DNA of 64,000 nt from Nitrosomonas sp. (GTDB lineage Bacteria > Pseudomonadota > Gammaproteobacteria > Burkholderiales > Nitrosomonadaceae), in NCBI GenBank assembly GCA_024282035.1, contig JAMWZR010000009.1, forward strand, positions 23,814 to 87,813, in the 5' to 3' direction. Below, in pieces: positions 1 through 64,000 of this stretch (the first letter of the stretch is position 1; every line of letters begins with the position of its first letter). The notes under the pieces were generated by a model, which saw only the letters and a program-made list of their open reading frames with translations, was not told the DNA's origin and did no database searches. The position numbers and the translations under genes were made by a program.

Positions 1-1
1 T

Positions 2-1612
2 CACAGAATGGTGGCTGGTGTTAATATTTTGGCCGATGCAGTAAAGGTGACATTGGGACCCAAAGGACGCAATGTCGTGCTGGATCGTTCATATGGGGCT
101 CCAACCATTACCAAGGATGGTGTATCAGTAGCTAAAGAAATCGAACTTAAAGATAAGTTCGAAAATATGGGCGCACAAATGCTGAAAGAAGTGGCCAGCA
201 AAACGTCGGATGTTGCTGGTGATGGTACTACAACCGCGACCGTACTCGCTCAGGCAATCGTAAAAGAAGGTATGAAGTATGTTGCTGCCGGCATGAATCC
301 AATGGATCTCAAGCGTGGTATTGACAAGGCTGTGAGTGCCGCTGTCGGAGAACTGAAAAAACTCTCGAAACCTTGCGCCACGGCCAAGGAAATAGCTCAG
401 GTTGGTAGTATTTCGGCCAATTCGGACACCGAAATTGGCAAGATCATAGCCGATGCGATGGACAAGGTTGGTAAAGAAGGTGTGATTACGGTTGAAGATG
501 GCTCAGGGTTGCAAAATGAACTCGAGGTTGTAGAGGGCATGCAATTCGATCGTGGTTATCTCTCTCCCTATTTTGTCAGTAGCGCAGAAAAGCAGATTGC
601 TTTGCTTGATAATCCGTTCATTTTGTTGCATGACAAGAAGATTTCCAATATTCGGGATCTGCTGCCAGTGCTGGAACAAGTAGCCAAAGCCGGCAAGCCA
701 TTACTGATTATTGCTGAGGATGTGGATGGTGAAGCGTTGGCTACTTTAGTGGTCAACAATATTCGCGGCATTCTCAAAACCTGTGCTGTTAAAGCACCTG
801 GGTTTGGTGATCGTCGTAAAGCCATGCTGGAAGATATCGCTATCTTGACGGGTGGCACTGTTATTGCGGAAGAAGTGGGTCTGACCCTGGAAAAAGCTAC
901 GCTCAACGATCTGGGACAAGCCAAGCGCGTCGAAGTGGGTAAAGAAAATACAACCATCATTGATGGTGCCGGAGATGCGGGTAATATCGAAGGTCGTGTC
1001 AAGCAGATTCGTACACAGATCGAAGAAGCAACCAGTGATTACGACAAAGAAAAATTGCAGGAGCGTGTTGCTAAGCTGGCAGGTGGTGTGGCGCTGATCA
1101 AAGTTGGTGCGGCTACTGAAGTTGAAATGAAAGAGAAAAAAGCTCGTGTCGAAGATGCGCTGCATGCAACACGTGCGGCGGTTGAAGAAGGAGTGATTCC
1201 AGGCGGTGGTGTGGCATTGCTGCGTACCGTATCAGTGGTCAAAAAAACCAAGGGTGATAATCACGATCAGGATGCCGGAATCAAGATTGTATTGCGTGCA
1301 CTCGAAGAGCCGCTGCGTCAGATCGTCACGAATTGCGGTGATGAACCATCCGTGGTTGTGAATAAAGTCACCGAAGGACAAGGCAATTTTGGTTACAATG
1401 CAGCAACCGGCGAGTATGGTGATCTGGTGGCGATGGGTGTTCTGGATCCGACCAAAGTTACACGTTCGGCATTGCAGAATGCAGCATCTGTAGCCAGCTT
1501 GATGCTTACAACCGATGCGATGGTGGCAGAGCTACCTAAAGAGGAAGCTCCAGCTGGCGGTGGCATGGGTGGTATGGGCGGCATGGGTGGTATGGGTGGC
1601 ATGGATATGTAA
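2..1612 (+). CDS. groEL: Chaperonin GroEL (5'-truncated by window edge)
   Basis: This is the 60-kDa chaperonin subunit that folds proteins inside the GroEL/GroES cage using ATP. The reading frame is open from base 2. Aligned with the family from memory, Met at base 8 is an internal residue near position 16, so about 14 N-terminal residues lie left of the window. Visible family features are the [10 protein letters not shown] nucleotide segment, the VIPGGG segment in the second equatorial part, and the flexible Gly-Gly-Met repeat tail ending MDM. groES would be expected just upstream, outside the window. A strong terminator follows 45 bases after the stop. Identification is essentially certain. 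Confidence 0.98.
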
Positions 1613-1657
1613 TCCGGATCATACTGCTGGACTGAATCACGATTTATCCGTGTGATG

Positions 1658-1695
1658 AAAACAGATCCTGGCAACCACCAGGATCTGTTTTTTTT
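1658..1695 (+). terminator. Rho-independent terminator of groEL
   Basis: ACAGATCCTGG (1661-1671) pairs perfectly with CCAGGATCTGT (1678-1688) across a 6-base loop. The stem can extend by AAA/TTT and is followed by a run of eight T. It ends the groEL transcript. Confidence 0.95.
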
Positions 1696-1777
1696 AGAAC
1701 AATGAAAAAAAGAAAAGAAGTGCTTATTGGGCTTTTTATTTGGCAACAAGAAATCGCGATCATGATAAATTCCAGTT

Positions 1778-2560
1778 ATGAATAAAATTCAACATTACAC
1801 GGCGCCCGAGAATCTTCTTGAAGGTCGTGTTGTTTTGGTAACAGGCGCCGGACAGGGACTGGGAAAGGCCGCTGCCCTCGCTTATGCGGATCATGGGGCT
1901 ATAGTCATTCTGCATGGACGCAAGGTGGAAAAGCTTGAGCGCGTATACGATGAAATTGAGGCTTTAGGAAAGGCTGAAGCGGTGATCTATCCTCTTGATC
2001 TTGAAGAGGCTGAAGATAAAGATTTTGTTGCGCTCGCGGTCGCTATTGAACAGCAGTTGGGAAGGCTCGATGGAATTTTGCATAACGCTGCTTTTCTTTA
2101 TGGTTTGACTCCTTTCGAAAATCAGTCATCCGAGCAGTGGAAAACATTACTGCAAGTCAATCTGATTGCGCCGTTTGCGCTCAATAAAGCCTGTTTGCCA
2201 CTACTCAAGGCTGCGCCGGATGCCAGCATCATCATGACGTCGAGTACTTATGGTCATCATCCATCAGCCTATTGGGGAGGATTTTCTGTAGCGAAGGCGG
2301 GCATCGAAACCATGGTCAAAATTCAGGCCGACGAATGGGAAAATCAATCCAATCTGCGCATCAACACGATCATTCCGGGTATTGTAAATTCTCCTCAGCG
2401 AGCCAAAACGCATCCGGGGGAGATGAAGAAAACATTGGTGCAACCAGAAGAATTGATGTCTGCTTATTTGTACCTGATGGGAGCAGAAAGTAGAGGTGTA
2501 AATGGTCAAACGGTATTTTGTCAGGATCAGAAATCATCCGGCTGTGATTCAAAGCATTAA
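1778..2560 (+). CDS. YciK-like short-chain dehydrogenase/reductase lacking the catalytic Tyr
   Basis: A 260-aa classical-size SDR resembling the YciK group (my recollection of that family). The NAD(P)-binding TGAGQGLG motif is at residues 22-29, an NAG-like HNAA at 102-105 and the Ser region MTSS at 153-156. The catalytic YxxxK motif reads F169-S-V-A-K173 here: codon 2282-2284 is TTT, so the proton-donating Tyr is Phe. The nearest Tyr is residue 165. A normal SDR reaction is therefore doubtful. The protein may be a binding or regulatory SDR, or use another residue. It stands alone between the groEL terminator and tRNA-Leu. The substrate is unknown. Confidence 0.85.
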   Translation: MNKIQHYTAPENLLEGRVVLVTGAGQGLGKAAALAYADHGAIVILHGRKVEKLERVYDEIEALGKAEAVIYPLDLEEAEDKDFVALAVAIEQQLGRLDGILHNAAFLYGLTPFENQSSEQWKTLLQVNLIAPFALNKACLPLLKAAPDASIIMTSSTYGHHPSAYWGGFSVAKAGIETMVKIQADEWENQSNLRINTIIPGIVNSPQRAKTHPGEMKKTLVQPEELMSAYLYLMGAESRGVNGQTVFCQDQKSSGCDSKH

Positions 2561-2596
2561 ACGGTATAATCACCGGGTTAATTGCTAATGTTTAAT

Positions 2597-2681
<85 letters not shown>

Positions 2682-2784
2682 TTTTGGTGTGTGATCGTAG
2701 AACTATTCCATTTGTTAGGCATCATAATTTACCGAATGGATTCTACGAAATATTTTAGGAAAATTTTATTAGTCAGGAATATTA

Positions 2785-4107
2785 ATGGAATCAAACGTAG
2801 AAAACCTAGGTGCATTGGAACGGCGCTTCGATATCAAAGTATCTTTGGCGAAGCTGCAGAATGAGATTGACAGTCGGTTAAAGCGATTGGTAAAAACAAC
2901 CAAACTACATGGTTTTCGTCCTGGTAAGGTTCCATTTAAAATGGTTGCTCAATTGCATGGAGCACAGGTTCAGCAAGATGTATTAAATGATGCCGTACAC
3001 AAGGAATTTACCGATACAGTGAAAGAACTGGGATTGCACGTAGTTGGTTATCCACGTTTTGAAGCGAAATCAGCTGGAGACGAAGGTCAAAATTACGTTT
3101 TCAGTGCGACATTTGAGGTTTATCCGGAAATTAGTGTTGGCGATCTGAGCAAGCAGACCATTGAGCGGCCTAATGTACAGGTAGTTGATGCCGATATTGA
3201 TAAAACCCTTGAGATCATTCGAAAACAAAGAATAGTGTTTAATAAAGTCGACAGAGCGGCTAAAAGCGGTGACCGAATTAAAATTAATTATCATGGCACA
3301 ATTGATGGGATTGCTTTTCCCGGAGGAGAAGCAAGAGGCGTTCAATTAATACTGGGCGAAGGAAAATTTCTCAAGGACTTCGAGACTGCAGTTGTCGATA
3401 TGGCAGTTGGAGCCACTAAATCATTTGATCTTGTTTTCCCAGAAGATTATCACGGTCAGGAAATGGCAGGAAAGAAGGCAACTTTTGAGGTGACACTGGA
3501 GAGCCTGGAAGAACCGGTTCTACCCGAAGTTGATAAAGAGTTTGTCAAGTCATTGGGTTTCCCAGACGGAGATATCAAAAAACTGCGTGAAGGTATACAG
3601 CAGGATTTGGAGCGTGAGGTTTCAAAAAGAACACGTTCCAAAATCAAAGAACAAGTAATGCAGTCATTATTGGATACGACTCCGCTTGAGGTTCCGAGTG
3701 TTTTGATCAATCAGGAAATTGAGCGATTGATGCAGAGTGCAAAAAATAATCTTGATGCGCGCGGAGTAAAAGCTGCCGAACTTTCTTTAAAACCTGAGTT
3801 CTTCAAAGATAAAGCCGAATATCGGGTCAAACTGGGCCTGATTCTTGCGGAATTGGTGAAATTACATTCGCTGAAGGCATCACCTGAACAAGTTCGACAT
3901 ATCATCGAAGATGCAGCGCAAAGTTATGAAAATCCAGAGCAAGTAGTGAAGTGGCACTATGCTTCTTCCGAACGCCTCCAGGAAGCGGAATCCTTGGCAC
4001 TGGAAGAGAATGTTGTGAGCTGGGCGCTTGGAAAAATAAAATTAGTGGATAAAGACGTAACATTTGATGATTTGATGGGGATATCTCGAAATGGCGCAAT
4101 TAGTTAA
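2785..4107 (+). CDS. tig: Trigger factor
   Basis: Ribosome-associated peptidyl-prolyl isomerase and chaperone that meets nascent chains at the exit tunnel. The 440-aa length fits the family. The N-terminal ribosome-binding domain carries the [10 protein letters not shown] signature (about residues 44-53). The FKBP-type PPIase domain follows (about 150-245, with [10 protein letters not shown] and [10 protein letters not shown]), then the helical C-terminal chaperone arms. Start ATG at 2785 gives the expected N-terminus. Its last 17 bases overlap the clpP start, so the two are probably translationally coupled in a tig-clpP-clpX-lon proteostasis cluster. Confidence 0.98.
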
Positions 4108-4729
4108 TATGGGACCGATTGAACCGATGAATCTGGGTTTGATTCCAATGGTAATTGAATCAAGTGGTCGAGGCGAACGTGCTTATGATATTTATTCTCG
4201 ACTATTAAAAGAGCGAGTGGTATTTCTGGTGGGGCCTGTTACAGAAGCAACTGCCAATCTCGTTGTGGCGCAATTTCTATTTTTAGAATCTGAAAATTCC
4301 GAAAAAGATATTTATTTTTATATCAACTCACCCGGTGGAATGGTATCGGCGGGTTTGGCAATTTATGACACCATGCAGTATATTAAACCGGATGTTAGTA
4401 CATTATGCATTGGTCAAGCAGCCAGTATGGGAGCATTGCTGTTGACCGCGGGTGCCAAAGGCAAAAGGTACTGTTTACCGAATTCTCGTGTCATGATCCA
4501 TCAGCCATTGGGTGGATTCCAAGGGCAGGCTTCAGATATTGAGATTCATGCACGCGAAATTCTGTATCTTAAATCAAGATTAAATGAAATTATGGCAAAG
4601 CATACCGGTAGACCGGTATCCGATGTGGAGAAAGATACTGATCGTGACAATTTTATGAGCGCCGCCGAATCAGTCAATTATGGCCTGGTTGATGCGGTGC
4701 TGGAAAAAAGAGAAGTCAATGCAAGTTAA
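4091..4729 (+). CDS. clpP: ATP-dependent Clp protease proteolytic subunit
   Basis: Serine peptidase that forms the tetradecameric chamber served by ClpX or ClpA. The catalytic triad is visible: S112 in GQAASMGA, H137 in MIHQPLGG and D186 in KDTDRD. The 212-aa length is normal. The start at 4091 lies inside the 3' end of tig (17-base overlap). An internal ATG at 4109 (MGPIEPMN) would also give a plausible propeptide, but the longer form is the conventional choice. clpX follows after 60 bases. Confidence 0.98.
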
Positions 4730-4789
4730 TTGATATGTTTCTGTAATGATTTATTAATTGCGGGTATATAAGCTCGATTATTGTGAGAT

Positions 4790-6073
4790 ATGGATATGCC
4801 AGATAAAGCTAGTGGTGAGAAACTTCTATACTGTTCATTCTGTGGTAAGAGCCAGCATGAGGTAAGAAAGCTTATTGCAGGACCGTCGGTCTTTATTTGC
4901 GATGAATGTATTGATTTATGCAATGACATCATTCGTGAAGAAATGCAGGGTGATGAAGCAACTAAACTTGCAAAATCGAGCCTGCCTGTACCGAGGGAAA
5001 TCTGCCAGATACTTGACCAGTATGTAATTGGTCAGGAAGCAGCAAAGAAAATATTATCTGTCGCAGTCTATAATCATTACAAGCGCTTAAAGAATGTGAC
5101 CAAGCCTGATGAGACGGATGATATCGAGCTTTCCAAAAGCAATATCCTGCTTGTGGGTCCTACCGGATCAGGCAAGACGCTGCTTGCTCAAACTCTCGCA
5201 AGGTTGCTGGATGTGCCATTTATCATGGCAGATGCGACAGCATTGACTGAAGCTGGCTACGTAGGTGAGGATGTAGAAAACATTATTCAGAAGTTATTGC
5301 AGAAGTGCAATTACGATGCTGAAAAGGCGCAAAGAGGGATCGTCTATATCGATGAAATCGATAAAATTTCTCGGAAATCGGATAATCCTTCCATTACTCG
5401 TGATGTGTCTGGAGAAGGAGTGCAGCAAGCGTTACTGAAATTGATTGAAGGTACCATTGCAATGGTTCCACCTCAAGGTGGGAGAAAGCATCCAAATCAA
5501 GAGTTTATACAGGTTGATACCACAAATATTTTGTTTATTTGTGGTGGTGCTTTTGATGGTCTAGATAAGGTGATTCGCGCGCGGACTGAGAAAGGTGGTA
5601 TCGGCTTCGGTGTCGAAGTGAGAACACACGATCGGGAAGGTATTAACAAGGCTTTGCAACAAGTGGAACCTGAAGATCTAGTTAAGTTTGGGTTGATACC
5701 GGAATTCGTAGGGCGTTTGCCAGTAGTGGCAACCTTGGAAGAGCTAAACGAAGCGGCGCTGATACAAATTCTGACAGAGCCAAAAAATGCGCTGGTTAAG
5801 CAGTATTGGAAGATGTTCAATATGGAAGGCGGGGTTGAACTTGAATTTAGGGAAGCTGCACTCAAGGCCATCGCCAAACGTGCTTTGACGCGGAAAACCG
5901 GGGCTCGCGGTCTCAGATCAATATTGGAAGAGATTCTCCTCGACATTATGTATGACCTGCCATCACTAGAAAATGTTACCAAAGTAGTTATTGATTGCAA
6001 CGCCGTTACAGAAGACATCAAACCGATTCTGATTTATTCGGACCAGCCTAAAATAGCAAAAAGATCGAAGTGA
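4790..6073 (+). CDS. clpX: ClpX unfoldase subunit of ClpXP
   Basis: AAA+ unfoldase that recognises degrons, including the tmRNA tag added by the ssrA/smpB system found elsewhere in this window, and feeds substrates to ClpP. A four-Cys zinc domain (C15, C18, C37, C40) comes first, then Walker A GPTGSGKT (123-130) and Walker B IVYIDEID (184-191). Sensor and C-terminal small domain follow; [11 protein letters not shown] is typical. 427 aa is the usual length. It is the third gene of the tig-clpP-clpX-lon run. Confidence 0.98.
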
Positions 6074-6180
6074 TTGTGGGTGAATATTCTGGAGATCAAT
6101 TTATTGGTTCATTTGACTTGAATTACTGATCAATGAACATAATTATTGATTAATTTTTTAACCACACAAATGCGAAAAAT

Positions 6181-8601
6181 ATGACTACTTATGATGAAAA
6201 TTCCGAGCAATTGATATTGCCATTGCTTCCCCTGCGGGATGTAGTTGTTTTTCCGCATATGGTAATTCCCTTGTTTGTCGGAAGGCAAAAATCTATCAGA
6301 GCGCTTGAGCTCGCAATGGAATCCAATAAAAGCATCTTGCTTGTTGCCCAGAAAGTGGCCTCCAAAGATGATCCTGAGCCTGAAGATCTTTATCAGGTAT
6401 GTAGTATTGCCAGCTTATTGCAGATGCTGAAGCTTCCAGATGGAACAGTCAAAGTTCTTGTGGAAGGCAATCATCGTGCAAAAATTCAGGAACTGATAGA
6501 TTCCGAGTCTCATTTTTCCGGTACAGCAATTCAAATCTCATCGGATGAAGAAAATGGGACTGAGGCAGAAGCATTGAGACGCGCGATTCTGACTCAATTT
6601 GATCAATACGTAAAGCTGAATAAAAAAATCCCTCCAGAAATTATTACATCACTCGGAGGTATTGATGATGCCGGTCGACTTGCCGATACGATTGCAGCTT
6701 ATTTACCCTTAAAATTGGAACAGAAGCAAGAAATTCTCGAGATTTTCGATGTTCCAAAACGTCTGGAGCATCTGCTTGGATTGCTGGAAACCGAACTGGA
6801 TATTCTTCAGGTCGAGAAACGCATTCGCGGTAGAGTGAAACGGCAGATGGAAAAAAGTCAGCGTGATTATTATCTGAATGAACAAGTCAAAGCAATACAA
6901 AAGGAGCTAGGTGAGGGCGAGGAAGGTGCGGATCTGGAAGAGATCGAGAAGAAAATAAGATCTGCGCAGATGCCCAAGGAAGCACTGGTGAAAGCGGAGT
7001 CCGAATTGAAGAAGCTTCGTTTGATGTCACCGATGTCTGCAGAAGCGACGGTCGTTCGCAATTACATCGATGCATTGGTATGCTTGCCATGGAAGAAAAA
7101 AAGTAAAATCAACAATGATTTAGAGGCGGCAGAACTCGCCCTGGAGAAAGATCACTATGGTCTGGAAAAAGTAAAAGAGCGAATTGTTGAGTATCTTGCG
7201 GTGCAGCAGCGTGTTAGCAAAATGAAAGCTCCAATTCTGTGTCTGGTTGGGCCTCCTGGAGTTGGTAAGACTTCGTTGGGTCAATCGATTGCGCACGCCA
7301 CAAACAGAAAATTTGTGCGTATGTCATTAGGCGGAGTGCGTGATGAAGCAGAGATTCGTGGACATCGCCGTACCTATATTGGCTCAATGCCAGGTAAGAT
7401 TTTGCATAATATGAGTAAGGTTGGAGTTAAGAATCCTCTCTTTCTATTGGACGAAGTCGATAAAATGGGGATGGATTTTCGTGGTGATCCGGCATCTGCA
7501 TTGCTTGAGGTGCTTGATCCTGAACAAAATAATACATTCGTAGATCATTACATCGAAGTTGAATATGATTTGTCCGATGTAATGTTTGTGGCGACTGCTA
7601 ATACCCTGAATATTCCGCCTGCTCTGCTTGATCGCATGGAAGTGATTCAGCTTTCTGGTTATACAGAAGATGAGAAATTAAATATTGCAACACGTTATCT
7701 TCTGACTAAGCAGATGCAAAACCACGGGCTGAAGGAGCATGAACTTACTGTTTCGAGTTCGGCGCTTCGAGATATTGCTCGTTATTACACTAGAGAATCT
7801 GGTGTTCGGGCAATGGAGCGTGAAGTATCCAAGATATGTAGAAAAGCAGTCAAGCAAATGCTATTGAAAAAAAATACGCAGAAAGTAGCTGTAACTTCGA
7901 AGAATCTCGATAAGTTTCTTGGAGTGCATCGCTATGATTACGGCGTAGCTGAAGAAAAAAATCAAGTTGGACAAGTTACAGGTCTGGCGTGGACTGAAGT
8001 AGGCGGTGAATTGCTGACAATTGAAGCCGTTGTGTTGCCTGGAAAAGGAAAAACCATCACGACAGGTAAGCTTGGCGAAGTAATGCAGGAGTCGATACAG
8101 GCGGCGCTATCAGTCGTACGTGGCCGTTCACATTTGCTTGGTATTCCGGTTGATTTTTATCAGAAGAATGATATTCATATTCATCTTCCTGAAGGTGCTA
8201 CACCGAAAGATGGGCCGAGTGCCGGTATTGGAATCTGTGTCGCAATGGTATCCGTGCTGACTGATATAGCCGTTCGGGCCGATGTTGCAATGACAGGAGA
8301 GATTACATTGAGAGGAGAAGTGCTTCCGATTGGTGGGTTAAAAGAGAAATTGCTAGCAGCTCATCGTGGAGGGATTAAAGTTGTCATTATCCCTGAGAAA
8401 AATATAAAGGATTTGACAGATATTCCCCTTAATGTAAGAAACCAGTTAACCATTCACCCAGTTAAATGGATAGATCAAGTGCTGGAACTGGCCTTAGAAC
8501 ATAAACCAGAAACTCTTCCAACATCACCACTTGCACAAACCGCGCTGCAGTCTGGTACTGATGACCAACTGGGTGAATCTGTGTCTGTGATCAAGCATTA
8601 A
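6181..8601 (+). CDS. lon: Lon protease (LonA)
   Basis: ATP-dependent serine protease degrading misfolded and regulatory proteins in the cytosol. At 806 aa it is of full LonA length: N-terminal LON substrate domain (about 10-205), AAA+ module with Walker A GPPGVGKT (357-364) and FLLDEVDK Walker B, and the C-terminal Ser-Lys protease domain with S680 in PKDGPSAG and K723 in GGLKEKLL. The start ATG at 6181 gives a standard N-terminus. The preceding 107-base gap probably holds a promoter, though no clear consensus is visible. Transcription ends at a shared bidirectional terminator. Confidence 0.98.
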   Translation: MTTYDENSEQLILPLLPLRDVVVFPHMVIPLFVGRQKSIRALELAMESNKSILLVAQKVASKDDPEPEDLYQVCSIASLLQMLKLPDGTVKVLVEGNHRAKIQELIDSESHFSGTAIQISSDEENGTEAEALRRAILTQFDQYVKLNKKIPPEIITSLGGIDDAGRLADTIAAYLPLKLEQKQEILEIFDVPKRLEHLLGLLETELDILQVEKRIRGRVKRQMEKSQRDYYLNEQVKAIQKELGEGEEGADLEEIEKKIRSAQMPKEALVKAESELKKLRLMSPMSAEATVVRNYIDALVCLPWKKKSKINNDLEAAELALEKDHYGLEKVKERIVEYLAVQQRVSKMKAPILCLVGPPGVGKTSLGQSIAHATNRKFVRMSLGGVRDEAEIRGHRRTYIGSMPGKILHNMSKVGVKNPLFLLDEVDKMGMDFRGDPASALLEVLDPEQNNTFVDHYIEVEYDLSDVMFVATANTLNIPPALLDRMEVIQLSGYTEDEKLNIATRYLLTKQMQNHGLKEHELTVSSSALRDIARYYTRESGVRAMEREVSKICRKAVKQMLLKKNTQKVAVTSKNLDKFLGVHRYDYGVAEEKNQVGQVTGLAWTEVGGELLTIEAVVLPGKGKTITTGKLGEVMQESIQAALSVVRGRSHLLGIPVDFYQKNDIHIHLPEGATPKDGPSAGIGICVAMVSVLTDIAVRADVAMTGEITLRGEVLPIGGLKEKLLAAHRGGIKVVIIPEKNIKDLTDIPLNVRNQLTIHPVKWIDQVLELALEHKPETLPTSPLAQTALQSGTDDQLGESVSVIKH

Positions 8602-8622
8602 GCTCAACTTTAGTCTAAAAAT

Positions 8623-8660
8623 AAAAACGCGTAATCATCATTTTCTGATTACGCGTTTTT
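8623..8660. terminator. Bidirectional terminator between lon and the PII-like gene
   Basis: AAAAACGCGTAATCA (8623-8637) pairs perfectly with TGATTACGCGTTTTT (8646-8660). A-tract and T-tract flank the stem, so it can stop transcription from both converging genes. Confidence 0.93.
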
Positions 8661-8676
8661 ATTTCGATCTAAAATA

Positions 8677-8994
8677 CTAGTAGGATGCCGCTGGACCCTC
8701 TACCCATAAGCAGTCAGATATCAAGCACATACCGCCAAGGCTTTTCAGTGCTGGTCTTAGTTCACTGACAACGCGTTGTGCCTGATCATCCTTGCATGCT
8801 AGAACAACCATGACATTTTCTTGCTCAAGCAGAACATCACCTGGATCACGCATACCACGCGATCCCAATCCTCCTGCATTTTTCAGTACGGTATAACCAC
8901 GGACCGCACATCTATCCAGTATATCTGTCAGGTGCTCGAGTTGCTCAATACCAATTACAATCTCGAATCGCTTCATTGTAATAGTGTTATCCAT
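8677..8994 (-). CDS. PII-like protein of SbtB/CPII type, copy 1
   Basis: A 105-aa ferredoxin-fold PII-like signalling protein. Proteins paired with SbtA permeases (SbtB, CPII) bind adenine nucleotides and/or bicarbonate and tune bicarbonate uptake (family knowledge). RGYTVLKNAGGLGSRGMRDP spans the T-loop region seen in this group, and the C-terminus carries MCLISDC followed by GPAASY. The CGPxGC redox loop of cyanobacterial SbtB is absent. Start at 8994 is supported by AGGGA seven bases upstream. It is 50 bases downstream of its sbtA gene. A second copy is at 42982-43311. Confidence 0.88.
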   Translation of the reverse strand: MDNTITMKRFEIVIGIEQLEHLTDILDRCAVRGYTVLKNAGGLGSRGMRDPGDVLLEQENVMVVLACKDDQAQRVVSELRPALKSLGGMCLISDCLWVEGPAASY

Positions 8995-9044
8995 TTTATT
9001 TCCCTATTTTGATGATCGTAAGATTTGTTGATTTGTTTTGTTTT

Positions 9045-10001
9045 TTAAAGCGGGATGCTATGGAAGTAATGCGACATTTCCCAGTAAATTGGTACACCAA
9101 TAAAGATGTTGAATGGGAAAGTAACACCGAGAGAAGCTCCAATTGATAAAGCAGGATCCGCATCGGGTACAGCAATACGCATAGCAGCTGGTGCTGCAAT
9201 GTATGAGCAACTAGCATACAGCACAGCCAACAACATTGTACCACCTTCGGACAAGCCAAAAATCCAGCCTAAATACGCACCGAAAAGACCAGCGGTTAAT
9301 GGGAAGAGAATGCCAAAAGCGACAATGAAAATCCCTTTATCCATCACAGACTTCAAGCGAGATGCTGCAAGTAACCCCATTTCAAGCAAGAAGAATGCTA
9401 ATACGCCCATGAATAAATCCATGAACATTTTATCTAATGGAGAAACCAATTTAACGATACCTGCATAATACCCGATAAGTACACCAACGATCAGCAAGTA
9501 AAGGCTGGTACCCGTCAAGATTTCGTGCATCAGTTTTCCCCATTGCGTTTTTTCACCACCAGCGCCTGCGCGAGCAAGAATGGTACCGGTAACTAATGCG
9601 GGAATTTCCATCAGTGCCATGATCAGAACCATGTATCCTTCAGAAGGCTGATCCTTGGCTGCTAGAAATGCTACACCCACCGCAAAGGTTACCGCACTAA
9701 CTGAGCCATAGTGTGCTGATATGGCTCCTGCATCCGCTTGTGTAAATTTACCAAGGAAACGTAAGATTGGATAGGCAGTTAATGGAACCAATGCAGACAA
9801 TACAACCATAGAAAGTGCGATAGGCAAAACTTCCATGATTTCATATTTCGCCATTGATACTCCACCCTTGAAGCCAATCGCAATCAAGAGAAACAAGCTC
9901 AAGCTTTTATACAGCGCTTCAGGTATTTTCAGATCCGATTTGATAACACCGGCTAAAACCCCCGCAACAAAAAAGAAAACTACTGGTTGTATAGTAGTCA
10001 T
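9045..10001 (-). CDS. SbtA-type sodium-dependent bicarbonate transporter, copy 1
   Basis: A 318-aa inner-membrane protein with about ten hydrophobic segments. It has the duplicated half-repeat typical of the SbtA family (DUF897), which imports bicarbonate with sodium. AISAHYGSVSA (first half) and SCSYIAAPAAMRIAVP with SLGVTFPFN (second half) are the family-like stretches I recognise. A good ribosome site (AGGGGA) precedes the start at 10001. It is cotranscribed with the PII-like gene downstream. In an autotrophic nitrifier this would feed carbon fixation (inference). Confidence 0.85.
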   Translation of the reverse strand: MTTIQPVVFFFVAGVLAGVIKSDLKIPEALYKSLSLFLLIAIGFKGGVSMAKYEIMEVLPIALSMVVLSALVPLTAYPILRFLGKFTQADAGAISAHYGSVSAVTFAVGVAFLAAKDQPSEGYMVLIMALMEIPALVTGTILARAGAGGEKTQWGKLMHEILTGTSLYLLIVGVLIGYYAGIVKLVSPLDKMFMDLFMGVLAFFLLEMGLLAASRLKSVMDKGIFIVAFGILFPLTAGLFGAYLGWIFGLSEGGTMLLAVLYASCSYIAAPAAMRIAVPDADPALSIGASLGVTFPFNIFIGVPIYWEMSHYFHSIPL

Positions 10002-10314
10002 TCTAAATTCCCCTATTTTAGTTATAGTTAAAGTTCAAACAGCAAAAAATTTTAAAACAGCATTTTTTTGATGGTGATGCAAACTTAAAACTAAGAGCAA
10101 ACTAAATTTGCACCCATCAATATTTTACTTATACAACATGTTCCAACACCTTGGTGCTGCAAATAAGAAATGTAACAATGTGTGATGTTTTCAGTTTCAG
10201 CAATACACTTTACAGACCTAAAAATCCGTGAATAGGTTACTTTTCACGAGGAAACGTTAACATAGAAAATGTGAAGAATTCGTGAAATATGAAGGGGGAT
10301 GATGACAAAAACTT
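10002..10314. other. Intergenic leader of sbtA copy 1
   Basis: About 313 bases between the histidine kinase stop and the sbtA start. It is AT-rich and presumably holds the promoter of the sbtA/PII-like operon. I see no convincing ORF, terminator or riboswitch fold, and no copy of the dyad motif found upstream of sbtA copy 2. Confidence 0.5.
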
Positions 10315-11592
10315 TTAGGGAAAAATGATATGGAATGTTGTGCCCTTGCCCGGTGTACTATCAACTTCGATACGCCAACCGTAGTGGTCACAAATTCTTT
10401 TGACAATCGCAAGCCCGATTCCTAGTCCTTGTCCTTGATTCGAACCTCGAAAAAAACGCTCATAGAGCAATGGCAGGTAAGCTGGTTCGATTCCGATGCC
10501 TGAATCGGAAATTGATAGCCTTCGATCGAGATACTCGACGCGAATAAACCCTCGATCGGTATATTGCACGGCATTTCTAAGCAGATTCATTAGCGCGGTA
10601 TGCAGTGCTTGACGATTCAGGTTGATGGTTATGGATGGTGCGATGCTCACCGCAAAATTGAGTTTTTTCCGGTAGATTTCCGAACAAATTGGTTCAACTG
10701 CATCGAACACACATTCCGCAATGGCAACGGGTTCCATCACGCCAAGTGCTTGTTCTCTGGCTAGAAACAAAAGCGCCTGTAACTGCTCTCCCATGCGTGT
10801 TGCTGCACCTTCGATCATTTTGATCCGGTGCTGTACTTTAATCGGGACTTCAGGGGTTGCCGTGATCAGTTCGCAACTGGTAAGGATGGTAGTAATGGGG
10901 GTTCTTAACTCATGACTGATATTGGCCGTGAATTCCTGCTCCCGCTGCAACATGCGCTTGATGCGGCTTTGGTAGTTATCAAGTGCGCGAGCCAGTTGGG
11001 CTACCTCCTCATCCATATCTGGCTGTGTCAACATTCCAATTTGAATATCGTTTGGCGCAGCCAGAAGATTGACTCTCTCTGCAAGGTCGGTGACCTGCTT
11101 GACTAGCATCTTCGCTAGCAGATAGCCAATCAGGAATGAAATGGCGATTACTGCAACCCAGGACATCAGGATGAGTATCCGGAGCTTGTGCAGACGTTGC
11201 TGGTGAAGTTCGATTCGATAAGCAACCAAGTATTTAACTTCATCGGTTTTGCGAACCAGTACGTGCAAATCGGCGCCATTGTAGTTAATGCGATGATAAC
11301 CGGCGTGCATTCCCCGCAAATAGGCAGGAATTTGTAATTCGTCATCTATTTGATGAATGACGTAGCTCTTGAGATGCGAACCGATTTTCGATATGAAATC
11401 GGAATGATCCTGATAACGACTGACCAGATGATTCATTTCCATCTGGATGACTTGCTCGATGTGAGCTTCCTCGATATCATCGGAAGCAAAGTAGAGAATG
11501 ATGCAGAGCGTTCCAACAATGAAGATGCTAAATGTGGAAAGCGCTAACGCAATGCGGTAGCGTAAACTATGTTCGATCTTGGAGTTGGGCAC
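10315..11592 (-). CDS. Sensor histidine kinase (EnvZ/QseC-like architecture)
   Basis: A 425-aa membrane sensor kinase. Transmembrane segments at about 14-36 and 138-160 frame a periplasmic domain of roughly 100 residues, followed by a HAMP-like linker. The dimerisation/phosphoacceptor motif is ISHELRTP with H227. The ATPase domain ends with GLGIGLAIV and a normal C-terminus. Its start overlaps the end of the response regulator gene by 26 bases, so they form one operon. The signal is unknown; nothing in the sensor domain identifies it. Confidence 0.92.
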   Translation of the reverse strand: MPNSKIEHSLRYRIALALSTFSIFIVGTLCIILYFASDDIEEAHIEQVIQMEMNHLVSRYQDHSDFISKIGSHLKSYVIHQIDDELQIPAYLRGMHAGYHRINYNGADLHVLVRKTDEVKYLVAYRIELHQQRLHKLRILILMSWVAVIAISFLIGYLLAKMLVKQVTDLAERVNLLAAPNDIQIGMLTQPDMDEEVAQLARALDNYQSRIKRMLQREQEFTANISHELRTPITTILTSCELITATPEVPIKVQHRIKMIEGAATRMGEQLQALLFLAREQALGVMEPVAIAECVFDAVEPICSEIYRKKLNFAVSIAPSITINLNRQALHTALMNLLRNAVQYTDRGFIRVEYLDRRLSISDSGIGIEPAYLPLLYERFFRGSNQGQGLGIGLAIVKRICDHYGWRIEVDSTPGKGTTFHIIFP

Positions 11593-12262
11593 GGGGAGTA
11601 AGGCAGTAACCTAAGCCATGAACAGTTTCAATCGGATCGTACCCTCCGGCCTTTGTCAAAGCTCTTCTCAGAATATGCATGTGACTGCGCAAGGTGTCGC
11701 TGGTTTCCTGCACATCTTCCCAAGCTTCCAATTCCAGCTCTTCCCGACTGAACACCTTTCCTGGCTCGCTCATCATCAGGGCGAGCAGGCGAATACACTT
11801 GGGAGGCAATTTGACATTCTGATTCTCAAACCGGATGGATAAGGTTTTGGGATCAAAAGAGAGCTGATCCACCTCCAGTTTGCGATTGGCCACCTTGCCG
11901 ATATGCCGCTTGTGCATGGCCAGCAGTCTGGCTTCCACTTCCTTCAGGGCAAATGGCTTGATGAGATAGTCGTCCGCACCATGTTCGAAGCCAGTCAGCT
12001 TGTCCTCAAGGGTGTCGCGCGCTGTCAGCATTAGAATGGGGGTGTCGATTTGTGATTCCTGGCGTAGTTTCCGGCATAAAGTAATTCCATTCATGCCCGG
12101 CAATCCCAAGTCCAGCAAAATGGCATCAAATCGTTGCGTTACGGCTAGGTGAAGGCCAGCTATGCCATTGGCGGCCGCGTCTGCGGTGTGACCTCGCGAT
12201 TCTAAAAAATCATACAAGTTGGCTGCAATGGCCAGATCGTCTTCGATTATCAGGATATGCAT
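11567..12262 (-). CDS. OmpR/PhoB-family response regulator
   Basis: A 231-aa regulator with a receiver domain (acidic pocket ED8-9, phosphoacceptor D51, conserved K102 in YLIKP) and a C-terminal winged-helix DNA-binding domain (about 130-222) ending VHGLGYCL. It is the first gene of the pair with the kinase downstream. The adjacent hemE gene begins a separate unit 33 bases away on the same strand. Target genes are not evident. Confidence 0.94.
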   Translation of the reverse strand: MHILIIEDDLAIAANLYDFLESRGHTADAAANGIAGLHLAVTQRFDAILLDLGLPGMNGITLCRKLRQESQIDTPILMLTARDTLEDKLTGFEHGADDYLIKPFALKEVEARLLAMHKRHIGKVANRKLEVDQLSFDPKTLSIRFENQNVKLPPKCIRLLALMMSEPGKVFSREELELEAWEDVQETSDTLRSHMHILRRALTKAGGYDPIETVHGLGYCLTPRAQLQDRT

Positions 12263-12295
12263 GGGATCACCTGCTTGAATCGTTAATCAAATGGG

Positions 12296-13360
12296 TTATT
12301 CATGATATTTGCGACTTAGTGTGTGTACGGCTTCGACTAGTGCTGCAGCATGTTCCGGAGGCGTAAATTGTGAGATGCCATGCCCCAGATTGAACACATG
12401 CCCGGTACCTTTGCCATAACTCTCCAGTATTTTGCCTACTTCCGCAGTAATGATTTCAGGGGATGCAAAGAGAACGGAAGGATCCAGATTGCCCTGCAAG
12501 GCAACTTTGTTTCCAACGCGCTGGCGCGCGTTGCCGATGTCTATGGTCCAATCTAGACCGACCGCATCGCAGCCGATTTCCGCAATAGACTCTAGCCATA
12601 ATCCTCCGCCCTTGGTGAAAACGATGCAAGGAATACGCACTCCATCATGCTCGCGCTTCAGTCCGGAAACAATTTGTTGCATGTAGGCCAGTGAAAACTC
12701 CAAGTAGGCTGCCTGTGATAGTGAGCCTCCCCATGTATCGAAAATCATCACGGCCTGAGCCCCAGATTCAATCTGTGCATTCAGATAAGCTGTAACGGCC
12801 TGTGCGTTGATTTTCAGAATATGATGCAACAGCTCAGGACGTTCATAAAGCATGGTTTTGATTTCGCGAAACTCCGTACCTCCACGGCCTTCCACCATAT
12901 AGCACGCGAGCGTGAAAGGGCTGCCGGAGAAACCGATCAGTGGTACCCGGTTATCCAGAGCCTTGCGAATTTCGGATACCGCATCCATGACATACCGCAG
13001 CTCCGCATTAGGATCGGGAACGGTCAGTGCGTGGATTTCCTTTTCATGACGCAAGGGACGCTCGAACATCGGTCCTTCACCTTGAGCAAAATATAAACCC
13101 AGGCCCATGGCATCAGGTATGGTCAGAATGTCTGAGAATAAAATGGCGGCATCCAGTGGAAAACGTGCCAGCGGCTGTAATGTTACTTCAGTGGCAAAAC
13201 CGGGGTTCTTGCACAGTGACAGAAAATCGCCTGCCCGTGCTCGCGTTGCATTGTATTCTGAAAGATAGCGTCCCGCCTGGCGCATAAGCCAAACGGGTGT
13301 GTATTCAACTGGTTGTTTCAGTAGGGCGCGTAAAAAGGTATCGTTTTTAAGTGTTGTCAT
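12296..13360 (-). CDS. hemE: Uroporphyrinogen decarboxylase
   Basis: Converts uroporphyrinogen III to coproporphyrinogen III in haem synthesis. The N-terminal [15 protein letters not shown] signature and the [16 protein letters not shown] segment are diagnostic. I start it at ATG 13360 (MTTLKNDTF), which has AGG about eight bases upstream and gives the normal length of 354 aa. The open frame extends to 13411 but with an atypical N-terminus. It lies downstream of dgt on the same strand. Nitrifiers have a high demand for haem c, which fits but is not specific. Confidence 0.97.
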
Positions 13361-13483
13361 CCAAGTGCCTGTATCTTCTTGTTTTTGTTTGGGACATTCC
13401 CAAATCATCATGTTAAATGCGGTATTTCGATTATATCACCAGCACGGATCAAACAGGTTGTTTGTCTGGTAATGGAGACCCAG

Positions 13484-14605
13484 CTAGCTTTCTGCGATTG
13501 CAAACAGCCGCTGGTATTCTTTGATCGCATAGCGATCCGTCATGCCTGCAATGTAATCGGCTATGGCTTGATGTCCTTCCTGCACGAATTTGTGTTGGTA
13601 TTCGATGGGCAATAAACGGACTTCAGAAGTGAAGGCCTGAAATAAGTGTTCGATGGTATGGCGTGCTTTATTGCTCATGCGAACCACGCGATAGTGGCGG
13701 TACAGATTGTCATACAGGAATTTTTTTAATTCCTGTTGTTCCGATTTGATCTCATGACTAAACCCGATCAGCGGTGGTGCTGCATGCACTGCTGCCAGAC
13801 TATCGAGCCCTGCACGCTGGATGTTGGCCGTACTATGCTGAATGAGATCGGTGACCAGGGTGTTGATCATGCTGCGCACGGTTTCATATACCATGCGTCG
13901 TTGCGTGAGTTTGGGGTACTTGTTTCCGACTTGAGCAAGATGCCGAGAAAAAATGGAGACGGATTCCATTTGTTCCAGTGTGATGAGACCGGAGCGCAGA
14001 CCATCATCGACGTCATGATTATTGTAGGCGATTTCATCCGAAAAGTTGGCCAGTTGCGCCTCCAGCGAGGGTCTGCGATGCTGAAGGAAGCGTTCGCCCA
14101 GATCACCGAGGCGGGCAATATTCTTTTTCGCTACATGTTTGAGTATGCCTTCCCGTGTTTCATGACAAAGATTCAAGCCGTCAAAGGCTGCATAACGTTC
14201 TTCCAGCACATCGACCACTCGCAGTGACTGCAGGTTGTGTTCAAAGCCACCATATTCCTTCATGCAATCATTCAAGGCATCCTGACCGGCATGCCCGAAC
14301 GGAGTATGACCCAGATCGTGCGCCAGGGAAATGGCTTCGACCAGATCTTCATTGAGTCGCAGATTTCTTGCTATCGAACGTCCGATTTGCGCAACTTCCA
14401 GGCTGTGTGTTAGGCGTGTGCGGAACAGGTCACCTTCATGATTGACGAATACCTGGGTCTTATACTCCAGCCTCCGGAAAGCCGAGGAATGAATGATGCG
14501 ATCGCGATCGCGCTGAAACTCGCTGCGACCGGCGGGTGCAGTCTCAGGGATGACACGGCCACGCGAATTGTTTGCTGATACCGCGTAGATAGCCAGTTCA
14601 GTCAT
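13484..14605 (-). CDS. dgt: Deoxyguanosinetriphosphate triphosphohydrolase-like protein
   Basis: A 373-aa HD-domain dNTP triphosphohydrolase that splits dNTPs to nucleosides plus tripolyphosphate. The metal-binding HD motif is seen in [17 protein letters not shown] and [13 protein letters not shown]. The length matches the shorter Dgt-like group rather than the 505-aa E. coli enzyme. The start overlaps the aroKB stop by 8 bases, which indicates translational coupling. Family members influence dNTP pools and can restrict phage, but this genomic position with aroKB is an ordinary housekeeping context in proteobacteria. Confidence 0.93.
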
Positions 14606-16319
14606 TGGACATGCAAGCCTGTATCGTATCGGTCAGCATAGCGGGTAAGATGTCCGCCCGCATGACCGCATCGCCGATACGGTTCAACAGGATGAAACGG
14701 GTTTTTCCGGCTTCCACCTTTTTATCCAATGCCATGAGTTGCAGATATTTTTCGGCAGGCATGTGAGGAGCGGTAACCGGAAGTCCCGCTTGGATAAAGA
14801 TTTTACGGATACGGCTGACTTCGGCGTCACTGATCAGTTTCATGCGTCGGGATAACTCGGCTGCCAGAACGGTACCCGCCGCGACGGCCTCTCCGTGCAG
14901 CCAGACACCGTATCCCATGCCGTTTTCAATGGCATGACCAAAGGTGTGGCCCAAGTTCAGCAGGGCGCGCACTCCCTTTTCCTTTTCATCTGCAGCGACA
15001 ATTTCTGCCTTGTTTTCGCAGCTGCGCTGGATGGCTTCGTTGAGGGTGACGGCATCCCTTGCCAGCAGGCGGTGCATGTTCTGTTCCAGCCATTCGAAGA
15101 AAGCTGGATCACGAATCAAGCCGTATTTGATGATTTCGGCGAGGCCGGCGCGCAGCTCGCGGTCAGGCAAAGTATTCAGTGTGGCGCTATCGGTCAGTAC
15201 CATACGCGGTTGATAGAAAGCACCGATCATGTTTTTGCCCAGTTCATGATTGATACCCGTTTTGCCTCCAACTGAGGAATCAACCTGTGCCAGCAAGGTG
15301 GTCGGAATCTGTATGAAAGGTACGCCGCGCAGGTAAGTCGCAGCAGCAAAACCGGTTAGGTCGCCAACCACACCCCCACCCAGAGCGATTATCGTGGTGT
15401 TGCGTTCACAGTGATTTTTCAGCAGGGCATCGTAAATATGATTCAGGGTTTCCCAGTTCTTGTGGGCTTCACTATCCGGAATAACGATGGGTACACAATT
15501 CACGCCAAATTTTTCCAGCGCAGATTGCAGTTTTTCGAGATAAAGCGGTGCTACTGTCGTGTTGCTGACGATGGCGGCACGTTTTTGCGGCATGCACGAC
15601 AGAATCAGATCAGTTCGTGCCAGAATGCCGTGACCGATATGGATGGGGTAATTGCGTTTTTCTGATGATGGGGTGAAATCGACTGTAATGGTTTGCATGG
15701 TATTGTACCTGCCATCGTATTCCAGGGTATCCGGGTTGATGGTGGACAGTTTGTTAATCAATTTTTGAATGAGGTAACGTACGCCCTGTTTTCCGCTATC
15801 GATGATGATATGAGCGGTTGAGCGATAATGAGTATCACGTTGTATGTAAAGTTCATTCAGTCTTTCAAATACATTGTGGGTTTGCAGCAGTGGTCTGTTT
15901 TTATCGTGTTTGGTTCGCCGATACAAATCGTTTACCGACGCCCGGAGATAAATGACAATACCATGCTTTCTGAGTAATTCGCGATTTTCCTCGCTCAGAA
16001 CGGCGCCTCCGCCCGTTGCAAGGATGATATTTTTTTTTTGTACCAGATCGGTCAGGGCTTCGGTTTCACGCTTGCGAAATCCGCTCTCTCCCTCAATTTC
16101 GAAAATGACTGGAATCTTAACACCGGTTCGTTCCTGGATTTCGTGATCAGAATCAACAAACTCCCGATTGAGCGCATGTGCCAGGGCTTTGCCAATGGTG
16201 GTTTTGCCTGCCCCCATCATGCCGACCAAGATAATATTGGTATGACCGAGTTTGCTTTGAATGGGCTGGAATGTTTTAGATTTGCTTGCAGTCATAATAG
16301 TGATTGTAGCTGAATTCAC
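14598..16319 (-). CDS. Fused shikimate kinase / 3-dehydroquinate synthase (AroKB)
   Basis: One 573-aa frame carries two shikimate-pathway enzymes that are usually separate neighbours. Residues about 28-195 are shikimate kinase (P-loop GMMGAGKT 33-40, DSD at 56-58, ATGGGAV). Residues 208-573 are 3-dehydroquinate synthase ([31 protein letters not shown]). No stop separates them. The linker around 195-207 leads straight into M208 (base 15698), which matches the usual AroB N-terminus, so AroB could also be made from that internal ATG. The start could alternatively be Met9 (16295). It is first in an aroKB-dgt-hemE string. Confidence 0.93.
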
Positions 16320-16349
16320 GCTACATCTGAGCAGTGTGAGACCGAACGA

Positions 16350-19300
16350 TCAGTCAGGATGTTTTTTCTCGTGTTCCTCAACGTGTGGTAGCGGCGAAAT
16401 AGCGGGTGAAGGATCTGTTTTGGATTCACGGCGCAGGGATACGAACCAGGAAAAGAACAAAGGCACAAAAATGGTGGCAACGGTCGTCGCCATGATCATG
16501 CCGCCAAAAACACCGGTTCCCATCGATTGCCGTGCAGCCGATCCGGCTCCGGTCGCAATGACCAGGGGCACGACCCCGAGAATGAAAGCCATCGAAGTCA
16601 TGACGATCGGACGGAAACGTAATTGTGCCGACTGTAGGGCAGCCTGTGTCATGCTGGCCCCCTGTTTCATCTGCTGACTGGCGAATTCAACTAGCAGGAT
16701 CGCATTCTTGGCCGTCAATCCGATCAGTGTCACCATGCCGATCTGGAAATAAATGTCGTTGGGCATGTCACGCAGCAGGATGGCGACCAGTGCACCGACC
16801 ATGGCAAAGGGAATGGCCATGATGACAGCCAGCGGCAATGCCCAAGTTTCGAACTGCGCTGCCAGAATCAGAAACACCATCACAACTGCCAGACTGAAAG
16901 CAAAGATGGCCGCATATCCCATTTTTTTTTCCTGAAATGCCGTACCCGTCCACGCGATCTGATACCCTTCCGGCAAGACCCGGGCGGCCACTTCCTCAAC
17001 CAGTGCGATGGCATCTCCGGAACTCACGCCTGGTGCACCGCTGCCTACCATTTTGGCTGCCAGCAGTCCATTGAAGCGCTCGAGTTGTTCTGCTCCGACG
17101 ATGTCCCTGATCCGGCTCAAGGCCGACAGCGGAACCATTGCACCGGAAGCGGAGCGGACATAGACCTTGCCCAGATCCTCAGCCCGCATGCGGAATGGCG
17201 CTTCGGCCTGTAGCTGTACGCGATAGGTTCTACCGGAACGGTTGAAATCATTGACATAGAACGACCCCATGGTGCTTTGCAGCGTGGCGTAAATGTCGGC
17301 AATGGAGACACCTTGTGAAATGGCCTTGGCCTCATCCACCTCGATGAAATATTGCGGGACAGTGGTACGCAAGAAGGTATTGACGGTTGCCAGTCTGGAG
17401 TCTTGTTTCAATGCCTGGGTCAATTCGGTGACGACGCGACTCAGTTGTGTGGGGTCGGCGTTATTACGGCTTTGTACGTAAAGCTCGAATCCACCCGTAC
17501 TTCCCAATCCTCGAATGGCTGGCGGATTAAATGCGATGGCCATGCCGTCGGGCTGCTGACTGCCGACCATGAACAGCTTCTTGACGATATCGCTGGCACT
17601 GGTAGCGCGTTCCGACCAGTCTTTCAAACGGATGAACATCGTGGAAACATTGGTTTTATTGCCGCCACCGATGAAATCCAGGCCGTTGACGGCAAACTGA
17701 TAGGTTATGGCAGGATCTTTGGCTATTTCGCTATTGATGGCGCGTGCAGTTTGCGTGGTCCTAGCCAGGGTGGCGCTATCCGGCAAAATGACGGCTGCGA
17801 TGACATAGCCCTGATCTTCGGGGGGCACGAAGCTGTCGGGGATGTTCTTGAGCAGAAAGCCCAGGCCGACGATGAGTAGTAGAAAGATCACTGCACTACG
17901 CGCAGCGTGACGCAAACTCAGATCCACCATACCGACATACCGGGAGCGCAAGTGGTCGAAATACCTGTTAAATCTGTCGAAAAAGACCGACTGTTGGTGG
18001 GTTGGGCGCAATAGAACTGCGCAAAGTGTCGGAGTCAGCGTCAGGGCAACGATGCCGGATATCACGGCGGCCACGGCCACCGTCACTGCAAATTGCTGAT
18101 ACAGTTCTCCGGTGATGCCACCCAAAAAAGCAACGGGTATGAAGACGGCTGCCAGTACCATGGTCATGGCCACCACTGCGCTGGATACCTGTTGCATGGC
18201 CTTGATGGCTGCGGCAAATGGCGACAGATTTTCCTGCGACATCAGACGTTCGATATTCTCCAGTACCACAATGGCATCATCGACTACGATACCGATGGAT
18301 AGCACCATGGCAAACAGCGTCAGCGTATTGATCGAGTAACCCAGTAACCATAAGCCGGCAAAGGTGCCGATCAGCGAAATCGGAATGGCAATGACGGGGA
18401 TCAGGGTGGCGCGCCAGCTTTGCAGGAACAAATAAACCACCAGCACAACCAGCAGCATGGCTTCTCCCAGGGTTTTGACGACTTCCCAGATCGATGCCTT
18501 GACAAAGGTGCTGGTGTCGTAGGAAATGAAATACTGCATGCCTTCCGGAAAGTAGTGCTGGAGTTCGTTCATCTTGGTTTTCACGGCTGCTGCGGTTTCC
18601 AGGGCATTGGCACCGGAGCGCAGAAAAATACCGATACCGAGGCCGGGTTCGCCATTCAACAGAGTACTGGTGGCGTAATCCTGCGCACCCAGTTCGATGC
18701 GTGCTACATCTTTCAAATACAAAGCGCCGCGAGGACCATCGGCGCGCAGCAGGATATGTTCGAACTGCTCCGGCTCCAGCAAGCGGCCTTTGGCTGTCAC
18801 GGTGTAAACCAATTGCTGGTCGGTGACAGCGGGCTCCTGACCAATTTTGCCGACTGCCTGCTGTGCATTTTGCGCCCGAATGGCATTGGCAATGTCGCTG
18901 GTCGTAATACCCAGTTGTGCCATGCGGTCGGGGCGCAACCAGATGCGCATCGAATAATCCTGGGCACCGAAAATCCGGGCCTCTCCCACACCGCTCGAGC
19001 GCCGCAAATCGTCCAGGATATTACTGGTAATGAAGTTACTCAGATACAAAGCGCTGTGCTGCGGATTCTTTGACGTGATTGCAAACACCACCAACAGATC
19101 GTTTGAACGCTTCTGAACGGTGAGACCGGAGCGGCGAACCTCATCCGGCAGACGCGCCAGCGCGGTATTGATTTCGTTGCTGACGTTGAAGGTGGCGCGA
19201 TCGATATCCGTACCGATCTCGAATGTGATGGTGATGGTCAGCCTTCCGCTCGAATCTGCGCTGGAATTGAAATACAGCAACCCCTCGATGGCGCTCAGTT

Positions 19301-19502
19301 TTTCCTCGATTGGAGCCGCCACGGTCTTGATCATGGTTTCGGCATTCGCTCCAGGGAAGGTTGCGGTCACAATCACGGTCGGTGGAGTGATTCGGGGATA
19401 TTGCTCGATCGGCAACTGGATCGCTGCTGCGAGACCCGCAAGGACGATGATGATCGATAGTACCGAGGCGAAAATAGGGCGGGTTATGAAAAATCTGGCC
19501 AT
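16350..19502 (-). CDS. RND efflux pump inner-membrane transporter (AcrB/MexB type)
   Basis: A 1050-aa HAE1-class proton-driven trimeric pump. It shows 12 transmembrane segments in the duplicated arrangement, the N-terminal MARFFITRPIFASVLSIIIV and the TM4 proton-relay pair in GIVVDDAIVVLENI. Porter-domain sequences such as FPGANAETMIKTVA are AcrB-like, suggesting organic or drug substrates rather than metals. It follows its adaptor gene by 8 bases. No TolC-type outer-membrane factor and no local repressor are in the window. Confidence 0.95.
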   Translation of the reverse strand: MARFFITRPIFASVLSIIIVLAGLAAAIQLPIEQYPRITPPTVIVTATFPGANAETMIKTVAAPIEEKLSAIEGLLYFNSSADSSGRLTITITFEIGTDIDRATFNVSNEINTALARLPDEVRRSGLTVQKRSNDLLVVFAITSKNPQHSALYLSNFITSNILDDLRRSSGVGEARIFGAQDYSMRIWLRPDRMAQLGITTSDIANAIRAQNAQQAVGKIGQEPAVTDQQLVYTVTAKGRLLEPEQFEHILLRADGPRGALYLKDVARIELGAQDYATSTLLNGEPGLGIGIFLRSGANALETAAAVKTKMNELQHYFPEGMQYFISYDTSTFVKASIWEVVKTLGEAMLLVVLVVYLFLQSWRATLIPVIAIPISLIGTFAGLWLLGYSINTLTLFAMVLSIGIVVDDAIVVLENIERLMSQENLSPFAAAIKAMQQVSSAVVAMTMVLAAVFIPVAFLGGITGELYQQFAVTVAVAAVISGIVALTLTPTLCAVLLRPTHQQSVFFDRFNRYFDHLRSRYVGMVDLSLRHAARSAVIFLLLIVGLGFLLKNIPDSFVPPEDQGYVIAAVILPDSATLARTTQTARAINSEIAKDPAITYQFAVNGLDFIGGGNKTNVSTMFIRLKDWSERATSASDIVKKLFMVGSQQPDGMAIAFNPPAIRGLGSTGGFELYVQSRNNADPTQLSRVVTELTQALKQDSRLATVNTFLRTTVPQYFIEVDEAKAISQGVSIADIYATLQSTMGSFYVNDFNRSGRTYRVQLQAEAPFRMRAEDLGKVYVRSASGAMVPLSALSRIRDIVGAEQLERFNGLLAAKMVGSGAPGVSSGDAIALVEEVAARVLPEGYQIAWTGTAFQEKKMGYAAIFAFSLAVVMVFLILAAQFETWALPLAVIMAIPFAMVGALVAILLRDMPNDIYFQIGMVTLIGLTAKNAILLVEFASQQMKQGASMTQAALQSAQLRFRPIVMTSMAFILGVVPLVIATGAGSAARQSMGTGVFGGMIMATTVATIFVPLFFSWFVSLRRESKTDPSPAISPLPHVEEHEKKHPD

Positions 19503-19510
19503 GGGCGTGC

Positions 19511-20725
19511 TTAGGGATGTTGGGTGGAAGCAGTCGGAGTAATCGATGATACGGTCGTGCCGCGTGGCTTGGGATCAACGGTCTTGCCAGGCATGAGTTT
19601 GATCAGATTGTCCACGACCACCTTGTCGCCGGATTGCAAGCCATCAAGGATGATCCAGTCTTTACCTATCCAGTCACCGGCTACTACTTGGCGCTGAGCA
19701 ACGGTATTGTTGTCGTCGATGACATAGACAAACCGGCCCGTATCTGCGGTCATCACGGCGATTTGGGGAACGATGAAAATGCTGCGGGGTTTGCCGGCAG
19801 ACACTCGGATGCGCACAAACTGGCCGGGCAGGATGCGTTGATCAGCATTGTCAAATGTGGCCCGCAGCTGTTGTGTACCCAGTGCGGCATCAATGGTGCT
19901 GGCCGCAAAATTGATCCGGCCTTGCTGTGGGTATTCCGAACCATCGGTCAGCATGATTCTGACACTATGTACATTGTTTTCACTGAGTCTTTCACCCAGT
20001 CGCGCAGTTTCATTATCGGAAAAACTGAAGCGTACCCATATCGGTGACAGTTGACTCAAGGTTGTCAGCAAACTGGTGTTGGCTGATAGCAGGGCACCTT
20101 CTGAGACCTGGGAACGACCTGTGACGCCGTTAATCGGAGCCTTGACTGTGGTGTAACTCAAGTTGAGCTCGGCCTGCTTGACACGGGCCTTGGCCGCCTG
20201 CAAGGTGGCTTCGGCCGCTGCGAGATCCGCCACGGCGCTATCGAGGGCACGTTGACTGACGAAGTTTTCTGCCGCCAGTCGTCGCTGCCGTTGTTCTTCG
20301 GTTTTGGCACGCGCAACCTTAACCTGTTGTTCGGTATGAGCAGCTCTCGCTTCTGCAAGCGCATTCCGGAAAGGTTCCGGATCGATCTGGAACAATGTTT
20401 GCCCGGCTTCAACGGTGTTTCCTTCCGCGTAGAAACGTTTCAGCAAAATACCACCCACTCGGGGGCGTATTTCTACTTCTCTGGCGCCTTCGGTCTGGGC
20501 GATGGTCTCAAGGGTAACGGGCATATTGACCGGCGTGACCTGAAGATAACTAACTGGAATCGCCTGATCAGCTCGAGGTGTGGATTGTCCTTGTTGCTTG
20601 CCACAACCGACCAGCAATAAACCGAGCACACCGCAGCCAAATGCGATTCTGGATGCAACTAAGGCGAACTTAAGAGTTTGATACGATTTCAATGAATGAG
20701 TGAGAGTGACAAAATGGCTCGGCAT
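19511..20725 (-). CDS. RND periplasmic adaptor (membrane fusion) lipoprotein
   Basis: AcrA/MexA-type adaptor bridging the pump and an outer-membrane channel. I start it at ATG 20725, which gives a lipoprotein signal ending LLLVGC with the lipidated Cys. The open frame extends to 20857 with an implausible leader. The lipoyl/biotinyl-like domain halves (VRPRVGGILLKRFYAEGNTVEAGQ type), an alanine-rich coiled-coil hairpin (about 110-185) and the beta-barrel domain are visible. It is the first gene of the two-gene efflux operon. Confidence 0.92.
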   Translation of the reverse strand: MPSHFVTLTHSLKSYQTLKFALVASRIAFGCGVLGLLLVGCGKQQGQSTPRADQAIPVSYLQVTPVNMPVTLETIAQTEGAREVEIRPRVGGILLKRFYAEGNTVEAGQTLFQIDPEPFRNALAEARAAHTEQQVKVARAKTEEQRQRRLAAENFVSQRALDSAVADLAAAEATLQAAKARVKQAELNLSYTTVKAPINGVTGRSQVSEGALLSANTSLLTTLSQLSPIWVRFSFSDNETARLGERLSENNVHSVRIMLTDGSEYPQQGRINFAASTIDAALGTQQLRATFDNADQRILPGQFVRIRVSAGKPRSIFIVPQIAVMTADTGRFVYVIDDNNTVAQRQVVAGDWIGKDWIILDGLQSGDKVVVDNLIKLMPGKTVDPKPRGTTVSSITPTASTQHP

Positions 20726-21040
20726 GGCGTGAATCATCGCGTGTTTGGACAAAATTAAGGTGCAGCGGGATCGATTGTGCAAAAACCACAAAAGCTTAGT
20801 ACGCTTATGTATAATGGCCTCGATAAAAGTTTGACGGATAGTGTAGAAGTATTGCATAGATGAAGTTAAGATTTCTCCGTAATTTTACCTGCCTGCAGAT
20901 ACATGCTCGAATGTATTTCGTACCTCTAAATCTGTCTTACCCGATGGATACTGTTTTTTAAACCGGTAGCGGATAGAAATTCCATGCTCCGCGGGGTTTT
21001 GTACATTTTTTTCATTGAAAATTTTTTAAGGTGCGTTGAT
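20726..21040. promoter_or_regulatory. Divergent intergenic region, efflux operon / multicopper oxidase
   Basis: About 315 bases between the adaptor start and the oxidase start, where promoters for both directions must lie. It is AT-rich with long T runs. No clear copper-box (CueR or CopR-like) palindrome was found by eye, and no ORF with a ribosome site is seen. Confidence 0.4.
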
Positions 21041-22756
21041 ATGCCTAGACATTTTTTTATTGCCATATTGACTTTCTACTTGATGTCAACCGCAGCGGTT
21101 GTACAGGCATCACTGAAGTTGCCCGCAACTGTAAAAGTAGAATCAGCGGCGCTGACAGCCGAACCCATGTGTGATCCGAAGATTTCACTGGCATGGCGTG
21201 AGGCCCAGGAGATCGATGGGGTCAAGATTGATGCTTCTCCGGGATGCAGTCCGGACAATCCGGTCTGGATTGCCGCAGCGGTAAAGGGAACCAACAATAT
21301 CTCGATGGATACCCTGATGAAAACCGGTTTGTCGCCGGATGCCATCATCAAAACCGATGATATCGATGGCGATGGCGATCCGGATCGCATCATCATCAAA
21401 CTGGAAATCATGGAACTGAACGGACGTTCACCGGACTTCCCTGGTATCGTGCCGACCTTCGACATTGCTCCAGGGGTTCAACCGGGTGCTTGGGTATTTG
21501 CGCCCAAAACCAGCGGTATGTCTACCGAGAACTTTGAGAGTGTCAGAGCCAATCCTCTGCTGCGCCTGCCTTCACCCGTAATCCGGGTCGAACAGGGCGA
21601 TATCGTGCAGATCGTGCTCGAAAATACGCATTATTTTCCACACAGTATCCATCTGCATGGCGTGGATCATCCATTTTCACATGGTGAGCATGGCGGACAG
21701 GACGGCGTGCCACAGACCAGTGAGGTCGAGTTGATGCCCGGTGGTCGCAGGGTTTATCAATTCCAGGCGCGTCAACCCGGTACCATGTTCTATCACTGCC
21801 ACGTGCAGACGCATACCCATCTGGCGATGGGTCTGGCCGGGATGATCGTGATCGAAGAAAACAAACCGAATAACTGGGTGCAGACGTTGAATATTGGCGG
21901 TGGGCATGTACGCCACCGGTCCGTTGCTGTTCGCGAGCAATTCGATCAGGAATACGATTTACATTATCACGCGATGGACAAGGAATTGAGCGAGATCATC
22001 CAGAAATACAATGATCCGCGCCTGATTGCACGCGATATGAATCAGCGCTACGACATCACCGATGCGACCGAGGATTACTACACACTGAACGGTCTGTCAT
22101 TTCCCTACACGTTGCGAGAATCGCTGATCGTGGTTGATCCGGATCAGAAAATCAAACTACGCATGCTGAATAGCGGTGGGGAACTGATTGCAGTACACAC
22201 ACACGGCCATCATGCCACGATCACTCATTACGATGGCGTGGAACACAATCCTGCTGCCCAGATCATGCGCGATGTGTTTGACATGGCACCGGCACAGCGT
22301 CTGGATCTTAAACTGGAAACCATCGATGACGGCAAACATAGTTATGGTCCGGGGGACTGGCTGATTCATGATCACCGGGAAAAAGGCATCACGACCAATG
22401 GTATGGCTGAAGGCGGCAGCATGAGTTCAATCGTCTACAAGTCCTATCTGGGTGAATCCGGAATGCCCAAAGTCAGCCATTTCGGCATCGATCTGAGTCA
22501 ATACTTTACCAAGGAATATTTCGAGAGACGGGTACCCATTTGGCAAAACCTGGATGATTTTGCGAGCCTGGGATCGCCGGGAGGCGATGACGGGCTGAGT
22601 GCTGCCAATCAGGCCACTTTGCTGAACGCTTTGATTGGCTTGTTAATCGGACTTCTGGTTTATGGCGTTTTTGCCAAACGTGAATATATCAAGCAAACCT
22701 TTATGGCGATGGTTTCGCGCAGCAAGGACGCAAAAGGGGGTACGAATAATGGTTAA
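21041..22756 (+). CDS. Membrane-anchored periplasmic multicopper oxidase
   Basis: A 571-aa copper oxidase of cupredoxin-fold type. ATG 21041 has AAGGTG upstream and gives a signal peptide ending AVVQA. Copper-ligand clusters are HSIHLHG, YHCHVQTHTHLAMG, AVHTHGHHA and WLIHDH. An acidic DDIDGDGDPDR stretch near residue 110 resembles a calcium-binding loop. A C-terminal transmembrane helix (ALIGLLIGLLVYGVF) tethers it. The upstream in-frame ATG 20984 would spoil the signal peptide. It overlaps the next copper gene by 8 bases. Substrate unknown; metal oxidation or electron transfer are options. Confidence 0.85.
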   Translation: MPRHFFIAILTFYLMSTAAVVQASLKLPATVKVESAALTAEPMCDPKISLAWREAQEIDGVKIDASPGCSPDNPVWIAAAVKGTNNISMDTLMKTGLSPDAIIKTDDIDGDGDPDRIIIKLEIMELNGRSPDFPGIVPTFDIAPGVQPGAWVFAPKTSGMSTENFESVRANPLLRLPSPVIRVEQGDIVQIVLENTHYFPHSIHLHGVDHPFSHGEHGGQDGVPQTSEVELMPGGRRVYQFQARQPGTMFYHCHVQTHTHLAMGLAGMIVIEENKPNNWVQTLNIGGGHVRHRSVAVREQFDQEYDLHYHAMDKELSEIIQKYNDPRLIARDMNQRYDITDATEDYYTLNGLSFPYTLRESLIVVDPDQKIKLRMLNSGGELIAVHTHGHHATITHYDGVEHNPAAQIMRDVFDMAPAQRLDLKLETIDDGKHSYGPGDWLIHDHREKGITTNGMAEGGSMSSIVYKSYLGESGMPKVSHFGIDLSQYFTKEYFERRVPIWQNLDDFASLGSPGGDDGLSAANQATLLNALIGLLIGLLVYGVFAKREYIKQTFMAMVSRSKDAKGGTNNG

Positions 22757-23756
22757 GCAAACGACAGCACTCATGGTGGCCAGTATTTTCGCAATGAGCG
22801 TTCCCGCACTTGCCCAACAACCTGCCAAGCCCAATGAGCATGTGCATGATCATGGTGCTGACACCGCACCATCCAAATCCGCTAACGGTCAACCCAAGTC
22901 AGATGAGCACGATCATCATGATCACAGTGGCCATACGATGAGTCAGGATAAAGGGACTGCAGTTGACCACGAAGGCATGCACGCAGATGATCATAGCCAG
23001 CATGACATGGATCACGATCATGCGACCGATCATAGCGCGCACTCTGCCCAATCGACCGAACATGGCGATGGCCATCACCATCACCATATGGATAATGATC
23101 ACATCATGGATCACGAAGGCACCATGATCATGGGACAGAATCTGGACAAGCTACCAAGCAGCTGCAAGAGTATTTCGGAATCGGTCGAAATTACCGTCAA
23201 GGCTGGTAGAAAATATGCCAGAAATTTCCCTGGTACAGCATTTGCCTTTGATCAGCAGCAATGGAATGTCAAGCCTTGTTCGAAAGTGACCTTTCATTTT
23301 GTCAATGAAGATAACATTCGCCATCAGTTCATGATGCATGGCCTGCCTAAGTATCTGTACAAATATGGCATGTTCCATTTGGAAGTTACCGGTCCCAAAA
23401 CGGTATCGGGTACCATCATTGTTCCCGGTTCCGACGATACGTTCCTCGTTCACTGCGATATCTCACATCACATGGAGAAGGGCATGAAAGCGCAGCTGGT
23501 GGTGGGCAAGGGCGCCGAGAGTATTCCCAGTATCCCGGGATTGACGCCGTACAATCGTAATGACACCTATGAAGCCGAGAATCTACCCAAGGCTTCGGAC
23601 AAGGCGGCACAAAGTGCCATGGTTCGGCAGATCACGGCATTCACCAACAACAGTAATATGCAGAATTACGCCATGATTGGTTTGGGCGCGTTGCTGGGAT
23701 TGTTTGTGATTCCTTTATTTAGAAAAATTCTGCTACGCAAAAAATCAACAGAGTAA
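22749..23756 (+). CDS. Histidine-rich, membrane-anchored cupredoxin
   Basis: A 335-aa exported protein starting at ATG 22749, inside the oxidase 3' end. A signal peptide ends ALAQQ. Residues about 28-135 are a low-complexity His/Asp/Met-rich segment able to bind many copper ions. A blue-copper domain follows, with the type-1 ligands NIRHQF and VHCDISHHMEKGM (Cys, His, Met spaced as in plastocyanin-like proteins). A C-terminal helix (IGLGALLGLFVIPLF) anchors it with KILLRKK inside. The overlap makes it the likely partner of the oxidase, as copper donor or electron carrier (inference). Confidence 0.83.
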   Translation: MVKQTTALMVASIFAMSVPALAQQPAKPNEHVHDHGADTAPSKSANGQPKSDEHDHHDHSGHTMSQDKGTAVDHEGMHADDHSQHDMDHDHATDHSAHSAQSTEHGDGHHHHHMDNDHIMDHEGTMIMGQNLDKLPSSCKSISESVEITVKAGRKYARNFPGTAFAFDQQQWNVKPCSKVTFHFVNEDNIRHQFMMHGLPKYLYKYGMFHLEVTGPKTVSGTIIVPGSDDTFLVHCDISHHMEKGMKAQLVVGKGAESIPSIPGLTPYNRNDTYEAENLPKASDKAAQSAMVRQITAFTNNSNMQNYAMIGLGALLGLFVIPLFRKILLRKKSTE

Positions 23757-23783
23757 TACCCGAATCAAACTCATCACCTGATT

Positions 23784-23822
23784 GATCCAGCCAAACCTGT
23801 AGTGAACAGGGGAAGCTGGATC
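23784..23822 (+). terminator. Hairpin after the copper operon
   Basis: GATCCAGC (23784-23791) pairs with GCTGGATC (23815-23822), with an inner CCTGT-AGTGA-ACAGG stem. No T-run follows, so it may be a 3' stabilising structure or a weak terminator. Confidence 0.55.
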
Positions 23823-23942
23823 GATGCAACTTGGTTTATCCTTGTTTAAGTCGAATGAAACAGGATGCGCCTTCTTTGAAGCAATGGTGGCTGACTCAGC
23901 CTTGATGAATTCAAGAGCTTTTCACAGGGTGTATCACCGTAT

Positions 23943-24398
23943 TCAAGATGACCACGGAAATTTAAAGCCACGCTGATCTTCTTTGGAAGTTATTTTCTCT
24001 TCGATTGTAGTCGTGCTTGCAGATACATTTGTTGCCGGAGTTTCACTTTGCTGTTCCGGGGGCGCCTTGGATTCTGACTTGTTTGGATTCGGAAATAATT
24101 GACCCAATTGCACAAAGAGTTGATGGGCGGTTTCGAGGTTTAATGCCATGCGACAGGACATCGTTGCCTCGATGGTATCCGGCGTTTTTTCCCCCGTCTT
24201 TGCCATGCGATTTAACGTGGCAATCAATTGTGGATCCACGAAACCAAAGTCGACGATGATAATTTTTTGTGCATTTTGTACCGTAGTGAAATTGGCGTAA
24301 ATCGGTTGGCTGGTATGAGCGTTTTGCTGCATCCTGACATTGATTTGCATGGGTTGTTGACGCGAGTTCTGGGGTTTATTTTGGATTTGATTATCCAT
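23943..24398 (-). CDS. DUF3467-like protein
   Basis: A 151-aa soluble protein with a Gln/Asn-rich N-terminus. Its core (YANFTTVQNAQKIIIVDFGFVDP, then CRMALNLETAHQLFVQLGQLF) resembles DUF3467, whose members have an unknown role. The start at 24398 has AGGATAG about eight bases upstream. The C-terminal third is Ser/Thr/Glu-rich and looks disordered. It is alone on its strand between the copper operon and a LuxR-type regulator. The family assignment is by memory of the pattern, so moderately sure. Confidence 0.7.
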   Translation of the reverse strand: MDNQIQNKPQNSRQQPMQINVRMQQNAHTSQPIYANFTTVQNAQKIIIVDFGFVDPQLIATLNRMAKTGEKTPDTIEATMSCRMALNLETAHQLFVQLGQLFPNPNKSESKAPPEQQSETPATNVSASTTTIEEKITSKEDQRGFKFPWSS

Positions 24399-24651
24399 CT
24401 TTTCTATCCTTTATATCCTGTTCAGTTTGATTTCATCCAAGTAGTCAACTAGAAGTTGCTGATTCTAAATAATCATTGGTCTGCTGCAAATAGGAAATAA
24501 AAAAACTTTCTAGTGGAAAATCAGTGAAGGATGATCACTGCATCATAGCATGGAAAAGTTGGAATGGAGTCTATGCGCAAATCCTGACGGAGGTGCGTTA
24601 GGGTGTGTTACTGGAATTGGTGTGGGCGAATTGTCTGATAGCGGAATGAGA

Positions 24652-25329
24652 CTACTGTTTCAGTTTGTGCTTGTGGACATAAGTCCATAATTCGAGCTTA
24701 TTGTTGACGTTCAACTTTTCGTAGATCGAAGTCAGGTGGTTGCGCAAGGTACTCTCACTGATACTGAGTTTGTTGGCGATGACTTTTGCGGGTGTTCCGG
24801 CATGATCGATCATGGTGAAGAAGATTTTCTTTTCTTTGGGTGTCAGCTTCTCGATTCTGTTTTCACCTTGCACGCTGCTTTTTTCTGAGTCGTATTGTGA
24901 CAACTTGCCGATCAGTTTTTTGATGTAGTCCTGATTCAACCATAATTGACCTTCATGCACTTTTTTGATGGCCTTGAGTATGGTGTCCAGATTGGCCTCG
25001 CGCTCGAGTATGCCTTTTGCTCCAGCAAGGATTGCCGTGTCGTACAATTCCGAATCCTGCCATTTCATGATCAGAACCTTGGCAGGAGTGAGCACAATCA
25101 GTTGCAGGATGGTTTGCACATCTTTTTCGATTTCCGGGTTCATGTCGAGAAGAATGACATCCGGAGCCAGATTATCAAGATGAGGGATGACACTGGAGCA
25201 ATCTGTATGACTGCCGACAAATTGCATTGCAGGGCTTTGGCTACTGATCAGCATTTCCAGGCCATAATGCACGATGCTGGGATGCCCGATAAGCAATACG
25301 CGTATTGGATTTTTGGCAGTGTCACTCAT
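24652..25329 (-). CDS. NarL/LuxR-family response regulator
   Basis: A 225-aa regulator from ATG 25329 (MSDTAKNPIRVLLIG). The open frame continues to 25389 without support. The receiver-like domain keeps VILLDMN with a probable phosphoacceptor Asp but lacks the classical acidic pair near the N-terminus (IGHPS instead of DDHP), so it may be phosphorylation-independent. The C-terminal HTH is LTPKEKKIFFTMIDHAGTPAKVIANKL, typical LuxR. No cognate kinase is adjacent (orphan). Confidence 0.88.
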   Translation of the reverse strand: MSDTAKNPIRVLLIGHPSIVHYGLEMLISSQSPAMQFVGSHTDCSSVIPHLDNLAPDVILLDMNPEIEKDVQTILQLIVLTPAKVLIMKWQDSELYDTAILAGAKGILEREANLDTILKAIKKVHEGQLWLNQDYIKKLIGKLSQYDSEKSSVQGENRIEKLTPKEKKIFFTMIDHAGTPAKVIANKLSISESTLRNHLTSIYEKLNVNNKLELWTYVHKHKLKQ

Positions 25330-25558
25330 AATCAGTTTAAGAGTATTTCGTAAACAGAATGTTACGATACTTCTGGCAGCAGAAAACAAGTAAACAAGGC
25401 AGCTTTTCGTATCTTATTTACTTCCTGTGATTCAATCTGACCAAGCGTCGATTCGGATACGACAGGAATTGCCATGGCGATTCTGGGTATTTTGATCAAA
25501 ACGCGAATCTGGAATTCGTTAACGCTACCGATTTTGGAAAGACATTGGGAAACCCGCA

Positions 25559-25861
25559 TCAAAGATGGGATTGCCGTGTTCTTGCACGTAGTCTTCTGGC
25601 ATCTTTGGGATCAATGATGAGTGGTCGGTATATTTCGACCCGGTCATGCGACTGCACTAAGGTGGTGGGGGCAGCCGGTTTGCCAAAGATGCCAAATTTG
25701 CCTTGTTTAGGATCGATTTGGGAGAACTGTTCGATGATTCCGGATAACTCAATGGCTTGCATCAGATTGCTGCCCTGAGGGACATCCAGCTTTTTCAGAA
25801 CCTGCAAGTCCGGCAGTGCATACACGACTTCAATGGGTATGCACTTAGTCGTGTTTGCCAT
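25559..25861 (-). CDS. RnfH-family ubiquitin-like protein (RatB)
   Basis: A 100-aa protein of the RnfH/RatB family with a beta-grasp fold, from ATG 25861 (MANTTKCIPIEVVYALP). The start overlaps ratA by 17 bases. EVVYALP, GSNLMQAIELSGI and VGIFGK-like (here FGIFGK) with DRVEIYRPL are family signatures. It is encoded after ratA and divergent from smpB, the usual proteobacterial order. The precise cellular role is unresolved in the family. Confidence 0.88.
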   Translation of the reverse strand: MANTTKCIPIEVVYALPDLQVLKKLDVPQGSNLMQAIELSGIIEQFSQIDPKQGKFGIFGKPAAPTTLVQSHDRVEIYRPLIIDPKDARRLRARTRQSHL

Positions 25862-26285
25862 ATATTTTCTCGGCCCGCTCAATGAAGGATTCGACAAAGC
25901 TGTTAGCGATCATGTGAAACACCGGTCCAACGAGTTTCTCGAGAATTTTGTGTGAAAAGGTATAGTGCAAGCGGAATTTTATCTTGCAGGCACTTTCGGA
26001 TAAAGGTGTGAATTGCCAGTATCCGTCCAGATGCTCGAATGGCCCATCCAGTAGACTCATCTCGATCAATTCCGGAGGAAATCGCTTATTTTTGGTGGTG
26101 AAACTATGCTTGATATGGTGATAGTCGATTTTGACGGTCGCATGCGTGGTGATTTCATCTTGCGGAGCGACTGCAGTGCCGCCACACCACGGAAGGAAAT
26201 CGGGATATTCCGCAACGTTATCAACCAAAGCAAACATTTGGTCTGCCGAGTATTCAACTAAAACTGATTTTTCGATTTCTGCCAT
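25845..26285 (-). CDS. ratA: RatA-type START-domain protein
   Basis: A 146-aa START/polyketide-cyclase fold protein. E. coli RatA was described as blocking 70S formation, and the family is related to COQ10-type ubiquinone-binding proteins. ADQMFALVDNVAEYPDFLPWC and the C-terminal helix ANSFVESFIERAEKIYG are characteristic. The start at 26285 lacks an obvious ribosome site. The ratA-ratB operon sits head-to-head with smpB. Confidence 0.9.
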   Translation of the reverse strand: MAEIEKSVLVEYSADQMFALVDNVAEYPDFLPWCGGTAVAPQDEITTHATVKIDYHHIKHSFTTKNKRFPPELIEMSLLDGPFEHLDGYWQFTPLSESACKIKFRLHYTFSHKILEKLVGPVFHMIANSFVESFIERAEKIYGKHD

Positions 26286-26377
26286 AAAATTAATTCACGT
26301 CACATCCGCGAGGTCGCTTTGAAAAAACTGATAAAATACACCCAATTTTGAGCGCCTTTTACCTAATCCATGCCGCT

Positions 26378-26821
26378 ATGAGTATAGTACAAAATAAAAA
26401 AGCCTTTCACGATTATTTTATCGAGGAAAAGTACGAAGCGGGTATGGTTCTGGAAGGCTGGGAAGTCAAGGCCATCCGGGAAGGAAAGGTTCAGTTGAAA
26501 GAGGCCTATGTTATCATCCGCAACGGAGAATTGTATCTGATCGGCAGTCATATCAGTCCACTCAAAACGGCTTCGACGCATATCCTTCCTGATCCCACCA
26601 GAACACGCAAGCTGTTGCTGCACAGCGAAGAAATTCGCCGCCTCATAGGTAAGGTGGAACGTGCTGGTTATACACTAGTGCCTTTGGATATGCATTACAA
26701 AAGTGGCCGAGTCAAACTCGAAGTTGGGCTGGCTAAGGGGAAGAAACAGCATGACAAGCGTGAATCGGAGAAACAAAAGGAATGGGAGCGGACCAAGCAA
26801 CGCTTGATGCGCTCGCGATAA
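26378..26821 (+). CDS. smpB: SsrA-binding protein SmpB
   Basis: Binds tmRNA and brings it to stalled ribosomes for trans-translation. ATG 26378 ([10 protein letters not shown]) gives the normal N-terminus and 147 aa; upstream in-frame codons to 26348 are not conserved in style. [30 protein letters not shown] and the basic C-terminal tail [21 protein letters not shown] type are diagnostic. Its RNA partner ssrA is at the right edge of this window, about 37 kb away. Confidence 0.97.
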
Positions 26822-26876
26822 GTGCTAGTCAAGGAAACAGGATTTTTTCTAAAATTTATCTATAGTGTCGAGGATT

Positions 26877-27887
26877 ATGCAGAAACCCATAGCGATTTGG
26901 TTGTTGATCTGTTGTGCCCTGGTGTTTGCCATGGTGGTGGTTGGTGGTGTGACAAGACTGACGGATTCCGGATTATCCATTGTTGAATGGCAGCCGATAG
27001 TTGGCACCATGCCGCCGATTACCCAGGCTGACTGGGATGTGTTGTTGGAGAAATACCGCGCCACACCGCAATACCAGCAAGTGAACAAGGGTATGAGTGT
27101 CGATGAGTTCAAAAGTATCTTCTGGTGGGAATATTTTCACCGTGTGTTGGGGCGACTCATTGGGTTGGTGTTTTTTGTGCCATTCGTGTATTTCCTCATC
27201 AAGAAACAGATTAACCGCTCTTTGGGGATCAAGCTAACCGGCATTTTCATTCTGGGTGGGTTGCAGGGGTTCATGGGGTGGTACATGGTGATGAGTGGTC
27301 TGGTCAATGATCCACATGTCAGCCAGTATCGTTTGACAGCCCACTTGGGACTGGCCTTTGTCATTTTTGCAACCATGCTGTGGGTGGCATTGGGTGTCTT
27401 GTTTCCGGTCAGTGCCGAAGCAGGGAATGACAAGTTGGTGCGACTGCGCCGGTTTGCTTATGGTTTGTCGAGCCTCATTTTTATTATGGTATTGTCGGGG
27501 GGATTTGTCGCTGGTATTCGCGCAGGCCTGACCTATAACACTTTTCCGTTGATGAATGGATATTTGATTCCACCCGATCTTTTCGTGTTGGAGCCCTGGT
27601 ATCGCAATTTTTTCGACAACATGACAACGGTGCAATTCGATCATCGTCTGATCGCTTGGACATTGGCATTCCTGGTGCCACTGTTCTGGTATCAGTCTCG
27701 TCAGGTGAATTTGTCGGCGACTACACGTCTGGCATGTAATCTATTTTTGTTGATGCTGGCTATTCAGATCAGTCTTGGAATTGCAACCCTGCTGCATGTG
27801 GTGCCCATTCCATTGGCTGCCTCGCATCAGGGTGGTGCGGTATTACTGTTTGCTGCGTCGCTGTGGGTAAGTCACCGGTTGCGTTAA
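26877..27887 (+). CDS. ctaA: Haem A synthase (CtaA/COX15 type 2)
   Basis: Oxidises haem O to haem A for cytochrome c oxidase. It has eight hydrophobic segments and the conserved [21 protein letters not shown] near the N-terminus, [21 protein letters not shown] and SHQGGAVL with the haem-ligand histidines. I use ATG 26877 (MQKPIAIW) over the in-frame GTG at 26865; GAGG lies close upstream. No cox structural genes are nearby. Confidence 0.94.
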
Positions 27888-27925
27888 AGTGCAGCCGGTC
27901 GTAAGGCATGCAGCAGAGGCCAGTA

Positions 27926-29326
27926 TCAAGAGCTGACTGGCTGATTGAGTTTAAGCCGCTCCATGCGGTAGCGAAGGGATCGAACCGTAATACCGAGTGA
28001 TTTGGCCGCTATGGTACGGTTATAGTGACTCTGATCTAAAGCCTTGACGATCGAATCTTTTTCGAGCTTGTCGAGAAAATCCTGCAAGGGCAGCGTGTCG
28101 TCCAGTTCCGGAGAAATGGTGACGTGAAAAGCGGGGGACAGGTCAGGGAGCTGTATTTCATTGCGACCAATTTGTGGCTCAGTCGATAGCGCCAGTGTTC
28201 TCTCCAGAATGTTTTCCAGTTCCCGAACATTGCCGGGGTAGTCATAGTCCATCAATCGGTCCATCGCTTCTTTTTTGAGACTGCATGGAGACCTGTTGGC
28301 TTCCTGGCACAATTTAGTCATGATTTTTTCTGCCAGAAGTGGAATGTCCGTACGCATGTCACGCAATGGTGGCATATTCAATTCGATTACGTTGAGGCGG
28401 TAATACAAATCCTGGCGAAATTGCCCGCTTTCAATGCAATGCAGCAGTTTCTTGTGTGTGGCACTGATAATGCGAACATCCACGGGAATTTCTTGGGTAT
28501 CACCAATTCTTCGAACCTGCTTTTCCTGTATGGCCCTGAGTAGCTTGACCTGCATCGACAGCGGCAAATCGGCTACTTCGTCCAGAAACAGTGTGCCGCC
28601 ATTGGCCGCCAGGAAGAATCCGTTATGATCCTTGTCGGCGCCGGTAAAGGCTCCTTTTTTATATCCAAAGAATTCGCTCTCCATCAGATTTTCCGGAATT
28701 GCGCCACAGTTAACGGCAATGAAGACCTGTTGATGGCGTGCGCTTCTCTCATGAATCATTCTGGCAGCCAATTCCTTGCCGGTACCCGATTCACCATGAA
28801 TATGCACTGCTGCCTGACTGCGCGACAGTTTGTCGATAGTGGTGCGCAACTGGCGCATGGGCTGGGATTCTCCCAACAGCAATCGTTGCTGGCCACTGGC
28901 TTGACTACTGGCCTCGGGTTGCAAAGGCGGAAGATTTAACGCGGATTTCACCAGATCGCGTAGTTGCTTGAGTGAGACGGGCTTGGACAGATAGTCAAAA
29001 GCACCCGCTTTCAGAGCGGCAACGGCATTATCAGTGGTTCCGTAGGCAGTAATGACAGCGACCGGCATGTCACCGCAATGCTGGGCAATATACTTGACCA
29101 GATCGAGCCCTTTACCGTCCGGTAAACGCATGTCGGTCAGGCAGAGCTGAAATTTTTGAGATTTCAACAGCATTTGCGCGCCGGATACGGATTGTGCACT
29201 CGCTACATTCATTCCCATGCGTGCCAGAGTGATTTCCAGTAATTCAATGATATCCGGCTCGTCGTCGACGATCAGAATATTGGGGATCGAAGCTGGGCTC
29301 GATGCCCGTGATTTGCTCAATGGCAT
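27926..29326 (-). CDS. pilR: NtrC-family sigma-54 response regulator, PilR-like
   Basis: A 466-aa activator: receiver domain ([11 protein letters not shown] phosphoacceptor), AAA+ sigma-54 interaction domain with GESGTGKE P-loop and GAFTGA loop, and a Fis-type C-terminal HTH ([23 protein letters not shown]). With the PilS-like kinase overlapping by 10 bases it matches the PilSR pair that controls type IV pilin transcription. No pilin gene is in the window, so the target is inferred from homology. Confidence 0.9.
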
Positions 29327-30960
29327 ACGTTACCACCACGCGCTGTGATTCTGAAATACCCGCCGCTCGGGCTTTCGATGCATTCAAGGGAAGCGAGATT
29401 GGTTTCGCACATTTCACGGGCGATATATAACCCCAGGCCGGTGCCATTTGTGGCAGTGGTATAAAAGGGTTCAAAAATCTGCTTCAGATGTTGGGGATCG
29501 ACACCCGAACCATCGTCGATGAGATTCAGCTGGATTGTGCTGCCGGAGACTGAAGCTAGTTCGATGCGAATGCTGCCGGGTTGCTTGCAGCAGTGCCGCC
29601 ATGCATTGCGGCAAAGGTTCCACAGTACTTGATTCAGATGATCGCGGTTGAAATGGATGAATGCTTGTGTGCTCACAGTAATGTTGAACCTGTTTGAATC
29701 GATACTTTCGATCAGACAGAAATCTTCCAAAAAGGTTTGAATGAAATCGTGCAGGTTGATTTCGCTTTGTTTTGTGACGTGATGCCGGTTCAATTGCAGG
29801 ATGTCCTGTACGATCCGGCTCAGACGTTGTGTGTTGTCTTGAATGATGTTTACTAGGCGATTTGTGGTCGGATCTTGCACCATTTCTTCTTCAAGTAACT
29901 CGGCAGCATGATGAATGGCTGACAACGGATTGCGTATCTCATGTGCAATGTTGGCTGTCAGTCTGCCCAGTGCCATTAATTTAATTTGCTGGAACTGCTC
30001 CTGCAAGCGCTCCATATCTTCCAGAAAGATGACTACACCGCTGCGCAAATCAGACTGGATCGGTAAAAAACGGGTACGGACCAAGGTATTGCTGTGTTCG
30101 AGGCGAAGCAGATCGGAATTGCTGGAATTGCCTTCTTGCCAGTGGTTGATGCGGTGGGCTATTTCAGGTGCACATTCTGAAAGTTTGAGAGAATCGCCGG
30201 AAACTGACGTCGAATTCAGCTTCAATAATTTATCGGCATAACTGTTACGCTGCCGGATGATGCCCTGTGCATCGACCACAAGAACACCTTCTTGCAGGTC
30301 CTGAATGACCAGTTGATTGATCTGCGCCATTTGAGCCAGGTTGGTGTCACGCTCTTTAATGAGTTGCTCATTGGTTCGAGTGCATTTGGCCAGGTAATGA
30401 GCAAGCCAGGATACGGCGAAATAGGCAATACACAACAACCCCACTTGGGAGTATTGAGGAATGTGGGGTGTAAGGGTTGCGGCGGTGTACATTTCCTGCA
30501 GAAACAATCCCAGAGTGGCCAGGCAGGCAAACAGGAGCGACATTCTGCCTCTGCCGATCATTCCTGCGCCGGCCAGAGTGATCAGCAATAAGGCGCCAAG
30601 ACCGCTCTGCAAGCCACTGCTGGCAAATATCATGATCGAGAAAAAAACGATGTCGCTGAGAACCTGGATGAATAATTGCCAATTGAATCCCGGGAAACGC
30701 AGGTTGATCAGTAACATGGAAGCACTACCCAAAATCAGGTAACCCAGCGTCGCATGAATGAACAGAGATGCTTCGATTGAACCGAGTTGAGTCACTTCCA
30801 ACTTCCATGCCACGGTCAATAAAAAGAAGCCTGTGCAGACTCGGTACAAATTAAAGTAGAACAGTGCCCGCCAGGACGACTGCATATCGGATTCCCGGCT
30901 GATTTTGGGGGCGATTGGCCAAGATAAGGCTTGCAAGCTTTGCGTGCTGTGGATGGTCAC
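29317..30960 (-). CDS. pilS: PilS-like membrane sensor histidine kinase
   Basis: A 547-aa kinase with about six N-terminal transmembrane helices (residues about 28-185), a short coiled linker, a PAS domain (about 205-310), the phosphoacceptor motif NIAHEIRNPLSAIHH and an ATPase domain with GTGLGLYIA. The frame opens with GTG at 30960; ATG at 30885 (MQSSWRALF) is the alternative start. It is downstream of a short PP0621-type gene and upstream of pilR, the usual order. Confidence 0.9.
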   Translation of the reverse strand: MTIHSTQSLQALSWPIAPKISRESDMQSSWRALFYFNLYRVCTGFFLLTVAWKLEVTQLGSIEASLFIHATLGYLILGSASMLLINLRFPGFNWQLFIQVLSDIVFFSIMIFASSGLQSGLGALLLITLAGAGMIGRGRMSLLFACLATLGLFLQEMYTAATLTPHIPQYSQVGLLCIAYFAVSWLAHYLAKCTRTNEQLIKERDTNLAQMAQINQLVIQDLQEGVLVVDAQGIIRQRNSYADKLLKLNSTSVSGDSLKLSECAPEIAHRINHWQEGNSSNSDLLRLEHSNTLVRTRFLPIQSDLRSGVVIFLEDMERLQEQFQQIKLMALGRLTANIAHEIRNPLSAIHHAAELLEEEMVQDPTTNRLVNIIQDNTQRLSRIVQDILQLNRHHVTKQSEINLHDFIQTFLEDFCLIESIDSNRFNITVSTQAFIHFNRDHLNQVLWNLCRNAWRHCCKQPGSIRIELASVSGSTIQLNLIDDGSGVDPQHLKQIFEPFYTTATNGTGLGLYIAREMCETNLASLECIESPSGGYFRITARGGNVCH

Positions 30961-30974
30961 GATGTATGACTCTG

Positions 30975-31196
30975 CTAGTATTTCGAGTTGATGTAGCGAT
31001 TGCGGTGTTCGTTGCAGCAGAAATATTTGCTATCCGGACTGCAGATGGCCTCGCTTCTTGGTAAATGGATGCTGCAATGGATGCAGCTCACCATGTCTTC
31101 CACGGGTTTGACAGGTATGCTTTTCTTGGGTTGACTTTTCTTGATTAACCAGTAAATGAGTGCCGCGATGGTAATAAAAAAAATGAACTTTCCCAT
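30975..31196 (-). CDS. PP0621-family small membrane protein
   Basis: A 73-aa protein from ATG 31196 (MGKFIFFITIAAL); an in-frame GTG at 31214 would add six residues. One N-terminal transmembrane helix, a basic KKSQPKKS linker and a C-terminal Cys/His zinc-ribbon-like part (CIHC ... CSPDSKYFCCNEH). Proteins of this kind are regularly found just before pilS in betaproteobacteria. Function unknown. Confidence 0.8.
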   Translation of the reverse strand: MGKFIFFITIAALIYWLIKKSQPKKSIPVKPVEDMVSCIHCSIHLPRSEAICSPDSKYFCCNEHRNRYINSKY

Positions 31197-31444
31197 ATCG
31201 TTATTTGATCCCACTTTAAAGATGGCCGTTTAAGTGACTACCGGATTGGGAATTAGCATAGCAACTTTTTATGGGGGCAAAAGTTGGATTAACCCTGCTT
31301 TAAGTGCCTAAAAGCCGAAGATGAGAAAAATGATGGAATGATCCTTTTCCAAGATACTGATTGGATAAGAAAAAAAGAAATGAGGTCTTGTAGAGGGGTA
31401 TTTCTGAGTTTTAGGGTGCGAGTTAAAAGAAGGAGAAAGACCTG

Positions 31445-32407
31445 TTAATGGTTGCGGGTGATGGAAAACTCCGCCAATTGCATCAGACAGGTTTTGTTTT
31501 CTGATTCGGGCAGATTGGAAATGGCCGACGTGGCTGTGGCGATTTCGGCTTCAGCGCACTGTTTGGCATAATCCAGTGCTTTGGTTTGCTGAATGATATT
31601 GAGTACGGGCTGGAACCCATCCTCGCCTCCATCCTCTATGGCCTTGCGAATGATCTCGCTTTGTTCCTGGGTACCCACGCGCATGGCATAAATCAGGGGA
31701 AGCGTTGGTTTACCTTCAGCCAGGTCATCACCGAGGTTTTTACCAATATCCTGTCCTGAATAATCCAGCGTATCGTCGATGAGTTGAAAAGCTGTTCCCA
31801 GATGCATGCCATAAACTGCCATGGCCTCTTCCTGCTCCGGTGTGGCTTGGCTCAGAATGGCGCCTAGTCGACTGGCTGCTTCAAACAATTTGGCAGTCTT
31901 GTAACGAATGACCTGCAGATAATTTTCTTCTGTGACATAAGGGTCGCGACAATTGAGTAGCTGCAACACTTCACCTTCGGCGATCGTGTTGGTGGCATCT
32001 GCCAGTACTTGCATGATACGCATGTCGTTGACTTCGACCATCATCTGAAAAGCGCGGGAATAGAGAAAGTCGCCGACCAGTACACTTGCTGCATTGCCAA
32101 ATAGTGCGTTGGCGGTTTCTCTGTTCCGTCTTAACTCGGATTCGTCAACGACATCGTCGTGTAATAGTGTTGCTGTGTGTATGAATTCAATTACCGCAGC
32201 CAGGTCATAATGATGCTTTCCCGAGTAACCAAAGGCACCTGCTGACAAGACGACCAATGCCGGGCGTAAACGTTTTCCACCACTGTTGATGATATATTCG
32301 CTGATCTGGCGAATGAGTAAAACATGAGAGTGTAATTTTTCTCGAATGACATCATCCACTACGCTCATGTCCTGAGCGATAAAACTTCTAATATGTTCGA
32401 TCGACAC
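31445..32407 (-). CDS. ispB: Octaprenyl diphosphate synthase (polyprenyl synthase)
   Basis: A 320-aa trans-isoprenyl diphosphate synthase making the ubiquinone side chain. First Asp-rich motif LLHDDVVDESELRR and second DDTLDYSG are intact, as is GGKRLRPALV. The start is GTG at 32407 with AAGG eight bases upstream. It is divergent from rplU-rpmA, the classical arrangement. Confidence 0.95.
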   Translation of the reverse strand: MSIEHIRSFIAQDMSVVDDVIREKLHSHVLLIRQISEYIINSGGKRLRPALVVLSAGAFGYSGKHHYDLAAVIEFIHTATLLHDDVVDESELRRNRETANALFGNAASVLVGDFLYSRAFQMMVEVNDMRIMQVLADATNTIAEGEVLQLLNCRDPYVTEENYLQVIRYKTAKLFEAASRLGAILSQATPEQEEAMAVYGMHLGTAFQLIDDTLDYSGQDIGKNLGDDLAEGKPTLPLIYAMRVGTQEQSEIIRKAIEDGGEDGFQPVLNIIQQTKALDYAKQCAEAEIATATSAISNLPESENKTCLMQLAEFSITRNH

Positions 32408-32552
32408 AATACAACCTTAAAGAAAACGCTATGTTAGAAATGACAATGCCCCAGTGTCAAGAACAAAAGCATACAAGTTAAATTTTTACCACAAATAATA
32501 ATGATCTATGTATAATCCACGGTTCTGTAAAAGGGAAGCATGGAGTTTAAAA

Positions 32553-32864
32553 ATGTATGCGGTCATAAAAACCGGTGGTAAGCAATATCGTATCCAGGTT
32601 GGTGAAAAACTTAAAATAGAACAGATTGAAGCCGAGAGTGGTGCGGAGCTCATTCTGGACCAAGTTTTGATGGTGGCTGATGGCGACAAGGTTTCAATGG
32701 GCAAACCGCTTGTCAATGGCGCAAAAGTAAGTGCAACGGTACTTGCACATGGTCGGCATGACAAGATTCGCATCTTCAAGATGCGTCGTCGCAAGCATTA
32801 TCAGAAACATCAAGGGCACCGGCAGAATTATACTGAAATACAGATTACGGGAATTTCAGCTTAA
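32553..32864 (+). CDS. rplU: 50S ribosomal protein L21
   Basis: A 103-aa large-subunit protein, ATG 32553 ([15 protein letters not shown]). The frame runs upstream to 32508 but MYAVIKTGG is the universal start. [21 protein letters not shown] is the conserved C-terminal rRNA-binding stretch. It is followed by rpmA after 10 bases with AAGGAG between. Confidence 0.98.
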
Positions 32865-32874
32865 GGAGTAACGA

Positions 32875-33132
32875 ATGGCACATAAAAAAGCGGGCGGTAG
32901 CTCGAGAAATGGTCGCGATTCACATTCAAAACGCTTGGGTGTGAAGCGCTATGGCGGAGAATTGATTTCTGCAGGTTCGATCATTGTCAGACAGCGAGGT
33001 ACACAGGTTCATCCTGGTGACAATGTCGGTATTGGAAAAGATCATACGTTGTTTGCGAAGATTGCTGGTAAGGTTAATTTTGCCATTAAAGGCGCATTGA
33101 AGCGTAAAGTGGTTAGTATCATACCCGTGTAG
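32875..33132 (+). CDS. rpmA: 50S ribosomal protein L27
   Basis: An 85-aa large-subunit protein whose N-terminus reaches the peptidyl-transferase centre. [20 protein letters not shown] is the standard start, with no Firmicutes-type cleavable extension. AAGGAG lies upstream. It is cotranscribed with rplU and followed by a terminator. Confidence 0.98.
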
Positions 33133-33159
33133 TTTTTTCCTGCGGACAAGCTTCATTTC

Positions 33160-33195
33160 AAAAGCCCTATCCCGACAGATGGGGCTTTTTGTTTT
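33160..33195 (+). terminator. Terminator after rpmA
   Basis: AAAAGCCC (33160-33167) pairs with GGGCTTTT (33182-33189), followed by TGTTTT. It separates rplU-rpmA from obgE-proB and may be leaky, because these genes are often cotranscribed. Confidence 0.85.
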
Positions 33196-33215
33196 GCAAG
33201 AATGAAATTGGTTAG

Positions 33216-35404
<2,189 letters not shown>

Positions 35405-35461
35405 GCCAAGAGTCCATCACGATAACTGACCGGGTTCTATCCGTCAGTGGATACAATATCT

Positions 35462-36553
35462 ATGCAATTTGTCAAAAGCGAACAACGTATTGTGGCCATA
35501 GACTGGCTGCGCGGCATTGTCATGATCCTGATGGCATTGGATCATGCTTCCTGGTTTTTTAACGAAGAGCGCATTTTTGCCGATTCGGTATTGCTTTACG
35601 AACCCGGCACCCGCTTTGCGGCCGACCAATTTCTTACCCGCTGGATAACACACATTTGTGCACCGACCTTTCTTTTTCTATCCGGTGTTTCAATTGCCAT
35701 CAGTCATGCGCAGCGGCAGCAACAAGGTATGAGTCACCAAATCATAGACCGCGAACTGCTATGGCGCGGTGCTTTTATTGCTTTGCTGGATATCGTGCTA
35801 TTTTCATGGGTGGGTGGTAAGCCGGTACTACAGGTGCTATATGCGATCGGTATCAGCATGATGCTGATGGTGTATCTGCAACGACTGAGTTCTGCCATGG
35901 TTGTGGGGCTAGCAATCGCAATCATAGTGGGTGGAGAAGGGTTGCTGATGATGTGGTGGCAACCGGGTGGACATGTTCCGTTCTGGCTAGCCTTAACCTT
36001 TGCTCCTGACTTTGGTGAGGCCTATACCATACTTTATCCGGCCTTGCCGTGGCTTGGCATGATGATGCTGGGTTGGGTACTGGGTTCATATTGGAAGAGT
36101 GTATCGTCCGCCTTGATCATGCGATGCGGATGGTTTGCGCTGACGCTGTTCGTTATTCTTCGTGGTTTAGATGGATATGGCAATATGTTCATGCACCTGG
36201 AAGGCAATACACTGATCGATTGGTTGCATGTCAGCAAATATCCACCAAGTCTGGCATATACGCTGCTGGAGTTGGGGTTGATGGCAATACTGCTGTCATT
36301 GTTGATGCGACTTGAGTCATTCCTGTCATACATCAACCCTAACGGTCCGGTGCTGATATTCGGACAAACCGCATTGTTTTTCTATCTTGCTCATTTTGGT
36401 GTGCTGGTGTTACTGAAACTCTTTTTTGAGCGTGGCAGCTTGGAACAGACTTATCTCATATCATTGCTTGTACTGATCATTTTGTATCCGGTCTGCCGAA
36501 TCTATCGTAGTTTGAAGTGGCGTTATCCGCAGACTCTGCTGCGGTTTCTGTGA
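35462..36553 (+). CDS. DUF1624/heparan-alpha-glucosaminide N-acetyltransferase-like membrane protein
   Basis: A polytopic inner-membrane protein of 363 aa with about ten hydrophobic segments. The N-terminal RIVAIDWLRGIVMILMALDHAS matches the opening of acyltransferase-3/DUF1624 families, which move acyl groups across the membrane to extracytoplasmic acceptors. ATG 35462 is chosen; an in-frame GTG at 35447 is possible and neither has a strong ribosome site. The acceptor is unknown and no polysaccharide genes adjoin. Confidence 0.78.
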   Translation: MQFVKSEQRIVAIDWLRGIVMILMALDHASWFFNEERIFADSVLLYEPGTRFAADQFLTRWITHICAPTFLFLSGVSIAISHAQRQQQGMSHQIIDRELLWRGAFIALLDIVLFSWVGGKPVLQVLYAIGISMMLMVYLQRLSSAMVVGLAIAIIVGGEGLLMMWWQPGGHVPFWLALTFAPDFGEAYTILYPALPWLGMMMLGWVLGSYWKSVSSALIMRCGWFALTLFVILRGLDGYGNMFMHLEGNTLIDWLHVSKYPPSLAYTLLELGLMAILLSLLMRLESFLSYINPNGPVLIFGQTALFFYLAHFGVLVLLKLFFERGSLEQTYLISLLVLIILYPVCRIYRSLKWRYPQTLLRFL

Positions 36554-36640
36554 CGAATTGATTCAGTCTTCATTCATGTTGATGGCTGTAAATTGACAGC
36601 ATCCTGTCTGGATTTAGTCAACATGAAAAAGGAGACTGTA

Positions 36641-36952
36641 ATGAAAACGAGAAATTCGACCCGTACCTATGTTTTACTATCCCTGATGGCTTTTACGCTG
36701 ATGTCACCCGTTCTCGCAGAGGCCGGTAGAGGACATCATCATGGTCATCACCACCATGGACACCATCATGGGCATCATCACCATCAACATGCGGGGGGAT
36801 ATGGTTATGTCTACAGCCAGCCACCACAGGTGTATATCAACCAACCCTATTATGCTCAGCCGCGCTACTATCCTGCACCGGTTTATAGTTATCCGCCCAG
36901 CATGTTTCTGGGGATCGATACCGGAAATGCAAGCTTTATGTTACGCTACTGA
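36641..36952 (+). CDS. Small His/Tyr-rich secreted protein
   Basis: A 103-aa exported protein from ATG 36641 with AAGGAGA upstream; in-frame codons back to 36593 are unsupported. A signal peptide ends LAEAG. The mature N-terminus is an almost pure His/Gly run (about residues 31-52) likely to bind metal ions, and the rest is rich in Tyr, Pro and Gln (QPPQVYINQPYY). No catalytic domain is visible. It resembles in style the secreted protein at 55728-56126. It precedes a PepSY/two-component cluster. Confidence 0.7.
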   Translation: MKTRNSTRTYVLLSLMAFTLMSPVLAEAGRGHHHGHHHHGHHHGHHHHQHAGGYGYVYSQPPQVYINQPYYAQPRYYPAPVYSYPPSMFLGIDTGNASFMLRY

Positions 36953-37028
36953 CCGGTCAAACGGGTAACCATGCTCGTTGGACTAATTGAATACCAGCCT
37001 TGGGGAAAAGGAATACCTGGGATAGTGT

Positions 37029-37325
37029 ATGAAAAATGGGTGGCAATGTATTTTGATCGGTATGCTGATATTGACAGGTATTTCATCCCTGGCATGGTCG
37101 GATGTGCGACGCCAAGCCGTCAGTAGTCAGTCTGATAATACGCGGGGAGCCACAGATATATCGGAACATAAAGCCATCTCGATCGCAAAACAACACATCA
37201 TCGGTCGTGTACTCGCTATCCAGCTTTCGGACCACATCTATCGCATCAAGATTCTCAGTTCACAAGGCACATTGCATACGGTATTGATCGATGCGGCAAA
37301 TGGCAGACTTGTATCGAACCATTAA
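37029..37325 (+). CDS. PepSY-domain small secreted protein
   Basis: A 98-aa protein with a signal peptide (cut near SLAWSD) and a single PepSY-like domain (SEHKAISIAKQHIIGRVLAIQL ... YRIKILSSQGTLHTVLIDAANGRLV). Such proteins commonly precede PhoPQ-like two-component genes and are thought to modulate the sensor or a protease. It lies 36 bases upstream of the response regulator, probably in the same operon. Confidence 0.82.
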   Translation: MKNGWQCILIGMLILTGISSLAWSDVRRQAVSSQSDNTRGATDISEHKAISIAKQHIIGRVLAIQLSDHIYRIKILSSQGTLHTVLIDAANGRLVSNH

Positions 37326-37361
37326 TCCATCTGTACTGTACAGCCATCCCGGAAAATTAAT

Positions 37362-38048
37362 ATGCGCATACTCGTGATTGAAGACGAAGTCAAACTCCAG
37401 CAACAAATTCGGCAACAATTGGAGGCTGCGGGTTACATGGTCGATACCTGCGGCGATGGAAATGAAGGCCTGTTTCTGGCCAGTGAGTATCCACTTGATG
37501 CGGCCATTATCGATATCGGATTGCCGGGCAAGTCGGGCCTGGAGGTAATCAAGGCATTGCGCGATCAGGGCAGTTTATTGCCGATTCTGATTCTGACAGC
37601 CCGGAGTAGCTGGCAGGACAAGGTTCAGGGGCTTGAAATGGGTGCGGACGATTATCTGACCAAACCCTTTCAGATGGAAGAATTACAGGCACGAATCAAA
37701 GCACTGTTGCGGCGCGCAACCGGCATTGCGCAAACGCTGTTGGAGTGCGGTCCCATTGCGCTTGATGTGGCTGCGCAGTCGGTAACCGTTCACGGTCAGG
37801 CCATCGAACTGACCTCGTTTGAATATCGTTTGCTGGAGGAATTGGTGCGTCACCACGGCGAAGTGCTGTCCAAACATACCTTGAGCGATTATTTATATCC
37901 GCATGATGAGGATCGCGACAGTAATGTGCTGGAAGTCATGGTTGGGCGTCTGCGCCGTAAACTTGACCCCGATGGAACGCTGAATCCAATTGAAACCATG
38001 CGGGGCAGGGGGTACCGGTTCACTCTGGCTTGCAATAAATCGGCATGA
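37362..38048 (+). CDS. PhoP/OmpR-family response regulator
   Basis: A 228-aa regulator with receiver (ED7-8 acidic pair, phosphoacceptor D51, YLTKPFQMEEL Lys) and a winged-helix output domain (about 125-225, TMRGRGYRFTL end). The stop overlaps the kinase start by four bases (ATGA). With the PhoQ-type kinase and the PepSY protein it forms an envelope or metal-sensing unit by analogy. Confidence 0.93.
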   Translation: MRILVIEDEVKLQQQIRQQLEAAGYMVDTCGDGNEGLFLASEYPLDAAIIDIGLPGKSGLEVIKALRDQGSLLPILILTARSSWQDKVQGLEMGADDYLTKPFQMEELQARIKALLRRATGIAQTLLECGPIALDVAAQSVTVHGQAIELTSFEYRLLEELVRHHGEVLSKHTLSDYLYPHDEDRDSNVLEVMVGRLRRKLDPDGTLNPIETMRGRGYRFTLACNKSA

Positions 38049-39385
38049 TGTCGTTAAATCAGCGCATTTTATTCAGCGCAACGCTGGTTCTGCTCGCCTC
38101 GATCATTGCAATTGCATTGACTCTGGATCGTGCATTTTACGATAGCGCACGTATCGGTGTGCAGGATCGTCTGTTAGCCAAATTATTGATGTTGATGGGG
38201 GATACCGAAATCGATGAATCTGGTGCGCTGGATGTCTCCACCAATCTGCTCGACCCGGAATTCGGGCACTTGCATTCGGCTGCCTACGCTTTTATCTTTG
38301 ACCAGAATCATCAGATCGTCTGGCGATCGACCTCTTCGCTGAACGAACCGATTCCAGAAGTGGTATTTCTGGAAAAGGGCAGGCAACAATTCACCCAGAT
38401 CATGAACGATGGTCATCTGCACTTCATGTACAGTTATGGTGTGGCATGGGACACACCGACAGGCGATTATCCTCTGACGTATTCCGTTGTCGTCAATACC
38501 GATCTATTCGATGCGCAGATTGAACGCTATCGCGAAGATCTGTGGGGTGGGCTTGCGGCCATGGCAATTTTGCTACTGGTTGCGCAAATGCTGGCTTTGC
38601 GCTGGGGATTGCAACCCCTGCGTAAGGTGTCGTCGGATTTGACCGCCATCGAATCGGGATTGCAGGAAAAACTCAAGGGTGACTATCCCAGTGAGTTGAA
38701 GCTACTTACCGATAGCATTAATTCCCTGATCAATCATGAGCATAAGCAGCAAAAGCGTTATCGCAATGGTCTGGCCGATCTGGCACATAGCCTGAAAACG
38801 CCACTGGCGATCCTTCAGGGCGCGGTGAACAGTGAGGATGAAGAATCGGTACGGCGCAAGATCATCCAGGAGCAGATCGACCGTATCGATAACATCATTC
38901 AGTACCAGTTGCGTCGTGCGGCCACAGCGGGCAGCTCGCCAGGCATGGGGTTGATCAGCCTGCGCCCGATCGTGGACAAGATTGTTACTGCAGTCAGCAA
39001 GGCATATCGCAGCAAGCAGCCAGTTATCACCATTACGGGTGACGACAGTATCAATTTGCGCATAGACGAGGGCGATCTGATGGAACTGTTGGGCAATCTG
39101 GTCGACAATGCTTTCAAATGGTGTCGGAATAGCATTCACATCCATGCGTTTTATCAGGATCAATGGACCGTGATTCAGGTCAGGGATGATGGTCCGGGTA
39201 TCCCACCGCACGAAATTGCGCGCATCCTGGAGCGTGGCGTCCGTGCAGATCAATCAACACCAGGGCATGGCATAGGCATGGCCATCGTGCGCGACATCAT
39301 GCAAGTTTACGGTGGCGAACTGTCGATCGAAAATCATTCCGAAGGCGGCGCCTGCATGACCATTCGGATCAAACGCAGCAAATGA
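38045..39385 (+). CDS. PhoQ-like sensor histidine kinase
   Basis: A 446-aa kinase with transmembrane segments near residues 8-28 and 168-188 and a periplasmic PAS-like domain of about 135 residues containing several acidic stretches. The phosphoacceptor motif LAHSLKTPLAIL is of PhoQ type rather than the usual SHELRTP. ATPase motifs DDGPGI and GHGIGMAIV are intact. It is translationally coupled to the upstream regulator. The ligand may be a divalent cation by family analogy only. Confidence 0.92.
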   Translation: MMSLNQRILFSATLVLLASIIAIALTLDRAFYDSARIGVQDRLLAKLLMLMGDTEIDESGALDVSTNLLDPEFGHLHSAAYAFIFDQNHQIVWRSTSSLNEPIPEVVFLEKGRQQFTQIMNDGHLHFMYSYGVAWDTPTGDYPLTYSVVVNTDLFDAQIERYREDLWGGLAAMAILLLVAQMLALRWGLQPLRKVSSDLTAIESGLQEKLKGDYPSELKLLTDSINSLINHEHKQQKRYRNGLADLAHSLKTPLAILQGAVNSEDEESVRRKIIQEQIDRIDNIIQYQLRRAATAGSSPGMGLISLRPIVDKIVTAVSKAYRSKQPVITITGDDSINLRIDEGDLMELLGNLVDNAFKWCRNSIHIHAFYQDQWTVIQVRDDGPGIPPHEIARILERGVRADQSTPGHGIGMAIVRDIMQVYGGELSIENHSEGGACMTIRIKRSK

Positions 39386-39435
39386 CCTGGCTGTAGCCGG
39401 AAAGTACCTTGGAAGTAGGATTGGCTGTATACGTT

Positions 39436-39708
39436 TCAGGCCTTGAGCAGTGTCCAGATACCGATCAGAATGAATCCCGTGCCGGCGGTGTATTGCAGAT
39501 GTCTGGCGCTGATGTGATCGGAAATGAAACTACCTGCCAGTACACCCAGTGCTGAAGTGGCGATGAGCGCCAACGAAGCGCCCACGAAAACAGTCAGTTT
39601 GCTAACTTCCTTGTCGGCAGCAAACAGCATGGTCGCCAATTGTGTTTTGTCTCCTAATTCCGCGATGAACACCGTTGCAAAAACAGACAGTAAAATTTTG
39701 TAATCCAC
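39436..39708 (-). CDS. Half-size UPF0016 (Gdt1/MneA-type) cation transporter
   Basis: A 90-aa protein with three hydrophobic helices carrying one copy of the family motif E-L-G-D-K-T (residues 17-22). The UPF0016 family exports Mn2+ or Ca2+. Full proteins have two such halves, and single-half bacterial forms are known that would assemble as dimers. It stands alone between the PhoQ-like kinase and an alcohol dehydrogenase. No yybP-ykoY manganese riboswitch is evident upstream. Confidence 0.85.
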   Translation of the reverse strand: MDYKILLSVFATVFIAELGDKTQLATMLFAADKEVSKLTVFVGASLALIATSALGVLAGSFISDHISARHLQYTAGTGFILIGIWTLLKA

Positions 39709-39911
39709 GATGCACTCCCAAACGAGAAAAGTAGCCTATTATGCCTGACATTCTGCAGTGTCCCGTAGGGTGTAATCTGCTGGCCAGTATTGGCATGGCT
39801 GCGACTTTCGATAAAATAGGGATGATGCCATGTTACCGTCAGATCGGTTGCCTAGATCCTGGGCATGCATCTGGACGGTCAAGATGAACCAATGAAGTAA
39901 AAGGAGACAAA

Positions 39912-40916
39912 ATGATCAGAGCTTATGCAGCGCAGGAGCCCGGTGGCAAGCTTCAACCCTTTGAATACGACCCTGGCGCACTGGGAGCGCATGATGTCGA
40001 TATTGCAGTGGAGTTTTGCGGTATTTGCCACAGTGATTTAAGCATGTTGCACAACGACTGGGGCATCACGCAGTATCCCTTTGTACCCGGGCACGAGATC
40101 ATCGGTACGATCGCCGCCAAGGGCGTGCATGTGAAGCATCTGGCAGTGGGACAGCGTGTTGGTCTGGGCTGGCATTCCCGCTATTGCATGACATGTTCCA
40201 GTTGCTTGAATGGTGACCACAACCTCTGTGCACAGTCGGAATCGACCATTGTGAGTCGTCACGGTGGTTTTGCCGATACCGTGCGTGCGGATGCCGCCAG
40301 TGTGGTGGCGTTACCCGAAGGTCTCGATGCGCGCAGTGCGGGGCCCTTGTTCTGCGGCGGTATCACGGTTTTTAATCCCCTGTTGCAATTTGCGGTGTCG
40401 CCAACAGCCAGTGTGGCGGTCATCGGTATCGGTGGTCTGGGTCATATCGCCTTGCAGTTTCTGAGAGCATGGGGTTGTCGGGTGACGGCATTCACCTCCA
40501 GTGCAAGCAAGCAGCAGGAAGCGCTCGCGATGGGAGCGCACGATGTGCTGGATACCCGTGATCCCGATGCACTTGCGGCTGCGGCAAATCGTTTCGACCT
40601 GATTCTTACCACGGTGAATGTCAAACTGGACTGGAATGCCTATATCGCCACATTGCGTCCCAAGGGGCGTTTGCATTTTTTAGGAGTAGCGCTGGATCCA
40701 CTCGATATTCAGGTATTTCCGCTGATAGCCGGGCAACGTACGATCTCAGGGTCACCAACGGGCAGTCCCGCAAGTATCGCGGCTATGCTGCAATTTGCAC
40801 GGCGTCACAAAATTGCACCCGTTGTGGAGGTGTTTTGCATGGATCAGGTCAATGAAGCGTTGGCAAGGCTAGCCAGTGGTCAGGCCAAATATCGCATTGT
40901 GTTACAGAATGCTTGA
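39912..40916 (+). CDS. Zinc-dependent NAD(P)H alcohol dehydrogenase (CAD/YahK-like)
   Basis: A 334-aa medium-chain dehydrogenase. Catalytic zinc ligands lie in CGICHSD and PGHE, structural zinc in [15 protein letters not shown], and the nucleotide fold in GIGGLGHIA. The CAD subgroup reduces aldehydes with NADPH. AAGGAGA lies six bases before ATG 39912. It is monocistronic and followed by a strong hairpin shared with the convergent porin gene. Confidence 0.93.
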
Positions 40917-40938
40917 TTGGCAAGAGCTGGTCATGATC

Positions 40939-40963
40939 GGCAGCTTGATCGCGTCAAGCTGCC
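40939..40963. terminator. Hairpin between convergent adh and porin genes
   Basis: GGCAGCTTGA (40939-40948) pairs perfectly with TCAAGCTGCC (40954-40963) over a 5-base loop. T-runs are weak on both sides. Likely a bidirectional terminator or transcript-end structure. Confidence 0.65.
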
Positions 40964-41009
40964 ATTAGATGCAATTCGATAGCCTGATCAAAAAGGTATT
41001 TTCGCCAGA

Positions 41010-42515
41010 CTAAAATTTGATGGTAGCCATGGTATAACCATAGTTGGTATCAGCCATACTGGGTCCTTGGGCGACCTTGTCAAAGAATTCGCCTTTAAAA
41101 ATGTGACTGTAGCCGACGTCGAAGCTGACGCGTTTCAGGAAACTAAACTGTGGGTCCCAGCCTATGCTGACGTCAAGCATATGTCCCAGAAAACTGCCCG
41201 AGCGCCCCGTTCGGTCTTGCAAGCCGCTGCCCACATAGAGCCCATTTTTGTCAGCCAGCCAGTAGGCTCGATGTGACATCATCAGACGGACAGTGGGTGT
41301 GGGGACGAGTGTCGCGCGAAAACCGATAGGCGAAAACAGATTGGATGGGAAAAACGGTCCGAACATACCGGTTGGACCGTATTCGACCCGGCGTTTCGCA
41401 TACAGAATGTCGAAGTTCTTGTCAGGATCGCGATCGCCCGAAGAAAAATCGAACAAATAAATGGCACGCAGCGGCATGGGTGTATTGAAGCTATAGCCGA
41501 TCTCGCCATGATGGCGATGCGCAAAGACACTTTTGTCCCGAGTATCGCCAAACTGATACATGGATTCGATTTCATAATCCATACTGCCTTTCATGGGTTT
41601 GGCAAACAATCTGAAACCGGTGGTCGACAAGTTTCGCTGTCTCAGATTGTTGCCTTCGTTCAATTGAAAGAAGTATCCGTCGAAATTGCTCCAACGCAAA
41701 TCGCGGTTGGTGACTTGAATGCCGGAAAAATAGGTTTCAGGCGTATTCCAGTTTAACGAATTGGTGTCCCGCTGCACCGGGCGGGCACCAAACACGCGCA
41801 GACTCCACTTTTCCTGCTCGTTACCCACCATGAAGTGCAATCCGTCAAATGCTGGCGAGAAAGTCCCCCAGCGATGTCCCCCTACTAAACGGGCTTCTCC
41901 CAGATCCATCATGAAGCGTCCAACTTCCAGTTTCGCGGCATACCCTGTACCCAGAAAATTCTTGTCATGCAGACCAAGGTGCATTTGAGTAAAGTCGAAG
42001 TGATCGGCGAAAGTCGGATTGAGATCCTGCCCGAAGTTGGCCAGCGGGGCTCGAATATCAGTTAGTTCCAGAGTAAATTTCAGGGGATCGATGATGTTCT
42101 TTATTTCCATCAAGAAACGCGTGCGTTGATGGATCTGATCGTTGAATCCCGGTATGGCCCGGGTGAAACCATGATCGTAGACATCGTAACGGGTGCGATG
42201 CTCGATTGCTACATTGAGCCAGTCCGGGGCCATGGCCGCCAGCGGCGTTTTATGTTCTTCCATCAGCCTGGTCAGGCTGTCAAAGTCGAAACGCGTGCGG
42301 CCTGGGGTTTCCAGTGCGCTAAAGGGTGCACCATTGGTGTTATTGGAGCCATTGGCTGGCACGGTCTTGTTTTGAACCATAATGATAGACGGCTGCTTAG
42401 TCTGTTCTTTCTTCGTTTTTTCAATTTCCTCTGCGAAGAGATGACTGCTCCATAAAAAACAGCCAATGATGAAAAAGACTGTCCAGCAGGTCCATTGAAT
42501 TTGTCTCCAGGTCAT
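41010..42515 (-). CDS. Alginate-export-family outer-membrane beta-barrel porin
   Basis: A 501-aa protein with an N-terminal signal/anchor (about 12-29) and a long linker, then a barrel domain (about 95-501) of alternating beta strands ending in Phe, as outer-membrane barrels do. RTRFDF, EHRTRYDVYDHG and TRFLMEIKN fit the alginate export (AlgE-like) family. Homologues export or import varied solutes, so alginate is not implied and no alginate genes are here. The start codon overlaps the stop of a 45-aa ORF by four bases. A conserved promoter-like dyad lies about 220 bases upstream. Confidence 0.82.
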   Translation of the reverse strand: MTWRQIQWTCWTVFFIIGCFLWSSHLFAEEIEKTKKEQTKQPSIIMVQNKTVPANGSNNTNGAPFSALETPGRTRFDFDSLTRLMEEHKTPLAAMAPDWLNVAIEHRTRYDVYDHGFTRAIPGFNDQIHQRTRFLMEIKNIIDPLKFTLELTDIRAPLANFGQDLNPTFADHFDFTQMHLGLHDKNFLGTGYAAKLEVGRFMMDLGEARLVGGHRWGTFSPAFDGLHFMVGNEQEKWSLRVFGARPVQRDTNSLNWNTPETYFSGIQVTNRDLRWSNFDGYFFQLNEGNNLRQRNLSTTGFRLFAKPMKGSMDYEIESMYQFGDTRDKSVFAHRHHGEIGYSFNTPMPLRAIYLFDFSSGDRDPDKNFDILYAKRRVEYGPTGMFGPFFPSNLFSPIGFRATLVPTPTVRLMMSHRAYWLADKNGLYVGSGLQDRTGRSGSFLGHMLDVSIGWDPQFSFLKRVSFDVGYSHIFKGEFFDKVAQGPSMADTNYGYTMATIKF

Positions 42516-42649
42516 TTTTTGATTCCTCTTAATTTTTTAGGAAAGCCCTGAAAAACGATCGTATTCGGCCAAGCGGTGTTGAATTCGGACTCAAGTGTTT
42601 GTTTGTGTCCGGGAATGTCGTCTTGTCCGATCTTCGTCTGCTTTTTCAT
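42512..42649 (-). CDS. 45-aa leader ORF coupled to the porin gene
   Basis: ATG 42649 (MKKQTKIGQDD) has AAGGA seven bases upstream and runs 45 codons to a stop overlapping the porin ATG (ATGA arrangement). It is basic at both ends (KKLRGIKK), with no signal or membrane segment. The coupling suggests it is really translated, either as a regulatory leader or as a small protein. No family recognised. Confidence 0.55.
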   Translation of the reverse strand: MKKQTKIGQDDIPGHKQTLESEFNTAWPNTIVFQGFPKKLRGIKK

Positions 42650-42733
42650 GACGTTCCTTGTAGTGGTTGCGGTGCGTGCTAGATTGATCAAACTTGCCGC
42701 GGACCATGGTACTGGTATGGAGAAAATGAAAAA

Positions 42734-42765
42734 ATCCGTGTGAACACCTAAGCGTAAACCCTTAT
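42734..42765 (-). promoter_or_regulatory. Conserved 32-bp operator-like element, copy A (porin operon)
   Basis: The sequence matches copy B at 44727-44758 in 27 of 32 positions with no gaps. Read on the minus strand it contains the dyad TAAGGG-N4-CGCTTA, fitting TAAGNG-N4-CNCTTA. It lies 85 bases upstream of the leader ORF of the porin operon. A NarL/FixJ-type dimer would bind such a site, and a FixJ-like regulator is encoded close by (inference). Confidence 0.6.
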
Positions 42766-42905
42766 ACGTATCAGGTTTGAGCACTACAAAGCCGGGTTGG
42801 ACTGTATGGGATCAGGGAAATGCCAATCTGGTTGAGTATAGAATCATGCCACTGACACATTGGCTCACGATAAGGAGAGCTTTTCATTGAAAATGACTGA
42901 AAAGA

Positions 42906-42929
42906 ATCCTGGCTGAAGCCAGCCAGGAT
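42906..42929 (-). terminator. Terminator of sbtA/PII-like operon 2
   Basis: ATCCTGGCTG (42906-42915) pairs perfectly with CAGCCAGGAT (42920-42929) over a 4-base loop. On the minus strand it is followed by TCTTTTC, about 50 bases after the PII-like stop. The rest of 42650-42981 holds operator copy A and no gene. Confidence 0.75.
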
Positions 42930-42981
42930 CAGAGAACAAGTTGAGGGACTTACAGCGAAATACAGGGAGGAGAGATTCAGT

Positions 42982-43311
42982 TCAGTAAGATTCAGCGGGT
43001 CCGATAGTCCACTGGCAATCGGAAATCAAACACATACCACCGAAATCCTTTAGTCGGGGATGTATCGTCATGATCACGTTTTTGGCCTGGTCTTCCTTGC
43101 AGGCCAGTACGATGATCATGTTGTTTTCCTTCAGGGCATAATCATCGGGATCACGCATGCCAGTCGAACCCAGTCCGCCAGCTTTCTTGATCACTGTATA
43201 TCCCCGGACATCCGTGGCGTGCAGCATTTCTAGCAATTCATCGATCGAGTCTTCATTGATGACGATCTCGATGCGTTTCATCGGGATCAGTATATCGGTT
43301 GGTATAACCAT
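42982..43311 (-). CDS. PII-like protein of SbtB/CPII type, copy 2
   Basis: A 109-aa paralogue of the protein at 8677-8994, sharing RGYTVIKKAGGLGSTGMRDPDD, the VLACKEDQA segment and the C-terminal GGMCLISDCQW ... GPAESY. Start at 43311 has GAGGA six bases upstream. It follows its sbtA by 40 bases. Expected to bind nucleotide and/or bicarbonate and gate the transporter (family knowledge). The two copies differ mostly at the N-terminus. Confidence 0.88.
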   Translation of the reverse strand: MVIPTDILIPMKRIEIVINEDSIDELLEMLHATDVRGYTVIKKAGGLGSTGMRDPDDYALKENNMIIVLACKEDQAKNVIMTIHPRLKDFGGMCLISDCQWTIGPAESY

Positions 43312-43351
43312 GATTTTTCCTCAAAAAGTGTATAGGGTTTGCGAGTACGCT

Positions 43352-44344
43352 TTACCATGGATAATAGGTTGCATGCAGGTACTGTGCGGCAGCGTAGTAA
43401 CTGGGGATGCCTACCACCACGTTGAATGGAAAGGTGACGCCCAGCGATAACGTCAGGTAGAACGAAGGGTTGGCCTCCGGGACGGCCAGGCGCATGGCGG
43501 GTGGCACGGCAATATAGGAGCAACTGGCTGCGAGCACAGTCACCAGTGTGATGCCGCCGACCGAGTAACCCAACAGAAAATGACCGACAAACAGGCCGCA
43601 GACCGCACCAATTAGCGGCATGGCGATGCCGAAGCTAACCAGGAACACACCGACGCTCTTGAATTCCGAAAGTCTTTTGCCTGCTTCCATGCCCATGTCG
43701 CACAGGAAAATGCACAGTGCGCCCATGAAGATCAGTTCAAAAAAAGGTTCGATCTTATGGTAGCTGGCATCCGAGACTGCAGCGCCAATGGCCATGGAAC
43801 CGAACAACAGCAAAATACTGCCGTTGGTGAAAGCATCGATGATCAAATGCTTCATCATGCCTTTGTCGGCCTTGACTTCTCCACCGAGTACCCGACGCGA
43901 GTAACCGGCCAGAACCAGACCGATCATGATGGCAGGGGATTCCATGATTGCCAGCATGATGACAGGATAGGCTTCATACGTAACACCGATACCGGCCAGA
44001 AAAGCTACCGCAGTCATATAGGTGCCGGCACTGACGGAACCGTAATGGGCGGAGATGGCGGCCGCATTCAACGGATCGATTTTTCCCAGTGCACGCAGGA
44101 TGATGTAAGCCACGATGGGTAGTCCACAGCCAAAGGCGAGGGCAGCCCAGACAGCGGGTAGGGCGGATCCCATATCCGATCCGGCCAGTGCCTTACCTCC
44201 GTGCAGACCTATACCGATCAGCAGGTAGATCACGATCATTTTGTGCATATCGGGTGGAAATTTCAGATCGGATTTGATCAGACACGCAAACATACCCAAT
44301 GCAAAAAACAGGATGGCAGGTACAAGCAAGCTGGAGATTGACAT
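43352..44344 (-). CDS. SbtA-type sodium-dependent bicarbonate transporter, copy 2
   Basis: A 330-aa polytopic inner-membrane protein paralogous to 9045-10001 (shared AAISAHYGSVSAGT, ASCSYIAVPPAMRLAVPEA, SLGVTFPFNVVVGIP). About ten transmembrane helices. It lies between a 60-aa secreted peptide gene and its PII-like partner. The location beside a FixLJ-like system suggests this copy is conditionally expressed, whereas copy 1 has no local regulator (inference). Confidence 0.87.
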   Translation of the reverse strand: MSISSLLVPAILFFALGMFACLIKSDLKFPPDMHKMIVIYLLIGIGLHGGKALAGSDMGSALPAVWAALAFGCGLPIVAYIILRALGKIDPLNAAAISAHYGSVSAGTYMTAVAFLAGIGVTYEAYPVIMLAIMESPAIMIGLVLAGYSRRVLGGEVKADKGMMKHLIIDAFTNGSILLLFGSMAIGAAVSDASYHKIEPFFELIFMGALCIFLCDMGMEAGKRLSEFKSVGVFLVSFGIAMPLIGAVCGLFVGHFLLGYSVGGITLVTVLAASCSYIAVPPAMRLAVPEANPSFYLTLSLGVTFPFNVVVGIPSYYAAAQYLHATYYPW

Positions 44345-44358
44345 AATAATTACACTCC

Positions 44359-44541
44359 TTATGAATTCAGTTGAACGAGCAAAGTATGCGTAACATTTTG
44401 GAGCGCCTTGTCCGGACTCGTACTGACTTGAGCCGATCCCGAATGCACCTGTACTTGGGGCGAGCCTGCGGCAAGCATTTTGCCGGGCAGCATCGTCAGG
44501 GTAATCAGGATAAATCCACAGGCTATTGTTCTTTTAATCAT
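44359..44541 (-). CDS. 60-aa secreted peptide upstream of sbtA copy 2
   Basis: ATG 44541 with GGAGAA upstream gives MIKRTIACGFILITLTMLP, a clear signal peptide, then a mature part of about 35 residues rich in Ser, Gln and Val (SPQVQVHSGSAQVSTS). The frame extends to 44664 but without support. It ends 14 bases before the sbtA start, so it is the first gene of the operon. No family recognised. Confidence 0.6.
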   Translation of the reverse strand: MIKRTIACGFILITLTMLPGKMLAAGSPQVQVHSGSAQVSTSPDKALQNVTHTLLVQLNS

Positions 44542-44726
44542 TTCATTTCTCCAAACGAACAGTTGAAAGGTAGATACAGAAGATGGGAAAAAGACACGCA
44601 TACTCACCCCGCCTGACATAGGGATGGAGGAGATTGCTCCGAAAGTCGGTAGCAATGACAACAACGGGATAAGTCAGTGTCGATTTCCCACCGCAGGAAT
44701 CCTACAAGAGAACCCATAGGGGCAAT

Positions 44727-44758
44727 ATCCGTGCGGACACGTAAGTGCAAACCCTTAT
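44727..44758 (-). promoter_or_regulatory. Conserved 32-bp operator-like element, copy B (sbtA-2 operon)
   Basis: Second copy of the element at 42734-42765 (27/32 identical). Minus-strand dyad TAAGGG-N4-CACTTA. It is 186 bases upstream of the secreted-peptide start and about 80 bases upstream of the divergent kinase gene, so it could serve both directions. Confidence 0.6.
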
Positions 44759-44839
44759 GACATAACAAATTTGTAGCAACTCACCGATGATTGTCGTAAG
44801 CTTTGTCGAGGTTAAGTGATTCAATGCAGGAAAATGTCC

Positions 44840-46333
44840 ATGAGTGCAGTGAAAGATCTTAGTTTGCGCAGCGTACTGGATGCTGCGGCCGATGCCATGC
44901 TGCTGACTGAGAATTCAGGTCGCATCGTTCTGGCTAATCCGACCGCACAGCAACTGCTGGGTTATGCCCCGGAAGAACTGAAGGGACTGACGATCGAGAT
45001 GCTGATTGCTCCGCAATACCGCAAGCAGTTCCGGTATTACCACAAGCTGTTCATGAGCAGGCCCGCCAAGCGTCCGATGCATGAAGGCAATGAACTGATT
45101 GCACTCGATCGCGAAGGCAAGGAAATGCTGCTCGAGATCAGTTTGAGTCCAATCAAGGCGAAACAGCAGCTGTATGTTTTGATCATCTTCAATGTTGCCA
45201 ACCGGCGACTCGATGCCGAAGAGGCATTGCGCACCAGCGAGGAACGTCTGCGCCTGGCCAAGCAGGCAGCTGGTTTGGGGATATTCGACTATGACTTCAA
45301 GCGCAATATCATTTATTGGGACAAGCAGATGCGCAAACTGTGGGGTAGACATACGGAAAAAACTGTCAGCTACGAGGAATTCGTTGCTGCCATTCACCCG
45401 GATGATCGCGAAGCCCGGCAGGCTGCCATTGACAAGGCTATGGATCCCAACAGCACGGGTGAATTCAAGGCACAGTATCGCATTGTCAATCCGGTCAACG
45501 GTGCAGAGCGCTGGATATCTGCACGTGGGCGGGTGTATTTCGAAGCAGGTTGTGCACATCGCCTCATCGGTGTGACGCGCGATGTCACCGAGCAGAAATA
45601 CATTGAAAAGAAATTGCAGGTGCAGCGCGGTGAAACGGAAAATATTCTCAAGCAGCAAGTGGCGGTACGAACGGCCTCGGCCATCGCGCATGAATTGAAC
45701 CAGCCTCTGGCGGCGATTTCCGCCTACAGCGAAGTTGTGTTGCATGCACTGGATAACGAGAGCTTTATCGCTCCACATTTGCGGAGAGCATTGCAAGGCT
45801 GCGTTGAACAGGCACAACGTGCTGGCCGCAGCCTGCACGAACTGCTGGCTTTTTTGCAGAAAGGGGAGCTGATTACCGAACAGTCCAGTCTGGCCGAAAT
45901 CATTCATGAAGCGTTGAATTTCGTGTACGAAGATGGTTACGGTCGATTTTATCCGCTGTTGCGTTTGCAGCAGGATTTGCCACCCGTACAGTGCAATCGC
46001 ACGCAGGTGCAGAAAGTGCTGGTCAATCTGTTCAGAAATGCAATCGAAGCCATGAATGTTACCGATTCACCCTTGTTGACCGTCATGACGGAAGTACAGA
46101 AAATTGGCCCTCAGCAGTTTGCACTGGTCAGTGTGCAGGATAATGGTCCTGGACTGGATGCGAGTGTGAGCAAACGTATTTTCGAGCCTTTCTTTACCAC
46201 CAAGTCTTCAGGCATAGGTATGGGGTTGGCCATCAGCCGGGCCTTGATCGAGGCCAATGGTGGTCAGCTCTGGATCGATGAGCATGCCAGGCCGGGGGCG
46301 ACCTTTCAGTTTACCCTGCCGCTCGTGTCATGA
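44840..46333 (+). CDS. FixL-like PAS-PAS sensor histidine kinase (soluble)
   Basis: A 497-aa cytoplasmic kinase from ATG 44840 (MSAVKDLSLR), which has AGGA eight bases upstream; in-frame starts at 44816 and 44834 are weaker. PAS1 (about 11-120), PAS2 with PAC (about 135-255, GLGIFDYDFKRNIIYWDKQM), phosphoacceptor H284 in AIAHELNQPLAAISAYSEV, and ATPase motifs NGPGL and GIGMGLAISRALIEANGG. No membrane segment. I cannot tell whether a PAS domain binds haem, flavin or a ligand. It overlaps the regulator gene by four bases. Confidence 0.9.
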   Translation: MSAVKDLSLRSVLDAAADAMLLTENSGRIVLANPTAQQLLGYAPEELKGLTIEMLIAPQYRKQFRYYHKLFMSRPAKRPMHEGNELIALDREGKEMLLEISLSPIKAKQQLYVLIIFNVANRRLDAEEALRTSEERLRLAKQAAGLGIFDYDFKRNIIYWDKQMRKLWGRHTEKTVSYEEFVAAIHPDDREARQAAIDKAMDPNSTGEFKAQYRIVNPVNGAERWISARGRVYFEAGCAHRLIGVTRDVTEQKYIEKKLQVQRGETENILKQQVAVRTASAIAHELNQPLAAISAYSEVVLHALDNESFIAPHLRRALQGCVEQAQRAGRSLHELLAFLQKGELITEQSSLAEIIHEALNFVYEDGYGRFYPLLRLQQDLPPVQCNRTQVQKVLVNLFRNAIEAMNVTDSPLLTVMTEVQKIGPQQFALVSVQDNGPGLDASVSKRIFEPFFTTKSSGIGMGLAISRALIEANGGQLWIDEHARPGATFQFTLPLVS

Positions 46334-46947
46334 TGCTGACCGAACCCGCAGTGTACATTGTTGACGATGATGCAGCAGTCCGGGACTCGTTGACGCTAAT
46401 GATCGAACAGGCAGGCATTGCGGTCTATGCGTTCGAAAATGCCAAAGCGTTTCTGAATGCGTACAGTCCGGATTTCTTTGGTTGCGTCATCATCGATGTC
46501 AGGATGTCGGGCATGGATGGCTTGCAGCTTCAGGAAGAAATGACCTGGCGAAAAATCATGCTGCCAATCATTTTTCTGACCGGTCATGGCGACATTCCGA
46601 TGAGCGTGCGGGCAATCAAGAGTGGTGCCATTGATTTCCTGACCAAGCCGGTGATTCGGGAGAAGCTTCTGATTTGTATCCGGGTGGCGTTTACGGAAGC
46701 CCGGAAACGCATTAGCGAGATAACCCAACAACGTCAGATCATCTCTTGCCTGACCAAACTCACTCCACGCGAACGGGAAGTCATGTTGCTTGCCGTGCAA
46801 GGCCATTCCAACAAGGAAATTGGTTCCTGTTTGGGTATCAGCTATCGTACCGTGGAGATCCACAAATCCAAGATCATGCAAAAAACCGGTGCCAGCAATC
46901 TGCTCGATCTTGCCAGGATTGCCCGTGAGAACGATCTGGGTAGGTAA
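46330..46947 (+). CDS. FixJ-family response regulator
   Basis: A 205-aa regulator with receiver (VDDD11-14, D56 in VIIDVRMSGMDG, FLTKP Lys) and a LuxR-type HTH (LTPREREVMLLAVQGHSNKEIGSCLGIS). The start ATG overlaps the kinase stop. FixJ-type dimers bind short dyads, so the paired 32-bp elements upstream of the neighbouring minus-strand operons are its natural candidate sites (inference). Confidence 0.92.
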   Translation: MMLTEPAVYIVDDDAAVRDSLTLMIEQAGIAVYAFENAKAFLNAYSPDFFGCVIIDVRMSGMDGLQLQEEMTWRKIMLPIIFLTGHGDIPMSVRAIKSGAIDFLTKPVIREKLLICIRVAFTEARKRISEITQQRQIISCLTKLTPREREVMLLAVQGHSNKEIGSCLGISYRTVEIHKSKIMQKTGASNLLDLARIARENDLGR

Positions 46948-47244
46948 TTTTTTCATTATCCTGAAATGACGGGTGCAGCAGATAAAGTTCATGAATTTAA
47001 AAACTCACAGATAGAGATATCTTTATTTCAACTTATTTCTCCTCTTTTCATCAGATTAAATAATAAAAAAGAATGTATCTATTGCTCTAAAATATTACTA
47101 ATAGATGCCGTTCTTCCTACACTCAAAATGGCCCTGTTGTACAAAGGGTATGCCGACGTTTGCCAGAATCTGTTGCCACGGCTCAAGTACCGCAATAGCA
47201 ATGGGACAGACAAACTTGTTTTTATCTACTGAGTGGAGCGGTTT
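46948..47244. other. AT-rich intergenic stretch
   Basis: About 297 bases between the FixJ-like gene and the chemoreceptor. An open frame of 88 codons exists from 46966 but has no ribosome site, no recognisable domain and unusual composition. Probably promoter DNA for the chemoreceptor. Confidence 0.4.
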
Positions 47245-48837
47245 ATGTTAGATGATCATGAAGCATTACTGAAACCGATGCGTATTCGGGTTGATGGGGT
47301 AATGATGGCGACAGTGACCTTTTTGTTTTTAGTCACAGTTGCAGTGGGACTGACTTATGATCAACTGGTATTGAGTCTAGTGCTGGGTGTGCCAGTACTG
47401 ATTGTTCCCGCGATTATTTGGCGTAGTTTGCAGGGAACGCTGGTTGCAAGATTGACCATGGCGAGTGCAATGATCATTCTGATCGCAATTCAGATTCAGA
47501 TCAGTCACGGCATGATAGAGATGCACTTTGGTTTGTTTGTGGCACTGGCTTTTTTATTGGCTTACCGGGATTGGCGGCCGATTGTCTTTGGTGCGGGGCT
47601 GATCGCTGTTCAACATCTGGTTTGTAATTATTTGCAGGCTGCCCAGCTTAATGTATGGATTTTCCATCACGGCGAAAACCTGGGCATTGTGCTTTTGCAT
47701 GCTGCCTATGTTGTATTCGAGTCGGCCATACTGGTGTATCTGGCATTGCATTTACGCACTGAAGGGGTTGAAGCCGCGAAGGTTGCCTTTCTGGCAGAGC
47801 GGATAACACAAGGCGATCTGAATTCCAACATTGCAGTGGATCAGGGACAGGAATCGGATGGTATGCTGGCTTCCATGCGGACCATGCAGGATAATTTAGC
47901 TTGCCTGGTATCGGAGATCGAAGTCATCGTGAATGCAGCCGTACAGGGTGATTTCAGCAAGAAGATAGATTTGTCCAATAAAAATGGTTTTGGTAAAAAG
48001 ATCTGTGGTTTGCTTAATCAGCTTTCGGAGACAACCGAAGTCGGTTTAAATGATGTGATGCGGGTAACCAACGCTTTGGCCACCGGTGATTTAAGTCAGA
48101 AGATAACCGAAGATTACCCGGGTGTATTCGGCCAAACCAAAAATGGTGTCAATAACACCGTTGATTCACTAAACCGGGTCGTGAGTGAAATTCAGGGTAT
48201 TGTTGATGCAGCTGCCAGCAACAAAAGTGGCTGCAATCTCAGGATGGACGTCGCCAACAAAGAGGGTTTCAATCGATCACTGGCCGAATCCTTCAATCAG
48301 CTTTCCGTTTTCATCGAAAGAAATCTGAGCAGTATCTTGCAGGTAGCCAACAGTGTGTCTCCTGTGACAGACAAGGGTGTGGAAGTGGTGGGGCAAGTCA
48401 TGACTACCATGGACTCGATCAAACAGTCTTCGAACAAGATTTCAGAAATAACAGTCATCATTGACGAGATCACTTTCCAGACCAATATCCTGGCGCTGAA
48501 TGCTGCCGTTGAAGCGGCGCGTGCCGGTGCTCAGGGTCGGGGATTTGCCGTGGTCGCAGGGGAAGTACGTACGCTATCGCAACGTGTCGCCGCTGCAGCC
48601 AGTGAGATCAAACAATTGGTGAATGATTCCGAAAACAAAATTGCGACGGGGAATAAATTGGTTACCCATGCCGGAGAAACGATGCAGGAAATCGCTTCTT
48701 CCATACGTAGTGTTATTGGCATCGTGTCTGAATTTTCTTCTACTTCGGCCGCTTCAGTTAGATACGACCTAATAACGCATGCTGTCAAAGATGAAGTTGT
48801 CGATATAGCAACAGAGAGTCAACGCAAACTGGCATGA
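47245..48837 (+). CDS. Methyl-accepting chemotaxis protein with shortened signalling hairpin
   Basis: A 530-aa protein from ATG 47245 (GGAG upstream). About six N-terminal transmembrane helices (residues about 20-175) form a membrane sensor, followed by HAMP-like segments (LAERITQGDLNSNI, LATGDLSQKI) and the MCP hairpin tip EITFQTNILALNAAVEAARAGAQGRGFAVVAGEVR. After SSIRSVIGIVSEFSS the sequence leaves the family pattern and ends VRYDLITHAVKDEVV..., lacking the usual C-terminal helix of about 40 residues. The N-side helix also looks short. Either a short receptor class or a damaged gene; see the RTX remnant that follows. Confidence 0.85.
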   Translation: MLDDHEALLKPMRIRVDGVMMATVTFLFLVTVAVGLTYDQLVLSLVLGVPVLIVPAIIWRSLQGTLVARLTMASAMIILIAIQIQISHGMIEMHFGLFVALAFLLAYRDWRPIVFGAGLIAVQHLVCNYLQAAQLNVWIFHHGENLGIVLLHAAYVVFESAILVYLALHLRTEGVEAAKVAFLAERITQGDLNSNIAVDQGQESDGMLASMRTMQDNLACLVSEIEVIVNAAVQGDFSKKIDLSNKNGFGKKICGLLNQLSETTEVGLNDVMRVTNALATGDLSQKITEDYPGVFGQTKNGVNNTVDSLNRVVSEIQGIVDAAASNKSGCNLRMDVANKEGFNRSLAESFNQLSVFIERNLSSILQVANSVSPVTDKGVEVVGQVMTTMDSIKQSSNKISEITVIIDEITFQTNILALNAAVEAARAGAQGRGFAVVAGEVRTLSQRVAAAASEIKQLVNDSENKIATGNKLVTHAGETMQEIASSIRSVIGIVSEFSSTSAASVRYDLITHAVKDEVVDIATESQRKLA

Positions 48838-48959
48838 CATCAAGCGTAAAACAGTGAACTTGCTTACCAGGATAGTCATTTTGTCTCTGAGCGTTCTTGG
48901 TGGATTTAGAGCAGGTGACGCTGTGGGTGTAATTTCTACCAGTCTTAACAGGAATGGCA

Positions 48960-49128
48960 GACATTATCTACATTCATTCGACAGGGAGGGGCGTTGTACT
49001 ATGATGCAAGCGGCGATTCGCATGGCGATGTACAGCAAGTTGTAATTCTGGGCACAGCTTCTCACCCAAAGACAATTACGACGACTGGTTTCATTATTGG
49101 AGTGTCGTTCAACTCTAGTAATGTGTAG
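48960..49128 (+). pseudogene. Remnant of an RTX-type protein C-terminus (frameshifted)
   Basis: Two adjoining frames together spell a degraded RTX/haemolysin-type terminal segment: DIIYIHSTG (48960-48986) in one frame, then GALYYDASGDSHGDVQQVVILG continuing to a TAG at 49126-49128 in the next frame. The pattern 'RIIY..TGALYYDADG' is typical of Ca-binding RTX C-termini (family knowledge). No intact gene surrounds it, so this is a scar. Confidence 0.6.
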
Positions 49129-49170
49129 TGCTAGGTAAGCCAGAACCAGTATCGTATAAGATCAGAATCC

Positions 49171-49210
49171 AGCCAGTTTCCGGTTTTTCGATGGAAACTG
49201 GCTTTTCTTT
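49171..49210 (+). terminator. Strong terminator after the chemoreceptor/RTX remnant
   Basis: AGCCAGTTTCC (49171-49181) pairs perfectly with GGAAACTGGCT (49193-49203) and is followed by TTTCTTTT. The remaining sequence of 48838-49407 shows only the RTX remnant and this terminator. Confidence 0.9.
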
Positions 49211-49407
49211 TCCGGAATAGCCACTTGGACATTCGCTTGCAGGATCTGGACTATAAACACACAAAATGGCAGAAATTCGCCGATCAAAGACTCATGCGTG
49301 ACAAAATGCACTGAAAAGATACTTCAGTCCACATAGAATCACACAAAAGGGGCAAATTGGCGACTCGATGCCATCGCCCGTTACCGACATAGTCATCAGG
49401 AGGAAAA

Positions 49408-50685
49408 ATGCTCGAAATCGTAATCGCCATTTGTTTGATTTATGCACTATTTGCTGGCATGGTGAGCAGCTTGACCGAACTGATTTCACAAATGCTGTCG
49501 ATGCGTGGCAGGGTGCTGTATGAAGGTCTCGTGATGATGCTTGAGGAAGATGAATTTCATCCCGGTGTACCTGGTTTTTTACGGCCTTTCCTGTCGCAGG
49601 ACGTCGATCTGGTGAAGAAGTTGTATGCACATCCCTTGATTGATTCGCTGTCGCCAGCCGGAAGTTCGCGACCTTCGTATATATCGCCACAGATTCTCTC
49701 GACAGCGCTCGTGCAGGTTCTGTCTCACGATGGTTCTTTGGCCGGTTTACGCCGGGCATTGGATGATCGTACTACCTGGTTAGGCAAGTTATTGGGGCCG
49801 ATGCTTGATGAAGCTGCTGGTGATCTGGAGCAATTCAAGGTCAGGGTGGAAGCGCATTTCAATGCAGTGTCGGATCGCGTCAGTGGCTGGTTCAAGCGCC
49901 GGACTCAGGTTGCCATGTTCGTAGTTGGTTTTCTACTGGCGATACTGTTCAATGTAGATAGCATTTACATTTTTCAGCATCTGGAAAAGAATCCGGCAAT
50001 GGTGCAATCACTGGTTGAGCAGGCGAAGAAGATCGAAGCTGACCGTCAGCAGTTAAGTACTTCCACTACGACAAATGCTGCTGTCAATAGTGGCGAAAAA
50101 ACCGACGCAACCGTGCAGGACTTGCAAGCCAGGCTAAAAAATATGAACCAACAGATCAGTGACTTTGAGCAAATGGGACTGCCGGTCGGATGGTACAGCA
50201 CTCAGGCACAAGCGAAAGTCAATTCCGGTATGAAGGACTACATCGTATCGCAACTCCTGGAACCAATGAAATGGATCGGCTGGCTGATTACAGCACTTGC
50301 CGGAGTCTTGGGCGCACCGTTCTGGTTCGATGCCATTTCCAAGTTGTTTGCGATTCGTGGTGCAGGCCGCAAACCGGAGGAAGCGACACCGTCTGCAACG
50401 GTTCCCACTCCGGTCACGGTGCAAGTTTCGGCACCCGCTGTGTCCAACATACCCCTCCAGAATGACCCGTTGAACGATTATGAAGCCAGTCGTCTGAATG
50501 GAGAGGATATCGAGGGATTGCAGCGCGCACTGGGATTTGCACCTTCGCAAATCACCGGAAAACTGAGTGCCGAGTTGCGACAGTCGCTGCGCGAATGGCA
50601 GCGTATCAGCGGTCGAGCTGTTACCGGTCAGTTCGATGAAGCGACGGTACTGGCGTTATTGTATTCCTCAGCAAAAGGAGAATGA
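49408..50685 (+). CDS. Membrane protein with C-terminal peptidoglycan-binding domain
   Basis: A 425-aa protein, ATG 49408 with AGGAGG upstream. N-terminal hydrophobic helix (1-25), a soluble region (DEFHPGVPGFLRPFL), a transmembrane helix around 169-190 (VAMFVVGFLLAILFNVDSIYIF), a coiled region with Lys/Gln-rich heptads (about 205-255), another hydrophobic helix around 290-310, a Pro/Thr/Val linker and a peptidoglycan-binding-1 repeat (IEGLQRALGFAPSQITGKLSAELRQSLREWQ) at the C-terminus. Its stop overlaps or abuts the next gene, a wall-active-looking partner. Function unknown. Confidence 0.75.
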   Translation: MLEIVIAICLIYALFAGMVSSLTELISQMLSMRGRVLYEGLVMMLEEDEFHPGVPGFLRPFLSQDVDLVKKLYAHPLIDSLSPAGSSRPSYISPQILSTALVQVLSHDGSLAGLRRALDDRTTWLGKLLGPMLDEAAGDLEQFKVRVEAHFNAVSDRVSGWFKRRTQVAMFVVGFLLAILFNVDSIYIFQHLEKNPAMVQSLVEQAKKIEADRQQLSTSTTTNAAVNSGEKTDATVQDLQARLKNMNQQISDFEQMGLPVGWYSTQAQAKVNSGMKDYIVSQLLEPMKWIGWLITALAGVLGAPFWFDAISKLFAIRGAGRKPEEATPSATVPTPVTVQVSAPAVSNIPLQNDPLNDYEASRLNGEDIEGLQRALGFAPSQITGKLSAELRQSLREWQRISGRAVTGQFDEATVLALLYSSAKGE

Positions 50686-50687
50686 AC

Positions 50688-51296
50688 ATGGCCGGTATCA
50701 AGATTCTGCCAGATGTTGGGCGCCCACAAATCAGCGCCACAAACCTGGAAATCCTGTTGCAACCCTTCCAGGATCAACTCCAGCGTTATCCGCTGACTAT
50801 CATCGGCATACGTGGGTTTTTCCCTGCCGTAGGACCGACTGGCGAAAACGATCGCAATGTTTACGATGACGCCATTATTTTGCGCGTACCCAAACTGGGT
50901 GTGCTGAGTGCATTCAATGGTAATACCGATCCAACGCGAGTACACCAAGGCTGGGGGGCAAGCGAACAGACACGCGGTATGGCAGTGCTTAAAACCGGGT
51001 TATGGCCGGTATATCGTTTTGATGTACATCACGGTAGTCAGCCTCATGATGCTATCTGTCAACGTGCCGGCAAGGTAACCGTGATGCGGGATGGTAATCC
51101 GCCGTATGCCGATACCGGGAATTTTGGCATCAATATCCATCGTGGCGGTTATACCAAAACTTCTAGCCTGGGGTGTCAGACAATTCCACCCGAGCAATGG
51201 GATGAGTTTTACGGTCTGGCTTGTGGCGCTGCAAAACAATTGTGGGAAGCAGCGTGGAAAAATGAAGTCGTGGCGTACGTCCTGCTGGAAAATTGA
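50688..51296 (+). CDS. L,D-transpeptidase-like protein, putative wall-active partner
   Basis: A 202-aa protein. I choose ATG 50688 because AAGGAGA sits seven bases upstream; ATG 50682 overlaps the preceding stop but is too close to that site. The core NIHRGGYTKTSSLGCQTIP places H151 and C163 in an H...SxGC arrangement reminiscent of YkuD-type L,D-transpeptidases, although the rest does not match that family well. No signal peptide is visible, which is odd for a wall enzyme. It is cotranscribed with the peptidoglycan-binding membrane protein. Its last 88 bases overlap the convergent dioxygenase frame. Confidence 0.6.
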   Translation: MAGIKILPDVGRPQISATNLEILLQPFQDQLQRYPLTIIGIRGFFPAVGPTGENDRNVYDDAIILRVPKLGVLSAFNGNTDPTRVHQGWGASEQTRGMAVLKTGLWPVYRFDVHHGSQPHDAICQRAGKVTVMRDGNPPYADTGNFGINIHRGGYTKTSSLGCQTIPPEQWDEFYGLACGAAKQLWEAAWKNEVVAYVLLEN

Positions 51297-52144
51297 AGCG
51301 GGTATTCTTGGTAAGTATGGTGCGCTATGTGGTACCATAAAAACGCGCTGGCTTTCTTGCCGGCAACCTTGCCGGAAAAAACCAGTTTGGCGCAGGATTG
51401 CGCCAGGCCATAGCACACATGCAATGGCAATAAGTGCTCCTCACGTGGGTGGCTGTAGCGTGAAGATGGGGCTTGCTGCCAGTTGATGAAGCGATTCTCG
51501 CGTACTTCCACGGATAGTTCGGGAGCGGTACAAGTTTCGATCAGCCACTCTTCGAAAGCTTCATTTTTCTCATCCGGTGCGCTGGCTGTGGATGAGAAAA
51601 AGGCGCGTAAGTTGTGAAATGAAAATCCCGAGCCCATAATCAGCACCTTTTCCTGTCGCAATGCAGTCAATGCTTTGCCGATCGCAATATGTGCTGCTGC
51701 ATCGAGATGCTTCAGCAGCGATATCTGTATGCACGGAATATTGGCCTTGGGGAAAAGGATCTTGAGTGGTACAAACATGCCGTGATCGAAGCCACGCCGA
51801 TTATCCAGCTGCGCAGGTATGTCGGCAACCTGCAGTAAGTTCTGGATCGTTTCGGCCAATCGAGGGTGTCCCGGGGCCGGGTAGCGAATGTGGTAAGCCG
51901 CTTCCGAAAAGCCACTGTAGTCGTAGATCAGATCAGGATGCTCGCCACTGGTGAGTGTGACAATTTCTTCTTCCCAATGTGCGCTGATGACTATGATTGC
52001 TTCGGGTTGGCCCAATGTGGGGGCCAGATGTTTCAAAAAATCGACCATATCGTGATGACCGGGGTCATGCAGCAGCGGCAGGGGACCGCCGCCGTGTGGA
52101 ATGAAGAGCACCGTGCTTGGGAGGGAAGGGATGCTGGTGTTCAT
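51209..52144 (-). CDS. Class III extradiol (DODA-type) ring-cleavage dioxygenase with C-terminal overrun
   Basis: A 311-aa LigB-fold dioxygenase, about 40 residues longer than the usual 4,5-DOPA-type size. Likely metal ligands lie in FIPHGGGP, SAHWEE and SFHNL, with GFDHGMFVPL nearby. Family proteins end shortly after the segment equivalent to GKKASAFLW; here no stop occurs and the frame runs on into antisense of the upstream gene's 3' end. The tail reads HHTYQEYPLQFSSRTYATTS and has no family character. The start overlaps the DUF3147 gene by four bases. Aromatic substrate unknown. Confidence 0.85.
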   Translation of the reverse strand: MNTSIPSLPSTVLFIPHGGGPLPLLHDPGHHDMVDFLKHLAPTLGQPEAIIVISAHWEEEIVTLTSGEHPDLIYDYSGFSEAAYHIRYPAPGHPRLAETIQNLLQVADIPAQLDNRRGFDHGMFVPLKILFPKANIPCIQISLLKHLDAAAHIAIGKALTALRQEKVLIMGSGFSFHNLRAFFSSTASAPDEKNEAFEEWLIETCTAPELSVEVRENRFINWQQAPSSRYSHPREEHLLPLHVCYGLAQSCAKLVFSGKVAGKKASAFLWYHIAHHTYQEYPLQFSSRTYATTSFFHAASHNCFAAPQARP

Positions 52145-52488
52145 GGTGTTCCCGTATCCGGTAAAAGAAATGCAAAGGCAGTATAACAGGCCACGGTGAT
52201 CGCGATGGCCAACCCCAGGCTAGGCCAGAAACCCAGTCCTTGTTTTAGCATTATGGGAAGCAATAAAAAGAACAGCAGCGATGGCAGCACATACCAGAAA
52301 ATGCTTTGTGAGAGTTCGGCAATACGCATTTCCGTAGCACCTTCGACATGCAGCCAGATAAAGGCGAGTAGCGAAGTCAGAGGCAACGATGCCAGCAATG
52401 CCGCCATGCCGGTGTTACGTTTGGCAATTTCAGTAATGGCAACGATGATCAGTGCGGAAATCAGCACTTTGGTGGCATAAAGCAACAT
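52141..52488 (-). CDS. DUF3147-family membrane protein
   Basis: A 115-aa protein with four hydrophobic helices (starting VLISALIIVAITEIAKR, with LLASLPLTSLLAFIWL), matching the small DUF3147 family of unknown function. It overlaps the dioxygenase by four bases and follows chrA by 13 bases, so chrB-chrA-DUF3147-dioxygenase probably form one transcript. Confidence 0.8.
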   Translation of the reverse strand: MLLYATKVLISALIIVAITEIAKRNTGMAALLASLPLTSLLAFIWLHVEGATEMRIAELSQSIFWYVLPSLLFFLLLPIMLKQGLGFWPSLGLAIAITVACYTAFAFLLPDTGTP

Positions 52489-52500
52489 GATGTCAGGTGC

Positions 52501-53865
52501 TCAGATCAACACGGTTTTAATGATGAGTCCTATGGTAGCACTGGCGGCGATGACATGAATCACATTCATCCGGAACCGGAATAGTGCTACTGCTGCTGCA
52601 AGGGAAATCAATGCGGAAATCCAGTCGAATGTACCGTTGAAGCCTGCAGGCCACAGCACATGGTAACCAAAGAACAAAGCCAGATTCAGAATCACGCCTA
52701 CGACTGCGGCGGTGATGGCAGTCAGTGGCGCAGTGAATTTGAGGTCATTATGCGTTGATTCGACCAGTGGTCCACCGGCAAGGATGAAAATGAACGATGG
52801 CAGAAATGTAAACCAGGTGACCAGTGATGCTGCGACGCAGCCTGCCAGAAGCAGAGCGTCCGGTCCGAAAACGGCTTTGGCATAGCCACCGACGAAGCCG
52901 ACGAAAGCAACCACCATGATGAGTGGTCCGGGAGTCGTTTCGCCGAGTGCCAGACCGTCGATCATTTGTTCCGGTGTGAGCCATTGGTAATATTCGACAG
53001 CACCTTGATACAAATAAGGCAGGACGGCATAGGCGCCACCGAAGGTCAGCAGGGCTGCTTTGGTGAAAAACCATCCCATTTGTGTAAGCGCGTGTTCCCA
53101 TCCGTATGTGCTGGTGAGGAATCCGATTGGAATCGCCCATAGCAATCCGCCAATGCCGGCGATTTGCGCCAACCGGCTCCAGCGGTGGCGGGCATGTGCG
53201 GGTGTGGGAGTGTTGTCATCGATCAATGCCGGACCAAACGATTCCTGAATTTTGCCGTGACTTCCTCCGGCCCTGAATTTTTCCGGTGCCAGTCGACCTC
53301 CAACGAATCCGACCAGTGCCGCTATCAGTACGATCAGGGGGAAGGGGGCATGCAGTGCGAAAATTGCCACGAATGAGGCCGCCGCAATTGCCCATAGCAC
53401 GTTATTTTTCAATGCGCGCGAACCGATGCGGTGAGCAGCCTGTACGACGATGGCGGTAACTGCTGGTTTGATACCGTAGAATAATCCGGCAACGAAGGTT
53501 ACATCCCCAAAGGCGATATAGATCCAAGACAAAAAGATCAGAATTGCCAGCGAAGGCAGGACGAACAACGCGCCGGCAATGATACCACCCCAGGTACGGT
53601 GCATGAGCCAGCCGATATAGGTGGCAAGCTGTTGTGCTTCAGGTCCCGGGAGAACCATGCAGTAATTGAGTGCATGCAGAAAGCGTTTTTCGGATATCCA
53701 GCGGCGATTGACAACCAGTTCCTGATGCATGATGGAAATTTGACCGGCCGGGCCACCGAAGCTGATGAATCCCAGTTTGAGCCAGAACCAGAACGCTTCG
53801 CGGAAGCTGACGTTCGGGACGGTGTTGTTGTGGGATTCGGATGCGAAGTTCTCAGGAGGATGCAT
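52501..53865 (-). CDS. chrA: Chromate efflux transporter ChrA
   Basis: A 454-aa CHR-family transporter with two homologous halves of about six helices each. GFISFGGPAGQI in the first half and the LTFGGAYAVLPYL with ETTPGPLIMVVAFVGF in the second are characteristic. It exports chromate and confers resistance. It overlaps chrB by 14 bases. Confidence 0.94.
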   Translation of the reverse strand: MHPPENFASESHNNTVPNVSFREAFWFWLKLGFISFGGPAGQISIMHQELVVNRRWISEKRFLHALNYCMVLPGPEAQQLATYIGWLMHRTWGGIIAGALFVLPSLAILIFLSWIYIAFGDVTFVAGLFYGIKPAVTAIVVQAAHRIGSRALKNNVLWAIAAASFVAIFALHAPFPLIVLIAALVGFVGGRLAPEKFRAGGSHGKIQESFGPALIDDNTPTPAHARHRWSRLAQIAGIGGLLWAIPIGFLTSTYGWEHALTQMGWFFTKAALLTFGGAYAVLPYLYQGAVEYYQWLTPEQMIDGLALGETTPGPLIMVVAFVGFVGGYAKAVFGPDALLLAGCVAASLVTWFTFLPSFIFILAGGPLVESTHNDLKFTAPLTAITAAVVGVILNLALFFGYHVLWPAGFNGTFDWISALISLAAAVALFRFRMNVIHVIAASATIGLIIKTVLI

Positions 53866-54805
53866 GATTCCGGTTTCCTTGTGCGAAGGTTTTCAATAGC
53901 CCGTCGAATACGGTGCTTGCTGTGTCCAAAAGTTGATCGTCGTGCTGGATGGTATTGCAAAGGCCGGCCAGAACGGCTTCGATCCCAGGTGCTTCGAGTG
54001 GTTGGTATCCGCCGACATCCAGATAATGTACTACTGCCCCTAATTGTATCAGTCCAGGGTGCTCCAGTGCAAAACTCTCCAGCAGCACTTCGAAGGTTAC
54101 TCGCTGCCCCACATGCGTGAATGTGGCGCCATCGAAATCGAATCCAAGCGCATCTGCAGGACAAAGTAGTGGAGATTCCAGCCACAGCAAGCGTGCGTTG
54201 TCGTCGATGAAACGACGGATCAACCAGGCGCTGGCCAAGCGATCGACCCAGGGGTGCTGCCGTGTTGCCCAGGTGCGTCCCTGAAAGGCATTGCGATCGA
54301 GCCGGAAAATGGGGTCGTTTGTCAGGGCACGGGGTTCATCCGGAGTCAATGCTTGTGCGATGGCTGATTCCAGTTTCTGCAAGGCAGCGGCAATCTGTTG
54401 CTGATCCGGGCTTGGGAAAAAATCAATCGACGTCAGACTGGTAAAGGATTTGCGCAGCTTGCGCACCTGCTTGAGTCGTTGTTGGGCGGTGTCGCCATTA
54501 CGATTATGTTCAAGTGCCATGATATCGTTGTGTAGCTGGGTGTAGTCGCTGCTACGATCAAATAATGCAAGAATATTGGAATCTTTGGGTTCACTGACTT
54601 GCAGCAGATAGGCGGTTCCTCCGCCCAGTTGAACTTCTGTCGCGATGGTATCGAAAGTGTCGCGGCAGGCATCGTGGGCTGGTAACACATAAACGCCATC
54701 TCGCAGCACGGCGGCACCTGAAGCTTTTAAAGTGCGCCACGTCCGCATACGCAGTGCCGCATTGTCATTGGGTGGTGATAGAATCAGTGTGAGGAAAGAT
54801 TGCAT
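53852..54805 (-). CDS. chrB: Chromate-resistance regulator ChrB
   Basis: A 317-aa protein with an N-terminal ChrB domain (RMRTWRTLKASGAAVLRDGVYVLP) and a C-terminal ChrB-C/rhodanese-like domain (TWATRQHPWVDRLASAWLIRRFID). It acts as a chromate-sensing regulator of chrA in characterised systems. The N-terminus is in family register, so ATG 54805 is correct, yet it has no ribosome site: a perfect 15-bp inverted repeat abuts the start codon. Confidence 0.93.
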   Translation of the reverse strand: MQSFLTLILSPPNDNAALRMRTWRTLKASGAAVLRDGVYVLPAHDACRDTFDTIATEVQLGGGTAYLLQVSEPKDSNILALFDRSSDYTQLHNDIMALEHNRNGDTAQQRLKQVRKLRKSFTSLTSIDFFPSPDQQQIAAALQKLESAIAQALTPDEPRALTNDPIFRLDRNAFQGRTWATRQHPWVDRLASAWLIRRFIDDNARLLWLESPLLCPADALGFDFDGATFTHVGQRVTFEVLLESFALEHPGLIQLGAVVHYLDVGGYQPLEAPGIEAVLAGLCNTIQHDDQLLDTASTVFDGLLKTFAQGNRNHASS

Positions 54806-54840
54806 GTAGCAATTAGAACATATTCGTTCTAATTGCTACA
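54805..54840 (-). promoter_or_regulatory. Perfect 15-bp inverted repeat at the chrB start (operator candidate)
   Basis: TGTAGCAATTAGAAC (54805-54819) and its exact complement (54826-54840) are separated by six bases. One end coincides with the A of the chrB start codon. It could be the autoregulatory ChrB operator on a leaderless or short-leader transcript, and as RNA it would form a strong hairpin at the start codon. Confidence 0.7.
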
Positions 54841-54921
54841 AAATATTTTGGTGGTGATTTAGAAAATAGGTTGCGGGTTGCAGCTGGCTGTAAGCAATCC
54901 GTCGATTCTAAGTGATCAATT

Positions 54922-55101
54922 TTATTTTTCTGGCTCGGATTGTCCTTGCTGTTTTTTCCATCGATCGTAACATTCGAGGCCACAGTAATACAGGATGTAA
55001 TCCGTGGCTTTGACACTGGCGGCTTCGGAAATCGGGATTTCCTTAAAACAGACTTCACAGGATACTTTCTCGGGTTCCACGATTTTTTTCTGATCAATCA
55101 T
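54922..55101 (-). CDS. 59-aa DUF3330-like four-cysteine protein
   Basis: ATG 55099-55101 (MIDQKKIVEPEK), stop TAA at 54922-54924; GGAGA lies about nine bases upstream. Four cysteines in two pairs (C15-x2-C18 and C40-x3-C44), with EIPISEAASVKATDYILYYCGLECYDRW, match the DUF3330 pattern of small metal-binding proteins. A longer frame overlaps in another register but is not supported. It precedes the chr operon on the same strand by about 80 bases. Confidence 0.75.
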   Translation of the reverse strand: MIDQKKIVEPEKVSCEVCFKEIPISEAASVKATDYILYYCGLECYDRWKKQQGQSEPEK

Positions 55102-55163
55102 TTCATTATCTCCTGGTGACTTGTATCAGACCGGTATGCTGCTTCGTGCCTCCGCGCTTTCAA

Positions 55164-55709
55164 TCAACGTGGTGGCGGTGGTGGCGGACTACCCGGCGGG
55201 GGTGGGGGGGGAGTGAAATTCACTGGTGGTGAAGAAATCCTGGGTCCGCTGTTAGGGTTAACAGGGGGATCATTGGATATTTTTCCCGATACAGGAACGC
55301 GATGACCTTTTGCATACATGCATTGAATGTAGCTCATGTCGTAGCGTTGCTGATTCACGTATCCCGAGCTGGTTGCAGTGCCGGATCCAATCAGGCCACC
55401 GGCCAGCAAGCCGGTGCCAGCACCAATTGCGGCACCTGTTCCTCCGGCTATGGCTGCACCAGCTGCAGCTCCCAATCCCGTGCCGATGGCTGCACTTTGC
55501 AGACCACTAGATTGTGCTGCCTGTTGAGCTGTCGTGCCGCCCAGCTGCTGTATGGCGTAGTCACGGCACTGGTAGTCATCGAGACGGAACTGCTCGAAGC
55601 TTTTGCCGGAACCAGGCAGAGTCATGACACTAGGTCCACTTGGCAAACTGACGCACGCTGCCAGTAAACCGGTTACGGGAAGTACATACAATCTTTTCAA
55701 GCTCAGCAT
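55164..55709 (-). CDS. Glycine-zipper lipoprotein
   Basis: A 181-aa lipoprotein with lipobox GLLAAC (Cys about residue 19). A conserved-looking FRLDDYQCRDYAIQQLGG segment leads into a long Gly/Ala zipper (about 72-115) able to sit in the outer membrane. A YVNQQRYDMSYIQCMYAKGH segment follows, and the tail is polyproline (PPPPPPGSPPPPPPR). Family members are widespread in proteobacteria with no firm function. Confidence 0.8.
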   Translation of the reverse strand: MLSLKRLYVLPVTGLLAACVSLPSGPSVMTLPGSGKSFEQFRLDDYQCRDYAIQQLGGTTAQQAAQSSGLQSAAIGTGLGAAAGAAIAGGTGAAIGAGTGLLAGGLIGSGTATSSGYVNQQRYDMSYIQCMYAKGHRVPVSGKISNDPPVNPNSGPRISSPPVNFTPPPPPPGSPPPPPPR

Positions 55710-55727
55710 TGGGAATGTCCTCGTTAT

Positions 55728-56126
55728 TTATTGTCCTGGGGGTTGCGGTGCCACTTGCAGCCATCCACCTGGGCAATTTTTGACATAAGGGTAGTAGCCA
55801 TCGGGATTCTGGCAATAGTACCAGTAGTTAGTTTGTGGTTGAGCGGGTTGCACCGGCTGTGCTTGCTGCTGCTGGATATAGACAGGTGGGGTCGTAGGCA
55901 TAACCACAGTGGGTGGGTAAGCGTAAGCCGGGGGATAATAAAACGGATAGCCAAATCCATATCCGTATCCATAGCCACCCAAGCCATACCCGCCATAAAA
56001 ACCCGAGCCGTAATAGCCTAATCCAATGCTCAGGTGGCTATGGCGGTGCCCATGAGCCAAGACTGTGGTGCTCAATATACTTAGAAACAGAGTAAGGGCG
56101 ATATATTTGCAGAAATTGATTTTCAT
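55728..56126 (-). CDS. Secreted Gly/Tyr-rich protein
   Basis: A 132-aa exported protein from ATG 56126 (an in-frame GTG at 56135 is weaker). Signal peptide ending TTVLAHG, then a HRHSH metal-binding-like start, a Gly/Tyr-rich repeat region (YGGYGLGGYGYGYGFGY) and a C-terminal motif YWYYCQNPDGYYPYVKNC with PGGWLQV, seen in many small proteobacterial secreted proteins. It is 18 bases upstream of the glycine-zipper lipoprotein gene, probably one operon. Confidence 0.75.
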   Translation of the reverse strand: MKINFCKYIALTLFLSILSTTVLAHGHRHSHLSIGLGYYGSGFYGGYGLGGYGYGYGFGYPFYYPPAYAYPPTVVMPTTPPVYIQQQQAQPVQPAQPQTNYWYYCQNPDGYYPYVKNCPGGWLQVAPQPPGQ

Positions 56127-56329
56127 GTCAGTCACACTGAATCGTCATGAGTTAAGACTACAGTATTTGACTGATGTCTGCCCACAGAATTCCATTAAGT
56201 CGTAAACATGATCTGCACAGCTTCACTTAACGATTCGTCAATTAATCGAAATGATGTAATGAGTTGACGGCGCTATTACGTGAAGTAACCTGACAATCAA
56301 TGGATTGACATGTCTGAATCAGTAATTAT

Positions 56330-56363
56330 GCTCTTCTGGAAGCAAACATGAATCCGGAAGAGC
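56330..56363 (-). terminator. Hairpin upstream of the orphan 122-aa gene region
   Basis: GCTCTTCTGG (56330-56339) pairs with CCGGAAGAGC (56354-56363) with one G-T wobble. It lies just past the 3' end of the minus-strand gene at 56382 and may terminate it. No T-run is seen. Confidence 0.45.
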
Positions 56364-56381
56364 GGCAAGTTTATTGAGGCA

Positions 56382-56750
56382 TCACAAGGGTGAAAATTGG
56401 GGTATTGTCTTGAGACTCTTGGGTAGCATCGGGATACCGCAGTATTTCAGATAGAGGCAAAGCTGCTTCAAATTGGAATAGGATAGGATTTTCTGTTGAT
56501 CGGAAACCAGCAGAAAGGTCAGGCAGCCTATCGAGCCGGCAGCTTTAGTCAGGGTCACCCGAATCGAGTAGCACAGGGAACCGACATCGTTCTTTGATTC
56601 CAGCGCTTCAAATGAAACGACATGGCCATCTGCGTGGTGCTTGATCAACTCAGAGCGTGTCATGAAGCAAGGTTCGGATTGGGGGTGAGCAACACCAAGG
56701 TTAAATGCTGACTCATGTTTGGAGTCAATATTTTTGTCATTTTCTTTCAT
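56382..56750 (-). CDS. Hypothetical protein, 122 aa
   Basis: Start at 56750 has AGGG eight bases upstream. Polar N-terminus, then a mixed alpha/beta region (SYSIRVTLTKAAGSIGCLTFLLV-like beta strands) and a basic C-terminus. No signal or membrane helix strong enough to call and no recognised family. It is separated from its neighbours by about 250 bases on either side. Confidence 0.5.
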   Translation of the reverse strand: MKENDKNIDSKHESAFNLGVAHPQSEPCFMTRSELIKHHADGHVVSFEALESKNDVGSLCYSIRVTLTKAAGSIGCLTFLLVSDQQKILSYSNLKQLCLYLKYCGIPMLPKSLKTIPQFSPL

Positions 56751-56999
56751 TTGTTTACCCTAAATATAAGCAGTGTATGTGTGATTTGTTCTATCTGAAT
56801 GACAAAACTGGAGGATGTGGAGGATGGTTTGACAATAGGTAGTGTGACGATATCTCATGCAGGCATGATGGAGACGATGAAACAAAATTCAAGTCTGAAA
56901 TAGTTTTGGAACAAAAGTGTGAAGTGGTCATGATCATCAACATAAGTGAGTATTTTTTCTTCGACAGATTTAAACTCGGAGTATGGACAGTCAGATGGG

Positions 57000-57404
57000 C
57001 TATTCCGTTCCACTAGATGGGATGAGTTGCATTTCATTTACCCGTGATTCTGCATTCTCTGCAGTAAAAATCTCCATATCGATTTTTCCGATCAAGCGTA
57101 TGGTCAACTGGACGAAACTCATTTCGTCGCGATCGCCACTACCGGTATGGTGCGAGTAGGGACAGTAAAAGGATTCGGTGATTTCACACAGATAAGTATC
57201 ACCATTCAAGTACCCCTGATCCAATCGAATGGCAATCAATTCACCAAAATCATACAGTTGATCGATGGAACGAAAAAGGAAGGTTTTACTGCCATGTTGA
57301 GTCAGGAAAGTAAAATCGGAATCGTCAATGAAGAAATAAATAAAGGGTTCGAGATCCTGGAAATCTTCTCGAAAATATAAATTGTTAAAAAATGGTATCG
57401 CCAT
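57000..57404 (-). CDS. Hypothetical protein, 134 aa
   Basis: ATG 57404 (MAIPFFNNLYF) has AGGA about nine bases upstream; the frame runs up to 57599 but that part lacks support. Acidic and aromatic-rich soluble protein (EPFIYFFIDDSDFTFLTQHG, IAIRLDQGYLNGDTYLCEITESFYCPYSHH). No recognised family. Confidence 0.5.
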   Translation of the reverse strand: MAIPFFNNLYFREDFQDLEPFIYFFIDDSDFTFLTQHGSKTFLFRSIDQLYDFGELIAIRLDQGYLNGDTYLCEITESFYCPYSHHTGSGDRDEMSFVQLTIRLIGKIDMEIFTAENAESRVNEMQLIPSSGTE

Positions 57405-58046
57405 CGTTAGCATTCCTATCTGAATTCTAATCAACGGCTTGCAACCTATTTTGTTTAGATATGAAAAATGATGTCGAGTCATTTCTGATGTTTTTGCACA
57501 GTTGAACCATTCCAGTTCGTTACGAGACCTGGAATTCATTTGTCCTGGCTCACGACATGTGGCAACCGGATTCGAGATCAGTGGGATCATAGCTTTCAAG
57601 GTGTCCTGGAAAAATAACGGGTGCCGTAAACAGCTAGTACCTGTTAAATCGACGTATGGAATCTGAAAAATACTTGCGACCAGAGATTCGCAAGATTGAT
57701 TGACCTTTGGGTCGGAAAAAAAGCTTAAATTTCACCCGAAGCTACTTATCAATTTTCGGGTTAGGGTTAGGGAAGTAAACTTGGATTGATTAGGAAAACT
57801 TAACTATTTGGGGTTGAAAAAAAACGTAATATTTGAGAAAAATTAAATCAAAATTGTTTTTTTGATACCAGAAAAACCTCCCGCGGGCGGTATCGTACCA
57901 CGCCCATAATAATCGACAAAGCTTTTTTGTGATTCACTGCACTCCGTCAGCGCAAGTTGGACAAAATAGGGTAATTGCCTAAGAGAGAGTGTTTTAGTTC
58001 AGTGTTACATCAAGAAAAACGATGAATGACAGAGAAAGATCAGTAA
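57405..58046. other. Non-coding stretch left of the ssrA element
   Basis: About 640 bases without a supported gene. It contains GGGTTAGGGTTAGGG at 57758-57772 (a chance-level telomere-like repeat), a GATACC...GGTATC inverted pair near 57865-57894, and AT-rich filler. It may include decayed remains of earlier insertions next to the element. Confidence 0.4.
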
Positions 58047-58208
58047 TGGCAAATTTGTATTTTTTGCGCCACAGCCGAGGCCTTTGGAGACCTGCCGAGA
58101 CTAATCGGTTATTTAGTAGACTTGAACTAAGACCCTGTATTATATGGGTCTTAGATGGTCCTGAGTGGTCTGGGTAAGACCGCTTATTGGGACGGCGGGA
58201 ATCGAACC
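58047..58208. repeat. Left direct repeat with displaced tmRNA 3' fragment
   Basis: A copy of the right-end repeat at roughly 90 percent identity by eye. It includes the ribosome site and first codons of a Rep-like frame (TTG start changed to CTG), the CTAAGACCC/GGGTCTTAG hairpin (58127-58135 / 58146-58154) and 18 bases of tmRNA 3' end. A four-base deletion relative to the right copy removes part of the acceptor end. Confidence 0.85.
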
Positions 58209-58693
58209 TTGGTCTCTTTCTGATTTATCAACCATTTATTATTTTCCTGTGACGTTTTTGTGTCATTCCTTTGAATTTCTAATGAATACATAAAAATCAG
58301 TAAATCAGTTTAAACTCATTTAGTTAAAGCAGCAAGAAGTGCAGTTCAAGAACTCCAAGTGAATTGTTGGGGGAATTTGATTTGTATCGCATAACATAAG
58401 TCGATATGTACGTACTAAAACCTGAAACCAAGCTCTGCATTCACCAGAGGACAGTCATTTAGGGCTGTCCTCCAAATCCATGCGCCGCTCATCTTGGGTG
58501 AGAGCGACGCATGGCTCCGGAGGACAGCTTGAGAAAAACCACGTAAGTGGCGTATTGAGCTTTATAAAAAAAGTGATTTTTCTTACAGAAAAATTATTGA
58601 GATACTGCTATTTTAAAATATTGGCTTTTATAATCCCCCATTTTACTTAAACGGGGATATGCAAGAATAATTAGAAAGCCCTATAAGGATAAA
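58209..58693. other. Structured non-coding region inside the element
   Basis: About 485 bases with no gene. It holds the alternative-hairpin array at 58447-58528 (listed separately), a CCAC-GTAA-GTGG hairpin near 58539-58550 and a small ATCCCC/GGGGAT stem before the membrane-protein gene. Probably contains the promoter and 5' region of that gene, and possibly a replication signal. Confidence 0.5.
58447..58528. repeat. Mutually exclusive hairpins / long palindrome
   Basis: GAGGACAG (58447-58454) can pair with CTGTCCTC (58465-58472), but GCTGTCCTCC (58464-58473) can instead pair with GGAGGACAGC (58519-58528). The latter is extended inward by CCATGCG (58478-58484)/CGCATGG (58508-58514) and CGCTC (58486-58490)/GAGCG (58502-58506). 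The middle segment has two competing partners, as in attenuators, or the long form could be a replication origin structure. Confidence 0.8.
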
Positions 58694-59716
58694 ATGATTT
58701 CTAATTTAAATAATTACTTACTTTACCTTTTTCATCGAGTCATAGAAATAATTGTCATTGCAACAACTATGGTAGTTATAACTACTCCAGCGATTAGTGC
58801 TGCCGACTTAATAGATACAAATCAAGTTGATGTTAAAAATGATCTTTTTAAAATACAGACTACATTAGAGTCATTGCAAAAAGACATTCAATTTCTTGAT
58901 AAAAATGCCAATAAGACTGAAATTAAAATAGAGGAAAAGAGTTACTTAATAGAGTTTGCTTCAATCATAGTTTCCATATTTATTGCACTCTTTAGCATAT
59001 GGGCTACTCATCGATATAAAAAGATGCTTACAAAAGAAAATAATGCTGAAAACGATGAACGAAGAAAAATTGATGCAACCAACAAGTTATTGTTAGAGGC
59101 GCAAGTCTGCTTTCAGAATCTACAATCAATAAAAATGAATTATCTTGAGTTAACATCCCATCCAATCGAGCGCTTTTTTTGTATTCCATCAATACTAATG
59201 TATTACCAACCAGTTATTCCAGAGTTTACCAACCTTTACTATTTAGCAAAAACAATCTCGAGATCATCAATCGATCAAACATTGCATAATAATCAGAATA
59301 GTTCGGCTAATATTGCTAATTTAACCAGGATTTTCTCTAAATACAATACTTTGCTTGAAATGTGGAAAATAAGAAATTCATCAAAGCAGTCAATATCAGA
59401 AGAACTTATTTCTGTTTCAGCGAATTTAAACGAATCTGCTAATCAAATAATAGAACACCCTAAATTAGCGCAAGTAATTCACTTAAATGAGGCTGTTTTA
59501 TCATATACAGATGATCTTCTGGAAGATTTTTTGCAACTCCTATTAGAGTTACCAAAAATAGCTGAATCTCATATATCGTCAGAAACTCTAAAAAGTTACA
59601 GCACAATTCTAAAATTTGATTTGAGTGAAGAAAATCGGAGATTGTTTTTAAAAAGAATCTCTGTGGATGAAACTAAATATGAAGAAATAGTTGGTGCAAA
59701 ACCAATATTTAATTGA
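58694..59716 (+). CDS. AT-rich cargo protein with two membrane segments, unknown
   Basis: A 340-aa protein; AAGGA lies five bases before ATG 58694. A hydrophobic N-terminal segment (about 13-36, possible cleavage after SAA) is followed by an acidic coiled-coil-like stretch (about 45-80), a second transmembrane helix (about 84-105, IEFASIIVSIFIALFSIW) with a basic HRYKKML flank, and a helical cytosolic domain of about 230 residues. Base composition is far more AT-rich than the other genes of the element or host, indicating separate origin. No family recognised. Cargo such as superinfection exclusion or defence is one possibility (inference only). Confidence 0.65.
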   Translation: MISNLNNYLLYLFHRVIEIIVIATTMVVITTPAISAADLIDTNQVDVKNDLFKIQTTLESLQKDIQFLDKNANKTEIKIEEKSYLIEFASIIVSIFIALFSIWATHRYKKMLTKENNAENDERRKIDATNKLLLEAQVCFQNLQSIKMNYLELTSHPIERFFCIPSILMYYQPVIPEFTNLYYLAKTISRSSIDQTLHNNQNSSANIANLTRIFSKYNTLLEMWKIRNSSKQSISEELISVSANLNESANQIIEHPKLAQVIHLNEAVLSYTDDLLEDFLQLLLELPKIAESHISSETLKSYSTILKFDLSEENRRLFLKRISVDETKYEEIVGAKPIFN

Positions 59717-59739
59717 AAGATTTATTTTTAATAAAACTA

Positions 59740-59967
59740 CTATAAATAATTACTGATTTCATTCAAGAAAACCTCAATTATTAAATTAATGTAAGTGCTG
59801 TAGTCTCCAGTACCTTGATTTATCCGATCTTTAATCAAGAGGGGAACGGAACGGACTATATGATTAATTACTGTGGAAAAGATAAAATCGGGGCTCGCAG
59901 CTTTTAGATTGTTAGGTTGACATATGGCGATATTTATAAATCGTTTCGTTTTGATTGCGGGATCCAA
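59740..59967 (-). CDS. Possible small ORF overlapping the integrase 3' end
   Basis: A 75-codon frame starting at TTG 59967 in the +1 register of the last integrase codons. It has no clear ribosome site and no recognised domain; the product would be mildly hydrophobic near VINHIVRSVPLLI. It might be real, a degraded integrase extension after a frameshift, or noise. Confidence 0.3.
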   Translation of the reverse strand: MDPAIKTKRFINIAICQPNNLKAASPDFIFSTVINHIVRSVPLLIKDRINQGTGDYSTYINLIIEVFLNEISNYL

Positions 59968-61031
59968 CGCCCATAGACCTTGATAATCATACTCCAGTCT
60001 TCATGCCCCATCTGGCTTGCTACCCACAGGGGGTTTTCACCTCTTGAAAGCAGCATGGATGCGAAGGTGTGGCGGGTCTGGTACGGATTGCGATATTTGA
60101 CGTTGGCTCGCTTGAGTGCAGGAATCCAGACTTTTTTGCGGATCGGTTGATCGTTTGTCCACGGTTGATTGGTGTATGGATCATGGAAAACGGTTTTGTT
60201 GGTTTGTTTGGTGAATGTCTGTTGGTGAAGCAGGGCTTCCTTGGACTGGGGTTGCAGTATGACCTCCCTTTTTCCTGATCTGGTTTTAGTATCTTTCAGT
60301 TGTCCTCTAACATAGGCGTGCCTAACAAATATCCGGTTGTTCTCAAAGTCGATATCCTGCCAACGAAGCGCGATCATTTCAGATGATCTGAGTCCCGAGT
60401 AAAAGGCGAACTGAATCAGGTTTTTGGCCTGGCCAGTGAGTTCATTCAGAATTTTGATTATTTCTTCCTGTGTAAACGGCTCGGGCTCACGGGTTTTGTT
60501 GGGGAGGTTCTTAACTCTTTGCAGTGGGTTCTTGTCGATTGTTTCGTCATGGTATAGCTCATCGAACATTTGACGCAGTGGGATCAGGATATTGCTTTTG
60601 CGTTTGTTGGAGCAGTTGAGTTCTGATAGCCATTCCTTCACTTTGCTCGCGGTCAGCTCTGCAATGGGGAGATCGCCAAAAGTGGGAATCAGATGATGAT
60701 AAATGATGCTGCTGTAGTCTTGTAGCGTGCTTTTCTGCAGTTTTGCTTGATTGCGTTGCAGCCATCTTTTTAGAGCTTCTCCAATGGTGTAGCGATTAGG
60801 ACGGGTTTTGCGGAATACTTGGGCTTTCTTGCTATACGGAAAGTGTCTGGAATAGTCAAAGGTGCCGATGCTGATTTCATACAATATTGCTTGCCGTTTG
60901 AGTATCAGTTCTTTCTGAGCGGCTTTGGTCAATGGAATAGGAATAGTCTCGCGGCAGCGCACACCTTGATAGGTGAAGGCAATCTGGGCGCTATTGCCGC
61001 GGATCGTTATGCCTCGATGCCCTGTATCCAT
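59934..61031 (-). CDS. Tyrosine-type site-specific integrase
   Basis: A phage-type integrase with an N-terminal arm-binding DUF3596-like domain (DTGHRGITIRGNSAQIAFTY), a SAM-like core-binding domain (TIGEALKRWLQRNQ..., LQDYSSIIYHHLIPTFG) and the catalytic domain: Arg in SGLRSSEMIALRW, TRHTFASMLL, GHEDWSM and Tyr in VYGRW. I start it at ATG 61031, within the excisionase end; the frame is open to 61103. It presumably recombines the ssrA 3' end with the element's att site. Confidence 0.92.
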   Translation of the reverse strand: MDTGHRGITIRGNSAQIAFTYQGVRCRETIPIPLTKAAQKELILKRQAILYEISIGTFDYSRHFPYSKKAQVFRKTRPNRYTIGEALKRWLQRNQAKLQKSTLQDYSSIIYHHLIPTFGDLPIAELTASKVKEWLSELNCSNKRKSNILIPLRQMFDELYHDETIDKNPLQRVKNLPNKTREPEPFTQEEIIKILNELTGQAKNLIQFAFYSGLRSSEMIALRWQDIDFENNRIFVRHAYVRGQLKDTKTRSGKREVILQPQSKEALLHQQTFTKQTNKTVFHDPYTNQPWTNDQPIRKKVWIPALKRANVKYRNPYQTRHTFASMLLSRGENPLWVASQMGHEDWSMIIKVYGRWIPQSKRNDL

Positions 61032-61201
61032 GCGTATGCTGCCTTTGTCTTGATGAAGATTCGGCCGTTTGGTGCTTTTACCCAATGAATCTTTTCTATC
61101 CATTGCCCTTTCTTTCTATATTGTCTGATGGCTTCTTCAGTCAATCCTGTGAGTTCGGCAAATTTTTTGATGGTTACCAGCATGTGTTCGGAGTGAGTCA
61201 T
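61007..61201 (-). CDS. Excisionase-like DNA-binding protein
   Basis: A 64-aa protein with a winged-helix excisionase pattern: VTIKKFAELTGLTEEAIRQYRKKGQW then IHWVKAPNGRIFIKTKAAYAWIQG. It overlaps the integrase start by about 25 bases and the upstream 137-aa gene by four. Such proteins steer integrases to excision. Confidence 0.82.
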   Translation of the reverse strand: MTHSEHMLVTIKKFAELTGLTEEAIRQYRKKGQWIEKIHWVKAPNGRIFIKTKAAYAWIQGIEA

Positions 61202-61611
61202 TTTTTCTCCTCCTTGTCGATACCAGCAATATGTTCGGCCACATGGCGCTTTACTTCTTCGTGATCGCCAATCTTGCCTTTATCTGCCACTTTACGTTTT
61301 CCCATGACGACTGCCCAGAAGCTGCCAAGTTTTTCAGTAATGGCATAGCCAACACTTTTTTTCTTGCCCAACTCGGTAATTTCTGGACAGACATCTTTGA
61401 ACTCAACGCCCAGCACTTTCTCATAGCTGCGATAGGTGGCTGGGTTATGGAGTATCTTTAGTACCCGCCAGCCGAAGAATTGCCCTAAGACCAAGGCACC
61501 AAGAGCACTTTCTAGTGTCGTACCGACACCTCGAAACTGCTGCATGTGCTGTAAAATCTTTTGCTCTGTTTCGTCGTTCAGAACAAGTATTTTTTCTGGG
61601 CTGTCTGTCAT
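61198..61611 (-). CDS. Hypothetical element protein, 137 aa
   Basis: It begins MTDSPEKILVLNDETEQKILQ and has a Gly/Leu stretch (TTLESALGALVLGQFFGW) that could be a short membrane or amphipathic helix, then a Lys-rich C-terminus (GKRKVADKGKIGDHEEVKRHVAEH). The stop overlaps the excisionase start (ATGA), so they are coupled. No family recognised. Confidence 0.65.
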   Translation of the reverse strand: MTDSPEKILVLNDETEQKILQHMQQFRGVGTTLESALGALVLGQFFGWRVLKILHNPATYRSYEKVLGVEFKDVCPEITELGKKKSVGYAITEKLGSFWAVVMGKRKVADKGKIGDHEEVKRHVAEHIAGIDKEEKK

Positions 61612-61679
61612 AATAAATAGTAACTCCCATAGTTAATAGTGATGCTGATACTACACTATGGGTTATGGCAGTCAATATG

Positions 61680-61961
61680 TCATTTGTCCTGGTCTTCAAG
61701 AATTTTGACTTGTGCGTAGAACTCCTCTTTGGTGAATTGCCGCATCTCATCATAGAACTTGATAACAATTTCGATTTGATCGTTAAGGGCTAGAACTCCG
61801 CAAATACTGCCGATCTGCTTGATGCTGTATTTCTTTCCGGGCTGGAGCTCGTCTTTCTTGAGTACAGCCGCACAGTAAATCAAGGACACAGCTTCTTCTA
61901 ATGTAAAAGGATTCATGATGTCTATTAGTAGGTCATTTTTAGTGTTGATTCGGATTCCCAT
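61680..61961 (-). CDS. Hypothetical element protein, 78-93 aa
   Basis: Start either ATG 61961, overlapping the rep stop by 23 bases, or ATG 61916 (MNPFTLEEAVSLIY); neither has a clear ribosome site. The body (KKYSIKQIGSICGVLALNDQIEIVIKFYDEMRQFTKEEFYAQVKILEDQ) looks like a small alpha-helical soluble protein. It follows rep directly, so it may act in replication control. No family recognised. Confidence 0.6.
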   Translation of the reverse strand: MGIRINTKNDLLIDIMNPFTLEEAVSLIYCAAVLKKDELQPGKKYSIKQIGSICGVLALNDQIEIVIKFYDEMRQFTKEEFYAQVKILEDQDK

Positions 61962-63651
61962 CGCTAGGCTTTAGACGAAGAAAAGAGTTCGGTACAGTTA
62001 TTGATACAAGTCCAAGAAAACCAGCTTTGTCGAGACATGACGTGCGCTCGGCATGCGCCTCGCTCCGTAATGTCGCGTCTTCGCTGTCATCAGTGAGACG
62101 TGCCCAAACATGTTTGCGGGTACTGTAACGATTTCCTTTCCAAACGATACCGGCAATTTGCAACGATGCAGCATCCCCATATTTTCCAGTGAGTGATGTG
62201 TACACTTCACCAGTTGCCAGATTAAGTTGCTGGCTATTGTCGTAATAGGGTTTGATGGCGTGCTGGCTGCGCGATATACCGTGGCCTCCCATTGCCAGCA
62301 TGTATGCCGCCCAGTCACTGGCAGTTGCCGATTGTCGGATGGTTTCGAGTTCAGTATCGTCGGTTTTGTCGAGATTTCTGAGTTGTCGCCAGACGGTAAC
62401 ACTGGGTCCGCCTATTTGCTGAAACTGGCGGATGCCCCAGGTATTTGCCCAAGCTCTAATGCGTTCTGCAGCACTGGCAGCATCATTGCCATACAAGTCT
62501 TGGTCCAGTTTATAGCCATCGATACCTTTGGAAATGTACTTTGCAATATAGCCGGTAGCCGATCCTTTGCAGGGATCGACGGGTTTGTATATGAAGCGGC
62601 GCTCGCGTGCACCCGGTTCGTTACCGTCATCGAGCAACGCATAGTGACTCATGATGTTGCGTGTAATCTGGCGATGTTGCTCAGGCATGAATAAGAGCAG
62701 GTGCCAATGAGGGGTGCCGTCATGATGCGGTTCGACCACACGAAAACCATAGGGTCTTATGTCCTGTCTGTCGAACTCGGCACGAATGAGGGTCCACAGG
62801 TGCGTTAAGTATTCGTGTGCTTCCAGTGCAGTGGTGCCGTCATGGCGTGGATTGGCTTTTCCGTGGTGCAGGTAAGCATGCATGCGGGAAGGGGTGGTAA
62901 GCGTATAGAACTCACCAACGTGCCCTAGATGTTCGGCAACTAGTTCGAATCCGTGGCAGCGCGTCATTAATTCGGCACGGCGAACGACTGGATTAGATAC
63001 TGAACGTTCGGCTAGGTTTTGCAGGGAGAAAATCTCGCCGTTCTGGTTACTTACGTAGTTCGAGGCCAGATACAACAAGTTGCGTTCCATCTGTTTGCGC
63101 TTAACGTGTACGGTGTAGTCACTGACATAGGTGCCACGTAGGCGGTTGACGAGCTCGAGGTTTCGGGCAATGGCTTCGATCTTGCGTAGGCGCAATATCT
63201 GGACGCGCTGATGCCACCATCGAAAACTACACATGCGGTTCAAGGCGGGTTCGGGGTCATCATTTTTGATAATCGGTGGTTTGATCTGATAGAAGCTGAC
63301 GATACGGCGACAAGCCTCAAAGGCTTCGAGAGGAGACTGTGATCTTTCCCGTGCGGTATTGCATTTACTGGCAAGTTTATTGACGACTGTGCGTAATTCT
63401 TGTTGATCAGCACATAGGTTCAGATCGGCAATTTGGAGCTGGTGGTAAAAGTTCTGCAATTCCTGATTGGCTAGCTCGAAACTTTTACGTTCGGCGGTTC
63501 TGACATAGCGAGAAGCTAAATCACCGGCAAAAGGGGATAGTTCGGTGAAAATATGCTGACGCATGCGGCGACAATTTTCTGTACCGTAAGCAGCAGTGCG
63601 TTCGTCGGCATAAACGACTTGTGGCAAATTTGTGTCATTTTTGTGCCACAA
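61939..63651 (-). CDS. P2 gpA-type HUH rolling-circle replication endonuclease
   Basis: A 570-aa replication initiator. HUH-type metal motif in GTPHWHLLLFMPEQHRQ and the paired catalytic tyrosines in ATGYIAKYISKGIDGY are the hallmarks of phage P2 gene A and relatives, which nick the origin and start single-strand displacement. The best start is TTG 63651, with AAGG six bases upstream, placing the start inside the terminal repeat; ATG 63564 is the alternative and has no ribosome site. Its presence without capsid genes marks the element as a replicating but not self-packaging unit. Confidence 0.88.
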   Translation of the reverse strand: MWHKNDTNLPQVVYADERTAAYGTENCRRMRQHIFTELSPFAGDLASRYVRTAERKSFELANQELQNFYHQLQIADLNLCADQQELRTVVNKLASKCNTARERSQSPLEAFEACRRIVSFYQIKPPIIKNDDPEPALNRMCSFRWWHQRVQILRLRKIEAIARNLELVNRLRGTYVSDYTVHVKRKQMERNLLYLASNYVSNQNGEIFSLQNLAERSVSNPVVRRAELMTRCHGFELVAEHLGHVGEFYTLTTPSRMHAYLHHGKANPRHDGTTALEAHEYLTHLWTLIRAEFDRQDIRPYGFRVVEPHHDGTPHWHLLLFMPEQHRQITRNIMSHYALLDDGNEPGARERRFIYKPVDPCKGSATGYIAKYISKGIDGYKLDQDLYGNDAASAAERIRAWANTWGIRQFQQIGGPSVTVWRQLRNLDKTDDTELETIRQSATASDWAAYMLAMGGHGISRSQHAIKPYYDNSQQLNLATGEVYTSLTGKYGDAASLQIAGIVWKGNRYSTRKHVWARLTDDSEDATLRSEAHAERTSCLDKAGFLGLVSITVPNSFLRLKPSDGNPNQH

Positions 63652-63789
63652 CCGAGGCCTTTGGAGACCTGCCGAGACTAATCGGTTATTGGGGATGCTT
63701 GAACTAAGACCCTGTTTTGTATGGGTCTTAGTTGGTTTTGAGTGGTCTGGGTAAGACCGCTTATTGGTGGAGACGGCGGGAATCGAACC
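63622..63789. repeat. Right direct repeat overlapping the tmRNA 3' end
   Basis: Counterpart of 58047-58208. It contains the Rep start region, a 9-bp perfect hairpin CTAAGACCC (63704-63712)/GGGTCTTAG (63723-63731) that may act as the tmRNA terminator, and the last 25 bases of tmRNA. Confidence 0.85.
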
Positions 63790-64000
63790 CGCGTCCGCAA
63801 GCCCTCTACAGACAGTTCTACATACTTAGCCATATTATTTGATTTGACCTGGCAACCGCCAACTGGCAGGCTGATGACAGGCGAGTCACCTTGCGTTTAA
63901 CGTTCTGCAAAGTGACCCTGCAGAACACGATCCTCGTTAGTGACTCTGCTGTCTGTTGCCAGACCCGGCGTTGAGGCCCACCGGTGCAGAGGCTAGCCGA
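63765..64000 (-). ncRNA. ssrA: tmRNA (ssrA), 3' part; 5' part beyond the window
   Basis: On the minus strand the sequence ends GGTTCGATTCCCGCC-GTCTCCACCA, the tRNA-like T-arm, acceptor strand and CCA of tmRNA, preceded by structured pseudoknot-like sequence. About 236 of roughly 360 bases are inside the window; the tag reading frame and 5' acceptor strand lie outside. The 3' end is intact although an element is integrated next to it. It works with SmpB (26378-26821) to rescue stalled ribosomes. Confidence 0.93.

Follow-up and report, generated by a model that had tools for sequence, protein, structure and literature searches.

The window analysed here, a 64,000-nt stretch of Nitrosomonas DNA, contains an integrated element of 5,581 bp at positions 58191-63789, in which the 3' end of ssrA is followed in order by genes for a gpA-family replication initiator (Rep), p93, p137, an excisionase (Xis) and an integrase (Int), then by a cargo gene and the distal att. 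The complete five-gene block Rep-p93-p137-Xis-Int was found in the same order in 23 copies, the window's included, in 22 of 85 Nitrosomonas genomes. The reading that we favour, with confidence about evenly poised, is an integrative rolling-circle element moved in the particles of filamentous-phage (inovirus) helpers.

Boundaries and insertion site

The integration target is ssrA (tmRNA), whose 3' part occupies 63765-64000 on the minus strand (Rfam RF00023, 103.7 bits; L013 7219-7454, model positions 132-374); its 5' part is cut off by the end of the contig, which coincides with the window end. An exact 18-bp repeat occurs at 58191-58208 and 63772-63789, its copies 5,581 bp apart. The second copy is the proximal att core GACGGCGGGAATCGAACC, which lies inside ssrA and precedes Rep by 138 or 144 bp in 20 of 23 elements, and the first is the distal core. 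Across the family, the proximal att was found in 20 and the distal att in 19 of the 23 elements examined; in four elements no distal att was found, three of which (L203, L206 and L222) run up to a contig or record edge, and one (L199) does not. Side-by-side comparison of 19 distal ends revealed AATGACACAAAAA-like and TGATTGATATATCA-like motifs adjoining att in a distal arm region (58209-58338, minus strand), with L191 as an end that has neither.

A separate repeat of 135 bp, with 90% identity, links 58056-58190 to 63633-63767. The terminal direct repeats ending in tmRNA 3' sequence described in the first-pass annotation stand as the 18-bp copies, which alone are att, but not as the 135-bp outer repeat, which represents the Rep-proximal end of another, older element since lost. 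The segment at 58047-58190 (minus strand) is read as this relic because a model of R2, the conserved structured noncoding region at the Rep-proximal end, matches 58062-58192 with 141.2 bits, and because the relative L260 has such a relic, without an element, between ssrA and host DNA; the counterparts of window positions 54892-57938 and 63623-64000 are only 36 bp apart there. Since the relic lies outside the mobile unit, the latter spans approximately 58209-63789.

Genes of the element

The rep gene (61939-63651, minus strand, TTG start) encodes a gpA-family HUH initiator, matching PF05840 (Phage_GPA) with E 4.5e-80 and phrog_91, annotated as 'nicking at origin of replication', with E 4.7e-153. 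Its motifs EPHHDGTPHWH and GYIAKYISK align with P2 gpA. Downstream on the same strand lie p93 (61680-61961), a conserved protein gene kept in the family, whose AF2 model (pLDDT 46) was too poor for structural use; p137 (61198-61611), a core gene; xis (61007-61201), matching excisionase phrogs (best phrog_9668, 1.1e-9); and int (59934-61103), a tyrosine recombinase gene (PF00589 Phage_integrase, 2.5e-19; PF12167, 4.5e-17). The variable cargo slot is occupied on the plus strand by a gene for a 340-aa protein (58694-59716; phrog_21267, 1.4e-23), which by our reading has hydrophobic segments and which gave no PADLOC match. Neither this protein nor p93 or p137 reaches any Pfam cut-off. A relative of the cargo protein is encoded beside a p137 relative in the inovirus prophage L186 (1.5e-17). 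No capsid, packaging or transfer genes were recognised in the unit by Pfam, PHROG or tblastn searches. An ssrA-targeting integrative element with a gpA-type Rep and no such genes had been proposed from the sequence at first pass, and is borne out by the tmRNA, PF05840 and phrog_91 matches and the 18-bp att.

Median pairwise dN/dS values of 0.07-0.13 were obtained across the five core genes, after exclusion of rows in which the tblastn match extended beyond a stop. The medians were 0.11 for Rep (22 sequences), 0.10 for p93 (10 sequences) and 0.07 for p137 (23 sequences; 116 of 253 pairs not saturated); Xis and Int were represented by 23 and 13 sequences. Saturated pairs, outside the medians, numbered 2/231 for Rep, 21/45 for p93, 137/253 for p137, 32/253 for Xis and 15/78 for Int.

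Three noncoding features accompany these genes. In an alignment of 23 elements, the columns of R2 (63639-63769, minus strand) average 85% identity, and its fold z is -4.7; covariation was looked for and none was found, the helices hardly varying. It is probably an att arm or regulatory region. A role for R2 as a packaging signal common to phages was rejected, as clear matches occurred only in window-family loci and in L232, an ssrA-type element with a related Int and no gpA Rep match; a search of inovirus loci did not find it. A strong hairpin upstream of the cargo gene (58464-58528) was set aside as a family-wide packaging signal, being matched solely in the window and L051. Upstream of p137, the 23-element alignment contains a conserved intergenic region (61612-61679, minus strand) resembling a promoter or operator, its putative function.

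Predicted replication origin and Rep relationships

A double-strand origin, CTTGGACTTGTATCAATAACTGT, is predicted within the 3' part of rep at 61994-62016 (minus strand), with 5 mismatches to the 23-mer at the annotated nick of P2; nicking is predicted between 62014 and 62013. A P2-type nick-site motif is present near the rep 3' end in 23/23 elements, and synonymous-site conservation in rep peaks at codons 523-560, covering the predicted origin. A gpA-type Rep with the origin inside its gene is a P2-like trait that the element possesses. As to the earlier description of the Rep as P2-type, Rep trees placed it outside the canonical P2-phage Reps sampled. These trees, built by a quick method and containing long branches, kept 19 of 60 P2 rows and 11 and 10 of the 23 window-family rows, and six long rows and L223 were also omitted from the second tree; the trees did not resolve the sister group of the window-family Rep.

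The GGAC origin subtype of the window family was found in 5/5 Zot-bearing gpA-Rep records, four of which are near-copies of one another, and in 3/59 gpA-Rep records with P2 genes. It is not exclusive to inoviruses, because it also occurs in 5/26 records without Zot or P2 matches.

Distribution and cargo of the family

Roughly between a quarter and a third of the 85 genomes searched contain the window family, with element sizes of 4.4-8.1 kb. Apart from the window's, 22 complete copies keep the gene order, which places the block beyond chance. The copies reside at ssrA or tRNA-Ser wherever the site could be seen, and their ends are conserved while their cargo varies. The family carries swappable cargo that is often defence-like: a Drt4 reverse transcriptase in L051 (1.6e-157), a TIR/ThsB-like protein in L054 (a decayed copy), a dCTP-deaminase-like protein in L053 and a weak NACHT match, below cut-off, in L052. 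Defence assignments are clear in L051 and L054, and weak in L052.

p137 and filamentous phages

Relatives of p137 adjoin Zot in the prophages L180, L186, L225, L236-L238 and L244. The L244 relative has 74% identity by tblastn (residues 7-126), or 93 identities over 131 aligned residues, giving 71-74% overall. A p137 relative lies within approximately 0.7 kb of 6 of the 55 Zot places listed in the genus, some of which are pieces of one gene, and the other 49 have none. Zot was found in 38/85 Nitrosomonas genomes, and the P2 capsid (PF05125) in 0/85.

No Pfam or PHROG family was found for p137, PDB sequence matches went no lower than E 0.61 and no fold match reached E 0.001, so p137 could be a regulator or an immunity gene. 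A relationship to the P2 scaffold protein gpO was rejected, the search having given one 30-bit gapped BLAST match and no Pfam match.

The window genome itself has no Zot match, and its sole p137-family match is the element's p137. Across the 85 genomes, the window family and Zot showed no association, co-occurring in 12 of 27 family genomes versus 12.1 expected (p 1.0); the fused copy G466 is counted among the 27, the decayed G214 and the phage-borne G441 are not. Sequences of the element and of a p137/Zot inovirus are present together in genomes G411, G412 and G426. No shared cis signal was found between the window family and the phages, blastn revealing only p137 in common.

A second capsid-less family combines a p137 relative with a Rep_trans-type Rep and an Int. 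It has in common with the p137-bearing filamentous phages a structured block with a double hairpin, R1, located by blastn and regular expression at 9 sites per group. The 18 strong matches to the R1 model are the 18 sequences from which it was built; beyond these, the model matched just L185 (46 bits) and one further place in L181 (33.6 bits). Changes on both sides of the longest R1 stem may reflect a register offset of one base between the groups instead of true covariation. The pair 34-60 is a clear covarying pair, by shuffles that do not control for relatedness. R1 was found in 0/32 window-family loci searched and was absent from the inovirus loci L224, L227, L244, L250 and L253 and from the gpA-Rep inovirus loci L050, L098, L101, L103 and L105. 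Zot accompanied the second family in 8 of 11 genomes versus 4.9 expected (p 0.057, two-sided), with G399, G436 and G448 assigned to the family by score alone.

Proposed mechanism and alternatives

In the proposed pathway, Int would recombine an att core of approximately 15-18 bp, which differs little between the T-arm ends of ssrA and tRNA-Ser; Xis would reverse the integration, as suggested by their protein families and the conserved ends. The gpA-type Rep would then nick the excised circle at the P2-type origin inside the rep 3' end, generating single-stranded circles. The conserved att ends and nick site support excision and rolling-circle replication, as put forward at first pass, at the level of sequence. 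With no recognised capsid or transfer genes, the element most likely travels in helper particles. Filamentous phages export single-stranded circles. Inoviruses, common in the genus and sharing p137-family genes, are the best-supported candidate helper: gene sharing appears to point to filamentous phages, whereas genome co-occurrence does not support them.

A wider proposal, possible yet doubtful, is that filamentous phages have a guild of integrase-bearing satellites, in which unrelated replicon types, two at the least (gpA Rep and Rep_trans Rep), would have converged on a p137-family protein and antiviral cargo and would leave in filamentous particles. One lineage would mimic the structured end-of-operon signal of the phage, and p137 would be a previously undescribed factor in the assembly or packaging of filamentous phages.

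We consider it unlikely that the element is instead a satellite of some tailed phage, with p137 a gene for regulation or immunity that small elements pass among themselves. A precedent is offered by the Pseudomonas tmRNA islands I23, I44 and I55, which in the available text of PMC12595487 carry intY, alpA, an inovirus Gp2-like protein and defence genes without recognised transfer genes, I55 being transduced by a jumbo phage. The window-family block L222, at the end of an 89-kb contig from a viral collection, also fits a tailed-phage carrier, but no tailed-phage packaging gene was found in the unit and no P2-type capsid in the 85 genomes. As described in PMC12595487, the islands resemble the window family in lying just downstream of tmRNA, with a tyrosine integrase, defence genes and no recognised transfer genes; unlike it, they share a region of approximately 18 kb and encode AlpA, YqaJ and RadC in place of a gpA Rep, p93 and p137.

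An integrative plasmid without a dedicated helper, replicating by rolling circle and spread by natural transformation or passive transduction, is improbable. It would accord with the lack of a detected helper-related cis signal and of Zot co-occurrence in the window family, but leaves the p137 relatives beside Zot in several filamentous prophages unexplained. Marginally less credible is conjugative mobilisation, with the HUH Rep or an oriT served by a helper conjugative element. HUH enzymes can serve as relaxases; the Rep, however, is of the phage gpA type, no relaxase is among the Pfam matches of the unit, and the origin is P2-like and inside rep. A deleted P2-like prophage, which the gpA-type Rep and nick site might suggest, was rejected, as the same capsid-less block with conserved ends and low dN/dS recurs in 22 genomes, and neither the unit nor its relatives contain P2 capsid, portal, terminase or tail genes by tblastn.

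Comparison with known elements

The favoured filamentous-helper reading invites comparison with RS1, which has a different gene content and XerCD-based integration, whereas the element has its own Int, Xis and gpA Rep. Like RS1, the element would use a filamentous helper and rolling-circle replication without capsid or morphogenesis genes, and it shares a p137-family gene with its candidate helpers. To our knowledge, most of the phage satellites described so far exploit tailed phages, and those that, like RS1, depend on filamentous phages are few. RS1 is described as a satellite of the filamentous phage CTXphi in the accessible part of PMC11389934.

The first-pass annotation did not recognise the gene combination as a described family. 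No description of this gene set was found, but the general kind, an integrase, excisionase and rolling-circle protein with defence cargo at tRNA or tmRNA, is already published, to go by the portions of PMC12458937 and PMC12595487 at hand. The former presents satellite phage-like mobile elements carrying defence islands, with direct repeats (16-20 nt at the tRNA 3' end, against 18 bp at tmRNA here), integrase, excisionase and an HUH rolling-circle endonuclease, and with few phage-derived proteins, as in the window family. Its E. coli examples have large defence payloads and moron modules, in contrast to the 4.4-8.1 kb here with p93 and p137. The integrase, excisionase and variable defence slot are also P4-like, as far as the available text of PMC9122126 goes; P4 alpha, Sid, Psu, Delta and epsilon gave no match in the window at E 1e-2.

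Such a small family, mobilised by its own integrase and exchanging its cargo, would illustrate the movement of antiviral genes among nitrifiers. It would also provide a minimal replicon of 4-8 kb for study, and p137 and the double-hairpin block would be testable handles on filamentous-phage packaging. Regardless of the helper, excision and nicking can be tested directly by means of the empty site and the P2-type origin within rep.

Shewanella phage Dolos (OP867012, filed under Inoviridae), unlike the element, has genes for a Zot-like protein and a minor head protein, and its annotation includes no integrase. Its gpA-type Rep is 33-37% identical to that of the element, and its origin, CTTGGACTCGTGTCAATAACTGT, is of the same GGAC subtype as the window family's.

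Organization of the element and its insertion site

The window belongs to a Nitrosomonas genome, and the three Rep relatives from named genomes all come from that genus. The element lies beside ssrA, whose 3' part is read on the minus strand from 63765 and inside which the contig breaks off at the right end of the window. The rep gene (61939-63651, minus strand) adjoins ssrA, with p93, p137, xis and int on the same strand beside it, and a plus-strand cargo gene (58694-59716) encodes a 340-aa protein. The first-pass annotation had assigned long terminal direct repeats to the unit. The unit is indeed closed by an 18-bp sequence identical to the ssrA end (distal att, 58191-58208), 5,581 bp from its partner, but the 135-bp repeat, a second copy of the Rep-proximal noncoding end, falls outside the distal att. 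That the unit is an integrative rolling-circle element is near certain.

The flank was compared with that of a relative, L260, which is 84% identical over 3 kb of the left flank. The element is absent there: ssrA, a similar proximal-end relic and the same host DNA follow one another. Thus, at the time the present element inserted, the ancestor probably already bore a decayed end left by an older one. Between host DNA and relic the window has a dispersed ~97-bp repeat (57944-58040), which does not occupy this place in L260. The repeat is matched in many Nitrosomonas genomes and was found in at least three places in the window's own genome, three candidates having been scored per genome. Two short stretches elsewhere in this genome (L014 and L015, G000:C25 54288-56545) match the element at the DNA level and are possibly a decayed relative.

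Conservation of the window family

Matches to p137 were present in 33 of 85 Nitrosomonas genomes, some of them distant relatives in other elements. Searching the fetched loci with the five core proteins by tblastn gave 23 complete five-gene blocks in 22 genomes, including the window and L197 (split integrase); further copies are decayed or cut by contig ends. ARAGORN analysis of the fetched stretches of the other 22 complete blocks, with L245 left out, detected tmRNA in 10, tRNA-Ser(GGA) in 3 and neither in 8. For analysis of the ends, 23 elements were oriented by script, comprising 22 complete blocks (L245 left out; L017 and L187 are the same contig) and the viral contig L222. A proximal att was located 138 or 144 bp before Rep in 20 of these, and a distal att in 19, which measure about 4.4 to 8.1 kb. 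Within the att core, the part in common is GGTTCGATTCCCGCC at ssrA and GGTTCGAATCCCGCC at tRNA-Ser. Both element ends are conserved across the family, the Rep side as a 131-bp region with 85% mean column identity, and the distal side as motifs beside the att, which are missing in L191. Median pairwise dN/dS values, excluding saturated pairs, were 0.11 for Rep (22 sequences), 0.10 for p93 (10), 0.07 for p137 (23), 0.13 for Xis (23) and 0.09 for Int (13).

Two variant loci were observed. At L243 (7505-9352, G466), Rep and the C-terminal half of p137 share one reading frame and no p93 match separates them, which looks like a deletion fusion. L232 (G005), outside the genus, carries a p137 relative, xis, a related Int and a similar Rep-proximal end with no gpA Rep hit, and adjoins an apparent tmRNA, judged by translation alone; a TIR-like protein was read by eye.

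Rep and the predicted replication origin

In a codon alignment of 22 Reps, synonymous conservation is maximal at codons 523-560 (z about 3.3). At this peak lies the motif CTTGGAC(T/C)TGTATCAATAACT(G/A)T, present in 23 of 23 copies, with 5-6 mismatches to the 23-mer at the annotated nick of P2; the best of 200 control Markov sequences had 6 mismatches, reached once. Rep genes of nine further loci (L055-L063) and of the filamentous phage Dolos end in the same motif, with 1-3 mismatches to that of P2. After GGA, the window family has a C, as do 5/5 Zot-bearing records, four of which are near-copies. A G takes this position in 55 of the 59 records that have P2 genes (C in three, motif absent in one) and in 20 of 26 with neither Zot nor P2 genes (C in five, motif absent in one).

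In Rep trees the window family forms a single clade, on the same side as the Zot-bearing records, L055-L063, and L108, L110 and L152, contigs with P2 tail-gene hits; this side is apart from the other P2 Reps. The trees do not settle the window family's nearest neighbour. Besides the window family and the second element kind described below, L055-L063 make up a third group, with gpA-type Reps (truncated in L059) and varied neighbours. Five of these loci are from Nitrosomonas and four from elsewhere in the order; several have integrase and AlpA-like genes upstream, read by eye, and their fetched flanks gave no hits to P2 structural genes.

Relatives of p137 in filamentous phages and a second capsid-less element

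Neither Pfam nor PHROGs has a family for p137, which also gave nothing better than E 0.61 among PDB sequences and no significant match in a fold search with its AF2 model (pLDDT 70). Distant relatives immediately follow Zot in prophages L180, L186, L225 and L236-L238. Genes of L180 match Zot, a minor head protein family and Phage_CRI Rep; the remaining prophages were identified through tblastn using genes of L180 and L186, the L186 Zot being assigned via PHROGs. Viral contig L227 has the same order, as does L224 if that contig is circular; the L224 Zot has a Pfam match. At L244 the p137 protein, 74% identical to that of the window over residues 7-126, is encoded between a pVI-like gene (read by eye) and Zot. 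A survey of 399 genomes from the order gave p137-family matches in 13, of which five are Nitrosomonas.

A second kind of capsid-less element combines a p137 relative with a Rep_trans-type Rep, an excisionase-like gene, an integrase and variable cargo. It was found at no fewer than nine loci (L177, L179, L182, L184, L228, L229, L231, L239 and L242), at tRNA-Met or tRNA-Arg where the site was seen. By blastn, a short noncoding block is common to the phages and this second kind, and a regular expression recovered 71-74-bp blocks of two hairpins each. In the phages the blocks follow Zot or its p137 relative (nine sites at seven loci); in the second kind they precede the p137 relative (nine sites). 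In these blocks 97.5% of cells pair, although a register shift may account for the apparent double changes in one of the stems. The double hairpin was not found in five inovirus loci (L224, L227, L244, L250 and L253), in L228, L229, L231 and L234, which have p137-relative and second-kind genes, or in any of the 32 window-family loci searched. For the second kind, and not for the window's family, it is a candidate packaging signal. L225 (1-15711) is a tandem pair of filamentous prophages that differ in Rep and Zot. The double-hairpin block follows both of them; a p137 relative was seen after the first only.

Candidate helpers

The possibility raised at first pass that relatives carry P2-like capsid genes was not borne out, PF05125 being found in 0/85 Nitrosomonas genomes. 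Zot (PF05707) matched in 38 of the 85; because 4 of 14 control genomes also gave matches, the weakest of these hits may be something other than phage. Window-family elements and Zot showed no association across the 85 genomes (12/27 versus 12.1 expected), which counts against a filamentous helper, though elements may outlive their helpers. The window's own genome had no Zot match either, and a filamentous phage is therefore the most likely of several candidate helpers.

PMC12458937 and PMC12595487 describe the same general kind of element. A literature search, conducted mostly by listing and with subscription journals largely uncovered, recognised no description of this gene set. Nitrosomonas is listed as a host of inoviruses in PMC6813254, in whose accessible text the word 'satellite' does not occur.

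Variable cargo

Genes between int and the distal att vary from copy to copy, encoding a Drt4-type reverse transcriptase in L051, a protein of 892 aa that weakly matches NACHT in L052, dCTP-deaminase-like proteins in L053 and a TIR protein in L054, a decayed copy. Judging from their translations, small cargo proteins in some copies look like toxin-antitoxin pairs. PADLOC returned no match for the cargo of the window or of L017. Next to the p137 relative of the filamentous prophage at L186 (7473-8492) lies a gene related to the 340-aa cargo of the window, which a stop divides into two frames at L186.
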